NCBI GenBank assembly: GCA_029067085.1
Contig: JAIEFE010000008.1
Coordinates: 1 to 64,000 of the forward strand
DNA from: Lachnospiraceae bacterium
GTDB taxonomy: Bacteria; Bacillota; Clostridia; Lachnospirales; Lachnospiraceae
Length of the DNA: 64,000 nt
Direction: 5' to 3'
The notes under the pieces were generated by a model, which was not told the origin of the DNA, did no database searches, and saw only the letters and a list, made by a program, of their open reading frames with translations. Below, in pieces: positions 1-64,000 of the stretch (positions are counted from its first letter, which is position 1; each line of letters opens with the position of its first letter). Both the position numbers and the translations under genes were made by a program.

Positions 1-27
1 GAGGTTAATCTCATAGAGATTTACCTC
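1..27. repeat. Imperfect inverted repeat GAGGTTAATCTC-ATA-GAGATTTACCTC
   Basis: Read directly. Stem has one T.T mismatch at the same position as in the related elements at 124-150 and 60192-60218. Confidence 0.75.
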
Positions 28-81
28 GGTTCTTTATGGAATCTTTCAGGGTTGCATTACTGTTTATTTGTCAAGGTTCAT

Positions 82-150
82 AGAGTAAATCTCATCCACG
101 CCGAGGATACGAAGTATCCTCGTAGAGTTAATTCCGAAGGAATTTACTCT
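82..150. repeat. Tandem hairpin element: CGAGGATAC-GAA-GTATCCTCG then AGAGTTAATTCC-GAA-GGAATTTACTCT, preceded by AGAGTAAAT
   Basis: Two adjacent GAA-loop inverted repeats. AGAGTAAAT (82-90) is also complementary to ATTTACTCT (142-150). A second copy with different stems lies at 60168-60218. Confidence 0.85.
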
Positions 151-248
151 TTGCGCAACAGGTTGATACTACCACACCCATTCTGCATCGTCAAGTCCTT
201 TTTTTGAAATTTTTACAAATTTCTCAAAGCGTTGGAAATATCCTCTGT

Positions 249-977
249 CTACTGCAAATGCAAAGTACCGTCCGTCTCACCGCCGCGAAGAATGAAGTCT
301 ATCGTGCCAGGAGTGGTCCCCTGCGGTATTTCCACAATGCTGACCAGTTCCACCGAAGAGCTTGCCGGAATTACTGAATTATAAGTCTGCATATCGTTCA
401 CCAGCATAGTGGCTAATGCGCCCTTACTAGGTTCACCGTTGACAGATACACGGAATGTCGCGCCATATCCAAGCATATTCATCGTCTGATCCTCTTCGGT
501 CAGATTCTGTGCGATAAACTTTAGCACCAGAAGCTGCTGCCCCTGCGTTGCATCCATAGAAAAGAACAGTGTATCTCCCTCTCCCGCAGGCGGATAGGAA
601 TCTGCTGTCTCACACCCCTGATAGGTGATCATGATATTTGGAATGCCGTAATACTGTTCCACTGAAGAAGCAGTCGGCTGTGTCTCCTCCTCATCCTGAC
701 TCACATCCACCACCACGGGCTCCTCGATTTCCGGTTCCGGCTCCTCCTGAATCGGCTCCTCCACAGGCTCTTCCGGAGCAGGTTCCTCCGTCACCAGTTC
801 ATAACCCGAAGTATCTACCAGACGTCTGCCGTGCGCCGTGTCATATTTTAACAGTACACCCACTGCATACTCCGATATTAATTCTGTCTCATCCTGCGTC
901 AGATTCGGCATTGCCCCGCAGCCTGTCATCAGAAGCGCCGCTGCCATAATTTTCAAAAGAACACTCACCTTTTTCAC
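249..977 (-). CDS. Putative lipoprotein with acidic Glu/Pro-rich linker
   Basis: ORF with lipobox-like LLMTGC near the N-terminus, then a TEEPAPEEPVEEP linker and a C-terminal beta-rich domain. Confidence 0.7.
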   Translation of the reverse strand: MKKVSVLLKIMAAALLMTGCGAMPNLTQDETELISEYAVGVLLKYDTAHGRRLVDTSGYELVTEEPAPEEPVEEPIQEEPEPEIEEPVVVDVSQDEEETQPTASSVEQYYGIPNIMITYQGCETADSYPPAGEGDTLFFSMDATQGQQLLVLKFIAQNLTEEDQTMNMLGYGATFRVSVNGEPSKGALATMLVNDMQTYNSVIPASSSVELVSIVEIPQGTTPGTIDFILRGGETDGTLHLQ

Positions 978-1163
978 GATTTATCTCCCTGTTAATGATG
1001 TTTTTGCCAAATATAGTTTATGAATTTGCAAAACCACATTCACGTGTTTTTCGTCTGATCGTACCGTAAAGTCATGCTCTTACATTATACCCTACTATTT
1101 TTATTCTTACAAGTCAAAACCCGCTCTCTATATCCAAAATTTTGCTCAAATTAAGTTCATCGA

Positions 1164-2642
1164 CTAAATCTCATGAGGCTGCGCCGGATCCAATTCGAAC
1201 CAGAATTCCACGCCGTTGTCATAATTGATGACTCCGTATTTCTGATTCATGGATTCCATGATGGCTTTCACAATAGAAAGACCAATGCCGCTGCCGCCAT
1301 ATTCTCTGGTTCTCGCCTTATCTACCTTATAAAATTTTTCCCACAAATGCGCTACGCTCTCCTGCGGAATAGGGGTTCCCGTGTTAAATACAGATACCCT
1401 CACCCTATCCTGTATCTCGAGAATCTTGACGTCAATGATCTTTTCGCCCTGTGCATGATTGATGGCGTTGGAAAAATAATTCATAAAGACCTCCTCTGTC
1501 CGGAACTCATCACCCCAGACATAGATTGGTCCATAGTCCTCCATGCGGACAGATATCTCCTTTTGCTTCAGCAGGATATCGGAAGCAGCAATGTGATTCA
1601 TCACGAGGGTCGTTACATCAAAGCGCTCCATGCTCACAATCTCATTTCCTGCCTCCAGCTGATTGAGAGTGAGAAGATTTTTTACCATTGCGTTCATCTT
1701 TGCTGCCTCGTCCATAATGACATCACAATAAAATTCCCTGCTCTCCGCGTCATCGTTGATCCCTTCCTTCAATCCTTCCGCATAGCCCTGGATCAACGCA
1801 AGGGGCGTTTTCAACTCATGAGAGACATTTGAGAGAAATTCCCGCCGTCTTTCATCCACCCTGTCCTTTCTCTCAATATCTTTAAGCAGCTCATTATTAG
1901 CTGTCTTCAGCTCGGAAATGGTCTCCTCCAGCGCCTCGGAAAGTTCGTTGATATTATTTCCCAGAATCGCGATTTCCGTCTTGTCTTCCCCTGTATACTT
2001 CGCCTCAAAATCCAGATGCTTCATCCGCTCCGATATCTCTGCAAGTTTCAGGATCGGCTTCGTGACGCGGTTGGAAAGCCAAACAGCCAGAAGCACGCTG
2101 ACAAGAATCGCACACACACCCACATAGGCAAGAAAATGGTTGGATATGGACACGCTTTCCCTGATTCCCTCCATAGCGCTTCGCAGTATGAAAAGATAAG
2201 CGTTGTCCAGCATTCCCCACATTTCGATATACTCAGTCTGGGTTTTGTTATCCCGCACCAGCCGCATTTTATAACTTGCTGTATTCTGTAATAAGCGCTC
2301 CTCGTCCACACCCAGAAAAATATTGTCAAAGAGCTGTCTTAACACCACCTGGGGATCATTCATGGAATACTTTACAATCTCCGACTTCCCATCCGCCACC
2401 AATACCTGAATATCATACTTCTCGCAGATCTTCTTCAACTCAATATCATACTCCTCCGTGGCGATATCGCCTGCACTGGAAGCCTCGTTGATACTGTGAT
2501 ATGCACTCACAAGCGCATTCTGTTTCTTGTTGAGATAATAAGTGCCAAGAAGCGTCGAGTTTAGAAGCAGACACAACAGGATCGTGCCCGTAATCAGGAT
2601 TATAAACAGAAAAGCGAATTGTCTTTTCATGGAATATTTCAT
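1164..2642 (-). CDS. Two-component sensor histidine kinase (HAMP, HisKA, HATPase)
   Basis: TM segments; FLSNVSHELKTPLALIQGYAEGL H-box; GGSGIGLSIVKAIMES G-box. Confidence 0.93.
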   Translation of the reverse strand: MKYSMKRQFAFLFIILITGTILLCLLLNSTLLGTYYLNKKQNALVSAYHSINEASSAGDIATEEYDIELKKICEKYDIQVLVADGKSEIVKYSMNDPQVVLRQLFDNIFLGVDEERLLQNTASYKMRLVRDNKTQTEYIEMWGMLDNAYLFILRSAMEGIRESVSISNHFLAYVGVCAILVSVLLAVWLSNRVTKPILKLAEISERMKHLDFEAKYTGEDKTEIAILGNNINELSEALEETISELKTANNELLKDIERKDRVDERRREFLSNVSHELKTPLALIQGYAEGLKEGINDDAESREFYCDVIMDEAAKMNAMVKNLLTLNQLEAGNEIVSMERFDVTTLVMNHIAASDILLKQKEISVRMEDYGPIYVWGDEFRTEEVFMNYFSNAINHAQGEKIIDVKILEIQDRVRVSVFNTGTPIPQESVAHLWEKFYKVDKARTREYGGSGIGLSIVKAIMESMNQKYGVINYDNGVEFWFELDPAQPHEI

Positions 2643-2812
2643 AGTGATATAGACCGTGTCCTTTTTCTTTCCGGTTATCGTTTCGCCACAACGTTAGCAT
2701 TTTAGCGTACATTTGTCAATAGAGCGGTCGGGTTGACTTTATTCCCGTATATGTTAAGATGATAGCAGTTATTTTATTGCTGATAAGCTATCTACAAAAC
2801 GGGAGGAGACCA

Positions 2813-4231
2813 TTGAAAGCAAAGCGTCGCTATATCTGGGCCAATATAAAGTTGGTCGGCACCATAGTCCCCGTCGTTCTCATTATGATCGTCATCTATT
2901 TTATGCTCGTTCGCAGAGAAGTTCTGACGCTCGCCAGGGAGAAGCTTGCTCTGAGATCCCAATATTATGCGGAAGAAATCAGTACCTGGGCAAGATCGGT
3001 CTTAAATGAGGTGACGATCTACAAGACTATGATCGAACAGCTCGGTCTGGAAAACGAGACCACCTATACACTGATGGCTGCCAGCGCCGGCTCACACGAT
3101 GCCTATCCTTACGGATTGTATATGGGGGACGACCTTGGAAATTACTTTGACTCTTCCGGCTGGGTGCCTGAAGAAGACTATGTCGTATCGGAAAGAGACT
3201 GGTACATAGAAGGGCTGACTCATGACCAATTTGCTTTCGGAGAGCCCTATGTAGACGCCATGACCGGAGGTACCTGCGTGAGTGTAACCTGTCGTCTGAA
3301 CACAGCCCCCGCCGTGACGGTGCTATCCACAGATGTCTATCTTGACTATGCCTCCCAGCTTGCCAATGCCGTCACATCCGACAATATTGAACACGCTTTT
3401 TTTGTCACCAGAGAAAGCAGACTCATTGTAGCCGACTCAGACGCCGCCATGGTAGGACTCTCCCTGAACAGCCAGAGCGATTCCCTTCTCTACCTGAATA
3501 TCAGCCGTCTTCTGGATGCTGAAACAATAGGTCAAAGTGCGATTTTGGGCGATGAGAGTGTCTTTTTCGTAGATATCAACGTGATCCCCGATACCGATTG
3601 GTATTTTATTACCTGTATGAACCGTAATGAGGTGTTAAAAGATCTGTGGCGGATAGAATTTCCCATGCTGCTTTTGGCTGTGATTGCCTGCGCTGTGCTC
3701 TTTATACTGACCTCCCTCTTCTCCAGAGAGATGATCTCGATCCGCACCAAGGCGCAGCTTGACCCGCTTACCAAACTGCTCAACAGAGAGGGATTCGAAG
3801 AACTCGTGCATCTTTCACTGGAAGATCGCCCGGGACAGGGATTCCTGATGATCATTGACCTGGATAATTTTAAGCTGATCAACGATCAGCTCGGACATCC
3901 CGTGGGTGATCAGGTCCTGAAGGATTTTGCCTCTATTCTGGAAAACTACTTTAACCGAAACAAGGACATTGTATCCCGCCTTGCAGGCGATGAATTTGCT
4001 GTGTTCGTTGGTCGGGATATCACTGCAGCCGAAACAGAAAGTATGTTGAACAAATTTATATCCATCGTCCATCAGACCTTCGACTATAAGTTTCCTCATC
4101 AGAAACTTTCAGCCAGTATCGGTGCCGGTGCCGCATCCCACTGCGAATCCTATGAAGCGCTCTATCAGGCCGCTGACAAGGCGCTCTATGAAGCCAAATG
4201 GAATGGAAAGGACCGATTCCAGATCCACTAG
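2813..4231 (+). CDS. Diguanylate cyclase with extracytoplasmic Cache-like sensor
   Basis: N-terminal TM and sensor region, DPLTKLLNREGF, AGDEF active-site variant. The ORF track starts at 2759, but a GGGAGGAG RBS precedes a TTG at 2813. Confidence 0.88.
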   Translation: MKAKRRYIWANIKLVGTIVPVVLIMIVIYFMLVRREVLTLAREKLALRSQYYAEEISTWARSVLNEVTIYKTMIEQLGLENETTYTLMAASAGSHDAYPYGLYMGDDLGNYFDSSGWVPEEDYVVSERDWYIEGLTHDQFAFGEPYVDAMTGGTCVSVTCRLNTAPAVTVLSTDVYLDYASQLANAVTSDNIEHAFFVTRESRLIVADSDAAMVGLSLNSQSDSLLYLNISRLLDAETIGQSAILGDESVFFVDINVIPDTDWYFITCMNRNEVLKDLWRIEFPMLLLAVIACAVLFILTSLFSREMISIRTKAQLDPLTKLLNREGFEELVHLSLEDRPGQGFLMIIDLDNFKLINDQLGHPVGDQVLKDFASILENYFNRNKDIVSRLAGDEFAVFVGRDITAAETESMLNKFISIVHQTFDYKFPHQKLSASIGAGAASHCESYEALYQAADKALYEAKWNGKDRFQIH

Positions 4232-7200
4232 GATCCGGAACCGGTCTTCTTTTCTCTTCTCTTCTGTTTCCTCAACAGTCTCTTCTCTCTTCTGCTCCGC
4301 TTATCAATGATGAGATAAAAAGTAGGCATGAGCAGCAAAATCAATATTGTGGAAGCTACCAGACCACCGATGATGACCATGGCCATACCCTCCATCATCA
4401 CGGAACCGTCACCGATTCCCAAAGACATAGGCACCATAGAGAGAATCGTCGTCAATGTGGTCATCAGGATCGGTCTGAGACGAATCTGTCCGCTCTGGAT
4501 GAGCGCCTCTTCTAAAGACATCTCCTCCCGCAGGCGGTTTGCCGTATCCACATACAGAATTCCGTTATTCACGACAATACCCACAAGCATCAGAACCCCC
4601 ATTAGGGATACCATGCTCAGCGTGGTTCCCGTCATGTACAAGAGTCCGAAGGAACCGATCAACGCGAAAGGAATACTCATCATGACCATAATCGAAAAGC
4701 GCGGAGACTCAAACTGCATGGCCATCACGAGAAAGATCAGAAATACCGCCACAAAAATAGCCACGATGATCGCCTTAAACTCATCCATGATCATATCATC
4801 CATCATGCTTGACGCCCGCGAGACACCTCTCGGAAATACCATCTGATCCACAGCCTTATCTGCTGCCTCCTGCGCGGTAAATCTGGCATCTTCCGTAGTG
4901 CTGGCCGTCACTGCCGCCTGATAGATGCCGTCCACACGAGTCAGCGTCACCGGTGCATCCTGATACTCCACCGCAGCAATCTCCGAAAGAGGAATCTGCG
5001 TACCATAAGGCGTAGAAAGCATCATATTTAGCAGTTCGTTCATTCCCGCATACTCACCTTCGGGATATTCCAGTCTCACACTGAGTTCTTTACCGCTTCT
5101 CTTAAGCTTCACCGCCTCTATACCACTCAGGGTATTGTACATCTCTCCGGCCACCTGAACCGGAGCAATTCCTGCCGCCATGCTCTTTAACGGATCAATA
5201 ATAATCTTTGCCTGCGTGGAGGCTTCCGAAAGATTGGAGGAGGTTTGCAAAATACCGGGGATACCCTGCAGCATATCCTGAACCTGCTTTGCCGCCACGC
5301 GAAGATCATCCAGATCACGACCCACCAGATCAATCTCGATGCCGCTGCTCATCATGCTGGTCATACTGGCACCGCTGGCACTGATGCTGATATCCATATT
5401 CGTCAAATCGGAAAGCGCCCTCGTATACTGCTCGATAGCTTCCCCCGTAGACAACTCACAACCTTTCACAAGATATGCCGTCAGAGTGGCAGAGTCGCCG
5501 GAAACACTATAAGAATAATGATCTATATTCTCATCCGCCTCGGCCATATCCTCAAGGAAGCGTGTCTGCTCCTCAATCCGTTCCATCTTCGTGCCTGAAC
5601 GAAAACTTGCCGTTATGGCAAAAGCATGCTCGTCCATGGTAGGCATCAGCTCCGTGTGGATATGGCTTACCAGCATGAAGGCGGCCACCAGAAGAAGCAC
5701 CGACACCACCAGCACAAAAACCTTCTTTGGCAGAAGCTTACGCAGAAGTTTATCATAACCGCTGTTGATCTTACGAAGCACCTTGTTGATCGGCAGTTCC
5801 TTTTTCTCTACAGGCTTAAATTTTGCAAAGAGCAGCGGAATAATAGTCATTGCCATGATCAGGGAAGCGAGCATCGCCATGATAATAGTCACGCCAAGCT
5901 GGGAGAACAGCTGCCCGGAAAGGCCCTTCATCAAACTCAGCGGAGCATACACTACCACCGTAGTGATCGTGGAGGCAATAATGGACGCCGTCACAACTCC
6001 TGTCCCCTGAAGCGCTGCCTCATGATACTCCCCTGTTTCGTCTTTTAGGCGAAAACAACTCTCCAGCACCACGATAGAGCTGTCCACCATCATACCGATA
6101 GCGATGACAAGCGCGCCCATAGTCACCACATTAAAGGAAAACCCCAGGAGGTTCATCCCGATCATTGTGGCAAACAATGAGATCGGCATAGCGCTTCCCA
6201 CGATCAAGCTGGCACGAATATCTCCGAAAAAGAGAAAGAGCACCAGCATAGACAACAGTACACCCAGAGCCAAAGTACTGCCTACAGAGGTCAGGGATGA
6301 GATGATCATATCGCTGGCATTGTAGATCGTCTTGATCTCCACTACATCATTATCCGCCTGCAGACGCGCCAACATCCTGTCCACAGCTCTGGTCACATCC
6401 ACAGTACCATAGCTTTTCTTCTTTGTGATCGCCACAGTGACATTCTCCTGCGCGTTATAACGGCTGATACTGGATGCGTCCCGCTGGCTCTCGCTCACAT
6501 TGGCAAGTTCCGAGAGGGGAATGACCTGCCCCCTGGCCGTGGCAATCGGTATATTCTGGATCTGTACCACACCGGAAATATCCGCGCTGCTGGATACCGC
6601 AATATCCTGCGACCCCTGACTCACGGCTCCCACAGGCACTGTAAAATCCATGGCACCGATGGTCTGCGCGATACCGCTCATAGTCACTCCATACTCTTTC
6701 ATGGCCTGAGAGTCGAGCAATACACGGATATAATTCTCCCTGCCGCCGTACACTTCTACATTCGCTACGCCGGAAATGGTTTCCAGCTCCGTCACCATCG
6801 TGTCGTTTACATAACTCAAAACATCACTGTCACCCACAGCAGTCACGGAAATATCCATGGTCTCCATCTGATCCATGGCCATCTCTATAACTGTCGGTTC
6901 ATGCACATCTTCCGGCATGGAAGCCTTTGCAGCATCAAGCGCTGTCCTCAGATCCATATAGGCATCATCTAAATCCGTCCCGTAGTCATACTGAAACATG
7001 ACCATTGACATATTTTCCGCCGACTGGGAGGTGTATGTGGACACACCGTTCTGCTCGGAACCAGCTGCTTCCACCTGCTTCGTCACCAGCTCTTCCACAC
7101 TCTCCGGATCCGCTCCCGGATAAATCGTATAAACCAGGAGCATGGGAAGCTCAATATCCGGCGTCAGCTCCAGCTGAAAGCCCGGTATCGAAGAGATTCC

Positions 7201-7272
7201 AAACACCACCAGAGCAAGGATGATCATAGCAATGGAAACGGGGCGCCTTAAAGATAATTTTGTTAAACTCAT
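4228..7272 (-). CDS. RND-family efflux transporter (AcrB/HAE1-like)
   Basis: 1014 aa, N-terminal LRRPVSIAMIILALVVFGI, two sets of TM helices, GALVIAIGMMVDSSIVVLE motif. Confidence 0.95.
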   Translation of the reverse strand: MSLTKLSLRRPVSIAMIILALVVFGISSIPGFQLELTPDIELPMLLVYTIYPGADPESVEELVTKQVEAAGSEQNGVSTYTSQSAENMSMVMFQYDYGTDLDDAYMDLRTALDAAKASMPEDVHEPTVIEMAMDQMETMDISVTAVGDSDVLSYVNDTMVTELETISGVANVEVYGGRENYIRVLLDSQAMKEYGVTMSGIAQTIGAMDFTVPVGAVSQGSQDIAVSSSADISGVVQIQNIPIATARGQVIPLSELANVSESQRDASSISRYNAQENVTVAITKKKSYGTVDVTRAVDRMLARLQADNDVVEIKTIYNASDMIISSLTSVGSTLALGVLLSMLVLFLFFGDIRASLIVGSAMPISLFATMIGMNLLGFSFNVVTMGALVIAIGMMVDSSIVVLESCFRLKDETGEYHEAALQGTGVVTASIIASTITTVVVYAPLSLMKGLSGQLFSQLGVTIIMAMLASLIMAMTIIPLLFAKFKPVEKKELPINKVLRKINSGYDKLLRKLLPKKVFVLVVSVLLLVAAFMLVSHIHTELMPTMDEHAFAITASFRSGTKMERIEEQTRFLEDMAEADENIDHYSYSVSGDSATLTAYLVKGCELSTGEAIEQYTRALSDLTNMDISISASGASMTSMMSSGIEIDLVGRDLDDLRVAAKQVQDMLQGIPGILQTSSNLSEASTQAKIIIDPLKSMAAGIAPVQVAGEMYNTLSGIEAVKLKRSGKELSVRLEYPEGEYAGMNELLNMMLSTPYGTQIPLSEIAAVEYQDAPVTLTRVDGIYQAAVTASTTEDARFTAQEAADKAVDQMVFPRGVSRASSMMDDMIMDEFKAIIVAIFVAVFLIFLVMAMQFESPRFSIMVMMSIPFALIGSFGLLYMTGTTLSMVSLMGVLMLVGIVVNNGILYVDTANRLREEMSLEEALIQSGQIRLRPILMTTLTTILSMVPMSLGIGDGSVMMEGMAMVIIGGLVASTILILLLMPTFYLIIDKRSRREKRLLRKQKRREKKTGSGS

Positions 7273-7281
7273 CGCAATCTC

Positions 7282-9003
7282 CTACTCTTCACCCGCTGTT
7301 TCTCCGGCATCTTCTTTCTCATCACGCTTCATCTGCACGGAAACCTCCGCTCCCTCCCGCAGATTTGCAGACCAGCTCGTGATCAGCACATCCTCCGTAG
7401 AAAGACCGTCAAGCACTGTGATCATCTCCTCATCAAAAATCCCTGTTTCAACGTCCTTTCTCTTAGCAAATCCATCCTGCACCACATAGACGTAGGGCTG
7501 ACTGTTGTCGTAGTACACGGCGTCATAGGGAATCAGAATGGCATCCGCCTGACTGTATGTCTGCGCTGTCACCTTCACACTGCTGCCCGTGAGCAAGCTG
7601 TCATCCGGCGTACTCACACAGGATTTTATCATAAACAATCCCGTAGACTGATCGATCATACTCCCGATCTCGGTAATGACCGCATCATAAAACTTTCCGT
7701 TCCTGTCCACTTCTATTTTCTGTCCCACCCGCAGTGTAGACCGAATGCCCTCGCTGACGCCAAAGGTGACGGTCATGGTATTTTTATTGGAAATCACGAA
7801 AGCCGGCGTCTGCGGGGATGCAAAATCGTGCTCCTTCACATTCACTGCTTCAATAATGCCGTCAATGGGCGCCGTCAGCGTATACATGTCAAGCTGGTAC
7901 TCCGCGCTCTCAATTCCAATCTTCGCTCCCGCTGCGCCGACTTTAGCACTGTTGACCTGTGCCGCTGCAGAATCCACGCCCAGTGCAGCCGTTCTCTTTC
8001 CGATATCCTGCACCTTATCGGAGTTGATGTTCAGCTGCGCCTCCGTCAGGTTTTTTATGGTTTCCGTCTGTTCCTTGCTCGTGTAGGTGTCAGAGAGCGC
8101 ATCTCTAAGCTGCTCTTCACCGTCCTCGATAGAGTCGATGCCCGCGTTCACCTGCTCGTAAGCGGAACTGGCCTGAGCAGCCATCGCCTGTGCCTGTTCA
8201 TAAGCTGCCTTTGCTGCCTCAAGCTGTTCCTTTGCTTGTTTTAACGCATACTCATAAGCTTCTTCACTTCCATTAAAAGGCGGCAGAGAAATCAATGTCA
8301 GTTTATCTTGATAATTCGCCGGTTCCAGAGCTGTCACCGCTGCCAACGCCGCCTGATACGCCGCCTGCGCCTGTTTCACATATTCATTTGCATTTTTCTT
8401 AGCCTTGCTCAAATTATCCCGCTGCTTCTTGGCATCTTTCTTATTCTCCTCCAGATCCGCGAGCTGCTCATTGATATCATCTATACCGCTGTTGATGCCG
8501 TCAATCTGCATCTGCATCTGGTACATGGTCAGATCCTTCTGCCTCTGGGTCTGCTCATTCTGTATGTCCAGCTGCGCCACCGTGCTGTCATACTGCGCCT
8601 GGGCGATCTCATAACCCACCTCAGCTGCCTTCACGCCTGCTGCCGCACTGTTATACTGTGCCTCGGCGCTGGCAAGCTGCAGTTCCGCCGCCTCCGCATT
8701 AAGTTTACATAACTCTTGTCCGGCAGTGACGGTATCTCCCACACTGATCTCTGCGCTCAATACCTCCGCTGTCACCATAGGAATCACATACACTGCTTCC
8801 TCCGGACTGACCGTGCCTACAAATTGATTTTCCAGCGTGAGCGTTCCGGCCACAGGCATCTGCGCCTCCACCGGAATCACTTCGCTCAATGTCTCCTCTT
8901 CTTCCGCTGCCTGTCCACATCCCGCAAGCGATACCAAAAGACACGCTCCCGTAAGAAAAGCCGCCATCCTCCCCCAGCCGTATTTTATGTAATGCCTTTT
9001 CAT
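7282..9003 (-). CDS. HlyD/AcrA-type membrane fusion protein, predicted lipoprotein
   Basis: Lipobox LVSLAGC, biotinyl-lipoyl-like regions, long coiled coil, adjacent to the RND gene. Start set at MKRHYIKYG. Confidence 0.92.
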   Translation of the reverse strand: MKRHYIKYGWGRMAAFLTGACLLVSLAGCGQAAEEEETLSEVIPVEAQMPVAGTLTLENQFVGTVSPEEAVYVIPMVTAEVLSAEISVGDTVTAGQELCKLNAEAAELQLASAEAQYNSAAAGVKAAEVGYEIAQAQYDSTVAQLDIQNEQTQRQKDLTMYQMQMQIDGINSGIDDINEQLADLEENKKDAKKQRDNLSKAKKNANEYVKQAQAAYQAALAAVTALEPANYQDKLTLISLPPFNGSEEAYEYALKQAKEQLEAAKAAYEQAQAMAAQASSAYEQVNAGIDSIEDGEEQLRDALSDTYTSKEQTETIKNLTEAQLNINSDKVQDIGKRTAALGVDSAAAQVNSAKVGAAGAKIGIESAEYQLDMYTLTAPIDGIIEAVNVKEHDFASPQTPAFVISNKNTMTVTFGVSEGIRSTLRVGQKIEVDRNGKFYDAVITEIGSMIDQSTGLFMIKSCVSTPDDSLLTGSSVKVTAQTYSQADAILIPYDAVYYDNSQPYVYVVQDGFAKRKDVETGIFDEEMITVLDGLSTEDVLITSWSANLREGAEVSVQMKRDEKEDAGETAGEE

Positions 9004-9128
9004 ATAGCCTCCTTGCAATCTTGTCAACTATTTGCATGTTTTATCATGTATCAAAATTATGTAAATGTAAAGTAGATTTCCACACATTTAACACTTTTTT
9101 TATCTTTTCCACCTATCTCTTTCCAAGA

Positions 9129-9157
9129 AAATCGGCTCCCCCGAAGGGAAACCGATT
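9129..9157 (-). terminator. Likely Rho-independent terminator after hybrid kinase
   Basis: Inverted repeat AATCGG-CTCCCCCGAAGGGAAA-CCGATT just after the kinase stop, with a T-rich tail on the minus strand. Confidence 0.6.
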
Positions 9158-9161
9158 CGTT

Positions 9162-11453
9162 TTACCTGTCCTTTTTCTTACCCAGCCATCTGGCTAACAT
9201 CTGATGCAGCTGCTCAATGTCCAAGGGCTTCGCCATGTGTTCGTTCATGCCGCAGGCCTTAGACTTCTGCACATCTTCCAGAAAGGCGTTAGCCGTCATC
9301 GCTATGATGGGAATGTCCCTGATATCCTTCCGTTCCATCGCCCGCAGTGCGCTGGTCGCCTCGTATCCGTTCATCACCGGCATCTGCAGATCCATCAGAA
9401 TCAGATCATAATAATCTTTCTCTGAGGCCTCCACCATCTCCACAGCTTCTTTCCCGTTTTCAGCCGCTTCCACCATGGCGCCCGTCATGGAGAGAATCTC
9501 CATAGCGATCTCCCGATTCAGATCATTATCTTCCACCACCAGAATCCGTCTGCTGCTATAGTCTGCTTCCTCAATCTGCTCCAGCGTGCGCTCCGGAGCA
9601 GGCGTGCTTTCTCTGTTATCCGGCTCAGGCTCCTGATATTTTAAAGGAATGGTGATCGTAACGATCGTTCCCTCTCCTGGCTCACTCTCAATCTCAATAT
9701 CTCCGCCCATCATCTGAATGATATTCCGACTGATCGTCATGCCAAGTCCGGTACCCTGAACCTTGCTGATCCGCACATCCTCTGCCCGCTCAAACGGATC
9801 ATAAATATGCTGCAGAAATTCCTCCTCCATACCGATGCCGTTATCCTTGAACACAAATTCATAACAGCCGATCTGCTCCTGCGTGGAGGGCTTCTCCGTG
9901 ATATGTATACTGATCGCGCCACCCTCCTGGGTATATTTTACAGAATTGCTCATCACGTTCGAGAACACTTGTTGCAGCCGCAGCACATCGCCCCGCACAT
10001 TGGTATTTTGAATGTCCTTCACGTGAAATTCTATCTTTTGTTTTTTCTCGCGGGCAGTCGCAGACAGCTTTTTCACCATATTCTCAACAAAATCAAGAAT
10101 ATTAAAATCCACTTCCTCCAAAGTCAGAGTACCCGACTCGATCCTGCTCATATCAAGCACTTCATTGATCAGGGAAAGGAGGTGTTTGCTTGCAGCCGAA
10201 ACTTTAGCCAGACATTCTTCCATCCCGTCAGGATCACGGAGTTTTGTGCCTGCAATGGCAGTCATACCTATGATCGCATTCATGGGTGTTCGAATATCAT
10301 GCGACATTTTGGATAGAAACTCCGTCTTTGCGAAACTCGCCCTGTCTGCTGCCTCATAAGCTTCCAGAAGCGCTTTTTTTGTTTCTCTGTCCTTTCTGCG
10401 AATATCTGTGATATCCTTGGCATTGTTGAGGGCCAATATATCGCCGCTGACACCGTCCTTGGTAAGCAGGATCGTGTGTCTTAAAACCTCAGGCTGTCCG
10501 TCTGAGCCCGAAGCTTCGATCTCCATGATCAGTTCGTTCTCTCCCCGCTCATAGGCCTCCAGCAGATGCCTCGTATTGATCGTCTGCACATAGACCTCCC
10601 TGTCCTCGGGGAAGACACGTTCCTTACTCCATTGCAGGAAAAAATCATCCGCATTGCAGGGAGCCTGCATTCCCATCCGGCCCAGCACCGGTTCCATCTG
10701 ACCGTCTATCATCTCATAAAACTCTTCCTCGATCAGATTTTTCGATACATTTACATTAAAAACAAAAACCGCTTCGGAAACGATTGCCTGTCTGTACTGC
10801 TCCTCCGCACTCAGCGTCCGGCGCAGCATATGATTTGATTTCCGAATCTTTGCGTTGGCTTCCTCCAGCTCTTTTTTGGCCTGAACCAGCTCCGCGTTTG
10901 TACGAAGCAGTCGATCCGTCATCTCCGTTTCCTTTGATTTTTCCTCGGAAATATTTTTCACATACCACATGACTCTGGCATTTTCCGCGCTGAAGTTCTC
11001 TACGGGCACTAACTCTGTCCGCGCCCACTTCCACTCACCGCCCAGAAAACGCAGATAATTGAAGTGCAGAGAGGGACATCCGTCCAGAAAGATCTGTTTT
11101 AAGTTTTCCGCTGCCATGATCTTCTTGAAATTTTCCCGATCATCTTCCGCAACATGGTTGTCCGCACAGGAGAGGATCGTCATGCGGTAATCACCATGAA
11201 ACCGCTCCACCTCCAAGGCTTCACTCTCCATAAACTTCAGATTCACGATTGTATTTTTTTCAAGATCGATGGCGCTGATTCTGAAATAAGCGTCCTGAAG
11301 CATCCGAATCGCTTCTTCATAGAAGCCGCCGACCACGCTCTCATCCACATTCCTGCTGCGCATGTCCACGACCTTATCCTGATTATCTTCTAAAAGATTC
11401 TCTTCGTTCTGAGCAAAATCGAGTTTCTCCCGGCAAAACGAGCGTTTGGACAT
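9162..11453 (-). CDS. Hybrid sensor histidine kinase with PAS-like domains and C-terminal receiver
   Basis: FLSKMSHDIRTPMNAIIGM H-box; GTGLGMTISRNIIQMMGG; receiver with LILMDLQMPVMNGYEA. Confidence 0.93.
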   Translation of the reverse strand: MSKRSFCREKLDFAQNEENLLEDNQDKVVDMRSRNVDESVVGGFYEEAIRMLQDAYFRISAIDLEKNTIVNLKFMESEALEVERFHGDYRMTILSCADNHVAEDDRENFKKIMAAENLKQIFLDGCPSLHFNYLRFLGGEWKWARTELVPVENFSAENARVMWYVKNISEEKSKETEMTDRLLRTNAELVQAKKELEEANAKIRKSNHMLRRTLSAEEQYRQAIVSEAVFVFNVNVSKNLIEEEFYEMIDGQMEPVLGRMGMQAPCNADDFFLQWSKERVFPEDREVYVQTINTRHLLEAYERGENELIMEIEASGSDGQPEVLRHTILLTKDGVSGDILALNNAKDITDIRRKDRETKKALLEAYEAADRASFAKTEFLSKMSHDIRTPMNAIIGMTAIAGTKLRDPDGMEECLAKVSAASKHLLSLINEVLDMSRIESGTLTLEEVDFNILDFVENMVKKLSATAREKKQKIEFHVKDIQNTNVRGDVLRLQQVFSNVMSNSVKYTQEGGAISIHITEKPSTQEQIGCYEFVFKDNGIGMEEEFLQHIYDPFERAEDVRISKVQGTGLGMTISRNIIQMMGGDIEIESEPGEGTIVTITIPLKYQEPEPDNRESTPAPERTLEQIEEADYSSRRILVVEDNDLNREIAMEILSMTGAMVEAAENGKEAVEMVEASEKDYYDLILMDLQMPVMNGYEATSALRAMERKDIRDIPIIAMTANAFLEDVQKSKACGMNEHMAKPLDIEQLHQMLARWLGKKKDR

Positions 11454-11499
11454 CCTTTACCTCCTGCCATACGAGTCAGTCCACCTGAACCCTTATGAC

Positions 11500-12177
11500 C
11501 TACTCTTCCTCAAACTTATATCCCATTCCCCAGATGGTCTTGATCAGGTTGCCCTTTTCTCCCATCTTGTTTCTGAGTTTTTTCACATGCGTATCTATCG
11601 TTCTGGCATCCCCAAAATAATCATAATTCCATACACTGTTCAATATCTTTTCCCGGGACAGAGCAATCCCTTTATTCTCCATGAAATAGGCAAGCAGTTC
11701 GAATTCCTTATAGCTCAGATCGACGGCCTGTCCCTCTATGGTGACACTGTGCGCCTGCTTGTCAAGGCAGATCCCGCCGGCCTCCACGATCGTCTCCACA
11801 GCCGCCTGACCGCTCCTGCGCAGGATCGCCTCCACCCGCGCCACCAAAATCTTAGGGCTGAATGGCTTCGAGATGTATTCGTCAACGCCCAGTTCAAAGC
11901 CCATGAGCTCATCCCGCTCGTCCGCTCTGGCAGTCAGCATGATAATGGGTACTCCGGAGTATGCGCGGATTTCCCGACATACCTGCCACCCATCCATCTT
12001 CGGCATCATCACATCCAGGATTACCAGATCGATATCATTCTTTTCAAAAAAGAGGTCAAGTGCCTCTGCGCCATCCGCCGCCTCCACAACCTCATAATGG
12101 CTCTTCACCAAAAAATCCCGGACCAGCTTGCGCATACGACTCTCATCATCCACTACCAGGACCTTTGATTTCTCCAT
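11500..12177 (-). CDS. OmpR/PhoB-family response regulator
   Basis: KVLVVDDESRMRKLV, LVILDVMMPKMDGW, C-terminal winged helix. Start set at MEKSKVLVV. Confidence 0.94.
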   Translation of the reverse strand: MEKSKVLVVDDESRMRKLVRDFLVKSHYEVVEAADGAEALDLFFEKNDIDLVILDVMMPKMDGWQVCREIRAYSGVPIIMLTARADERDELMGFELGVDEYISKPFSPKILVARVEAILRRSGQAAVETIVEAGGICLDKQAHSVTIEGQAVDLSYKEFELLAYFMENKGIALSREKILNSVWNYDYFGDARTIDTHVKKLRNKMGEKGNLIKTIWGMGYKFEEE

Positions 12178-12196
12178 ACGCTGTCCTTGCCTTTCC

Positions 12197-12754
12197 TCAT
12201 TGTAACCCTTGCGCGTCAAGCTTTCGTTTCGCGTCCCGCACATCCTGCTCTCTCTGGATCAGTTCCTGTTCCCACTCCGAATACTCGTTCTCTATAGCCT
12301 GTCTGTAATTGATGATATTCGGTATATCGGTATTCCAGGCAAACAAAACCATGAGCGCCACCAGAGCGACCAGCACAATATTGACTAAGAGCGAGGCCAG
12401 AAAACGCCCCTGATATTCCGGGTGTCTCTGCGCAACGCTCAGTCTGATCGAGCGGCTGTTCGCCGTCTTGTTACTAAAAGTCGCGTAGAGCGGCACCGGA
12501 CGCACCTTATCCGCCGGCACGCCCCACTTTAACAGTTCCCGCTGCATCTTCTGCAGATAGCTGAAGCCGATAGGTGTCAAAAAAACCCGGTTATCCACCG
12601 CCCGATTATAGACAAGCAACACGTTCTGCGGGCGTCGATAATCCAGATTCTGTTCCAGATTCTCGATTTTTTTCAGTTCCATTCTGGCTGTCTCGGCATC
12701 AGCCACCGTAGCAAACCGATACCCCTCAACAACCAGATCATCCTGCTTCTCCAT
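12197..12754 (-). CDS. Hypothetical membrane protein
   Basis: 185-aa ORF with one clear TM segment (LLVNIVLVALVALMVLFAW) and C-terminal charged helix. Confidence 0.65.
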   Translation of the reverse strand: MEKQDDLVVEGYRFATVADAETARMELKKIENLEQNLDYRRPQNVLLVYNRAVDNRVFLTPIGFSYLQKMQRELLKWGVPADKVRPVPLYATFSNKTANSRSIRLSVAQRHPEYQGRFLASLLVNIVLVALVALMVLFAWNTDIPNIINYRQAIENEYSEWEQELIQREQDVRDAKRKLDAQGLQ

Positions 12755-12774
12755 AACATCTCTCCAAAAATCTG

Positions 12775-14517
12775 TCAGATCTTGAAAATTTCCATATTTT
12801 TCTCAAGATTGTTTGCAACATCCCTGAGACTGTTTGCATTCTCGGAAATATTACCTACAATGTTGCTTACCTCCGTGACGGAAGCGGATGTCTCCTCCGT
12901 ACTTGCCGCATTCTCCTCGGCTATCGCCGTCAGGTTCTGTACCACGTCCACAACGTTAACTCTGGCCTCGTCCAGCTTTCTCGTCTTATCCGAAATTCTC
13001 TTCACGCTCTCAATAGAGGAACGAATCCCCTCGCCGACCTGAAGAAATCTCTCGTTGGTGTGTCCCACACTCTCGTTCTGACTCTCCATGATCCGCTTCA
13101 CATCTTCCATCGTCTCCACGGATTTCTGTGAATCCTCAATCAGGGAGTCTATGATATTCTCTATCTGACGGGCAGAGTCATTCGACTGCTCCGCAAGCTT
13201 CTGAATCTGACCGGCTACCACCGCAAAACCTCTGCCCTGCTCGCCTGCTCTTGCTGCCTCAATGCTTGCATTTAACGAGAGAAGATTTGTCTCTTCCGCA
13301 ATGGAGGTAATGAGCGACGTTGCCTCTCTGATCTTCATGGCAGATTCGTTTGTTGTGTTAGTCTGTTCATAGATCACATCGATGGCACCCCTGGCCTCAT
13401 CGTTTATCTTCGCGAGATTTTGCAAAGTAGCAAAAGCTTCCTCGCTGTAGCGCTGCATAGAGTTGGCGTTATCGATCATCTCCGTTACTTCTCTCGTCGT
13501 CTCCTCCACCATATTGCCCATCAGGATCACATTTTCCTTGGCTTTCTGGGTCTCATCCGCCTGCGAGGATGCGCCGTCGGAGATGTCCGACACGGCTTTC
13601 TCCACCTGTTCCACCGTGGTAGCGGTCTCAGTAGCATTGGTATTCAAGGTGTCAGAGGCCGCAAAAAGCTGCTGACTCTGCTCCCGTAATTCGGAGACCA
13701 CATCCGCAAGCTGTCCCCGAAGCTCTGCTACCGCCCGGCTCATCTGTCCCGTCTCATCGTTACGGGCAGTCAGTCTATCCTGTCCTTCAATCTCCGAAAA
13801 ATCCATGTGCGCCAGACGGCCCACAATATTCGTCACCTCCAGAATGGGCTTCACGATCTTGTTCACAATAAAAAATCCTATGATACTGGCAATGATCACT
13901 AAAAAGATCGTACAGAACACCCCTATGATCGTCACACGACGCACTGTGCTCATCAGGTCGTCCTGATCTGCAGACACCACCAGAATACAGTGTCCCTTCT
14001 CTGTCACATAGTAAGCCGCATACTTCATCGCGCCCTTAAACTCGTACTCTACCACCTCGGGTTCCGGCACTTTCCCCGCCTGCAGCTGCCCCACTACATT
14101 TTTTACCACCGCATTCTCAACAGGCTGTCCCACCTTTTCCTTTGTGGGATGGTAAAGCATAGTACCGTCTTCCGATACCAGATAAGCGTAGCTGGACGCC
14201 ACGCCTTCCAACCCTACATCCCCGATGACATCACTCAGACTGGAGTAGCTCGTTGCCGTGTTATAGCCTATCATATCTAACTGATCCTGAACCTGTTCTC
14301 CATAAGCCAGCGCGAGATCATAAAGATAATTTTTGTTAAGATCGATCAACGGAATTCTCAGATTTCTTATTAAAACGATGGACAAACAAACGGCTAAGAT
14401 CGTCATCGAAATCACCAACACTCCGACTATCTTAGTCCTCACAGACTGAAACAGATTCTTTCCCTCATTTTTCTTCATATTTTTTCCTCCCCGGGCAGCG
14501 TTTACTGTCCACGGCAA
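12775..14517 (-). CDS. Methyl-accepting chemotaxis protein
   Basis: Extracytoplasmic sensor, HAMP, and signalling tip [43 protein letters not shown]. Confidence 0.95.
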
Positions 14518-14577
14518 CCATATCTTTGGCTACAATACATTTCCTTTATTTTACCACCAAAAGAAAACTCTGTACAG

Positions 14578-14611
14578 AAAAAAATACCGCATTTGAAATC
14601 ATCAAATGCGG
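14578..14611 (-). terminator. Rho-independent terminator of ssrA
   Basis: CCGCATTTGA-aatca-TCAAATGCGG inverted repeat followed by a T-tract on the minus strand. Confidence 0.8.
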
Positions 14612-14643
14612 ATTTGAACGGTGTTCGACCGTTTTGATTACAG

Positions 14644-14989
14644 TGGACCAGACGGGAGTCGAACCCGTGTCCAAAAGCCCATTCCCTGTCCTTCTACTAT
14701 CATAGTCCGTCATTTCGGATCACTCCACATTCCCTCACCCGGCAGGAGACAGACACCCCACCGCGCTCAGTAGCCTCTGATACGCCCGCGGGTTAGAGGC
14801 GTCACCCGCGTCGTTTCCTACAAAGTCGATGCCCGGATCTTAATGTGTAGGTGCACTAAGGCGGACAGCTGCCCTTAGGCAGCGAATGCTAAATTATCTT
14901 CAGCGTTTATATTTAGGTTTGCGATTTGACGCATCGCCTGCGGATAGCTTCTCCAGCTGCAAGACCCCTGTCGAAACCTTGACTGGCCC
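14644..14989 (-). ncRNA. ssrA: tmRNA; tag peptide ANLNINAEDNLAFAA
   Basis: Minus-strand 5' GGGCCAGTCAAGGTTTCGACAGGGG and 3' GGACACGGGTTCGACTCCCGTCTGGTCCA; internal tag reading frame GCAAACCTAAATATAAACGCTGAAGATAATTTAGCATTCGCTGCCTAA; adjacent to smpB. Confidence 0.97.
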
Positions 14990-15034
14990 TTATTAATTAT
15001 AATATAGCACAGGTATATGTCCCATGCAATCTTT

Positions 15035-15499
15035 CTATAAATTTTTGATCTTAAACTCCCTCTCATGCTCTCTGCGGATATCCTTCTTCGCAATATCCTG
15101 GCGTTTGTCGTAGAGTTTTTTACCCTTTGCCAGACCGATCTCTATCTTTGCTCTGCCATCCTTAAAATAAACCTGCAGCGGAACGATCGTGTAGCCCTGC
15201 CCGCTCATATCGCCTGCAAGCTTCCTGATCTCCTGCTTATGCAGAAGAAGCTTTCTGGGACGCAGGGGATCCTTATTAAAGATGTTGCCCTTCTCATAGG
15301 GGCTGACATTCATGCCGTAGACATAAGCCTCCCCGTTTTCAATTCTCACAAAAGCCTCCTTAATACTGCACTTCCCAAGGCGCAGAGACTTTACCTCCGT
15401 GCCGTGAAGCGCAAGGCCTGCCTCGTACTTTTCCTCTATAAAATAATCATGGTAAGCCTTTTTATTGTTGGCCACCAGTTTCATGGCTTCCTTTGCCAC
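15035..15499 (-). CDS. smpB: SsrA-binding protein SmpB
   Basis: [29 protein letters not shown]...[18 protein letters not shown]. Confidence 0.97.
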
Positions 15500-15561
15500 C
15501 CTCTCACCCTCTTTCCAACCTGTTATCCTGCATCGGGCGCAAGTTCACATAAAGAAAGCAC

Positions 15562-15592
15562 CCTTACCTGTGCAAGAGTGCCTTTCTCTTCA
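15562..15592 (-). terminator. Putative terminator after secG
   Basis: Minus-strand AAAGGCACTCTTGCACAGGTAAGGGTGCTTTCTTT stem-loop with T-rich tail. Confidence 0.55.
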
Positions 15593-15597
15593 GAATC

Positions 15598-15837
15598 CTA
15601 GAACAGTGTCAGGTTTAAGACGACTGCCAAAACCATGAACCCGACTGCAAGTCCCGTTGTGATCTTTACAAGCTTTCCCTCCATGGAGCGTCCTTTATTC
15701 TTGCCCCAGTAGGTTTCCGCCGCACCGCTGATCGCTCCCAGACCTGCTGCCTTTCCCTCCTGCATCAGTACCAGTATGACCAAAGCCACACAGATTAAAA
15801 TATAAACGATTGTCAATATAATCCGCAATGCTCCCAT
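15598..15837 (-). CDS. secG: Preprotein translocase subunit SecG
   Basis: 79 aa, two TM segments with intervening GLGAISGAAETYWGKNKGRSMEG. Confidence 0.94.
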   Translation of the reverse strand: MGALRIILTIVYILICVALVILVLMQEGKAAGLGAISGAAETYWGKNKGRSMEGKLVKITTGLAVGFMVLAVVLNLTLF

Positions 15838-15941
15838 GTTATCCTGTTTCCTCCTGAATGTGCATCACACAAAATTCCAAACAAACCACATGATACCACA
15901 ATCTTTCTCATTGTGCAATACCCAAAATCCGTGTATGATCC

Positions 15942-17453
15942 TCACTCGTTCCGTCCTGAGATGGCTTCTTTTTGATAATATTTCGCCATACTCTTATTCT
16001 TCCAATCTCCCTGATCCTCTTCGATATCGCTAAAGAACAACAGATACGGTTGCGTGCGCAGCCTCGGAAGTGTGATCTCATCCGCCTTTGCTTCCCGCAC
16101 CATTCTTTCTCTCCCTCTCGTTTCCTCCCCATAGGCGGCAGCTTCACCGCTTACAAGGGAGCAGATAGCAGACGTGCTTGTAAAATAATCAGGATTTACC
16201 TTGGTATACATAGCTCCAATCACAACGCCGAAAAGGAGAATCCCAACCAGATACTGCAAGGTTTCTTTTCTTTCCAGACAGCTTACGCCGTTTTCTTTCC
16301 CCTCTGCTGCGCCTCCGTACCATGCTTGCCACTTTCTGAACATCCATCCCATGCAGTAAAACAGATTTCCTGCCAGAAGAAGCAGTGAATCTAAAAAAAT
16401 GATATTAAAGACCCTGCCACCGCCCGGTATCCCTGTCGCAAAAAGACTGGGCGTAAACATGGCCGATAAGATGCCGTAAGAATAAAAGACGACGAGCAGC
16501 GGCGCCGGATAAGAAAAACGCTTCCCGACCGCTTTGACAGCCTCCCACAAAAAGGGCACGAGCGCCAGCGCAAAAAGTAGATGAGTCCATTGAAACCAGC
16601 TGTGCAGAAGATATTCCGTACAATAATAGAACGACCGAAGAATGGATTTTATAACGCCGGGGCGCATCAACATCTCCTCTTGCCTGACAGCATTCCCCGG
16701 AGCAAGTGTATTCACAAGAAAGGCCGCCGTAAAAAACAGAAAGGGAACAAGAAGGCGCACGACTTTTCTTTTCTGCCCTGCCGCTGCCAACAGCACAAGC
16801 GCCGTCACAAACAAAATTCCCGTGATCAATGCCGTAATATAGTTGCTGCCGCCTGTAAAAACTGCGAGCAGGCAGGATAACACCATCCTTCTTTTCCTCT
16901 TTTCCTCCTCTTTCAAAAGCAGGACGAGCAGTCCGCACAGAAACAGCGCCATACAATGCGACAGCATATATTGAACTGCTCCGTTATACCAAAAAAATCC
17001 CTGAACCTTATCGATCATACACTGCACTGCAAAAAGAAGATACAGCATGGATACACATAGAAATACCGACTTGCGTGCATGGATCACCCTTACCATGACC
17101 GTATATAACAAAAATAGAGTGGAAGCACAGAGCATTCCGATCATAATAAACGGAACAACAGCATACAACCCCCATATTCCGGGCTGCAGCGCCATGAAAA
17201 AATTCGTGAAAAAAGTCCCCTGCCAAGTCTGCCATCGATCCGCAACGGTAACGCATGCACCTTCTATCACACGGAACACAGAATGTGTCTTTTCCCACAC
17301 AACATGACAGTAAGCACTGTAACCATAATCGTCCGCCGCCGGATAATCATAAACACCCACCCCCAGAATGGGAATCATGCTCAGCACAAAACAAAGGACA
17401 AGCAACGCCGCTATCTTTGTTTCCCAACTGTACTTTTTCAAATCTATTCTCAT
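15942..17453 (-). CDS. Polytopic membrane protein of unknown function (DUF6056-like)
   Basis: 503 aa with multiple TM helices. Family suggestion is from recall, not a search. Confidence 0.7.
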   Translation of the reverse strand: MRIDLKKYSWETKIAALLVLCFVLSMIPILGVGVYDYPAADDYGYSAYCHVVWEKTHSVFRVIEGACVTVADRWQTWQGTFFTNFFMALQPGIWGLYAVVPFIMIGMLCASTLFLLYTVMVRVIHARKSVFLCVSMLYLLFAVQCMIDKVQGFFWYNGAVQYMLSHCMALFLCGLLVLLLKEEEKRKRRMVLSCLLAVFTGGSNYITALITGILFVTALVLLAAAGQKRKVVRLLVPFLFFTAAFLVNTLAPGNAVRQEEMLMRPGVIKSILRSFYYCTEYLLHSWFQWTHLLFALALVPFLWEAVKAVGKRFSYPAPLLVVFYSYGILSAMFTPSLFATGIPGGGRVFNIIFLDSLLLLAGNLFYCMGWMFRKWQAWYGGAAEGKENGVSCLERKETLQYLVGILLFGVVIGAMYTKVNPDYFTSTSAICSLVSGEAAAYGEETRGRERMVREAKADEITLPRLRTQPYLLFFSDIEEDQGDWKNKSMAKYYQKEAISGRNE

Positions 17454-17538
17454 CCTGAAATTACCTCCTTACAAATCTGTGATAAATCTATCCGGAAATC
17501 CGTGCAGCCAATCAGTTTCTCCTTGCAGTGTCACTTTG

Positions 17539-18453
17539 CTACAACGCAAACGCTGCAAAAGCATCCTCTGTTTTCCGCTGACTGTCATGATACCGCATCA
17601 GGTATGCTTTCATCTCCGCATGCCGCTCTCCCATATCCTCCATCATGCCCGGAAAATTCTCCTCCGTGACTCCGCCCAGCTGCGTCAACAGCTCATAAAA
17701 CTGCCGTTCATCCCCGTGTTCCTCCAGGATCACACGCCAAGTCTCCTCACTCTCACACCCTTTCACATGGGATAACAGGTAGGCCGCAAGCTCCTCTCGA
17801 AAATCCTCTTTCAGTCCGTGATCGCGGAAAAGCCGCAGCATTGCCAGCCTTACCTTCTCCCGTCTCTTCTGCTCCATGTAATAGCCGATGTCAGTGTCCC
17901 TGCTGCCGCAGTCCTCCTCGCCGCACAGGAGCATTTTGGAAAAGCCGTCGTTGTCCGCCAGCGCCATCCGTGTCTTCACTCTGGCATCAAAGGCAGTCAG
18001 CCAGTTCTCGCTCCCTGCATTCTCCAGATCAAACAGATAGGCGGCATCCAGAAGCCCCACAGTCGCTGCCAGCAGATAAGAAACGTCATCCTGCGTACCC
18101 TCCCTGTCTGCGATCTGTGAGAGAGCCGGGCATTCCCGGAACACCCCCTGTCCGATCTCCAGTCGCTTGTAAGGCAGCGTCACCTTCTCCAGTCTCCCGC
18201 AGTGTGCAAAGGCCCAGTCCCCGATTCCCGCAAGCGTTTCCGGCAGTACGATCTCTCGCAGCGTCTTATTGCTCAAAAAGGCTTTCTTGCCGATCCAGAC
18301 CACCGGAAAGCCCTCTACCTGCTCCGGGATCACAAGCTCGGCGTCCCGACCGCTGTAGGCAGCAACCACTGCGATACCTTCCAGAATATCATACCGTATG
18401 CTGCCCTGCGCTGTGCTCTGTTCTCTTGTCTCCATAACAGTCTCCGTTTCCAA
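17539..18453 (-). CDS. BspA-type leucine-rich-repeat protein with helical C-terminal domain
   Basis: IGKKAFLSNKTLREIVLPETLAGIGDWAFAHCGRLEKVTLP repeats; no signal peptide seen. Confidence 0.8.
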   Translation of the reverse strand: METETVMETREQSTAQGSIRYDILEGIAVVAAYSGRDAELVIPEQVEGFPVVWIGKKAFLSNKTLREIVLPETLAGIGDWAFAHCGRLEKVTLPYKRLEIGQGVFRECPALSQIADREGTQDDVSYLLAATVGLLDAAYLFDLENAGSENWLTAFDARVKTRMALADNDGFSKMLLCGEEDCGSRDTDIGYYMEQKRREKVRLAMLRLFRDHGLKEDFREELAAYLLSHVKGCESEETWRVILEEHGDERQFYELLTQLGGVTEENFPGMMEDMGERHAEMKAYLMRYHDSQRKTEDAFAAFAL

Positions 18454-18515
18454 ATCATTCCATCACAAATGTTATTTTTTCAGACACGATGTTCCTGTTC
18501 CAAAACCGATGTCTG

Positions 18516-20033
18516 TTACAAGGCAAGTTCCTTAATTTCCTCTAAAAGCACATCGCCCCGCTCCGTCAGCATCAGTTCCTCATTGTGTCTGGCATAATCC
18601 TCGCAGCCGTAGGCATTGATAAAGGCGGCGCAGTCCGTCTGTACCGTGCACTCCGTCAGCAGAATCAGCATCTCATTGCCTTCCCCGAAGGTATCCTCCA
18701 CAAAGGTGAACAGATAATGCAGCCGCTCCTGTTCCCGGCCCGTCTCCTCCTTGTAGTTCTCCACCAGCCCATCGTAGCGTTCCTTGATCAGTGCAAATGC
18801 CGTCTGGCCATCCTGCACGCCTGCCGTCAGGATCTCCCGCACGCACTCCCGCAAAAATTTGACAACCGCTCTGCCCGCCTGCTTCTCCTGCGCCGACAAG
18901 GCGCCTGCACTGGCAAGAGAGGCCATCGCCTGTTCCCGGCCGTCCGCCTGTTTTTTCATAACATCCGTTATTTCGTCTGTGGTACTTCCAGCCGCGGCCC
19001 GCTCTTTTAAAGCCCGCAAAGGATTTAACATATCCTTTAACCGCCGGGCGGTCTGCCCGTTCTCCTTAAGCTCCTGCCGCAGCTTATCTAACAGCATGCC
19101 CATCAGCGACAGTCTCTCGTCAAAGCCTGCTTTTCTGGCTCTGTCCTTCACCTGCTCGCTGACTTTGCCGGCAAAAATATCTTCCACCCGGTAATCGTTC
19201 TGATACTTCCTGTACAGGTCGTAGTATGCCGTAAACTCTCTCGCTACCCGGTCATTTTTCAGGTACTGTCCCACCAGAGACTCCTCCACGGTCAATCCCT
19301 CCTCCTCATAGAGGGAAAGCATTTGGGACAGATCCTCCCAGCCTCTGGCGGTGACATAGTTCTTGCCCCGCACCGTGTTCTCCACCAGATAGAAATCCTC
19401 TTTTTTCATATCCAGATAGTTCAGCACCGCCGTGTGAAGGCTCTGCTCTCTGGCATACTCCCGCCAGCTTTCATAATCAGCCTCCACCTCCAAGATCTTC
19501 ATGCGGTCTAACGTCACCACATCAAACTCCCGCACGGATTTATTGTACTCCGGCGGGTTGCCCGCCGTAACGATGATCCATCCCTCCGGCACCTGATGCC
19601 TGCCGAACACCTTATACTGTAAAAACTGCAGCATGGAAGGCGCCAGCGTCTCGGAGACACAGTTGATCTCATCCAGAAACAGGATTCCCTCCTGAATACC
19701 GCTTGTCTCCATCACCTCATAGACCGAAGCGATGATCTCACTCATAGTGTACTCCGACACGTCATAGGACACGCCCCCGTACTCTTTATGCACGATAAAG
19801 GGAAGCCCCAGCGCCGACTGCCTGGTATGATGGGTCATGGAATAGGACACCAGCGCGATCCCAAGCTCCTGCGCGATCTGCTCCATAATGGCGGTCTTAC
19901 CGATCCCCGGCGCACCGAGCAGAAAAACAGGGCGCTGTCTGACCAGAGGGATCCGGTATTCCCCTTCCTCGTCTTTTTTCAGATAAAGCCTGACGGAATC
20001 CTTGATATATTCTTTTGCTTCCTTGATATTCAT
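18516..20033 (-). CDS. MoxR-like AAA+ ATPase
   Basis: Walker A GAPGIGKTAI, Walker B GILFLDEINCV. Confidence 0.88.
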   Translation of the reverse strand: MNIKEAKEYIKDSVRLYLKKDEEGEYRIPLVRQRPVFLLGAPGIGKTAIMEQIAQELGIALVSYSMTHHTRQSALGLPFIVHKEYGGVSYDVSEYTMSEIIASVYEVMETSGIQEGILFLDEINCVSETLAPSMLQFLQYKVFGRHQVPEGWIIVTAGNPPEYNKSVREFDVVTLDRMKILEVEADYESWREYAREQSLHTAVLNYLDMKKEDFYLVENTVRGKNYVTARGWEDLSQMLSLYEEEGLTVEESLVGQYLKNDRVAREFTAYYDLYRKYQNDYRVEDIFAGKVSEQVKDRARKAGFDERLSLMGMLLDKLRQELKENGQTARRLKDMLNPLRALKERAAAGSTTDEITDVMKKQADGREQAMASLASAGALSAQEKQAGRAVVKFLRECVREILTAGVQDGQTAFALIKERYDGLVENYKEETGREQERLHYLFTFVEDTFGEGNEMLILLTECTVQTDCAAFINAYGCEDYARHNEELMLTERGDVLLEEIKELAL

Positions 20034-21328
20034 GCCTCGATCTCCTCCTCGCTAAGCACCAGCCGTATCGCCCAGGGCGGCGTCTTTGGCCTGTTGTCAT
20101 CTTCCTGCAAAAAGATAAAAGCCACCTCATAGTCCGGCATTCTCTCCGGATAGATCCCATAACCGTCCGTGAAATAGAGCACCCCTTTCAGATCCTCAAA
20201 CTCGCCCGCCTCCCGCAGCGTATCCACATACTCAAATACCGGCCTGAAATCGGTGGAACCAAAGCCCGTAAGTTTCCCGTTTTTTAAAAAGGCGTCAAAC
20301 TCCGCCCGCTCTGTGACCTTCACATCCTGCTGTACTTCACTATCGCATTGGATGATATGGACATTAATCTTAGAGAAAAAGTTCTCGCTCTCCTGCATGA
20401 TATTGTAGGTCTTTCGCAAAAACGCCTGTACTGTGGCACCTCTGCAGGAAGCCGAGGTGTCTATGGCAATAACGAAATCCCGGATCTTATGGTTTTCGCG
20501 GTACTCCAAAGGCTCCACCAGCGGCATATTCCCGTAGGTCTGTAACCCATAGGTATAAAAAATATGATCGAACTCCTCGTCATTCACCTGCATGGACTCC
20601 CCGAGCGCCATGAACCTTCTCAAAAACGCCGTGTAATCATAGCGCTCCCTGACCGCCTCCTGCAGATTCTCCGCCATGCTCTCGGTATTATTCTTATCCT
20701 TGCTGAAGCTCTTTAAATCCGCCCGGATCCGCTCGCTGATCTTGCGCCACTCCGCCTGGGAAAGTTCCAGTTCTTCCTTTCTGTCCCAGTAGACATGCTC
20801 ATCCCGCCTGCAAAGCCTTCGCCACTGCTCCATCGCCTTCTTGGACGGCTCCTCAATCCGGAAATGCCGATAGAGTTTCTCCGCACTCAATCCGCCTGCC
20901 TGCTTTTTTAACAGTGCCAGGCGGCTTTGCAGCTCCTCGTCGTCAGATACTCTGGTCAGATGCAGATCCAGCTCCAGAATTGTTGCCTCCACCGCGATAT
21001 CCGTAGCCAGATCCCAGTAAACAGCATACTGCTTATCGCTCTGAAAACCATGATAAAACACGGTGTGCAGAAGGGTATGCAGATAGAGCCTTGCCGCGGC
21101 AGCGGGCTCTCTTTCATACTGCCTGATCAAAAGAACCGGATCACAAAAAAGACGCGCACCGTCAAAAAGATGCACCCCCATTCCCATCCGGCACTCCACA
21201 GGCAGCCTGGAGAGCGCCACATCCAGAAACCTCATGTTGACTAAAAGTCCGTCATGGGAAAGGCGCAGGATCTTATCCGCCAGATCCTGGATCTTCTGTT
21301 GTCTGTCGGCGTTTTGTGCTGTCTCCAT
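20030..21328 (-). CDS. VWA-like (DUF2201-type) protein
   Basis: DFVIAIDTSASCRG MIDAS-like motif, N-terminal LHTLLHTVFYHG; its 3' end overlaps the start of the AAA+ gene. Confidence 0.8.
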   Translation of the reverse strand: METAQNADRQQKIQDLADKILRLSHDGLLVNMRFLDVALSRLPVECRMGMGVHLFDGARLFCDPVLLIRQYEREPAAAARLYLHTLLHTVFYHGFQSDKQYAVYWDLATDIAVEATILELDLHLTRVSDDEELQSRLALLKKQAGGLSAEKLYRHFRIEEPSKKAMEQWRRLCRRDEHVYWDRKEELELSQAEWRKISERIRADLKSFSKDKNNTESMAENLQEAVRERYDYTAFLRRFMALGESMQVNDEEFDHIFYTYGLQTYGNMPLVEPLEYRENHKIRDFVIAIDTSASCRGATVQAFLRKTYNIMQESENFFSKINVHIIQCDSEVQQDVKVTERAEFDAFLKNGKLTGFGSTDFRPVFEYVDTLREAGEFEDLKGVLYFTDGYGIYPERMPDYEVAFIFLQEDDNRPKTPPWAIRLVLSEEEIEA

Positions 21329-21395
21329 CCCGCCCTTTTACTCCTTTCTCCATACCCTGTCAGTTCCCGGATTCAAAAACAAAATCTATCGTCTC

Positions 21396-22121
21396 TTATA
21401 TGTTATGTAAACTTATTTTGATCAAATACAGAATAAAAAGATGTCCCGGATAAAAGAAATAGAAAAACCACTTGGAGAAGGTCTGTCCTCTTTTTGCCCG
21501 CTGCCCGTTATAAAGCACAAGCACGGCCGCTCCCGCGGCAAGGATCCCAATGCCGGAAAAGAGCGCACGGCACACTGTCAAAACGGACAGACCGGCCGGC
21601 TGTCTGACCAGATAATCCATCACATTAAGCGCTGCAAAGAGCAGGGCGCTCCCCACATAGCTTGCCCACATCCGCCCTTTATCTTCCCAGTTTTTTGCCA
21701 GCAGAAGCGTCAAAAGCGGCGCAATTACCGCCCAGTCGCCTATCACTGTGGCAAGGATCAGCAAGACAAAAAGGATATTTTGAAGCAGATAACTGTCCAC
21801 CCGTTCCAGAACGACCAAAATCAGGAAGGAGCAAAACAGGGTAAAAAACATGTTCAGATTACCAAAATGAAAAGCGAGCAGATAGGGCCATTGAGATAAA
21901 ATGGCAAAGAAAAAGAGCCTGCAGCCGTACTTAAATTTGGAGCGGGTATGGAGATATCCCTCCACCAGAAAAAAGCACATCACCGGGGCCGTAAAATAGC
22001 CGATATCTTCCAAAAGTTCATAGGCAAGCGTTCCCCTTGTCAGAAACACATGCGCGATATGGTTTAACAGCATGGTAAACATGGCTATGTATTTTATCGC
22101 ATCTCTGCTTAAAGTCTTCAT
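21396..22121 (-). CDS. TraX-family membrane protein
   Basis: LSRDAIKYIAMFTMLLNHIAHVFL...APVMCFFLVEGYLHTRSKFKYGCRLFFFAILSQWPY. Confidence 0.85.
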   Translation of the reverse strand: MKTLSRDAIKYIAMFTMLLNHIAHVFLTRGTLAYELLEDIGYFTAPVMCFFLVEGYLHTRSKFKYGCRLFFFAILSQWPYLLAFHFGNLNMFFTLFCSFLILVVLERVDSYLLQNILFVLLILATVIGDWAVIAPLLTLLLAKNWEDKGRMWASYVGSALLFAALNVMDYLVRQPAGLSVLTVCRALFSGIGILAAGAAVLVLYNGQRAKRGQTFSKWFFYFFYPGHLFILYLIKISLHNI

Positions 22122-22750
22122 TGCACAAAAGGATTATAGGCCTTCTCATGACCTATGGTCGTGCTGTCTCCGTGACCGGGATATACCTTTGTCTCATCAG
22201 GCAGCGTAAAAAGCTTTTCTTTGACTGATCTAGTCAACGCGCTCATGCTTCCCGTTGCCAGATCCGTTCTTCCCACCGATTCCTGAAAGAGCGTGTCTCC
22301 TGCGATCAGGATGCCGTCCTCCTCAAAATAGTAGCAGCAGCTCCCCACCGTATGACCGGGCGTCGCGATCAGCTTACAGGTCATATCCGCAATCGTGATC
22401 TCCTCCCCATCCTTTAAGTAACGGTCAGGGATCACCGTGTAGGGCCTGCCCACCTGGTCGGAGACATTGGTGACCGCATCTTCACAGAGCACCTGTTCCG
22501 CCTCATAAGCATACAAAGGGCAGCCCGAGAGCTCACGCAGCCGATTCGAGCCCCAGATATGGTCAAAATGTGCGTGGGTCAGTAGAATCCCTTTCACCGC
22601 AAAACCTTTCTCACGCAGAGTCTCGTAGATGTAGTCACCTTTGTCCGCAGGATCGAAGAAGATCACATCCTTCGTGCCTTCCCTGTATACAAAATAGCAG
22701 TTTGTCTGGCAGATACCGAGCATTAATCTGCCTATCTTCAAATCTGACAT
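22118..22750 (-). CDS. MBL-fold metallo-hydrolase (glyoxalase II-like)
   Basis: LLTHAHFDHIWG, TPGHTVGSCCYY, YPGHGDSTTIGHE. Confidence 0.92.
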   Translation of the reverse strand: MSDLKIGRLMLGICQTNCYFVYREGTKDVIFFDPADKGDYIYETLREKGFAVKGILLTHAHFDHIWGSNRLRELSGCPLYAYEAEQVLCEDAVTNVSDQVGRPYTVIPDRYLKDGEEITIADMTCKLIATPGHTVGSCCYYFEEDGILIAGDTLFQESVGRTDLATGSMSALTRSVKEKLFTLPDETKVYPGHGDSTTIGHEKAYNPFVQ

Positions 22751-22782
22751 CGTTTTTCTCTCTTTCTCTATTCCACATTATG

Positions 22783-25095
22783 TTAACCGGTCGTTCTCTC
22801 TATCTCGATGATGCTTTCAATGGTTCTGAGCTTATCCATGATACGCTGCAGCTCTTCTCTTCCGCTGATCTCAAAATTGGTCATGATCGTCGCTGTCCCC
22901 TGTTTGCTCACGCGGGTGTTAAGCGCCAGAATATCAATATTCTTCTCCGTAAGCGCTCTGGAAACATCGGCCAGCAGCCCGTTTCTGTTGTTGGCGTAGA
23001 TAGTGATCTCCACCAGATATTTTCCGTTCTCCGCCGTTTCCTCCGGCTGCCATTCCGCGTCGATCAGACGGTTTCTGTCGATCTCCGGCAGATTCATAAT
23101 GTTCATACAGTCTGTCCTGTGAATGGAGATGCCTCTGCCCCTCGTCACAAACCCAACGATCTCATCACCCGGCACAGGGCTGCAACACTTGGAGAAGCGC
23201 ACGGCCACATCGTGAATTCCCTTCACCACGATACCGCTCGCACTCTTCTGTATCCTGCTGCGGTTTATCTGGACGCTGTTTTCCACTTCCGCCATAACTT
23301 CCGCGTCGGTCATCTCCCGCTTGTGGTCGTTCTCATACATCTCCAGCATACGGTTTAAGACCTGCCCCTCCTTGAGAGCGCCATGTCCCACCGCAGCCAG
23401 AACCGATTCCCAATCCTGAAAGCCGTATTTTTTCATAACAGCTTCCTGATATTTGGGTATGATCACCTCCTGCATGTTGATGGTCTTCGCCTTGCAGTAG
23501 CTCGCGATCAGTTCCTTGCCTTTTACAATGTTCTCTTCCTTCAGTTCATGTTTAAACCACTGGTTGATCTTATTTTTCGCCTGCGTGCTCTTGACCACAT
23601 TGATCCAGTCACGGCTGGGTCCCTTTGAATTCTGGGAAGTCATGATTTCCACCCGGTCGCCGTTTTTGATCTCATAGTCGATATTGACAAGCTTACCGTT
23701 CACTCGGGCGCCGATCATCTGATTCCCCACCGCACTGTGCACGCTGTAGGCAAAATCGATGGGCGTGGAACCCGCCGGCAGACTCTTTACATCTCCCGTT
23801 GGCGTGAAGCAGTACACATTGTCGGCAAAGAGGTTTAAGTCGTCCTTTAAAAGGTTCAAAAACTCCTTGTTATCCGATAAGTCCTGCTGCCATTCCAGGA
23901 TCTGGCGCAGCCAGACCAGTTTCTCCTCCTCCTGCGTCTCCACTTTCTTCCCGTCGGAAGCCTCCTTGTATTTCCAGTGAGCAGCGATACCGTACTCCGC
24001 CGCCTTGTGCATCTCGTAGGTGCGGATCTGGATCTCGAAAGGCTGGCCGCTCGCGCCGATCAGCGTCGTGTGGAGAGACTGATACATATTCGACTTCGGC
24101 ATGGCAATATAATCCTTGAAACGGCCGGGAATCGGCTTATACATCTCATGGATCACCCCCAGCGCCGCATAGCAGTCCTTCACCGTGTCCACGATGATGC
24201 GCACCGCAAACAGATCATAGATCTGGTCAATGGACTTATTCTGGTTTTTCATCTTCTTGTAAATGCTGAAAAAATGCTTGATACGGCCGTCGATCTGGGC
24301 CTTGATGCCCGCATTTTTGATATGGACGCTCACTTCGTCCACAATGGTCTGAATATAACGTTCCCGCTCGCTCTTTCTGATAGCGATCTTATCCACCAGA
24401 TCGTAATAGTCGTCCGGCTGCAAATATTTTAACGACAAGTCGTCTAATTCTACTTTAATCTTCGAAATCCCCAGACGCTGGGCAATGGGAGAATAGATAT
24501 CCAAAGTCTCCCTGGCAATCTCCTGCTGTTTTTCCGGACGCATATGCTGGAGCGTGCGCATATTGTGCAGACGATCCGCCAGCTTGATCAGAATGACACG
24601 GATATCCTTTGCCATGGCAAGAAACATTTTGCGCAGATTTTCCGCCTGTCTCTCCAGCTTCTCCGCATCTTTGTCGTGAGTTCCGTGTTCCCCGTGAAAA
24701 CTCAGTTTATCGAGCTTCGTGACGCCATCCACCAAAAGCGCAACGTCCTTTCCGAACTGCTCTTGTATCTCCTCGTCCGTCATGATGGTGTCTTCTACCA
24801 CATCATGCAAAAGACCCGCAACTATGGTTTCCTTATCCATCTCCAGATCTGCCAGAATAATGGAAACATAAAGCGGGTGAATGATATAAGGCTCTCCGGA
24901 TTTACGAACCTGGCCTTTATGGGCGTCGAAGGCAACCTGATAGGCCTTGCTGATCAGACTGATATCCGCAGAAGGATGGTATTTGCGCACACGAAGAATC
25001 AGCTCTTCATAGAGCTGTTCCGGAGTCTGAAATTCTTCAATTGATTCGATTCTGCCGTCGTCAATGATCAGCTCGCTCTTTTCTTCTGTCGTCAT
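22783..25095 (-). CDS. relA: RelA/SpoT-type (p)ppGpp synthetase/hydrolase
   Basis: HD domain (LLHDVVEDT), synthetase (FKDYIAMPKSNMYQSLHTTL), TGS and ACT domains. Confidence 0.97.
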   Translation of the reverse strand: MTTEEKSELIIDDGRIESIEEFQTPEQLYEELILRVRKYHPSADISLISKAYQVAFDAHKGQVRKSGEPYIIHPLYVSIILADLEMDKETIVAGLLHDVVEDTIMTDEEIQEQFGKDVALLVDGVTKLDKLSFHGEHGTHDKDAEKLERQAENLRKMFLAMAKDIRVILIKLADRLHNMRTLQHMRPEKQQEIARETLDIYSPIAQRLGISKIKVELDDLSLKYLQPDDYYDLVDKIAIRKSERERYIQTIVDEVSVHIKNAGIKAQIDGRIKHFFSIYKKMKNQNKSIDQIYDLFAVRIIVDTVKDCYAALGVIHEMYKPIPGRFKDYIAMPKSNMYQSLHTTLIGASGQPFEIQIRTYEMHKAAEYGIAAHWKYKEASDGKKVETQEEEKLVWLRQILEWQQDLSDNKEFLNLLKDDLNLFADNVYCFTPTGDVKSLPAGSTPIDFAYSVHSAVGNQMIGARVNGKLVNIDYEIKNGDRVEIMTSQNSKGPSRDWINVVKSTQAKNKINQWFKHELKEENIVKGKELIASYCKAKTINMQEVIIPKYQEAVMKKYGFQDWESVLAAVGHGALKEGQVLNRMLEMYENDHKREMTDAEVMAEVENSVQINRSRIQKSASGIVVKGIHDVAVRFSKCCSPVPGDEIVGFVTRGRGISIHRTDCMNIMNLPEIDRNRLIDAEWQPEETAENGKYLVEITIYANNRNGLLADVSRALTEKNIDILALNTRVSKQGTATIMTNFEISGREELQRIMDKLRTIESIIEIERTTG

Positions 25096-25295
25096 ACGCT
25101 CACCGGGATTCTGTTGGATTACATAAAGTTTATTTTACGCCATTATAATATTATTTGCAAGACCAGTCAAAATATTTATTACTTTTGAGGAGACAGGAGG
25201 GAAAACAATAAATAAGTTAAAATCCTGAAAACTATATGATATAATGTCCGCAAAGGACAGTTTCGGGACTCTGCCCGGAATTCGAGGAGATAAAT

Positions 25296-27488
25296 ATGAA
25301 TCAAAGAGAAATTGATTTATTAAATTTTGAGAACCAACTTCTGAATACAAGGAAAAAACTAAATGATCTGATCTATCAATGTGCCAACGAACAACCCGGT
25401 TACGAAGAGAAAGCGCTGTATCAGGAAAAGATACAGCATCTGGAAACAGAGCTCACCTATTTGAACAGGCAGTTTCAACTCTTAAAACAAGTTGAACAAC
25501 CCGTATATGCGAAGGTCGAGAATAACGCTTCCCAGACCTACGGACAGCCTGCAACTGCACCTGCATGGAACCCTGCCGACAGGAGACCTGTCAATGTTCA
25601 GGCATGGATTCAGACCCCAAAACGGGCAGCGCATAAGGATTATGAAAAAATCTTCGGCAAAAATTTCATGGGCATTTTTGCATCTGTACTGATTTTTATC
25701 AGCCTGATCATTTTTGCCACGCTTCTTTTGCCGTATCTGACCGATACCATGAAACTAATCGGGCTCTACATCATCAGTTTTGGGCTGATCGCCGCCGGAT
25801 TCGTGTTGGTAAACAGAAACAGCAGCAACAAATTTTACGTCGCGCTCATCGGCTGCGGCGTCGGCTCGCTGTATATCACGCTGCTGTTGAGCAATCTGTA
25901 TTTTAAAGTATTCGGGGATATTTTACTATATACATTTATTTTAGTCTGGGCTGTTTTCGTTAAATATTTAACCAGACTGAAAAGCCTGATCTTCCATATC
26001 ATCGGACAGCTGGGTATCTTGATCGCATCGATTCTGGGCGTCCTTCTCTGTGTTCATGATTCGGATGCGCAGAAATTTCTGGTATTGACCGTCTTTTACT
26101 TTATTGCTTCGATTGTCTTCGCCGTCAGAGATAAGCGTTCCGGTAATGCCGATTCAGACGAAGCAGAAACAGATGACAGTATCACGTATGAACAGAATCT
26201 ATGCCTTCACCTCTTCAAATCCCTGAATTTAATCGCCTTTCTGTTCGGCCTCATCTTCATGGATTCCTCGACGCTCAAGACTGTAAACATTCTTCTGATC
26301 ATGGCTTATATCCTGTTTGAATTTTATTTTTCTTTCAAGGAAAAATGCACCCATGGCCTTGCCTTTCAGCTATTGACAGTGGTCAATTCTATTGTTTTCA
26401 TCCTCTTATTCCATGCAATGGATATCATTGCGGAAGAGCGTTCTTTCGCTTTTATGTACCTTGTTGCTGTCGCCGTTCTATTTTATGTAAACCTTAAGAA
26501 TGCAGAATATAAGATTATCTCGGAGATATGCTGCTTTACTCTGATCTATCTGGGCTGTTACAATTATCCCTTAATAAGTAAGCACCTCTTTGCCTATCTC
26601 ACTGTCATCCCATTTATGCTCTATGGTAAATGGAAAGGAAAAGAGCTCTATCTGTATACAGGCCTTGCTTATCTGGCGGGATTTTTCTTCATACTTGAAA
26701 AATTCTCTTCTTCCAGCACTCAAATAATAGAGTATCTGATCATGCTCATTGCCATGTATGCGGTCTTTTTATATGTATGCAGAACCGAGGAGCTGATCGC
26801 CTATAAAATAGTCGGCTACGTGATTCTCTGTCTGCTCACTATGATAAGCGTACGGGATACTGCTACCGCTTTCCTTTCCCTGCCCTTCTGCGCGACCGGG
26901 TTCTCGACAGAGATAGCCCTTACTCCTATAAAGGCTTCCCTGATCACTTTCTTCACAGTCGCAGCGATCCATCTGATCCTGAATCAACTGGAATATTTCG
27001 GCAAAGAAAAACCGGTCGAAATAATGATGTATGCAGTCAACGGATGCTTGATGGCCGCGGGCTGCAGGGAACTATATCAATCGGTATGGCAGATTCCCGT
27101 CATCCTGGTCACGGTATTGTTATTCCTGACGAATTCCAAAAGGCTCCTTCAGAAATACAGTTATGCCGGATATTATGTTATGTTCAAATATACCGTATTA
27201 CTGTTCTGCATTCTGAATTCCTACGATGTCATTAACTATCTCATAAGCATCTGTCTGCTCGTGTTTGCTATCCTAAGCATTGTGATCGGATTTTATAAGG
27301 ATACCAAATCCTTCCGGCTATATGGCCTGCTCCTGTCTATGATAAGCATCTTTAAACTGATCATGATCGATATCCAGTACGACAGCACCATGGAAAATGC
27401 CGTCAGTTTCTTTGTCAGCGGCGTGCTGTGCTTTATCATCAGCTTTATTTATAACAGGATTGATCGTAGTTTTCAGAAAACGGAGTAA
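25296..27488 (+). CDS. DUF2339-like polytopic membrane protein
   Basis: 730 aa: N-terminal coiled coil followed by many TM segments. Confidence 0.8.
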   Translation: MNQREIDLLNFENQLLNTRKKLNDLIYQCANEQPGYEEKALYQEKIQHLETELTYLNRQFQLLKQVEQPVYAKVENNASQTYGQPATAPAWNPADRRPVNVQAWIQTPKRAAHKDYEKIFGKNFMGIFASVLIFISLIIFATLLLPYLTDTMKLIGLYIISFGLIAAGFVLVNRNSSNKFYVALIGCGVGSLYITLLLSNLYFKVFGDILLYTFILVWAVFVKYLTRLKSLIFHIIGQLGILIASILGVLLCVHDSDAQKFLVLTVFYFIASIVFAVRDKRSGNADSDEAETDDSITYEQNLCLHLFKSLNLIAFLFGLIFMDSSTLKTVNILLIMAYILFEFYFSFKEKCTHGLAFQLLTVVNSIVFILLFHAMDIIAEERSFAFMYLVAVAVLFYVNLKNAEYKIISEICCFTLIYLGCYNYPLISKHLFAYLTVIPFMLYGKWKGKELYLYTGLAYLAGFFFILEKFSSSSTQIIEYLIMLIAMYAVFLYVCRTEELIAYKIVGYVILCLLTMISVRDTATAFLSLPFCATGFSTEIALTPIKASLITFFTVAAIHLILNQLEYFGKEKPVEIMMYAVNGCLMAAGCRELYQSVWQIPVILVTVLLFLTNSKRLLQKYSYAGYYVMFKYTVLLFCILNSYDVINYLISICLLVFAILSIVIGFYKDTKSFRLYGLLLSMISIFKLIMIDIQYDSTMENAVSFFVSGVLCFIISFIYNRIDRSFQKTE

Positions 27489-27511
27489 AATCAGCCATCT
27501 TCGACGCTAAC

Positions 27512-27560
27512 GGCGCAACGATAGCTCGAGGCAAAGCCTCTCGCTATCGTTTGGCTTCGC
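27512..27560. repeat. Long hairpin AACGATAGC-TC-GAGGC-AAA-GCCTC-TC-GCTATCGTT
   Basis: Read directly: two perfect helices (9 bp and 5 bp) separated by a symmetric TC/TC internal loop; possible extra outer pairing. Confidence 0.8.
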
Positions 27561-27576
27561 CATACCGTCCACTCAT

Positions 27577-27615
27577 AAAAAGCCCGTCCTCAAGCAAGCT
27601 TGGGACAGGCTTTTT
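27577..27615. terminator. Bidirectional Rho-independent terminator between convergent genes
   Basis: AAAAAGCCCGTCCTCAAGC-AA-GCTTGGGACAGGCTTTTT between the DUF2339-like gene (+) and groEL (-). Confidence 0.9.
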
Positions 27616-27646
27616 CTTCGTGTTCGTTGCGCCGCAGCTTATTACG

Positions 27647-29613
<1,967 letters not shown>

Positions 29614-29665
29614 AATGAATGCCTCCTTTTTATAATGTAGTTACTTCCGATTTCTCATAGGCTTG

Positions 29666-29692
29666 TTAGCACTCGTTATCATCGAGTGCTAA
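29666..29692 (-). promoter_or_regulatory. CIRCE element (HrcA operator)
   Basis: Exact TTAGCACTC-N9-GAGTGCTAA upstream of groES. Confidence 0.97.
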
Positions 29693-29703
29693 CGCTAGAA
29701 CAT

Positions 29704-29732
29704 ATATTAGTCATATATGCAGGGGTTTGCAA
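29704..29732 (-). promoter_or_regulatory. groESL promoter, -35 TTGCAA / 17 bp / -10 TAATAT
   Basis: Minus-strand TTGCAA at 29732-29727 and TAATAT at 29709-29704, immediately upstream of CIRCE. Confidence 0.75.
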
Positions 29733-29758
29733 ATTGTTTCACAGCTGCATATATGACT
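29709..29758. repeat. 14-bp perfect inverted repeat AGTCATATATGCAG-N22-CTGCATATATGACT
   Basis: Read directly; the loop contains the -35 hexamer of the proposed groESL promoter. Confidence 0.9.
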
Positions 29759-29853
29759 TTTTCTTTTGTTTCCTCTTATTTTCTTTAGTTTTCTCTCATT
29801 ATCTCGTTTCTATCCACAAAAAGTAATTTTATACTTATTTTAGAATTGGAGAA

Positions 29854-30795
29854 TCAAGACTTCAGTCCGCGTTCCAGCCTTTCCCGATACCCCGGCGCGT
29901 TCTTTAACTCAAACTTATTGTTAAACATCTCGTACTCTGCATCCGGGAGCTTATCGGCAAGCTTCTCCTCCACATTGCTCTTATAGACCAGACCGCATGC
30001 CACGGAGGGCGCAAGGATCTCATCTTCAAAGGTCTGGCAGGCCCGTTTTACCCGCCAGCAGTAATCCTCCGCCTCGCCGTCCTCCGCCATGGGAATCAGC
30101 ACAATGAAAACGTCACCGTCCACACGGCCAATCACGTAATCAGGCTTCTTCTCCTGTTTCAAAATATCAGCGATCGTACGGATCAGGCGGTCACTCTCCT
30201 CGTCACCAAAGTGATCGTTGACAAATTTCCAGTCATTGATATTGAAGTTGATGACTGCCACGGGCACCACCTCTGCCCGATCGATCACCCTCATACGTTC
30301 CTCAAAATAAACCTTGTTGTACACGCCCGTGAGGGCATCCTCATTCTCCCCTCTGGCAGTCCGGACATGCTGTACGCCCAGCTTCTCCTCCAGTTCATCC
30401 ACATAAATGGCTGACTCCCTGTGGAGATAGGCCTCCTCTCCCCAATGGGAAAGCATATGGGAAAATGTGTCGAGGAGTTTCTCTGCCTCCTCTTTCTTTT
30501 CCGAAGCGACCCCGCCTGTCTTTGCATAGAGATGGGCGATCGTGCGCCCGTAGACTCTGATCTTTCTGCCCGGCTCCCCTACCACATCCGGCGTAAAGCC
30601 TGCAAAATTTCCCACACAGACCACCTTCTCGCCGTGTCTTTCCGTCAGGAGCACCTCCAGTCCGCTCACGGCGCAAAGCGCTTTCATGTACTCCGAAATG
30701 GCGTCGATTTGGTAGAGATGATCCAAGCCGTAATTCTTTACGTTATCCTTGATCCGCTGCTCAAAAGGAACCGCCTTATAGTTCATGCCCATCAT
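29854..30795 (-). CDS. GGDEF-domain protein with degenerate active site
   Basis: EDALTGVYNKVYFEERM ... GRVDGDVFIVLIP (GDVF in place of GGDEF). Confidence 0.82.
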   Translation of the reverse strand: MMGMNYKAVPFEQRIKDNVKNYGLDHLYQIDAISEYMKALCAVSGLEVLLTERHGEKVVCVGNFAGFTPDVVGEPGRKIRVYGRTIAHLYAKTGGVASEKKEEAEKLLDTFSHMLSHWGEEAYLHRESAIYVDELEEKLGVQHVRTARGENEDALTGVYNKVYFEERMRVIDRAEVVPVAVINFNINDWKFVNDHFGDEESDRLIRTIADILKQEKKPDYVIGRVDGDVFIVLIPMAEDGEAEDYCWRVKRACQTFEDEILAPSVACGLVYKSNVEEKLADKLPDAEYEMFNNKFELKNAPGYRERLERGLKS

Positions 30796-30885
30796 TTCTC
30801 CTATCCCCGATTTTAAGAACGAAATACATATTCAGTATACCTTTTTTCACAGGGTTTGTCTAGGGATAGGATGGCTTGTCTTTCG

Positions 30886-32034
30886 TTATCTTTTCGCAAG
30901 CGCAGCTGCCAGATCCGCGATCAGATCCTCCGCATCCTCAATCCCCACGGATAATCGCAGCGTGCTTTCGGTAATGCCGTTTTGCAGGCGTATCTCCTCC
31001 GGGACATCGGCATGCGTCTGCGTGGTCGGATAGGTGATCAGTGTCTCCACCCCGCCCAGACTCTCCGCATAACGGATCAGCCGCACATTCTCCAGAATGG
31101 AAAGGGCCAGTTCCTTGCTCTCTACTCGAAAGGTCAGCATCGCTCCAAAACCTCTGGTCTGTCGCTTCATAATCTCGTAGCCGGGATGTTCAGGGAGGCC
31201 CGGATAGAGCACTTCCGTCACGCCGCTCTGCCCTTTCAGCCATGCCGCAATGCGCAGAGCGTTCTCCTGCGCCCTTTCCATGCGAATGCCGAGGGTCTTG
31301 ATCCCCCGCAGGATGAGCCAGCTGTCAAAGGGTGCAAGTCCGGCTCCCGTAGTTTTTATAAGAAAGCGAAACCTCTCGCTGATATCCTCCCTGTTCGTCA
31401 CAAGAAATCCCGCCAGCGTATCGTTATGACCGCCCAGATACTTGGTTCCGCTGTGGACTACGATATCTGCTCCCAGTTCCAGCGGATTCTGAAAATAGGG
31501 TGAAAGAAAGGTGTTGTCCACGATGAGAAGCAGGTTATGACGGCGTGCGGTTTCAGAAAGCGCCGCAATGTCCGTCACGTGCATCATGGGGTTGGTGGGC
31601 GTCTCAATATAAATCGCCTTCGTGTTCTCCCTGATGTGTACCTCCACATCCTCCCTGCAGCAGTCAATGCTGGTAAAGGTAATACCGTTCTTTTCCGACA
31701 CATTCCGAAAGAGACGGATGCTGCCGCCGTAGAGATCCGCATCTGCAATAATATGATCGCCGGGCCGAAACAGCTCCATCAGCAGGGTGATCGCCGCCAT
31801 ACCGGAGGACAGCGCCAGCGCATCGATCCCTTTCTCCAGTGAAGCTACCACCTTTTCAAGCTGCTCTCTGGTCGGGTTCTGCAGCCTGCTGTAGTCATAA
31901 CCCGTGCTCTTTCCCACTCCCGGATGGGCATAAGTGGCGGTCTGGTAGATGGGGAAGCTGATCGCGCCGTAATTGTCAAAGCCTTCCTCCTCCAGATGCA
32001 GACATTTTGTGCCGATTCCTCTCTCGTTAGCCAT
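30886..32034 (-). CDS. Cys/Met metabolism PLP-dependent enzyme (cystathionine gamma-synthase / gamma-lyase family)
   Basis: ALSSGMAAITLL, VDNTFLSPYFQNPLELGADIVVHSGTKYLGGHND. Confidence 0.92.
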   Translation of the reverse strand: MANERGIGTKCLHLEEEGFDNYGAISFPIYQTATYAHPGVGKSTGYDYSRLQNPTREQLEKVVASLEKGIDALALSSGMAAITLLMELFRPGDHIIADADLYGGSIRLFRNVSEKNGITFTSIDCCREDVEVHIRENTKAIYIETPTNPMMHVTDIAALSETARRHNLLLIVDNTFLSPYFQNPLELGADIVVHSGTKYLGGHNDTLAGFLVTNREDISERFRFLIKTTGAGLAPFDSWLILRGIKTLGIRMERAQENALRIAAWLKGQSGVTEVLYPGLPEHPGYEIMKRQTRGFGAMLTFRVESKELALSILENVRLIRYAESLGGVETLITYPTTQTHADVPEEIRLQNGITESTLRLSVGIEDAEDLIADLAAALAKR

Positions 32035-32080
32035 GTTGAACCTCTTTTCTATATTATTCCTATTTGTTTAGTATGAATTT

Positions 32081-32109
32081 ATAATACAACTTAAACATAT
32101 CTATGTCAA
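32081..32109 (-). promoter_or_regulatory. Consensus sigma-A promoter TTGACA-N17-TATTAT for the PLP enzyme gene
   Basis: Minus strand: TTGACA TAGATATGTTTAAGTTG TATTAT upstream of 32034. Confidence 0.75.
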
Positions 32110-32139
32110 GAAGTTTTCTCATGCCTTTTTGATCATGAC

Positions 32140-33594
32140 TTAGCAGTAATTACGGCTGCGATAACTGTCTTCCTGATATTTCTTTGCTTTCTCAATAAAT
32201 GCTCTGGCAAACACAGGATTTGACGGATAATATAAATGCGGGAATCCCATCCACTGCCTCTTATTTTCTATGATACAAGCATATTCTTTCCCTGTCACCG
32301 GCTTGGCTGCTATTACGTCCGCTCCATTATAGGTACTGTCATAGTAATGGAATTCATGTCCTTTTATCCCCTCACCATTCAGCCAAAAATTCTTTTGTGT
32401 TTCCCGAAGCTCTATGTAACCGAAACGAACCAGTTTTCCGGTATAAAAGCAGGTCGCAGGAATAACACCTGCCATATCATAACAAAGTCCTTCTTTATCT
32501 TTCAAGGAAGAATGCAGATACATAAAACCACCGCACTCTGCCACGATCGGCATTTCATTATCCACCGCGTTTTTGACTGCCTCACACATTTTCCTATTTG
32601 CGCTAAGCTGTTTTGCATACAGCTCCGGATATCCGCCGCCGATTAGCAGAGCATGGCATTTTTCCGGCAGTTTTTCGTCATGCAACGGGGAAAAATAGGT
32701 TATCCTTGCGCCATATTCCTCCAACAGGCGAATATTATCCGCATAATAGAAACAAAAGGCCTCATCCTTTGCAACTGCAATCGTGGGACGACCATCCTGG
32801 GCAACAACTCCTTCCATTAAGCCGCCGGTTGCTTTTTCATGATCTGCTTCCCCATATTCTTCGGTCACCGTTACTTTCACTATTGTTTCATCAACTTCCA
32901 GTTCTTCTGCATTTTCTGCTACTTCTTTGATACATTCTATGGAAACGGTATTTGAGATCAATTCCGAAGCAGCCTGTAGTCTCTCTTTGATATGATTCAC
33001 TTCTTCCGGCAGAAAAAGTCCCAAGTGCCTGCTCTCAAAATGCAGTTCCTCCTTTTCCGGCAGAAATCCGATTACTTTGGTTTTCAGTTCTTCCTCTATC
33101 AACGTTTTTACTGTTTCATAGTATCCTTTTGATATCCTGTTCAGTATGATACCCTTTATTAAATGTTTCTTATCATAAGCAAGAAACCCTGCTATCAATG
33201 GTATCACGGAGCGTCCCATGCCCTTCGCTTCAACAACAAGCACGATCGGTGTTTTTGTCACTTCTGCAAGATGGTAGGAAGAACCTTCTTTCCTGACTCC
33301 GCCTAAACCATCATATAATCCCATAACACCCTCAAAAACTGCAAAGTCCCGGTTTTTTGCACTGTTTAGGAAAAGTTCTCTTGTTCTTTCTTCCTCTGTA
33401 AAGAAGGTGTCCAGGTTTTTTGACGGAACATCTATTATCTTTTCATGAAACATCGGATCAATATAATCCGGTCCGCATTTATAGGAAGCCACCTTCCACC
33501 CATGATCCTTTAGCACCTGAAGCAAGGCGCAGGTGACTACTGTTTTTCCGCTTCCGCTTTTAGGTGCGGCAATCATAACTCTTTTCATTTTCAT
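32140..33594 (-). CDS. cbiA: Cobyrinic acid a,c-diamide synthase
   Basis: MKRVMIAAPKSGSGKTVVTCALLQVLKDHGWKVASYKCGPDYIDPMFH; GATase domain VAECGGFMYLH. Start set after GGAGGTAGC. Confidence 0.95.
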   Translation of the reverse strand: MKMKRVMIAAPKSGSGKTVVTCALLQVLKDHGWKVASYKCGPDYIDPMFHEKIIDVPSKNLDTFFTEEERTRELFLNSAKNRDFAVFEGVMGLYDGLGGVRKEGSSYHLAEVTKTPIVLVVEAKGMGRSVIPLIAGFLAYDKKHLIKGIILNRISKGYYETVKTLIEEELKTKVIGFLPEKEELHFESRHLGLFLPEEVNHIKERLQAASELISNTVSIECIKEVAENAEELEVDETIVKVTVTEEYGEADHEKATGGLMEGVVAQDGRPTIAVAKDEAFCFYYADNIRLLEEYGARITYFSPLHDEKLPEKCHALLIGGGYPELYAKQLSANRKMCEAVKNAVDNEMPIVAECGGFMYLHSSLKDKEGLCYDMAGVIPATCFYTGKLVRFGYIELRETQKNFWLNGEGIKGHEFHYYDSTYNGADVIAAKPVTGKEYACIIENKRQWMGFPHLYYPSNPVFARAFIEKAKKYQEDSYRSRNYC

Positions 33595-33603
33595 GCTACC
33601 TCC

Positions 33604-33626
33604 ATGATTCCGCATAGCGGAATCAT
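33604..33626 (-). repeat. Perfect 10-bp hairpin ATGATTCCGC-ATA-GCGGAATCAT abutting the cbiA Shine-Dalgarno
   Basis: Read directly; minus-strand ...GCGGAATCAT|GGAGGTAGC ATG. Confidence 0.85.
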
Positions 33627-33651
33627 AAATTCGTGCGGAGAAAGCCATACT

Positions 33652-35712
33652 TCAGACCTTCTCCCGAAACTCAAATACACAGATCCAAACCGGATTCTCA
33701 GACTGCATCAGATGATGGTTTCCTGCTTTTTTTGCTCTGCTTACCTGTAATTGTACGACTTCCTCCTCTTTTATCATATTACGCATTGATAGAATTTCAT
33801 TTATTTCACAGATTGTCTCCATACTGACGGCATTTACCACAACCCTCATCTTCGGATTAATCTGTCGGAGTGAGGCTAGTATTTCCTTTAATCTGCCACT
33901 GCTTCCTCCTATGAATGCATGTGTCGCCATCGGAAGTCCGGCCAATCCCTCCGGGGCTCTCGATTCTACCACTGTTACATTTTGCAGTTCAAACTTCTTT
34001 TGATTCTTTTTGATCAATGAAACTGCTTCGTGATCCTGTTCCACTGCATACACTTGTATACTGTCAGAAATGCCCGCTATTTCTATCGCGACAGAACCGG
34101 TTCCGCTGCCAATGTCATAGACTACCGCCTCTTCTCTTAATCGCAGCTTACAGATACTAACCTCTCGTATCTCTTCTTTTGTCATGGGAACGCTGTCTCG
34201 AATAAAATCTCCATCTGCAATACCATGTGTCAGTCTTCTTTTCATGGCATATGGATTTTTGATAAAACAGGTATATAAACCTTCTTCATCCAATTCCGTA
34301 CATTCCAGTGGCGTATGCCGCTCTATCCGCTGTCCCTCATAGGATAATTGATATCCTGTTATGATTTCGCATTCCGGCATACCGGCATCTGTCAGCAATT
34401 CTCCTAACTGATTTATATCTTTCACACCGGAGGTGAGCAGAAATGTTTTAGGACTGTTTTTGATCCGGCGTGCAAGGTTGCATAATGTTTTCCCATGTAT
34501 ACTGCAGACAGCCGCATCGTGATAGCTTTCTCCGATGCAGGAAGCCAGATAAGCCACGGAAGAAATACCCGGAAGAATGCGCAAAGATGCTTTTAAACGT
34601 TCTTTTGACACTTCTTTTTCCAGTTTCGCATACAGAGACTGACATCCGCTGTAAAATCCGCTGTCTCCCGAAAAAAGAATCACAACTTTTTTATTTCCCT
34701 TTAAATCATTTTCACGCTGTTTATCATACAGGTAAGGAATGATCTGTTCTGCCTGATAAAAAGGGTGTTTTTCTGCTTTAGAGCAGGCAGTCTTAATCAT
34801 TCTCTCTGCCCCTAATAAAATATCTGCATCTCCGATCACCCTCTCAACTTCTTTTGTCAGGCAGTTCGCATGTCCCATACCAATGCCTGCCAGAATGATT
34901 TCCATATTTCCTTTGATCTGATTCTTTGTTTGGAATTCTTCTCCTCCCATAGCTTCGAGTTTATGGCATATTTCAGAAAAAGAATACCCTTCACCCTCTT
35001 CGGAACAGCCTATAACAAATACCTTCGCTCCTGTTCTTTTTGCAGCGTCTATTTTTTCCTGATAACCACCGGGGAGACCGCTTTCTTTTGTTACCAGACA
35101 GGTTATTTCATACTGGCGGATGATCGCTTCATTCATCTCTGTCGTAAACGGCCCCTGCATCGCAATAACCTGTTTCCCATGGATGCCCTGTTCTATGCAA
35201 AGAGATAGACTTTCCATACTTGGAAGCACTCTTACATACAATCTATTTTTTATTCCTTCAGAAACGCAATATTTGTGCAATTCCTTGCTGCCGGTAGTCA
35301 GGAGAATGTTTCCTTCCGTATCTTCCAACGCATTCACACAAGCTTCGTTTGTTTCAAAATAGGTAATGCCGCTTTCCCTTTCGGCAATGCCATCTCGTTT
35401 CAAACGTAAATACGATATTGACATTCCCGCCTGCCTCATTTCTTTTATTGCCGCCTGAATATTATAAGTAATTTCCTTGGCAAAAGGATGGGTTGCGTCT
35501 ACCACAACATCAAATCTTCCATTGCTCAGGAAGCTTTCTATCTGTTCCGGATTCATTCTTCCCTGATGTACTTTTACAAGGTGATGCTGTTTTAAGACAA
35601 TCTCGCCATACTCTGTTGCCACACAGATCGTATGTCTCATTTCATTCTCTGCAAGAAATTCCGATAATTTTCTTCCTTCAGTTGTCCCTGCAAATATCAA
35701 TATTTCTTTCAA
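33652..35712 (-). CDS. Triple fusion: precorrin-6A reductase + precorrin-6/7 methyltransferase (CbiE) + CbiT
   Basis: CbiJ-like ILIFAGTTEGRKLSEFL...VVDATHPFAKEIT; CbiE-like IILAGIGMGHANCLTKE...LLGAERMI; CbiT-like VYDIGSGTGSVAIEIA. Confidence 0.92.
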   Translation of the reverse strand: MKEILIFAGTTEGRKLSEFLAENEMRHTICVATEYGEIVLKQHHLVKVHQGRMNPEQIESFLSNGRFDVVVDATHPFAKEITYNIQAAIKEMRQAGMSISYLRLKRDGIAERESGITYFETNEACVNALEDTEGNILLTTGSKELHKYCVSEGIKNRLYVRVLPSMESLSLCIEQGIHGKQVIAMQGPFTTEMNEAIIRQYEITCLVTKESGLPGGYQEKIDAAKRTGAKVFVIGCSEEGEGYSFSEICHKLEAMGGEEFQTKNQIKGNMEIILAGIGMGHANCLTKEVERVIGDADILLGAERMIKTACSKAEKHPFYQAEQIIPYLYDKQRENDLKGNKKVVILFSGDSGFYSGCQSLYAKLEKEVSKERLKASLRILPGISSVAYLASCIGESYHDAAVCSIHGKTLCNLARRIKNSPKTFLLTSGVKDINQLGELLTDAGMPECEIITGYQLSYEGQRIERHTPLECTELDEEGLYTCFIKNPYAMKRRLTHGIADGDFIRDSVPMTKEEIREVSICKLRLREEAVVYDIGSGTGSVAIEIAGISDSIQVYAVEQDHEAVSLIKKNQKKFELQNVTVVESRAPEGLAGLPMATHAFIGGSSGRLKEILASLRQINPKMRVVVNAVSMETICEINEILSMRNMIKEEEVVQLQVSRAKKAGNHHLMQSENPVWICVFEFREKV

Positions 35713-36439
35713 TTTGATATCCTCGTTTCGTGACTAGTTTCCCGTTTATAATTTCTGTTCCCAAACTCCCGATAAATACTGTGGTAAACATATTGACCTC
35801 CCTGTTTCTTAATTCCTTTAAGGTACAGGTCTCCGCTTTTGTTCCGTCCCTTCCTATATTTTCCACATAGCCGCAGACTCGATCTCCTTCTATATAGCAT
35901 AGCAAAATATCACATGCCCTCATCAGATGATCTTTTCTCTTATGACTGGAGGGATTATACAGAGCAATGACAAAATCACCTTCTGCGGCTGCACTTAATC
36001 TTTTTTCAATGATATCCCATGGTGTCAACAGATCACTCAGGCTTATAACACAGAAATCATGGTTCAGAGGCGCTCCCAGAACTGCTGCCCCACTGCTCGC
36101 CGCCGTAATCCCTGCGATAACATGCAGCTCTGTTTCCGGATATGCCTTCCCTATCTCATACATCAAAGATGCCATCCCGTAAATTCCCGCATCGCCGCTG
36201 CATACAAGTGCTACTTTTTTCCCTTTTTCAGCCTCTTCAAAACACAGCTTGCATCGTTCTTCCTCCCGACGCATCGGTGTGGATAAAAGTTCCTTCCCCT
36301 GAAAGCGCCCGCCAAGCAGCTTTAAATATAATGTATATCCAATGATCACATCCGACTGGTCCAACACTTGCAATGCTTCTTCTGTCATCATTTCTTCCTT
36401 GCCGGGTCCCATTCCCACGATATAAATTCTATTTGCCAT
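35678..36439 (-). CDS. cbiH: Precorrin-3B C17-methyltransferase
   Basis: IYIVGMGPGKEEMMTEEALQVLDQSDVIIGYTLYLKLL...VCSGDAGIYGMASLMYE. Confidence 0.93.
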   Translation of the reverse strand: MANRIYIVGMGPGKEEMMTEEALQVLDQSDVIIGYTLYLKLLGGRFQGKELLSTPMRREEERCKLCFEEAEKGKKVALVCSGDAGIYGMASLMYEIGKAYPETELHVIAGITAASSGAAVLGAPLNHDFCVISLSDLLTPWDIIEKRLSAAAEGDFVIALYNPSSHKRKDHLMRACDILLCYIEGDRVCGYVENIGRDGTKAETCTLKELRNREVNMFTTVFIGSLGTEIINGKLVTKRGYQIERNIDICRDN

Positions 36440-38273
36440 CAAAACATACCTTCCATTCTCTCCTCGCGACCGCAATTGTCATACCATTTTCAGCGATTTT
36501 AGGAAAAATCAGTTTACCGTCTTCTCCGCAGGCTTTCACTGCCGCCCTCTCACAAACATTGTCAACTCCCACCTGCTCTTTGACAAACAATGACTCTTTA
36601 AAACTTCCGCTTACTTCCTGCAATTCTTCCGCTGTATAGGTAAAGAATGGTATCCCCTCCTTTCGGCACCATTCCACGATTCCCTGTTCTTCCCGCTTTA
36701 GAGAAATAGAAGAAAGCGCAAAAATCTGCGTGACAGATATTCCCATTTCATTTATTGTTTTTGTAACAAGTTGATCAATTTCATTTACTTTTTTTCCTCT
36801 TTTGCACCCGATTCCTATGACATACTCCCTCGGTTTCAACAGAATAGAGGTATCAAACACATCCTCTTTGGAAGTGACCACAACATCTACAAATCCGTCC
36901 GGCGGATATGGAACAATCTGCACGGCTGTTTCTTCGCCAGTGATCTTATGATCCGATTCTATGGATATGGTAATTTCTTGTCCGGCTAATACCTTTGATG
37001 ATACTTTGGCAATCCCGTCTTTATTTGCAATATATAGATTATTTCTCCTTGCGAACAGATCAATCGCAAATTTTTTATTGATATCTGTCGCCGTGGTAAT
37101 CACAGGTTCCGCTCCGATTTTCTCTGCTATATGATTTGCCAGATCGTTTGCACCGCCCACATGTCCTGATAGGATCGGAATGATATATTTTCCTTTTTCA
37201 TCCATTACAAGCACCGGCACATCATGCAGTTTATCCGTAAGAAAGGGAGCAACTGCCCTGACTGCAATTCCAGATGCTCCGATAAACAGCAGAGCATTGC
37301 TTTCCTGCATCCGCTCCTTCGCCCACTCTCCAATGGATGTTTTTACAGATACAATGTGCGAATGAGCAGCGTCATTTATATGTGCCTCACATTTTGTATA
37401 TAATGCAACGTCTATTTCTTTCTCTATCAGTCTTACTATATGCTCTGAAAGCCGTTCTCCGTTTTCCGTAAAGCTGATAATACTTAATCTCTTATCTTTC
37501 CTCTCCGGAAAAGCACTGTCTTTACGCTTTCGATACGCAGTCGAAAAATCCGGCGCATATAACCTCGATTTACTGTAGTGCTGATGAGCGATCGCATCTC
37601 CGACCAATATCAAAGCCGTTTTCGTAATCCCATGCTCTACAGATACATCATATAATGTCTCAATCGTACACAGATATGCTTCCTCCTCAGCCCAAGTTGC
37701 TTTATAAACAAGTGCTGACGGTGTGCTTCCCGCATATCCCCCCTCTATCAGCCGTCTGCTTAATTCCTGAATCATTCCGGCACTTAAATAAATTGCCATA
37801 GATGCCCTATGTGCTGCAAAGCCCTCGATGCTTTCTCTATCCGGCACTTTGGTTCTGCCTTCCATTCTTGTGATGATCAGGGATTGTGAAATTCCCGGCA
37901 AAGTATATTCAAGATTCAGGGAAGCAGCCGCGCCGAAACAGGCGCTTACCCCCGGACAGCTTTCATAAGAAATGCCAAGCGCATCCAATTCATCCATCTG
38001 TTCCCTGACAGCCCCATAGATACTCGGGTCTCCCGTGTGCAGGCGTACAGTTGTTTTCCCTTCGGTTTCCGCAGCGGAAATAAGCTGTAACACTTCGTCC
38101 AATGTCAGTTTCGCACTGTTATGTATCTCGCAGTCTTTTTTTGCATAGGAAAGCAGCTCCGGATTCACCAAAGAACCGGCATAAATAATCACATCTGCCT
38201 GTTCCAACAGGCGCATTCCTCTAACAGTTATCAAATCTACTGCGCCTGTTCCTGCCCCAACAAAATAAACCAT
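36429..38273 (-). CDS. Fusion of precorrin-4 C11-methyltransferase (CbiF) and cobalt-precorrin-5A hydrolase (CbiG)
   Basis: N-terminal VYFVGAGTGAVDLITVRGMRLLEQADVIIYAGSLV...HTGDPSIYGA; C-terminal CbiG region LSGHVGGANDLANHIAEKIGAEPVITTATDINKKFAIDLFA. Confidence 0.93.
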   Translation of the reverse strand: MVYFVGAGTGAVDLITVRGMRLLEQADVIIYAGSLVNPELLSYAKKDCEIHNSAKLTLDEVLQLISAAETEGKTTVRLHTGDPSIYGAVREQMDELDALGISYESCPGVSACFGAAASLNLEYTLPGISQSLIITRMEGRTKVPDRESIEGFAAHRASMAIYLSAGMIQELSRRLIEGGYAGSTPSALVYKATWAEEEAYLCTIETLYDVSVEHGITKTALILVGDAIAHQHYSKSRLYAPDFSTAYRKRKDSAFPERKDKRLSIISFTENGERLSEHIVRLIEKEIDVALYTKCEAHINDAAHSHIVSVKTSIGEWAKERMQESNALLFIGASGIAVRAVAPFLTDKLHDVPVLVMDEKGKYIIPILSGHVGGANDLANHIAEKIGAEPVITTATDINKKFAIDLFARRNNLYIANKDGIAKVSSKVLAGQEITISIESDHKITGEETAVQIVPYPPDGFVDVVVTSKEDVFDTSILLKPREYVIGIGCKRGKKVNEIDQLVTKTINEMGISVTQIFALSSISLKREEQGIVEWCRKEGIPFFTYTAEELQEVSGSFKESLFVKEQVGVDNVCERAAVKACGEDGKLIFPKIAENGMTIAVARREWKVCFDGK

Positions 38274-39352
38274 TCCTCTGCCCCCTTGCTTTTAGCCAGT
38301 TCTCCATATTCATTGGAAAACAGAATACAATCTGTTTTCATTTTTCCTCCGGCGCGGTTTTCCATATAATAACAGATACGCTCTGCAATCTCTTCCATGA
38401 TCTGCTGCAATTTCCCGCTTTTCTCTAAAAAAGGGATTGCTTCCTCCGTAGTCACACAATCCAGTATTTTCCGTATCTGTAAAAGTTCAACATTCTCCTT
38501 TACTGAAAATGCTACAAGAAGCTCCATCCTGCAATCAGCTTCTTTGGAATGCGTATTCATGATCCCACCGGCAACCTTGATCAGCTTTCCTATATGACCG
38601 GTCAGGAGCATTTTCTGAAACCCCAATTCTACTGCCATATCAATAGTCGCTCCGATAAAATTACTGCATTTTACACTTTTGTCCAGATCATATCCATACG
38701 TCTTTCGCATAAAATCCAAACCGTAATTTCCCGGCGAAACGGCCACATAATCAAATCCCAAAGCCCTTCTCTGGCGTAATTCTACCCGAATGGTATCAAG
38801 TAAGGCCTGACTGCTCATAGGTTCCACAATGCCGCTCGTCCCTAAGATGGAAATGCCTCCCACAATGCCAAGCCTTGGGTTAAAAGTATGTACGCACAGC
38901 TTTTCCCCTTCCGGCACTGAGATCTCAACTCGCAGACTGCCCTTATAGTCCGTCATCCTACAGATTTCCAATACCTCTTTTTTAATCATTTCCCTCGGAA
39001 CGCGGTTGATCGCCGCATTTCCTACAGGCTGGTCAAGTCCCGGCTTAGTTACTCTCCCCACACCCGTTCCGCCCTCAATGATGATTTCTTCTTTCATCCT
39101 TTCTTCTGCATACGAAACTTTCGCATAAATCCATGTGCCTGTCGTAATATCCGGGTCATCCCCGCCGTCTTTTTCTACCGCGCAGCTTACTTCCTTTTCG
39201 CTGCACTTGATATCCAGAAGCTTTGCATCGTACCGTATTCCCTTTGGCGTTTCTATACTGATCTCTTTCTTCTTTAATCCTGTCAGCAGCATATAAGCCG
39301 CAGCTTTTGCCGCTGCAGCCGCACAGCTTCCGGTCGTAAAACCATATCGCAT
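38237..39352 (-). CDS. cbiD: Cobalt-precorrin-5B C1-methyltransferase
   Basis: MRYGFTTGSCAAAAAKAAAYMLLTG...GGDDPDITTG...GTGVGRVTKPGLDQPVGNAAINRVPREMI. Confidence 0.96.
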   Translation of the reverse strand: MRYGFTTGSCAAAAAKAAAYMLLTGLKKKEISIETPKGIRYDAKLLDIKCSEKEVSCAVEKDGGDDPDITTGTWIYAKVSYAEERMKEEIIIEGGTGVGRVTKPGLDQPVGNAAINRVPREMIKKEVLEICRMTDYKGSLRVEISVPEGEKLCVHTFNPRLGIVGGISILGTSGIVEPMSSQALLDTIRVELRQRRALGFDYVAVSPGNYGLDFMRKTYGYDLDKSVKCSNFIGATIDMAVELGFQKMLLTGHIGKLIKVAGGIMNTHSKEADCRMELLVAFSVKENVELLQIRKILDCVTTEEAIPFLEKSGKLQQIMEEIAERICYYMENRAGGKMKTDCILFSNEYGELAKSKGAEEWFILLGQEQAQ

Positions 39353-39365
39353 ATATATTTCCTTC

Positions 39366-40001
39366 CTACATCTGATACAACACGGCATTGCAAATTGCCG
39401 CAGCAATGTTGCTTCCGCCTTTTCGTCCTCTGTTTATGATATATGGAATATCCGATTCCAATATAAGCTCCTTGGCTGCTTCCACATTGACGAATCCCAC
39501 CGGAACACCAATGATAAAGGCCGGCTTCCAATCTGTTTTTTCCGCCATTTCATACAGCTTGATCAGAGCCGTCGGTGCATTGCCGATTGCAAAAACAACG
39601 GGCTTTTCAATCGCTGCCGCCTTTTCCATACTGATTGACGCCCGTGTCACATTCCTTTGCTTTGCCAAAAGCGCAATCTCTTCATCTGCCATAAAACAAT
39701 GCGCTTCTCCTCCAAACTTTGCAAGAGCCTTTTTATTGATTCCTGCCAATGCCATATTGGTATCCGTTACGATGTCGGCTCCGTTTTTTATCAGTTCTTT
39801 TAAAATTTCCACTGCCCCATCGGAATAGCAAAGCGTTTCTGCATACTCAAAGTCTGCGCTGGTATGTATGACCCGTTTTGTGATCAATTCTTCCTCTTCC
39901 GGAAGACTGATACCTCTTTTTATAAGCTCTTCTGTAATGATCTCAAAGCTTCTCTTTTCAATTCCTTCCGGCGGCAGATATTCTATTTTAGAATGTGCCA
40001 T
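39366..40001 (-). CDS. cbiC: Precorrin-8X methylmutase
   Basis: VIHTSADFEYAETLCYSDGAVEILKELIKNGADIVTDTNMALAGI. Confidence 0.95.
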   Translation of the reverse strand: MAHSKIEYLPPEGIEKRSFEIITEELIKRGISLPEEEELITKRVIHTSADFEYAETLCYSDGAVEILKELIKNGADIVTDTNMALAGINKKALAKFGGEAHCFMADEEIALLAKQRNVTRASISMEKAAAIEKPVVFAIGNAPTALIKLYEMAEKTDWKPAFIIGVPVGFVNVEAAKELILESDIPYIINRGRKGGSNIAAAICNAVLYQM

Positions 40002-40056
40002 TTTATATCCTTGTCCCTTTCTCAATCTGCGGATTTTCTGCGATACAAACTGTACT

Positions 40057-41079
40057 TCACAAAGTTTCCAATTCCCTTAATAAAAGCTCATTTTCCTCCC
40101 TGCTCTTTACCGCAATACGATAAAACCCTTTTCCTAATCCTTTGAAATTACTGCAATCCCTGATCAAAATTCCTCTTTTCAACAGCTTCTCATATAAAGG
40201 TTTCTCACTGTAGAGCATGATAAAATTTGACACAGACGAAAATGTCTTACATCCTAACTGCAAGAGTCTTTCTGCCAAAAACTGTCGTTCTTTTTCAATA
40301 TAGTTTTTTGTTTCCTCTATAAACGCAGTCTGCTTAGCGCATATACATCCCGCTTCCTGCGCAAAACAGGAAAGATTCCATTCAGGAAGTTGTCCGGCTA
40401 TTTTAGTATGTACCTCCTTATTTTTACACACCAGATACCCTAAACGCACTCCCGGGATCGCAAATATCTTTGTAAACGCCCTCACAAGTATCAGATGTTC
40501 ATATTTCCGTATCTCAGGTAGTAAAGAAAACTGATTTCCGCAAAATTCAATAAAACATTCATCTGCAACCACATAAATCCCTTTTTCCTTACAATGCAGC
40601 AACAGCTTTTTTATCATCTCTATCTCTAAAAGATTCCCAATCGGATTGTTAGGATTGGCAAGAAAGAGAAGATCCACATCTTCTGTCAGGACACGGATCA
40701 AATCCTCTGTCATGCAGAAATTGTTTTCCCGATTCATCTCATAATAAATGATCTCGCTGTCCACTGCTTTTGCCGCATATTCATAACCGTAAAAGGAAGG
40801 CAACGGTATCACGACCTTTTTGGGATTTATACCATGAACGATTGCCATGAAAAGCTCTGAAGCTCCATTTCCGAATAACAAATATTCCTTTGGCATTCCA
40901 AGAAATGTACTGACTGCCTCTCCGAGTCTTTCCGCTTCCATATCCGGATATTTCCCACACATATCAACTGCCCTGTGAAGTGCCTCTTTTACGCATTCCG
41001 GCGCCCCAAGCGGATTTACATTAACGGAAAAATCAATATCCACATGATTTCTATAAACATCGCCTCCATGAATGCTCAT
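40057..41079 (-). CDS. cobD: Threonine-phosphate decarboxylase-like aminotransferase
   Basis: DFSVNVNPLGAPECVKEAL...FGNGASELFMAI...LANPNNPIGNLL. Confidence 0.9.
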   Translation of the reverse strand: MSIHGGDVYRNHVDIDFSVNVNPLGAPECVKEALHRAVDMCGKYPDMEAERLGEAVSTFLGMPKEYLLFGNGASELFMAIVHGINPKKVVIPLPSFYGYEYAAKAVDSEIIYYEMNRENNFCMTEDLIRVLTEDVDLLFLANPNNPIGNLLEIEMIKKLLLHCKEKGIYVVADECFIEFCGNQFSLLPEIRKYEHLILVRAFTKIFAIPGVRLGYLVCKNKEVHTKIAGQLPEWNLSCFAQEAGCICAKQTAFIEETKNYIEKERQFLAERLLQLGCKTFSSVSNFIMLYSEKPLYEKLLKRGILIRDCSNFKGLGKGFYRIAVKSREENELLLRELETL

Positions 41080-41104
41080 CCATGCTCCTCCGTTTATCAT
41101 TTTA

Positions 41105-42106
41105 TCAGCTCCGCAGTGCGTACATTACCAACAGACATAACCCCTCACATATCCATGCAGTCATGTACATCAAACGATTCGCCCGTTTTATATCCTCGTA
41201 TTCTACCTCTCGCACCGCATCACCGATATACGGTTTCTTTACTGTCTTTCCAAAATAACTGGCATCACCGGCAAGTCTTATGGAAAGTGCTCCGGCACAT
41301 ACTGCTTCCGTCTGACCTGAATTAGGACTGGCATGATTTCTGCGGTCTCTTTTATAGATTTGCCATGCACTTTTCCCGGAAAAATCACCTCCCGCAAGAA
41401 AGGATGCTGCAATCATAAGTCCGGCGCTTATTCTAGCCGGAAGGAAATTCACAAAATCATCCAGCTTCGCCGCTGCTTTTCCGAAGTAAAGATACTTTTC
41501 ATTTTTATATCCGACCATGGAATCCATCGTATTTACGGCTTTATATAAGAATCCAAGCACCGGACCGCCAAGTGCCAGATACAGCATCGGCGCGATCACA
41601 CCGTCAGAAGTATTCTCCGCCACTGTCTCTATCGCTGCTTTCGCAACGCCTTCTTCATCCAGAGCTTCCGTGTCTCTGCCTACGATCATGGAAACACTTT
41701 CCCTTGCCTGTTCCAAGTTGCCGTCTTTCAGGCATCGGTAGACTTTCATGCTCTCCACCTTCAGACATTTTACCGCAAGTATCTGATAGGTCATAATGCA
41801 CTCCACCACCACTCCCAGAATCGGATGCACCCGATATGACATAAACAGCAAAAATGATGTGACTGCCACCACGCTGACACTCACAAGGAACACCAGCCCT
41901 AATCCCAGCAAAAGTTCCTTTCCATTATGATTTGTCTTTTTTTCTTTTCCTTTTATCCCTATTCCACGAAGTATTGTTTCTGTTTCTGTTATCAGTTTTC
42001 CAATCAGGCGAATCGGATGAGGAAAACAATAGGGATCACCTAAAACCAAATCCAACAGAAATCCCATAAAAAAGGCGATCATGTGACAGCTCATATAAAA
42101 TCTCAT
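41105..42106 (-). CDS. cbiB: Adenosylcobinamide-phosphate synthase CbiB
   Basis: GFLLDLVLGDPYCFPHPIRLIGKLI...VAENTSDGVIAPMLYLALGGPVLGFLYKAVNTMDSMVGY. Confidence 0.96.
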   Translation of the reverse strand: MRFYMSCHMIAFFMGFLLDLVLGDPYCFPHPIRLIGKLITETETILRGIGIKGKEKKTNHNGKELLLGLGLVFLVSVSVVAVTSFLLFMSYRVHPILGVVVECIMTYQILAVKCLKVESMKVYRCLKDGNLEQARESVSMIVGRDTEALDEEGVAKAAIETVAENTSDGVIAPMLYLALGGPVLGFLYKAVNTMDSMVGYKNEKYLYFGKAAAKLDDFVNFLPARISAGLMIAASFLAGGDFSGKSAWQIYKRDRRNHASPNSGQTEAVCAGALSIRLAGDASYFGKTVKKPYIGDAVREVEYEDIKRANRLMYMTAWICEGLCLLVMYALRS

Positions 42107-42720
42107 ATTTCCGCTTCCACCTTTATCTGTATTTGATCTTCTTGTGTCGTCACGTCATTCACACCTGTCAGTCTGCATAGATAGCCTCTTCCGTTTGATA
42201 CCTGATAATCAAAATAATCATTTCCACCATATAAACTCAACAATGACATAATCGTTCCGCCATGAACAATCATTCCTGCAAAAACCGGTTTCTTTGCATT
42301 TCCTCCTACAACCTTCCTCAATTCATGACACATTCTTATAAAACCGCTTTTGCATCGCAAAGCAAAATCATTTCTGGTTTCTCCCTCTGGGAAATCCAGT
42401 ATACCTCCACTGTCGATCCATTCCTGATATTCTGCAACATCCTTCAACTCTTCATAATTTCTATATTCAAACCGTCCGAAATCAATCTCTTCCCATTCCG
42501 GAATCACGATCGGGCGTAAGGTGGGATAAATGATCTTAGCAGTTTCCCTGCATCTTTTCATGGGACTGGTAAACAGATACTCCACATCCGGATATAATTT
42601 CTGCATTTTATAGGATTCCAATCGTTCTATCCCTTCTTCCGACAGGGATTCATCCGTTTTTCCCAGATATCTTCGTTCTTTATTTGCCTGCGTTTCACCA
42701 TGACGGATGAATACCAGCAT
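42103..42720 (-). CDS. cobC: Histidine phosphatase family protein, probable CobC
   Basis: MLVFIRHGETQANKERRYLGKTDESLSEEG; start codon overlaps the preceding stop (TAATG). Confidence 0.85.
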   Translation of the reverse strand: MLVFIRHGETQANKERRYLGKTDESLSEEGIERLESYKMQKLYPDVEYLFTSPMKRCRETAKIIYPTLRPIVIPEWEEIDFGRFEYRNYEELKDVAEYQEWIDSGGILDFPEGETRNDFALRCKSGFIRMCHELRKVVGGNAKKPVFAGMIVHGGTIMSLLSLYGGNDYFDYQVSNGRGYLCRLTGVNDVTTQEDQIQIKVEAEI

Positions 42721-43112
42721 TATTTGATTTTCTGCCCGATCCCACATATGATACGCTCTACCTCATCTGCTCTCTTTGCAAGCTGCACAAGAATCCTTCC
42801 CACACGTTCCCTGTATTCTCTTTCAAACGGATCTATCGGAACGATCCCATTTCCAACCTCATCGCATATAAGAATACAGTCCTCGTTGCAATCCAAAAAT
42901 GACATAATTTCATCTTCCGGGCATCCCCCGCTTATCATACAGTTTTTGATCCACTGATGAAGGTGATTAATGATGATTGGATTTCTTTTTCGTTCTATGT
43001 CATTTATTTCATTTGGCAGGCTTCCATCCCACACCATATTTTCTTGCAAACCATACTTTTGAAGTACATAAACCAGCTTTCCCTGCGCTGTTCCGCCTAT
43101 TATCAATTTCAT
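42720..43112 (-). CDS. Short CobU-like protein (adenosylcobinamide kinase family)
   Basis: 130 aa: N-terminal LIIGGTAQGKL P-loop-like motif; C-terminal CDEVGNGIVPIDPFEREYRERVGRILVQLAKRADEVERIICGI. Confidence 0.8.
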   Translation of the reverse strand: MKLIIGGTAQGKLVYVLQKYGLQENMVWDGSLPNEINDIERKRNPIIINHLHQWIKNCMISGGCPEDEIMSFLDCNEDCILICDEVGNGIVPIDPFEREYRERVGRILVQLAKRADEVERIICGIGQKIK

Positions 43113-43152
43113 ATTTACTCCCGTCTTTCCTCACATAAGCCATTTCATCTTT

Positions 43153-43926
43153 TTACGTTCTCCATATAAAAACATCAATCATTGCCGCAGCAACCACAAT
43201 ACAACCTTCACAGAGAAGGACAAAATATCCCGCCGTATCGCCGGTAATCCCCCCAAATTCTTTCCTGCTCTTATAAAAATAATAAACAAACGCTGACACA
43301 GCCGTCGCCGCCACAATCAAACCTGCCGGAAATGACCAAAAACACATTAGTCCGATGCATAACGCGCTTTGTATCAACAACGACCCTTTCACGATTTTTT
43401 TATGGGAACTGTCCACGAAGGTATAAAGCATCCCATCCTTTTTCGCCAAAGGAAAGGACACGGCGCTGATACCGCATAAACAGCGTGACAGGAAAAACCC
43501 GCAGCATACAATCTTTAACAGTGCCGCATCTGCTATCTCTAAAAATGCTCCCAAAAATACCAATCCATAGACAGCAAGCATGATAACTGCAAACGCCCCG
43601 ATATGGGAATCCTTTAGAATTTCCAATTTTTTTTCTTTGGAGCTGTAAGAATGTATGGCATCCATTGTATCCATGAATCCATCAACATGAATCCCACCTG
43701 TAATAAAGATCGGAACAGCCATTGTTACCGCAGTTCTGCACAAATCTCCAATAGGATATGCGCCAAAAAAACAGTTCCAGAAATAAATACAACCGCCGAC
43801 CAGTGCACCAATCCATGGAAAAAAACAAAAGACATATTTCATATCATCTTCTTTCCAGTCAAAAACCGGAACAGGAATTTTAGAATACATGGATACTGCT
43901 ATAAAAAAAGACTTTATCACCTGCAT
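43153..43926 (-). CDS. cobS: Adenosylcobinamide-GDP ribazoletransferase
   Basis: SMYSKIPVPVFDWKEDDMKYVFCFFPWIGALVGG...GGIHVDGFMDTMDAIHSYSSKEKKLEILKDSHIGAFA. Confidence 0.95.
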   Translation of the reverse strand: MQVIKSFFIAVSMYSKIPVPVFDWKEDDMKYVFCFFPWIGALVGGCIYFWNCFFGAYPIGDLCRTAVTMAVPIFITGGIHVDGFMDTMDAIHSYSSKEKKLEILKDSHIGAFAVIMLAVYGLVFLGAFLEIADAALLKIVCCGFFLSRCLCGISAVSFPLAKKDGMLYTFVDSSHKKIVKGSLLIQSALCIGLMCFWSFPAGLIVAATAVSAFVYYFYKSRKEFGGITGDTAGYFVLLCEGCIVVAAAMIDVFIWRT

Positions 43927-43948
43927 ATCTGTTTCCTCTCGCCGCTAT

Positions 43949-43977
43949 TATTTTATAACTCCCTTTTCGGAAAAATG
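43949..43977. repeat. Left copy of about 29-bp imperfect inverted repeat flanking the QueG-like gene
   Basis: + strand TATTTTATAACTCCCTTTTCGGAAAAATG; matches the reverse complement of 44729-44757 at about 24 of 29 positions by eye. Confidence 0.75.
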
Positions 43978-44012
43978 TTCCCATAAGCTATTCTACAAAT
44001 AGAAAGTTGTTG

Positions 44013-44681
44013 TTACGTTCCGATCGGGCAAGCAACCATACAAAGGCCGCAGGCATTTTTTCTTCCATGTGTTTTAATATATAAACTTCTTTTTTCGTTA
44101 CATAACCTATAATCTATTATATCACTTCTTAAGGAGTTGATATCCCATTGCACATCATGCAACGCTTTGTGTGGACAAACATCAACACATTTTTTACAAT
44201 TTTCAGGACAATTACTCTTTAAGATTTTATTACCATAAATAAATTTCTCATCTATTAAGATTACAGATAGTCTTACTCTTGGTCCATATTCTTTTGTAAT
44301 AACAACATCGTTTTTCCCAATCCAACCTAATCCAGCATTTACTGCCGCAAACTTGAAAGAAAAAGGGGCTATCAAATCCGTCTCGTTGTTTTGTGCTATA
44401 GGTGGAATATAATATTTCACTTTATATTCATCAAGCGCATTTTGCAGTTGTGTTAAAATTTTTTCCAGTACTTTTTTTGCATCTTGAATACCCTTTTCAA
44501 ACTTTTCTTCAGAATATGTTTCGATTGTAAGTTGTTCCCCGTAAGGTACTGCAAATACTAAAGCAGATTTATATGTACTTGCATATTCACTGTACGCAAT
44601 ATTTGTAAATCCATAAATAACTTCGGGATATTCTAAAAATATATTGCGAATATTCTTTTCAACCATACTAACTTCCTCCAA
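44013..44681 (-). CDS. QueG-like (epoxyqueuosine reductase family) double 4Fe-4S protein
   Basis: AAVNAGLGWIGKNDVVITKEYGPRVRLSVILID; CPENCKKCVDVCPHKAL and CGLCMVACPIG clusters. Confidence 0.82.
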   Translation of the reverse strand: MEEVSMVEKNIRNIFLEYPEVIYGFTNIAYSEYASTYKSALVFAVPYGEQLTIETYSEEKFEKGIQDAKKVLEKILTQLQNALDEYKVKYYIPPIAQNNETDLIAPFSFKFAAVNAGLGWIGKNDVVITKEYGPRVRLSVILIDEKFIYGNKILKSNCPENCKKCVDVCPHKALHDVQWDINSLRSDIIDYRLCNEKRSLYIKTHGRKNACGLCMVACPIGT

Positions 44682-44705
44682 TTCAACTATCGATTGTTAG
44701 TATAA

Positions 44706-45293
44706 TCATAACCTGTTTTTAATGAGTACACTATTCCGATAAGGGAGTTTTAAAATCACCGGAATCCCTGCTACCACTTCCACTACCTGATCAGCCAATG
44801 CCGCAAGTTTTTGATTGATCATTCCCATTGCATGTATATACTCCGTTGTCGTTTCATCATAGGTATTTCCATCTTCAAATACGTTATTGCTTACCACAAC
44901 CAAATGATTCGTCTGTTCTTTCAACATCTTTATATCTTGTGTTATATTTTCCGCAACCTGCATTTTTGTTTTAGCATTTTCCTCTGAAAACATTTCATTT
45001 GCTGTCAAGTTAGAGATACATTCTAACAAAGCAAGGCTGTCTCCATCCCCCATTTTTTCTAGTGCATCAGAAATCCGTGTCGGCTGTTCTATCGTGAAAA
45101 AACCTTTTCCCTTTCTGAGATTCCTGTGTCGTTCAACCTTATCTCGCCCTTCTTCATCAAAAACCTGCATCGTTGCAAGATAATATTTTTTCATTGCGAT
45201 TTCTCCTACACTTTCCTTTGCAAGAGAAACAGCCACCTCTTCCGCATAAGAGGATTTACCGCTTCCACTTCCCCCAACAACCAAAACCATCAT
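44706..45293 (-). CDS. cobU: Adenosylcobinamide kinase / guanylyltransferase CobU
   Basis: MMVLVVGGSGSGKSSYAEEVA...VVVSNNVFEDGNTYDETTTEYIHAMGMINQKLAALADQVVEVVAGIPV. Confidence 0.93.
   Translation of the reverse strand: MMVLVVGGSGSGKSSYAEEVAVSLAKESVGEIAMKKYYLATMQVFDEEGRDKVERHRNLRKGKGFFTIEQPTRISDALEKMGDGDSLALLECISNLTANEMFSEENAKTKMQVAENITQDIKMLKEQTNHLVVVSNNVFEDGNTYDETTTEYIHAMGMINQKLAALADQVVEVVAGIPVILKLPYRNSVLIKNRL
44729..44757. repeat. Right copy of the inverted repeat, within the cobU 3' end
   Basis: + strand CACTATTCCGATAAGGGAGTTTTAAAATC; inverted relative to 43949-43977. Confidence 0.75.
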
Positions 45294-45295
45294 AT

Positions 45296-46390
45296 TTAGG
45301 AATACCTTTCATATTGTTCCACGTTAATATCCGAAAACAGAGTTCTTTTATGATAAACACACAATGCCATTTCCAACAGCGAAAACATCATCACGGCGCC
45401 TGTCCCTTCTCCCAATGCCATCCTGCCGTCTATCACAGGCTCTAACTTCAGTGCGTTCATCAATTTCTCCACTGCCGGTTCCTTTCCCTTATGTGATGGA
45501 ATCAGATACCGTATTGTTCCCTGTACCATTCTTTCTGAGAGCAGTGCCGCAACCATACTAATCACACCGTCAAGCACGATCGGTATATGAAACACGCCGC
45601 CGCCAATACAGACTCCCACAAGCCCGGCAATATCCAATCCTCCGACTGTCTCCAACACAGTGAGAGGATCTGTTTTATAAAGATCATACTTTTTGACTGC
45701 CTCTATGATCATTCTTTTTTTTCGCTGTAATTTTTCATCGCAAAGTCCTGCTCCTCTCCCGGTCACTTCATCCGGCTCGCATCTTAACAATGCTGCTGCA
45801 ACCGCACTGCTCGTTGTCGTATTTCCAATCCCCATCTCCCCAGTTGCAAGGATTTGATACCCCTTCTTTTTGCACTCTTCCACAAGTTCTATACCGGTAA
45901 AAATCGCCCTGACAGCTTCTTCTCTGGTCATAGCGGGTTCCTTATTAAAATTTCCGGTGCCGCAGCGGATTTTTCTGTCAAGCACGCCTGCGATCTGCTC
46001 TTTTCCATTGATTCCAATATCTACAGGAATTGTATCCGCCCCTGCCTTTGCGGCCATTTTCCCCACAGACGACGCGCCCTTTCCCATCTGCGCCGCTACT
46101 GCCGCTGTAACTTCTTGACCGGACTGGCTGATGCCCTCCTCTACAATTCCGTTATCCGCGCACATGATGATGACAGCTTTTTTTGAAATATCAATTTCAT
46201 CCGTACCTAAAATCGCACCAATCTGTGCAATGATCGTTTCGAATCTTCCCATCCCGTCAAGAGGTTTGGCTATGGAATCCCAATTTTTTAATATCTTTTC
46301 GTATATTGTACGGTCCGGTTCTTCCAATTTCAGTTTTTCCAAGTCTTCCTCTGTACGTTTATCTAATATGTGCCTCTCTGAGCATTCCAT
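45296..46390 (-). CDS. cobT: Nicotinate-nucleotide-dimethylbenzimidazole phosphoribosyltransferase
   Basis: [24 protein letters not shown]...[24 protein letters not shown]...[20 protein letters not shown]. Confidence 0.96.
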
Positions 46391-47837
46391 ATATTTCCTC
46401 CATGTTCAGATACTCCGATAAGATATCTGCCAGCTTATCATACTGTTTCTCTTTAAAATCCTTATAATCAATGCAGGATTCAGATTCGACGGATACTCCC
46501 TGCTTCTTGGCCAATGCCTCCACAAGAGTGGTCGCAATCACGGCCTTGTCAAATATCCCATGGATATACGTTCCGCATACATTTTTATTTTTTCCGGTTA
46601 TAAATGCCGTTTCTGTATGAGATTCAGTACTTCTTGCACTATCTCCTATATGTATCTCATATCCTTCAAACGCCAGTCCCGAAAGTGCAGAAAAAAAGCC
46701 TTCCGTTTTATTCACTGTACCTTGTACCTGACGGCGCACTTTTTGACGTTTCAGCGTTGTCATGACAGGCAATAATCCCATCCCTTTCATAGTTCCGCCA
46801 TTTTCCATTCCATCCGGATCGGAAATCTGTTCTCCCAGCATCTGATATCCTCCACAGATGCCACAAATCGGTGTCTTTTCTGCTATTTTTTTTACTGCAG
46901 CTTCCAGTCCGTTCCGCCGCATCCAATCAAGGTCACTCATTGTATTCTTGCTGCCCGGCAAAAAAATCATGTCCGGAGAACCCAATTTCTCTGCAGAAGC
47001 AACATAGCGCACTGACACCTCCGGTATTTGCTCAAAAACATTAAAATCCGTAAAATTGGAAATTCTGGGATACCTGACAACCGCTATATCAATCTTTCCC
47101 TTTTCTTTTTTTTCAAAGCGCTCTGTCAGACTGTCCTCATCCTCCAATTGTATATCCATATAAGGAACTACCCCTGTTACCGGAATACCTCCCTTTTCTT
47201 CCAATATCTCAATACCGGAGTCAAGCAGGGAGATATCTCCCCTGAATTTATTAATGATCAATCCTTTTACCCGCTTTCTTTCCTCTTCGGAAAGCAGCAT
47301 CAATGTTCCCAGAAGCTGTGCAAATACACCGCCTCTGTCTATATCGCCTGCCAACAACACCGGCGCATCCACAAGTTCCGCCATTCCCATGTTGACGATA
47401 TCATTTTCACGTAAGTTTATCTCCGCCGGACTTCCTGCCCCTTCTATCACAATAATATCCGCCAGTTCTTCCAATTTCCGAAAGGCTCTCTTAATATCCG
47501 GAATCAGCATGCGCTTGTAAGAAAAATATTCCCTCGCACTCATATTCCCAAGAACCTGTCCATTTACGATCACCTGCGAGCCTGTATGGTCTGTCGGTTT
47601 TAGTAAGATTGGATTCATGCAGACCAGTGGAGCAATGCCCGCCGCTTCCGCCTGCATGACCTGAGCCCTTCCCATTTCAAGTCCTTCCTCTGTCACAAAG
47701 GAATTGAGCGCCATATTTTGGGATTTAAAAGGAGCCACCCTGTGGCCGTCCCGCTTCATGATCCTGCATAGTCCCGCTGTCAAAAGACTCTTTCCTGCAC
47801 CGGACATAGTTCCCTGAATCATAATAACTTTTGCCAT
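46359..47837 (-). CDS. cobQ: Cobyric acid synthase
   Basis: [49 protein letters not shown]...[22 protein letters not shown]. Confidence 0.97.
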
Positions 47838-47839
47838 AA

Positions 47840-48634
47840 TTACCTCTCATATTTTGCAATCTGCTTCATATACGCAAGGAGTTTTTCATTCCCTAAAAAG
47901 TTTTTATCATTGATATCAAATAATCGTTCCATAAAATCCCCTTCAAATATCTCTTCCGGCGTCCCGTATCGTTCCACATACTCTCCTTTCAGGCAGAGTA
48001 TTTTATCGGAAATGATCTTTGCCAGTTCCAGTTCGTGTAAGGACATGATAACCGTCAGTCCTCTTTTCTCCCTCATTTCCTGTAATAACAACAAAAATTC
48101 AAGCTTATATTTGATATCCAGATAGGATGTCGGTTCATCCAGGATCACGATCTCCGGCTCCTGACAGATTGCTCTGGCTAACATCACCCGCTGCTTCTGC
48201 CCGTCACTGATCTTGTCAAAATCATTTTCACTGATATCCGTTATATGAGTAAGCTCCATCACTTCATCTACAATCCGCTCATCCTCTTCTGATAAAATGC
48301 CAAACCATCCGGTATATGGATAGCGTCCGGTTGCAACCATGTCTCTGCAGCTCCTCAGTTCTACCTTTACCCTCTCCGTGAACACTACAGACATTCTCTT
48401 TGCTAGTTCCTCTGCCTTCATTTCAGATAAATCATCTTCTCCAAGATATACCGTACCGCCAAGCAATTCAAGCTGCCCCGCAATACTTTTTAAAACGGTA
48501 GATTTACCCGCACCGTTTGGTCCGATCAGACACAGGATTTCTCCCCTTGGCAAATCAATTTCCATATCCTTTATCAGCGGTTTATTATCATAACCCACGC
48601 ACATCTTTTTCGTCGAAAAATAGTATTTCTTCAT
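47840..48634 (-). CDS. FecE/BtuD-type ABC transporter ATPase
   Basis: Walker [13 protein letters not shown], signature [14 protein letters not shown], Walker [14 protein letters not shown]. Confidence 0.95.
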
Positions 48635-49644
48635 GCCTTTTTCCCTTTTATGATGCAAAGTACCACCGGTGCGCCGAAAATAGCCGTCACGGTACTGATA
48701 CTCAGTTCTGTCGGCGCAAGTATTGTTTTTGCAAGCAGATCACAAAACAGACAGAAAGCGCTTCCCCCAACAAAGCAGGCAGGTATCATCCATATCGGTT
48801 CTGTTGTAATCAGCAATTTTTTAACCAAATGCGGCACTGCAATTCCAACAAAGGAAATCGGTCCCGCAAATGCCACAATACACGCAGATAAAATACTGGA
48901 AAAAATTACGATACACACACGCAAAAGCTGTAAATTAACACCCACATTCCGCGCATAGGCATCTCCCAACTGATATGCGCCAAGCGGCTTTGATATCAGA
49001 AAAATTGCAAGAAACACTAAGAACACCACCACTGTCATAACCTTTACGTTTTCCCATGTCATTCCCGAAAAACTCCCTCGTGACCAGTTATGGAGATTTA
49101 CAATATCTGCGTCATTGGCAAAGGTAACAACCAATTCCGTGACCGCCGAACAAATGTAGCCGATCATAACACCGCTGACTACCAGCATTGACATATTATG
49201 GATTCTGCGGGACATCAAAAGTACAAACCCCATAGACAGCATAGCACCAATAAACGCAGCAAATATCATGGCTGGCGATGTCACCCTGATTCCCTTTCCC
49301 ATAAGAAATACCATCACAAACGCTACCAGCATTTTCGCCCCGGAGGATATTCCTAAAACAAACGGCCCAGCAATCGGGTTATGGAAAAATGTCTGTAGCA
49401 AATATCCCGCAAGTGACAGCGCCCCGCCTAAGATCAGCACAGCTGTAGCCCTTGGGAGCCTGATATCCCACAGAATCCTTGCTGTCGTTTCATTGCTTAC
49501 CTGCCCGCCAAACGCTCTTGCCACTTCAGGTAATGCAATCCTGACACTTCCAATACAAATATTCAGTATATAAAAAACGAAAACACAGGCTCCAAGCAAA
49601 AGGAAAGCCGTTATGCTTCTGCTTTTTCTGTTCTTATACATCAT
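48631..49644 (-). CDS. FecCD/BtuC-type ABC transporter permease
   Basis: Polytopic; RLPRATAVLILGGALSLAGYLLQTFFHNPIAGPFVLGISSGAK. Confidence 0.95.
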   Translation of the reverse strand: MMYKNRKSRSITAFLLLGACVFVFYILNICIGSVRIALPEVARAFGGQVSNETTARILWDIRLPRATAVLILGGALSLAGYLLQTFFHNPIAGPFVLGISSGAKMLVAFVMVFLMGKGIRVTSPAMIFAAFIGAMLSMGFVLLMSRRIHNMSMLVVSGVMIGYICSAVTELVVTFANDADIVNLHNWSRGSFSGMTWENVKVMTVVVFLVFLAIFLISKPLGAYQLGDAYARNVGVNLQLLRVCIVIFSSILSACIVAFAGPISFVGIAVPHLVKKLLITTEPIWMIPACFVGGSAFCLFCDLLAKTILAPTELSISTVTAIFGAPVVLCIIKGKKA

Positions 49645-49656
49645 AATCGCAGCCTT

Positions 49657-50853
49657 TCACTTATGATCATCTAAATGATAGAGATAGTGCATATCACCCT
49701 TCTCTCCCTGAAGCATCCTATGGATATCTTCCATAAAATATCCGATTGCAAGAGACTGCTGATACATATCGTTTGTGGTACACCACACATTCCCTTCCTT
49801 CACAGCCTTAAAATCCGCAAGAAGCTCACATTTATCAAGCAGCTCCTCAACACCGGAAACGCCGCCGTCAATGGAACTGTTATAGATCAAAAAATCCGCA
49901 TCTTTCGCTCCGGCATAAAATTCCTCTACCTGCATATTCATAGTAGATCGTTTTGTTTCGGAATCTCCTAAATCTTGAAAGACATAACTGCCCCCTGCAA
50001 ATTCTATCATCTTCGGAACATAATCAGAGGACTGGCGTACCTGTACCAGGCCATTAGAAGTAATAAAAAAGAACGCTACTGTTTTATCTGTTCTTTCAGA
50101 TGCACATACTCTCTCAAGGATTGCCGCCTGATCCGTAAATATTCTCTCTGCTTCCTCTTCCTTTCCAAGCAGCGCCCCATAAAATTTCACCCACTCCACT
50201 CTTCCAAGGGGATGCGACTCATAGCTGGAATAGTCTATCATAACAGGAATTCCAAAGTTCTTGAGATTTTCCACCACTTCAGGGGAGTGTGAAATCATCG
50301 TGTTTTCTATGGCAAGCGCACAGTGGTTTGAAACAAGCCGTTCATAATCCGGCTTACTGTATTTTCCTGCATAAAGGATATTCCCCTTACGCATTTCCTC
50401 TCTGGCCGATTCAATAAACCAGCCGTCCTCCTTTTGTCCCGAAAAAGAAATGGAAGCCAGTCCATCCAACTCACTAAAAATATCCATTGCCGAAGATGCC
50501 ACCAAATAGATGTCTTTGATCGGTTGTCTAAGTACCGCAATTTCTTTATCTAAAGCTTGCGGCACCTCTCTGTTTTCCGGTACGATCAAAAACTGTGTGC
50601 CATCCATTGTTATCGTAAGCAGGGTGTAGCCACCCTCGTAATGATCAATTTTAAAATTTTCCGCATACTGTAACTCTATGCTTCTATCATAAACCAGTTC
50701 AACTCCTACATCAACATCTGCTGTATCCGAATCTGACTCTGATTTTTTCTCTATATCCGACATTATTCCGGAATCAGGATAAGGACTGCCACAGCCATAC
50801 AGCCATAGCAGTCCCATAAGAAGCAAAACAAGCGCCTTTTTTCTTTTTCGCAT
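49657..50853 (-). CDS. ABC transporter substrate-binding lipoprotein (BtuF/FepB-like)
   Basis: Lipobox LLWLYGC; periplasmic-binding-like fold; adjacent to permease and ATPase. Confidence 0.9.
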   Translation of the reverse strand: MRKRKKALVLLLMGLLWLYGCGSPYPDSGIMSDIEKKSESDSDTADVDVGVELVYDRSIELQYAENFKIDHYEGGYTLLTITMDGTQFLIVPENREVPQALDKEIAVLRQPIKDIYLVASSAMDIFSELDGLASISFSGQKEDGWFIESAREEMRKGNILYAGKYSKPDYERLVSNHCALAIENTMISHSPEVVENLKNFGIPVMIDYSSYESHPLGRVEWVKFYGALLGKEEEAERIFTDQAAILERVCASERTDKTVAFFFITSNGLVQVRQSSDYVPKMIEFAGGSYVFQDLGDSETKRSTMNMQVEEFYAGAKDADFLIYNSSIDGGVSGVEELLDKCELLADFKAVKEGNVWCTTNDMYQQSLAIGYFMEDIHRMLQGEKGDMHYLYHLDDHK

Positions 50854-50897
50854 CTTATTCCCACCTTCTCAGACAACTTAGAATATCTTTTCACCTA

Positions 50898-51845
50898 CTA
50901 CTCTTTAACTGCCGTATCCAGATGGAATGTAAGTGTATACTCTATTTCGTGAGGTTTGCTCATCGCCACAGTATCCCCGATCACCTCTATTGGTTCATCA
51001 AATTTCAGAACAGGTATCTCAAATACAGAATCACCTTCCGTATTTACCGGCAGATATTTTTCTCCATCCACTATCATGTAATCATAATTAGGACTGTTCC
51101 ACTGTACGGTCGCTGTAATTTTTCCATCTTCAAGCGTTACCTTTGCAGGAGATAAAATCTCTGCTTTACCGCTTCCTCCTGCAAAGGTAATCTCCATGCT
51201 GTAAGTACCTTCTTCCAAAGAGACCGCAGCTTTTACCTGTTCATCAATCTCAAGCGGAACCGGATCGGAAACGCTGACCTTATGATCATACCACTTTCCC
51301 TTGGTACCAATCAAGGCCAGATCAAATTCTGTTTCCAACACGGGAACCGGCACATCAAAGCCATAGACTTCCTCTATCATGCCGTCAGAGTATGTGACTG
51401 TGTCCTCAGTAGGAAAAAGCAGCTCGGCTCCTTCTTTTTCCGCATCCTCAACCAGTCCGGGATAAAGATTTATAATCTTCTTGGAACCAAGGGTAATGTG
51501 GATTGTCATTACCCCATTCTCTACTGTCAGCGTTCCCCTGCCCTCACAGGTTTCATTGACACGGAACATACTGCTGTCTGTCGTAAACTCTGCCGTATAA
51601 ATCCCATCCGGCAATTCCACTGTCTCCTGAGTCTGCTCAGCCGTTTTCTCACTTTCAGTACTATCTTCCACCGGCTCTTCAGCTGCTTCTTCCTGCACAG
51701 ATTCTGTCGATAGCTCTGTGCTTTCTTCCGTTGCAGCGTCAGCAATGACAGTATGATCAGACTCTTGTATGGCATTGCTGTTTCCACAGCCGCCAAGCAA
51801 AGAAACTGTGAGAAGCGCACTGACGATCATTATGTTTTTTTTCAT
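50898..51845 (-). CDS. Lipoprotein with two tandem beta-rich repeats (possible NEAT-like ligand-binding)
   Basis: Lipobox VSLLGGC; repeat A LPDGIYTAEFTT...TLTVENGVMTIHITL...YGFDVPVPVLE and repeat B LEEGTYSMEITF...KVTLEDGKITATVQW...VFEIPVLKFDE. Confidence 0.75.
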   Translation of the reverse strand: MKKNIMIVSALLTVSLLGGCGNSNAIQESDHTVIADAATEESTELSTESVQEEAAEEPVEDSTESEKTAEQTQETVELPDGIYTAEFTTDSSMFRVNETCEGRGTLTVENGVMTIHITLGSKKIINLYPGLVEDAEKEGAELLFPTEDTVTYSDGMIEEVYGFDVPVPVLETEFDLALIGTKGKWYDHKVSVSDPVPLEIDEQVKAAVSLEEGTYSMEITFAGGSGKAEILSPAKVTLEDGKITATVQWNSPNYDYMIVDGEKYLPVNTEGDSVFEIPVLKFDEPIEVIGDTVAMSKPHEIEYTLTFHLDTAVKE

Positions 51846-51917
51846 ACTTCGTACCTCTTCCAATTCGTCCATATTATCGTAATTTTCGCAGTATACTCAA
51901 ATCTGCCAGAACCGTTA

Positions 51918-53192
51918 CTAATCATTCATTACATCTGCTGTATGCTCTACATAAAGTTGCCGGATTGCTTCAATGGAACCAAGACCTGTAATCTGTGCAT
52001 CCACGCTCTCAAAATTTCCGGAAGCCTTGAACATACTGAGCCACGAATCCTCATCTTCTCCCGCCATATCATTGTGAGCGTGGTCACCTGCTACCACCAT
52101 CAACGGACGAAGTATTACCTTTGTATAACCTGCCCGCGTCACAGCATCTATCACTGCCTCACAAGCTGTTTCCTCCGGATCGCCTTCTACTGTTCCAACA
52201 AATGCATTGACACAGCCGATGTCCGTGAATTGTGTCTGCATCTGGCTGTAACTCACCTTTGCCGTATGGTAAGTACCATGTCCCAGAAATACAAATGCCG
52301 TGCCGTCTTCCTGTGCTTCCGCCAGACTTCCATAGCCTGCGTCCGCCACGGCTGCCGCAAGAATCGCATCCGCTACCCTTGCCTTGTCCTCATTGACGAC
52401 CGATGCATCTGCGCCGACCTCGCCAAGAAGCGGCTCCGCAACCTTTACTGTTTCAAACTGGTCCCTGTATGCTTCCACTGCCTCCATCAATTCATCATAC
52501 TCTGCTCCATGCATCAGATGAGTAGGCTGCAATACCAGATTTTTCACTCCGTTTGCCACTGCACGATCCAATGCCTGATCCATGTTATCGATGAACTCAC
52601 CGTCGCGCGCCTGCACATGGTTGATGATAATCTGTGCCGTAAAAGCTCTTCTTACAGACCAGTCAGGATTTGCCGCCTGTATTGCATCCTCAATTCCTTT
52701 GATATCGTCAACACGGCTGCCGTTAAAGGAAGTACCGAAGCTGACTACCAGAATCTCATTTTCTCCGATATCATCCTGATTTCTCGGATCATCTTTGGAA
52801 GCGTCGCCTGTATCCCTGCCAAAATAATCGGGATCAGCCTCTTCTCCTTCCACCAATTCTTTCTGGGCATCCGTCAGCGCATCCCATGCCGCTTTTGCTT
52901 GCGCACACTGCGCATCGGTATCTTCTGTTCTCTGCTGCACATAGATTGCATCAATCAATGCGGCAACTTCATCCGCCGCTGCCTGATCAGAAACAGTATC
53001 ATCTTCCACTATCGGTTCGTCCGCCTGTTCCTGGTTTTCCATCTCTACTTCCGATTTTGCAATCTCCGAACTTTGCGGTTCCGTCTGAACGGTATTTTCC
53101 GCCGACGTCGGAGTATCCTTTGAGCATCCCGTCAATGCCAGTGAACTGATCATGACACCAGTCAATAAAGCTGCTAATAATTTCTTTTTCAT
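51918..53192 (-). CDS. cbiK: CbiK-type sirohydrochlorin cobaltochelatase, predicted lipoprotein
   Basis: Lipobox ISSLALTGC; chelatase motifs LVVSFGTSFNGSR, FLGHGTYHTAK, LMVVAGDHAHNDMAG. Confidence 0.93.
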   Translation of the reverse strand: MKKKLLAALLTGVMISSLALTGCSKDTPTSAENTVQTEPQSSEIAKSEVEMENQEQADEPIVEDDTVSDQAAADEVAALIDAIYVQQRTEDTDAQCAQAKAAWDALTDAQKELVEGEEADPDYFGRDTGDASKDDPRNQDDIGENEILVVSFGTSFNGSRVDDIKGIEDAIQAANPDWSVRRAFTAQIIINHVQARDGEFIDNMDQALDRAVANGVKNLVLQPTHLMHGAEYDELMEAVEAYRDQFETVKVAEPLLGEVGADASVVNEDKARVADAILAAAVADAGYGSLAEAQEDGTAFVFLGHGTYHTAKVSYSQMQTQFTDIGCVNAFVGTVEGDPEETACEAVIDAVTRAGYTKVILRPLMVVAGDHAHNDMAGEDEDSWLSMFKASGNFESVDAQITGLGSIEAIRQLYVEHTADVMND

Positions 53193-53245
53193 CTTTTTCT
53201 CCTCTTCTTTCCCTGTCATGATACAAGGAATTTTTATATTTGTAT

Positions 53246-53285
53246 CAAAAAATCCTCTACCGAAACATAACTACGGTAAAGGATT
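53246..53285 (-). terminator. Leader terminator between cobalamin riboswitch and cbiK
   Basis: Minus strand AATCCTTTACCG-tagttatgttt-CGGTAGAGGATT followed by TTTT. Confidence 0.82.
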
Positions 53286-53399
53286 CGTACACAAAATAAG
53301 CCTGCCGAATACGCAGATGCAAACAATAGTCCATCGTATCTTCAGCAAGTTTAAAACGTACAACCAGTTACTCGTGGTTTGAAACAAATGTTTCCGTAC

Positions 53400-53578
53400 A
53401 GCATGCAGGCAGGTCTCCCGGCTTAAAGATCATCACATCGGCCGTCTTCCCAGTTTCCCAGTGACATATCGGCTTCTACTCCCTAATTACGGTGACGAGT
53501 TCGTACAGGATTTGCACCTGTTTCCCTTTTCACCAAAACCAATGCTCATTTCACGCATTGTTTTGACACCTGTATGCT
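53400..53578 (-). ncRNA. Cobalamin riboswitch
   Basis: Minus strand contains ACAGGTGTC, GGGAAACAGGTGCAAATCCTGTACGAACTCGTCACCGTAA, GAAGCCGATATGTCACTGGG and GCCGGGAGACCTGCCTGCATGC, typical of the B12 aptamer core. Confidence 0.95.
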
Positions 53579-53595
53579 ATTATTCAATTGAACAA

Positions 53596-53624
53596 AGTAT
53601 AACTATATTTTTTCTTTCTGTCAA
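53596..53624 (-). promoter_or_regulatory. Consensus promoter TTGACA-N17-TATACT for the riboswitch operon
   Basis: Minus-strand TTGACA GAAAGAAAAAATATAGT TATACT, just upstream of the riboswitch and downstream of the cbiL stop. Confidence 0.82.
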
Positions 53625-53666
53625 TACGGGTAAAATATCTCTATCAGATAATCCGGCTTCTCTATC

Positions 53667-54359
53667 TTATAGTTCTCCTGTCTCTTTGCTAATAATCAGC
53701 GAATAATATCCCGCCGCATCCGGCATATCGGCAACCTGAAAATAAACCTGTTCTTCCTTCATTCCGCAATTTTCAACCATAACCGCAGAACGTCCGCTCT
53801 TCTTTATGAGTTCCTTGATTTCTTTCATTTTGCTTCCCGCTTTCATTAAAACATAGGTTCCTGAATCCGAAAAGGATTCTTTCATACCTTGCACAGCCGG
53901 AACAATATGAATCTGTTCATTTCCCACGGCCAGCGGCACATCTACTGTTGCTGCTGCCGCACAAAAAGACGGTACTCCGCTAATCAATTGTGTCCGAAAT
54001 CCATCTTTTTCCACAATCTGCTGAATGTAGGTAAAGGTAGAATAGATTGCAGGGTCTCCCAGTGTAAGAAATATAATATTATTTCCTTCTTTCAAAAGTA
54101 TTTCTAGCATTTCTGCATTTTCCCTATGACATTTCCCTTGTACTTCCTTATCTCGTGTCATAGGCATATGGACAGGAATCAACTGCTTGTCCGCAAGCTC
54201 CGGAACTGCTGCAACGGCGATTCTATATGCAGTTGTTTCCCTTGGTCTTTCTCCCGGAAAAGCAACTATATTATTTTCTTTGATCAACCTGACAGCCTTT
54301 AATGTCATAAGCTCCGGATCTCCCGGGCCGACTCCCACTCCATACAATATTCCACTCAT
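53667..54359 (-). CDS. cbiL: Precorrin-2 C20-methyltransferase
   Basis: LYGVGVGPGDPELMTLKAVRLIKENNIVAFPG...FLTLGDPAIYSTFTYIQQIV...SGVPSFCAAAA. Confidence 0.95.
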   Translation of the reverse strand: MSGILYGVGVGPGDPELMTLKAVRLIKENNIVAFPGERPRETTAYRIAVAAVPELADKQLIPVHMPMTRDKEVQGKCHRENAEMLEILLKEGNNIIFLTLGDPAIYSTFTYIQQIVEKDGFRTQLISGVPSFCAAAATVDVPLAVGNEQIHIVPAVQGMKESFSDSGTYVLMKAGSKMKEIKELIKKSGRSAVMVENCGMKEEQVYFQVADMPDAAGYYSLIISKETGEL

Positions 54360-54426
54360 ATATCAACAACCTCCCCGCCCAACCGTTTTCTCTGTCATAC
54401 TTCCCACTGCGGTCCACATAAGCAGA

Positions 54427-54452
54427 AAGTTCCGCGCCGAAGCGTGGAACTT
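54427..54452 (-). repeat. 11-bp UUCG-loop hairpin between GGDEF-EAL gene and cbiL
   Basis: Minus strand AAGTTCCACGC-TTCG-GCGCGGAACTT; only a short T-rich tail, so terminator function is uncertain. Confidence 0.7.
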
Positions 54453-54469
54453 AAAACAGCATAACCTAC

Positions 54470-56212
54470 CTAATTTTTCTCTTTTAACAGCGCAAAGACT
54501 TCCTCCGCAGGCATGGGCTTTGCATAGTAATATCCCTGCACCTGATCGCAGCCGATGCTTCGCAGAAGATCCACCTGCTCCTTTGTCTCCACGCCTTCTG
54601 CCAAAAGCTCCAGTCCCAGCTTGTTGGACATGGCGACCACCTGCTCTAATATGAGTTTCCCTTTATCGGAGACCATCATGTTTTCCATGAACCGCTTATC
54701 CAGCTTGATCACATCGAAGGGCGTTTCCAAAAGAATGTTCAGAGAGGAATAGCCGCTTCCGAAGTCGTCCATCAGAAGTTTAAACCCTTCCTCCTTGAGT
54801 TGGAGCGCTTTCTGACTCACCTGCCGGTCGTCCACCGTCTCCGTGATCTCCAGTTCCAGAAGTTGTCTGGAAATCCCGGTTCTTGTGATCATATCATCCA
54901 GTACCAGAATGCATTCATCATCTCTCAGATGGGTTCTGGAGACATTCACAGAGATTGGACAAGGATCCATGTTTTCCTCCTCACACCGTTTAATAAAACG
55001 GCATGCCTCCTCCCATATATAATAATCCACCTTGCGGATAAACCCATTCTCCTCCAGGATCGGAATAAACTGATTCGGATAGATCATGCCACGTTCCGGA
55101 TGCTTCCATCTCACCAGAGCCTCCGCGCCAATGATCTCATTTTGAGCAATGCTGTACTTGGGCTGCAGATACATCTGGAACTGCCGCTCCGTGATCGCCG
55201 CCTGCATATTTTCCTCAATAAACCTTCTATTATACAGAGAATCCTTAAACTGCTCCTTATAAAAGATGATATTGCCCATCATACTGGCTTTCGCCGTTTT
55301 TCTTGCCATAGCGGCGCGGTCTTCCATCTGCCGCAGTTCCATCTGCCTGTCCTCCACCGTATACACACCGTAGGACATCTGCAGCTTTACATCCTTGAAA
55401 ATATTGATCCTGCCATTCAGCTCCTGTATAAGAGCCACCAGTTCCTCTTCCCTGTCATACTCTGTTACCACGATAAATACGTCGCTGTTTAGGTTTACAT
55501 AAAATTGTCTCTCGTTACAGAGCTCCTGAAGCTGCTTCAGGATGAAATCCAAAACCTCATCACCAAATTTCTCTCCATAAAGGTCATTAATGATCTTAAA
55601 TTTGCGAATATCAAACTGAATAAACCCGATATTCCTCTTTGATTCCAGCAGAAGATCATTGACATTCCTCCGAAAACGGCGCACTCTGCCAATTCTTTTG
55701 AGAACCACCTGCATCTCGTCATTATGCGGGATATCCTCCGGTGCGATATTGCTTTCCGACATATCTTTCAGATATTCTGCCAGCATATCCTCCAGAATCT
55801 CAATGCTGACATTGAGCGCTCTGGGGCATCTTTGCAGGATCAACCCTTCCTTACGGATGACAGCCATCTCCTCCGGAATGGAAATATCCTTACCAAGAAT
55901 CTCCCTGCACTCCGTTACGCCTTCCATCCGCTCCGTAAAGCGTCTGATAAACTCCTCTGTTTTTTTATTGCCATAGACCTCCCGTTCCGTATCCTGGGAA
56001 TCATAAAAGCCAAGTGCCATGCCAAGCACCAGCAGGGACCCGGTAATACAGCCGCAGACGCCGCCCTGTCGCATGCCACCGCCAAAGCAGGTGCTGATCT
56101 TAAACGCCGTCTTCAGATCCAACCCGAAATCCGATGCAAAAGCACCGAACAATGCCTGAGAACAATGGTATTTCTGATGTAAAAGCTTCTCCGCCTTCTC
56201 TCTATGCGTCAT
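54470..56212 (-). CDS. C_GCAxxG_C_C redox domain - degenerate GGDEF - EAL fusion protein
   Basis: N-terminal STCFGGGMRQGGVCGCITGSLLVLGMALG; GGDEF site replaced by NSDVF; EAL with EALVRW, MDDFGSGYSSLN, AEGVETKEQ. Confidence 0.88.
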   Translation of the reverse strand: MTHREKAEKLLHQKYHCSQALFGAFASDFGLDLKTAFKISTCFGGGMRQGGVCGCITGSLLVLGMALGFYDSQDTEREVYGNKKTEEFIRRFTERMEGVTECREILGKDISIPEEMAVIRKEGLILQRCPRALNVSIEILEDMLAEYLKDMSESNIAPEDIPHNDEMQVVLKRIGRVRRFRRNVNDLLLESKRNIGFIQFDIRKFKIINDLYGEKFGDEVLDFILKQLQELCNERQFYVNLNSDVFIVVTEYDREEELVALIQELNGRINIFKDVKLQMSYGVYTVEDRQMELRQMEDRAAMARKTAKASMMGNIIFYKEQFKDSLYNRRFIEENMQAAITERQFQMYLQPKYSIAQNEIIGAEALVRWKHPERGMIYPNQFIPILEENGFIRKVDYYIWEEACRFIKRCEEENMDPCPISVNVSRTHLRDDECILVLDDMITRTGISRQLLELEITETVDDRQVSQKALQLKEEGFKLLMDDFGSGYSSLNILLETPFDVIKLDKRFMENMMVSDKGKLILEQVVAMSNKLGLELLAEGVETKEQVDLLRSIGCDQVQGYYYAKPMPAEEVFALLKEKN

Positions 56213-56408
56213 ATTTTAACCCATCCCACTTTATTTCTATAAGCTCTTCCCTATATTTTTTATTTTACCAAATAAAAACTTTATTGTGAAGTTCAAGCTC
56301 TGTTTTTGTCAAAATCATCGCAAAACTGCCTTTCTTTTGCTATAATCATACTATCAGATAATTAAGCTGCACGCCAGCGCAGGAAACCACCCTGACACGG
56401 AGGTAACT

Positions 56409-57896
56409 ATGTTTCAAATAACTGACAAAGCAAGCTATCTATCGGAGATTGACCGGGTGATCGCACAAGGACCCTACCGGGACGACTGGGCATCCCTGAC
56501 AGCCTTTCAGACTCCCCTTTGGTTTCAAGAAGCTAAATTCGGCATCTTTATTCACTGGGGTCTCTACAGTGTGCCGGCCTATAACAATGAATGGTATTCC
56601 CGTAATATGTATGTTCAGGGATCTCCCGAATACGAGCATCATATCAAAACCTACGGTCCTCATAAGGACTTTGGCTACAAAGATTTTATTCCCCTTTTTA
56701 AAGCCGAAAAATTTGACCCTGATCACTGGGCGGAAACCTTTTCGAAGGCGGGCGCAAACTATGTGATCCCCGTGGCGGAACATCACGACGGCTTCCAGAT
56801 GTATCAGAGCAGCCTTTCCAAATACAATGCTGCGCAAATGGGACCGAAACGGGATATCCTGGGCGAATTGAAGACTGCCTGCGAAAAGCGGGGAATGCTC
56901 TTCGGTGCCTCCAGTCACCGGGCGGAGCATCACTGGTTTATGGGAAGAGGTAAAGACTTCGACAGTGACATCAAAGAGCCCCTCTCCTGCGGCGATTTCT
57001 ACTGGCCCTCGGAGCAGACTCAGCCCGATCATCAAGATCTATTCGCAAAGCCCTACCCTGACAGGGAATTTCTGGAGGACTGGCTTTGCCGCACTTGCGA
57101 GATCATCGACCGCTATGAGCCAAAGCTCCTCTATTTCGACTGGTGGATCCAGCATGAAGCTTACAAACCCTATCTGAAAAAGATTACGGCTTACTGCTAT
57201 AATCGGGCAGCCGAAAATGGGTACCAGGCCGCTGTCTGCTACAAACACGATGCTATGGCATTTGGCAGCGGTATTGTGGATGTGGAGCGCGGAAAGTTTG
57301 CGGACGCAAAGCCCTACCCCTGGCAGACCGACACCGCCATCGCCAGAAATTCCTGGTGTCACACCACCACCCTTGACTACAAGAGCAGTAATGAGATCCT
57401 CTGCTATCTTCTGGATGTTGTCAGCAAAAACGGCAATCTCTTGCTCAACGTTGGCCCGAAAGCGGACGGCAGCTTTGCTGATGAGGATGCCGCTATCCTA
57501 CAGGATATCGGCGCGTGGCTGTCTGTAAACGAGGAGGCCATCTATCGGGCAAAGCCCTGGCGTCACGCGGCGGAAGGCCCGACGAAAGAGACGGAAGGGC
57601 AGTTTTCTGACGCCACAGCCACAAGCTACACCGAAGAGGATTTCCGTTTTACAGCAGGAAACGGCTGTATCTACGCCGCCTGCCTGCGATGTCCCAAGGA
57701 CGGGAATTTCCTGATCCGCTCCCTCGGACGTTCTGCGGATCCCAACAAACCGAATTTCCACGGCATCATCCGTGATGTGGAGTTTTTAGGCTTTCCCGAA
57801 AAGCCGCAGTTTGCCATTGACGATGCAGGGCTGCATCTTACTGCTCGCAGCGTAAAGAGCGACTTCCCCGTGGTGTGCAAGATTTTTGTGGAATAG
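56409..57896 (+). CDS. Alpha-L-fucosidase (GH29), apparently without signal peptide
   Basis: TPLWFQEAKFGIFIHWGLYSVPAYNNEWYSRNMY...AKYVIPVAEHHDGFQMY-like motif (NYVIPVAEHHDGFQMYQSS), LYFDWWIQ, LLNVGPKADGSF. Confidence 0.93.
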   Translation: MFQITDKASYLSEIDRVIAQGPYRDDWASLTAFQTPLWFQEAKFGIFIHWGLYSVPAYNNEWYSRNMYVQGSPEYEHHIKTYGPHKDFGYKDFIPLFKAEKFDPDHWAETFSKAGANYVIPVAEHHDGFQMYQSSLSKYNAAQMGPKRDILGELKTACEKRGMLFGASSHRAEHHWFMGRGKDFDSDIKEPLSCGDFYWPSEQTQPDHQDLFAKPYPDREFLEDWLCRTCEIIDRYEPKLLYFDWWIQHEAYKPYLKKITAYCYNRAAENGYQAAVCYKHDAMAFGSGIVDVERGKFADAKPYPWQTDTAIARNSWCHTTTLDYKSSNEILCYLLDVVSKNGNLLLNVGPKADGSFADEDAAILQDIGAWLSVNEEAIYRAKPWRHAAEGPTKETEGQFSDATATSYTEEDFRFTAGNGCIYAACLRCPKDGNFLIRSLGRSADPNKPNFHGIIRDVEFLGFPEKPQFAIDDAGLHLTARSVKSDFPVVCKIFVE

Positions 57897-57932
57897 AAAG
57901 TCATAAACAAAAGATACAGTCTGCCATATAGA

Positions 57933-57962
57933 AAAGGCGCCGATCAAAGGATCGACGCCTTA
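57933..57962. terminator. Bidirectional terminator between fucosidase (+) and tpiA (-)
   Basis: AAGGCGCCGATC-AAAG-GATCGACGCCTT stem-loop. Confidence 0.75.
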
Positions 57963-57980
57963 ATCATTACATTATGGATA

Positions 57981-58727
57981 TTAAGCGTTTACGATCTGAC
58001 CAAAGTCAGGCTTCAAGGAAGCGCCGCCGATCAGGCCGCCGTCAATATCGGGCTTGGATAACAGCTCCGCCGCATTGGAAGCGTTCATGGAACCGCCATA
58101 CTGGATGCGTACAGCCTCTGCGGTAGCCGCGTCATACATCTCAGCGATACAGTCACGGATGCCCTTGCAGACTTCCTGCGCCTGATCGGAAGTAGCGGTC
58201 TTGCCGGTTCCGATCGCCCAGATAGGCTCATATGCGATGACCATGCCCTTTACCTGGTCAGCGGTAACGCCTGCCAGATCGGACTTGATCTGCAATCTGA
58301 TCCAATCCATGGTAACGTTCATCTCTCTCTGCTCTAAGGACTCGCCGCAGCAGAGGATCGGGGTAATACCTGCCTCTAATGCCTTTAACACCTTCTTGTT
58401 CAGGAAAGCGTCGTCCTCCTTAAAGTACTCTCTTCTCTCGGAATGGCCGATGATCACATACTCGACGCCCGCATCCTTCAACATGGGAGCGGAAATCTCG
58501 CCCGTATATGCGCCCTTATCCTCAATATAGAAGTTCTCAGCACCTACATGCACGTTGGTACCCTTCACAGCCTCAGCCACGGGTACAATGTCGATAGCAG
58601 GTACACAGTAAACGACGTCAACCGCATCATTCACTACCAGATCCTTTAAAGTCGCGCAGAGCGCTACAGCCTCGCTGGGAGTCATGTTCATCTTCCAGTT
58701 TCCGGCAATAATTCTTCTTCTAGCCAT
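57981..58727 (-). CDS. tpiA: Triosephosphate isomerase
   Basis: [16 protein letters not shown]...[12 protein letters not shown]...[14 protein letters not shown]. Start refined from 58784. Confidence 0.98.
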
Positions 58728-58787
58728 GATTCTATTCTCCTTATTTTTCTCTATTATGCGCAGAGCCTCGAAATTGCTGCGCAATTC

Positions 58788-60020
58788 CTACTTATCGTCT
58801 GCTGCAACAACGCCGGGAAGCTCTTTGCCCTCAAGGAACTCAAGGGAAGCGCCGCCGCCTGTGGAGATGTGGGACATCTTATCTGCAAAGCCAAGCTGGT
58901 TACAAGCAGCCGCAGAATCGCCGCCGCCGATGATGGTGGTAGCGTCCGTCTCAGCCAGCGCCTTTGCTACAGCGATGGTACCCTTTGCCAGAGTCGGGTT
59001 CTCAAACACGCCCATAGGCCCATTCCATACAACGGTCTTTGCGGATTTCACTGCATCTGCAAACAGCTCCTGCGTCTTAGGACCGATATCAAGACCTTCC
59101 TTGTCAGCGGGAATCTTGTCGGAGTCTACATACTCAACATCAACAGGGCCGTCGATGGGATTCGGGAAGCCGGATGCCACGCCGGTGTCGATGGGAAGCA
59201 GCAGCTTTTTGCCGAGCTTCTCAGCCTTAGCCATCATTTCCTTACAGTAGTCAAGCTTCTCCTCGTCTACCAGAGAGTTACCGATCTCATAACCCTGCGC
59301 TTTTAAGAAGGTGAATGCCATACCGCCGCCGATGATCAGGGTGTCGCATTTCTCAAGCAGGTTGTTGATCACGTTCAGCTTGTCGGCAACCTTTGCGCCG
59401 CCCAGGATCGCCACGAAAGGACGTACAGGATTCTCTACGGCATTGCCCAGGAAGTCGATTTCCTTCTGCATCAGATAACCAACCGCATTCTCGCCGCCTT
59501 TTTCAGAGATATACTTGGTGACAACCGCAACGGAAGCGTGCGCTCTGTGTGCGGAACCGAAAGCATCACATACATAAACGTCAGCCAGATCAGCCAGCTC
59601 CTTTGCAAAAGCCTCGCCTGCATCACCGGGCTTGGTCTCCTCTTTGCCACGGAAACGGGTATTCTGTAAAAGCACCACGTCGCCCTCATTCATAGCCGCT
59701 ACAGCCGCCGTAGCTGCCTCGCCGGTCACGTTGTCGTCCTTTACGAAGTTAACAGGCTTGCCAAGCTTCTCGGAAAGTCTCTCCGCCACAGGTGCCAGAG
59801 ACTCGCCCTCGTTGGGGCCGTTCTTTACCTTGCCCAGGTGGGAGCAAAGAATCACCTTGCCGCCGTCAGCAAGTAATTTCTTAATGGTAGGCAGTGCAGC
59901 CACGATACGGGTCTCGTCCGTGATCTTGCCCTCCTTTAAGGGTACGTTAAAGTCACATCTTACCAGGACGCGCTTGCCCTTAACATTGATATCATCTACA
60001 GATTTCTTATTCAATGACAT
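58788..60020 (-). CDS. pgk: Phosphoglycerate kinase
   Basis: [24 protein letters not shown]...[17 protein letters not shown]...[18 protein letters not shown]. Confidence 0.98.
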
Positions 60021-60167
60021 TTGTGTTTCCTCCTAATTTTTATTTTATTTCCATATGCGGCCTTAACCGTATATGAGAAGAGACCCGGCCCAGCGGCCGA
60101 GCCTCTAAAATCTTCATTACATTTCATTTTTCATGCACAGGTTTGTGCTTTTTCAAACCCATTCGTG

Positions 60168-60218
60168 CCGAGCCTGCGAAGCAGCGCTCGTGAAGTTAAT
60201 TCCGAAGGAATTTACTTC
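60168..60218. repeat. Second copy of tandem hairpin element: CGAGCCTGC-GAA-GCAGCGCTCG then GAAGTTAATTCC-GAA-GGAATTTACTTC
   Basis: Same architecture as 102-150 with different stem sequences. Distal end shares one base with the gap stop codon. Confidence 0.85.
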
Positions 60219-61219
60219 TATGCTAACTCAGAGAAGTACTTGATGGTACGAACCATCTGAGAGGTGTAGCTGTTCTCATTGTCATACCAGGAAACAACCT
60301 GAACCAGATTGTCCTCGCCTACCATGGTCTGGGTAGCATCGAAGATGGAACCATAGGTGCTGCCGATGATATCGGAAGAAACGATCTCATCCTCGTTGTA
60401 ACCGAAGGACTCGGTAGCTGCTGCCTTCATAGCTGCATTGATCTCTTCCTTGGTAACAGACTTCTCTACGGTTGCAACCAGAATGGTGGTGGAACCTGTA
60501 GGAGTGGGAACACGCTGTGCGGAACCGATCAGCTTGCCGTTCAGCTCAGGGATAACAAGACCGATAGCCTTAGCTGCGCCTGTGCTGTTGGGAACGATGT
60601 TCACTGCGCCTGCGCGGGATCTTCTCAGGTCACCCTTTCTCTGAGGACCGTCAAGGATCATCTGATCACCTGTGTAAGCATGGATGGTGCTCATGATACC
60701 GGACTTGATGGTAGCCAGATCATTCAGAGCCTTAGCCATGGGTGCCAGGCAGTTTGTGGTACAGGAAGCTGCGGAAATGATGGTATCCGAAGCCTTCAGT
60801 GTCTCGTGGTTTACATTGTATACGATAGTAGGAAGATCGTTTCCTGCGGGAGCAGAGATAACAACCTTTCTTGCGCCTGCATTGATGTGTGCCTGAGCCT
60901 TCTCCTTGCTGGTGTAGAAACCGGAGCACTCCAACACAACGTCAACCTTGAGCTCACCCCAAGGACAGTTGTTTGCATCGGGCTCTTTGTAGATCTTTAA
61001 TGTCTTACCGTCAACCGTGATGGAATCCTCGCCTGCGGATACGGTATCAGCCAGAGCGTATTTACCCTGAGAAGAATCGTACTTTAACAGATGTGCCAGC
61101 ATCTTCGGGCTTGTCAGATCGTTGATCGCTACAACCTCATAACCCGCTGCACCAAACATCTGTCTGAATGCAAGACGACCGATACGGCCAAAACCATTGA
61201 TTGCTACTCTTACTGCCAT
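60218..61219 (-). CDS. gap: Glyceraldehyde-3-phosphate dehydrogenase
   Basis: [17 protein letters not shown]...[17 protein letters not shown]...[18 protein letters not shown]. Confidence 0.98.
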
Positions 61220-61267
61220 TTTTCGTTCCTCCTAATATTGATTTTTTATAGCTTTTACTATATAATC

Positions 61268-61307
61268 TTGTCAATCTGATTGGGAAAGATTGACAAAATT
61301 TTGTCAA
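61268..61307. promoter_or_regulatory. Iterated TTGTCAA/TTGACAA palindromes in gap / PHP divergent promoter region
   Basis: TTGTCAATC-N11-GATTGACAA overlapping the perfect 18-bp palindrome TTGACAAAATTTTGTCAA. Confidence 0.65.
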
Positions 61308-61391
61308 CGATTTCATTTTACCCAATTTGTCCCAAAAATTCAAGACGTAAATCTAAAAATATTTCAGATTTGCGGGGAAAGAGACAACACT

Positions 61392-62210
61392 ATGGCAATC
61401 ACAGCAGATTTTCACTTACATTCTTCATTCTCGGGGGATTCCGACACTCCAATGGAGGCTATGATCCTTAAGGGAATCGAACTGGGACTTACCGAGATGT
61501 GCTTTACAGAACACAACGACTTTGACTATACGGTGACCGACAGCCATCCCTCCGGTTTTTGGGAGGTAAACCCGGACGCCTATCTCTATGATTTTCTAAA
61601 GCTCCGTGAAAAGTACGCGGATAGAATAACGCTCCTTTTCGGCGTGGAGCTGGGCTTGCAGCCTCATCTCTCCAAAAGGAATGCGGCGTTTGCCAAAGCC
61701 CATGATTATGACTTCATTATCGGCTCTTCCCACCTGTGTAACGGACAGGATCCCTATTACGCATCTTTCTACGAGGGGCGGCCTCAGGAGGAGGCCTATC
61801 GGGAGTACTTCGAATCCATCCTTGAAAATTTGAAGGTTTACAGCAATTTTGATGTTTACGGGCATTTGGACTATGTGGTGCGTTACGGCCCGCAAAAAGA
61901 CGAAGGATACTCCTATGAACTGTACCGCGAGCTGTTTGACAAAATATTGACAAAACTCATAGATATGGAGAAAGGTGTTGAGGTGAACACGGGCGGACTC
62001 GCCAAGGGCATGCGCGATGCGCACCCCTGCAGCGGCATCCTGAAGCGCTACCGGGAGCTTGGCGGCGAGATCGTCACCGTAGGCTCGGACGCCCACGTGC
62101 CGGAATTGATCACCCATGCCTTTGACCGGGCAGGTGAGATTCTAAAGGACTGCGGCTTCCGCTACTATGCTGTCTATGAGAAACGCCAGCCCGTCTTCCA
62201 CAGATTATAG
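61392..62210 (+). CDS. PHP-domain phosphatase (histidinol-phosphatase-like)
   Basis: ADFHLHSSFSGDSDTPMEAM...CFTEHNDFDY...VEVNTGGLAKG...VTVGSDAHVPE. Start refined from 61290. Confidence 0.88.
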   Translation: MAITADFHLHSSFSGDSDTPMEAMILKGIELGLTEMCFTEHNDFDYTVTDSHPSGFWEVNPDAYLYDFLKLREKYADRITLLFGVELGLQPHLSKRNAAFAKAHDYDFIIGSSHLCNGQDPYYASFYEGRPQEEAYREYFESILENLKVYSNFDVYGHLDYVVRYGPQKDEGYSYELYRELFDKILTKLIDMEKGVEVNTGGLAKGMRDAHPCSGILKRYRELGGEIVTVGSDAHVPELITHAFDRAGEILKDCGFRYYAVYEKRQPVFHRL

Positions 62211-62223
62211 AGGAATGATGCTA

Positions 62224-63933
62224 ATGAAAAACAAGAGAAAAATCACCCGTAGGACTATCTTAAAGGTGTTGCTTACCGTCTATGCTTTTGTGAGTGTCTG
62301 TTTCACTGCGTCGGCGATCGACCATCTGCTCTCAAAAGAATATCCTGACATCTCCCACTGCATTACACTGAACGACTCCTGGGATATCATGATCAACAAC
62401 ACCCCCTATCCTGATGTCTCTCTGGATGATTTTCAGTTTGGCAACGTAAACAAAGGCGATACCATCACCATGACGACTGCCCTTCCCGAAAGTCTGACCC
62501 GCTCGGAGAATGCACTTTTGCTGCACACCAGACAGTGTGCTGTCAACGTATATGTGGACACCGATCAGATCTATCAGTACGGTTTGGATCGAATCGACCA
62601 AAATAAAACTGTGGGAAGCGGCTATCTGGCCGTGCAGCTTCCCCAAAATTACATAGGAAAAACGCTGAAGATCACTCTGACGGCTTCCGAAGACAAAGCC
62701 TTTACCCGCTTTGACCCGCTTCGAATCTATGAGTGGGAAAATATTTACCGCGTGCTTCTGACTGAGAACCGCCTGCCCCTGTTCTTAGGCTGCTTTCTGA
62801 TGGTCTTCGGGCTGGTGGTCTGCTGCATCACAGTTTTTGCACTGTTGTTTTCCGGAAAATTTCTGCGCATACTGTGCATTTCTGTGTTTTCCATCTGCAT
62901 CGGACTATGGACACTATGCTACTACAATGTCCTCATGATCTTCTCCATTCCACTGTACACGACCTGCCTTTTGGAATATATCTCGCTCTATCTTGCCCCG
63001 ATCCCCATGGTCCTTTATATGAGGGAGGATGTCCGCGCTCTGAACCAGCCCTTTATGTATACAATATACAAACTACTGTTTGTTCTCCAGATCGCAGCCA
63101 CCACCGGTACCATCTTTCTGCACAGCGTAAATGTGGTACACTGCGCGGCATCACTGAAATACATGCAGGCCCTGATCGTCTGCCATCTGCTCTACTCTAT
63201 CATCGTAGAGTTTATGAATCTGCGGCGCAGCCATCAACTCGTCCACAGACTGTTTCTGCTGGGTGTTCTGATACTTTTCGCCTGCGTCTCCTATGACCTG
63301 CTCTACTATAATCTGGAGCGTTATGGCGGCATGAGCATTCTCCCGACAAAGGGTATCGCTTCCTTCGGTCTGGTCCTTTTTATCTTTTTCCTGATCGTAT
63401 CCTTCTATATTAATCTGACACAGAAGATGATGCAGGAGACGGAGCGCAATTCTCTGATTAAAAGCGCCTACACCGACGAACTGACCAAGCTTCACAACAG
63501 GCGCTACTGCATGGAATACATGGACCGCATTATGGAAATGGAAAATCCGGACTATACGGTTTTCTGCTTTGACTTAAACAACCTGAAAGTTACGAATGAC
63601 ACCTACGGACACGCCAAAGGCGATCTTTTGATCAAAAGCGCCGCTGAGGTCATCGACAAGGCTTTCAGTCCTTACGGTATCGTGGCGAGGATGGGTGGTG
63701 ACGAATTCATTGCCATTGCAGAAACAGGGGACTCTCAAAAAATCTCTACCATAATAGGAGAGTTTCAGATGTGTATTGACGAAAAGAATGTGGCGATTCC
63801 CGACCTGCATCTGTCCATTGCCTACGGCCATGCCTCATGCAGTCCGAAAGAATATAATTTTGAGAAAATCTATCAGATGGCAGACAACCGCATGTATGAA
63901 AATAAGCAGGCCATAAAGCGATTGAGCGTATAA
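62224..63933 (+). CDS. Membrane diguanylate cyclase with 7TM-type sensor module and canonical GGDEF
   Basis: Extracytoplasmic region, multiple TM helices, DELTKLHNRRYC, ARMGGDEFIAIAE. Confidence 0.9.
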   Translation: MKNKRKITRRTILKVLLTVYAFVSVCFTASAIDHLLSKEYPDISHCITLNDSWDIMINNTPYPDVSLDDFQFGNVNKGDTITMTTALPESLTRSENALLLHTRQCAVNVYVDTDQIYQYGLDRIDQNKTVGSGYLAVQLPQNYIGKTLKITLTASEDKAFTRFDPLRIYEWENIYRVLLTENRLPLFLGCFLMVFGLVVCCITVFALLFSGKFLRILCISVFSICIGLWTLCYYNVLMIFSIPLYTTCLLEYISLYLAPIPMVLYMREDVRALNQPFMYTIYKLLFVLQIAATTGTIFLHSVNVVHCAASLKYMQALIVCHLLYSIIVEFMNLRRSHQLVHRLFLLGVLILFACVSYDLLYYNLERYGGMSILPTKGIASFGLVLFIFFLIVSFYINLTQKMMQETERNSLIKSAYTDELTKLHNRRYCMEYMDRIMEMENPDYTVFCFDLNNLKVTNDTYGHAKGDLLIKSAAEVIDKAFSPYGIVARMGGDEFIAIAETGDSQKISTIIGEFQMCIDEKNVAIPDLHLSIAYGHASCSPKEYNFEKIYQMADNRMYENKQAIKRLSV

Positions 63934-63949
63934 ACGCTCAATCAATTCT
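63926..63949 (+). terminator. Possible hairpin at 3' end of the GGDEF gene
   Basis: GATTGAGCGT-ATAA-ACGCTCAATC inverted repeat, no strong T-tract. Confidence 0.45.
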
Positions 63950-64000
63950 CTCGCAGCTGTCAGGTTGCCGGCCCAATGATGGTTCCCCCTCCGAGCACAT

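Follow-up and report, generated by a model that had tools for sequence, protein, structure and literature searches.

The question raised by this locus is how a QueG-like gene came to lie between cobU and cobS in a B12 operon. In the window, by which we mean the whole stretch of 64,000 nucleotides that was analysed, cobU occupies 44706..45293 (minus strand; PF02283) and cobS 43153..43926 (minus strand; PF02654), and the gene between them is bracketed by inverted repeats. Both repeat sequences were confirmed at 43949-43977 and 44729-44757. Of the 12 inverted-repeat pairs in the region, the best joins 43950-43984 with 44722-44756 (35 nt, 83% complementary), and the runner-up reached only 20 nt and 80%. 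No other ORF lies between the repeats, and a windowed GC check gave about 31% for the QueG-like ORF stretch against roughly 40-50% across most of the surrounding operon. Thus, the description in an earlier note of an AT-rich stretch, in which the repeats bracket the QueG-like ORF alone, is accurate.

The repeat as drawn in that note is real, but it mixes transposon ends with flanking sequence; the ends proper start at CTCCC (43959 and 44747). These termini were fixed with the help of L045 (AAAAATAA) and L049 (TTGATTTA), two elements whose 8-bp duplications are perfect. The two repeat ends are of different types, which could be told apart only through comparison with other elements. The end sequences are asymmetric (A, CTCCCTTTTCGGAAAAGTGTTCCC; B, CTCCCTTTTCGGAATTGTGTACCC), with family A and B ends differing at 3 of 24 positions, and end types were called from three positions. 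In the window, the A end (CTCCCTTTTCGGAAAAATGTTCCC; 43959..43982, plus strand) matches the family A end at 23/24 positions and lies downstream of the cargo gene. The B end (CTCCCTTATCGGAATAGTGTACTC; 44724..44747, minus strand) matches its family counterpart at 21/24 and lies upstream. The same end sequences were found elsewhere in congeners as head-to-head pairs.

A target-site duplication, of which no clear sign had been noted before, is present after all. It is formed by the outermost 8 bp of the two repeats, TTTTATAA at 43951..43958 and TTTTAAAA at 44748..44755 (both plus strand), and was overlooked because its palindromic look led to its being mistaken for repeat. The ends and the duplication are slightly degraded, the two copies agreeing at 7/8 positions and not 8/8. 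The unit at 43959..44747 (789 bp, no strand assigned) has three of the features asked of a mobile insertion cassette, namely IS-type terminal inverted repeats, a target-site duplication and a passenger gene without a transposase; the fourth, mobilisation in trans by a related transposase, is inferred, with a candidate enzyme pair identified.

Empty sites in congeners allow the insertion to be reconstructed. Joining the flanks around a single copy of the duplication gives a cobU that ends in ...GIPVILK plus a stop codon, with cobS following 22 bp on. In congeners with adjacent cobU and cobS, CobU mostly ends in ...GIPVxIK and cobS begins after 10-50 bp. In the window, the original end of cobU (...GIPVILK*) has been displaced by the insertion, and DNA of the B end (44706..44747, minus strand) is read as a new CobU tail of 13 residues, LPYRNSVLIKNRL, followed by a stop; this tail is a translated transposon end. 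The coding sequence of cobS and the purine-rich stretch upstream of it are uninterrupted. The right repeat was confirmed to encode the C-terminal tail of CobU, and the LPYRNS tail is absent from CobU of the congeners examined. These comparisons support both the proposed insertion, at the cobU/cobS junction, of a cassette of about 0.8 kb that lacks a transposase and the new C-terminus that it gave CobU. The observations that would have refuted them, the same gene order with diverged flanks or the tail without the cassette, were sought in congeners and neither was made. The empty junctions also exclude the QueG-like gene as a native member of the cob operon.

Read in the same frame, B ends of other elements give the tail LPFRNCVP and A ends LPFRKSVP, and such tails close several neighbouring reading frames, one of them Fic-like (likeness judged by eye). 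Additionally, the same cobU/cobS junction is occupied in another species (G021, locus L008) by a different insert, palindromic and MITE-like and about 200 bp long.

The cargo frame spans 44013-44681 on the minus strand with a TTG at 44681; the ATG common to homologues lies at 44666, so that the gene is taken as 44013..44666 (217 aa). Its product has a double 4Fe-4S domain (PF13484), with two 4Fe-4S clusters, and a distant likeness to QueG and reductive dehalogenases. As the match to TIGR00276 (QueG) is partial and weak, with 49.5 bits against a cut-off of 200, the criterion for QueG is not met and we call the gene QueG-like only. Values of dN/dS of 0.11-0.23 against the four nearest homologues indicate purifying selection. 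In the congener G011, another species, an 88% (aa) relative at another locus has kept a decayed B arm, which suggests that the QueG-like gene travelled as a cassette elsewhere too. That it lies inside a B12 operon is best explained by where the cassette happened to insert. A definition of the element by its QueG-like gene was rejected, since most close homologues (L003, L005, L006) lie outside recognisable cassettes and most cassettes hold other genes.

Elements with these ends are widespread, so that the cassette is one of a large family, a fact that the window alone could not reveal. A/B-type ends are present in 36/77 genomes of the genus, and a reversed control pattern gave no match in any of the same 77. 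The ends also occur in at least 119 genomic stretches of the public genome collection, mostly from Lachnospiraceae; many of the genomes surveyed are metagenome-assembled. Among 79 distinct end pairs, compiled without a duplication filter, 74 combine A with B. Perfect 8-bp duplications flank 51 of the 79 pairs and 7/8 duplications another 11 (62 in total), against an expectation of 3.7% from shuffled flanks, and the duplicated target sites of related pairs are strongly AT-rich. Related elements measure 159-1716 bp, a 5.6-kb element excepted; a 4294-bp pair (L094) was treated as spurious. In the window's own genome no second good copy was found, and a solitary A-like end (21/24) on contig 5 was the sole match. 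A search of open-access papers, which left subscription papers and ISfinder aside, found no match to the end sequences. A large pool of one-gene cassettes with common ends exists across gut Lachnospiraceae and has apparently not been described. A/B-type ends were also seen in four IMG/VR viral contigs (L269-L272), one of which has an A+B pair about 0.6 kb apart.

Movement of these cassettes is inferred and not directly demonstrated by our data. A 768-bp cassette, 97-99.7% identical between copies, occurs in seven genomes (one titled Erysipelotrichales) at seven unrelated sites, where the flanks are non-homologous and the duplications differ. Other cassettes are likewise near-identical at unrelated sites in two or three genomes each. 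A cytidine-deaminase-like cassette found in three congeners (L059, L065, L112) has the same site and the same duplication in each, and we regard it as one old inherited insertion. Some elements are composite: L233 (342-1997) equals L227 plus about 210 bp closing with a second A end, and L220 (5926-7413) and L085 (4747-10363) also have two ends of the same type, with the duplication fitting the outermost pair. We infer that use of the more distant end would be a simple way of capturing neighbouring DNA.

Most elements carry one gene, and about 40 unrelated cargo proteins were seen. According to Pfam, they include GNAT, NUDIX, cytidine deaminase, histidine phosphatase, methyltransferase and CAAX protease families, as well as TfoX_C, HTH, a kinase-like protein, DUF4291 and DUF3795; other cargo proteins have no family. 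Defence genes gave only scattered matches, mostly to candidate families. Judged by the longest ORF, the cargo runs from B to A in 55/56 elements and in 36/37 independent cassettes. The two arms also differ in promoter-like motifs. A TTG at the -35 position lies within the end in 36 of 38 independent B arms and in 1 of 38 A arms, and its combination with a near-perfect -10 was found in 13/38 B arms and in no A arm. From these patterns we infer that in some members of the family the B arm supplies the cargo with a promoter; the fixed polarity would then be explained. In the window, the putative pair is TAGTGT-17-TATGAT (44705..44733, minus strand), a weakened form of the family's TTGTGT-17-TATAAT. 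A generic promoter scan of the window neither picked up this pair nor revealed an excess of promoters, so the claim rests on the family statistics.

Only one complete element with transposase genes was found, L085 (5617 bp, perfect duplication AAACATAA). Its layout is B-tnp-Mrr-tnp-A: two IS1595-type transposases of 413 and 423 aa, about 37% identical to each other, with an Mrr-type nuclease between them. Both transposases score above the NF033547 cut-off, and there is a match to NF050000 (the zinc-binding N-terminus of IS1/IS1595). L085 thus has the transposase domain with a zinc-binding N-terminus and the 8-bp duplication expected of IS1595, but not the single transposase gene with which that family is described (PMC5704250, PMC8101967); two genes with an Mrr-like gene between them occur in two genomes. 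The second of these holds the transposase-Mrr-transposase trio plus an A end, and in one further genome an Mrr-like protein lies beside a more distant transposase. In another genus, a 61%-identical transposase begins just inside a variant B end, GTCCCTTTTCGGAATTGTGGGTCT, which is also present on cassettes such as L047 and L132. As a side observation, loci with an IS1595-like transposase and Mrr are L085, L125 (3280-6947) and L276 (5720-7399), and the two-transposase arrangement is apparently new. In the first two, the Mrr protein has a PD-(D/E)XK-type motif (GGVD...QCK) that seems intact by eye.

Such transposases are rare. Those of the L085 group were found in 4/77 congeners (one a fragment) and 1/299 genomes of the family, and the second transposase in 0/392 genomes of the order. 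None of the L085 group was found in the window's genome, which is 83.6% complete, and a search for the transposase in that genome, plasmids, phages and viral contigs gave no close relative.

We conclude that 43959-44747 is very probably a mobile insertion cassette, with one cargo gene between an A and a B end, and hence a DDE transposon that is not autonomous. An IS1595-type enzyme acting in trans is inferred, because the transposase-bearing L085 has the same ends and encodes two such transposases. On this model, the transposase would recognise the A/B end pair. What the sequence itself shows is that the cassette entered the last codons of cobU, duplicated 8 bp of AT-rich target and shifted the cobU stop codon, leaving CobU to end in 13 residues from the B end. 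The earlier suggestion of excision or inversion by recombination between the repeats found no support, and the evidence favours DDE-type transposition in trans; such recombination was dropped from consideration, being neither evidenced nor needed.

The mobiliser could be another enzyme, given how seldom L085-group transposases occur and that the search of the window's genome found none. The same cassette family might then be moved by an unrelated transposase, in which case the IS1595-type genes of L085 would themselves be cargo or belong to a nested element. In favour of this, A/B ends far outnumber transposases of this group, and L085 has two A ends and extra cargo. We consider this improbable, though not to be set aside, because the transposase starts close to the B end in L085, about 200 bp inward, and immediately within the variant B end in the other genus, and because that variant is common to the transposase locus and to cassettes; 8-bp duplications are also consistent with IS1595 (PMC8101967). 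Far less credible is the view that an ordinary insertion sequence once had its transposase replaced by a host gene and survives as a dead relic, outside any mobile cassette pool. The slight degradation of the window's ends and duplication would suit a relic, but this view is contradicted by the dozens of unrelated cargo genes that one pair of ends encloses and by cassettes that recur almost unchanged at unrelated sites. Short inverted repeats arise easily in AT-rich sequence, and hence might flank by chance a gene inherited in the cob operon; the end sequences, the duplication, the empty sites and the family data leave next to no room for this.

Returning to the cassette moved in trans, a broader proposal may be made only tentatively, and it may well prove wrong. 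Lachnospiraceae might hold a large, integron-like pool of directional, promoter-bearing one-gene cassettes, moved in trans by two IS1595-type transposases (perhaps one per end type) and an Mrr-type nuclease whose role could be second-strand cutting, like that of TnsA in Tn7.

Ordinary annotation overlooks this mobile-gene system of abundant gut bacteria, since A/B cassettes have no transposase close by. Such insertions are easy to spot by their two 24-bp ends or by the tails LPFRNCVP and LPFRKSVP encoded there. The cassettes give single genes a route between species, perhaps between orders, and in CobU the C-terminus of a core metabolic enzyme has been rewritten by a transposon end. With its double transposase, the rare full element renders the mechanism testable.

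Integron gene cassettes are short, promiscuous one-gene units of fixed orientation, with cargo that includes GNAT, NUDIX and unknown proteins. A/B cassettes resemble them in their short one-gene format, orientation and cargo classes. Unlike integron cassettes, they are bounded by inverted repeats of DDE type, lie within target duplications at AT-rich sites that are scattered, form no array, and in part seem to carry their own promoter. Mobile insertion cassettes are known from MIC231 of Bacillus cereus, with IS231/IS4 ends (De Palmenaer et al. 2004, via PMC3129680 and PMC2266710). The two systems are alike in having transposon ends, a passenger gene, no transposase and expected mobilisation in trans. 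They differ in that the ends and the candidate enzyme of A/B cassettes are of IS1595 type, and in that A/B cassettes have two distinct ends, carry many different single cargo genes of near-fixed polarity and occur in many species. Passenger genes are also known from IS1595 elements, for example the transporter-IS members tISCpe8 and MTnSag1 (PMC5704250, PMC8101967). L085 shares with them a transposase with a zinc-binding N-terminus, and 8-bp duplications and passenger genes are also in common; unlike IS1595, the cassettes lack any transposase, and L085 has two IS1595-type genes and an Mrr-like nuclease. Finally, TIMEs and MITEs are non-autonomous inverted-repeat elements able to mobilise DNA (PMC4133298), whereas most A/B elements hold a coding gene and only the smallest (159-243 bp) are MITE-like.
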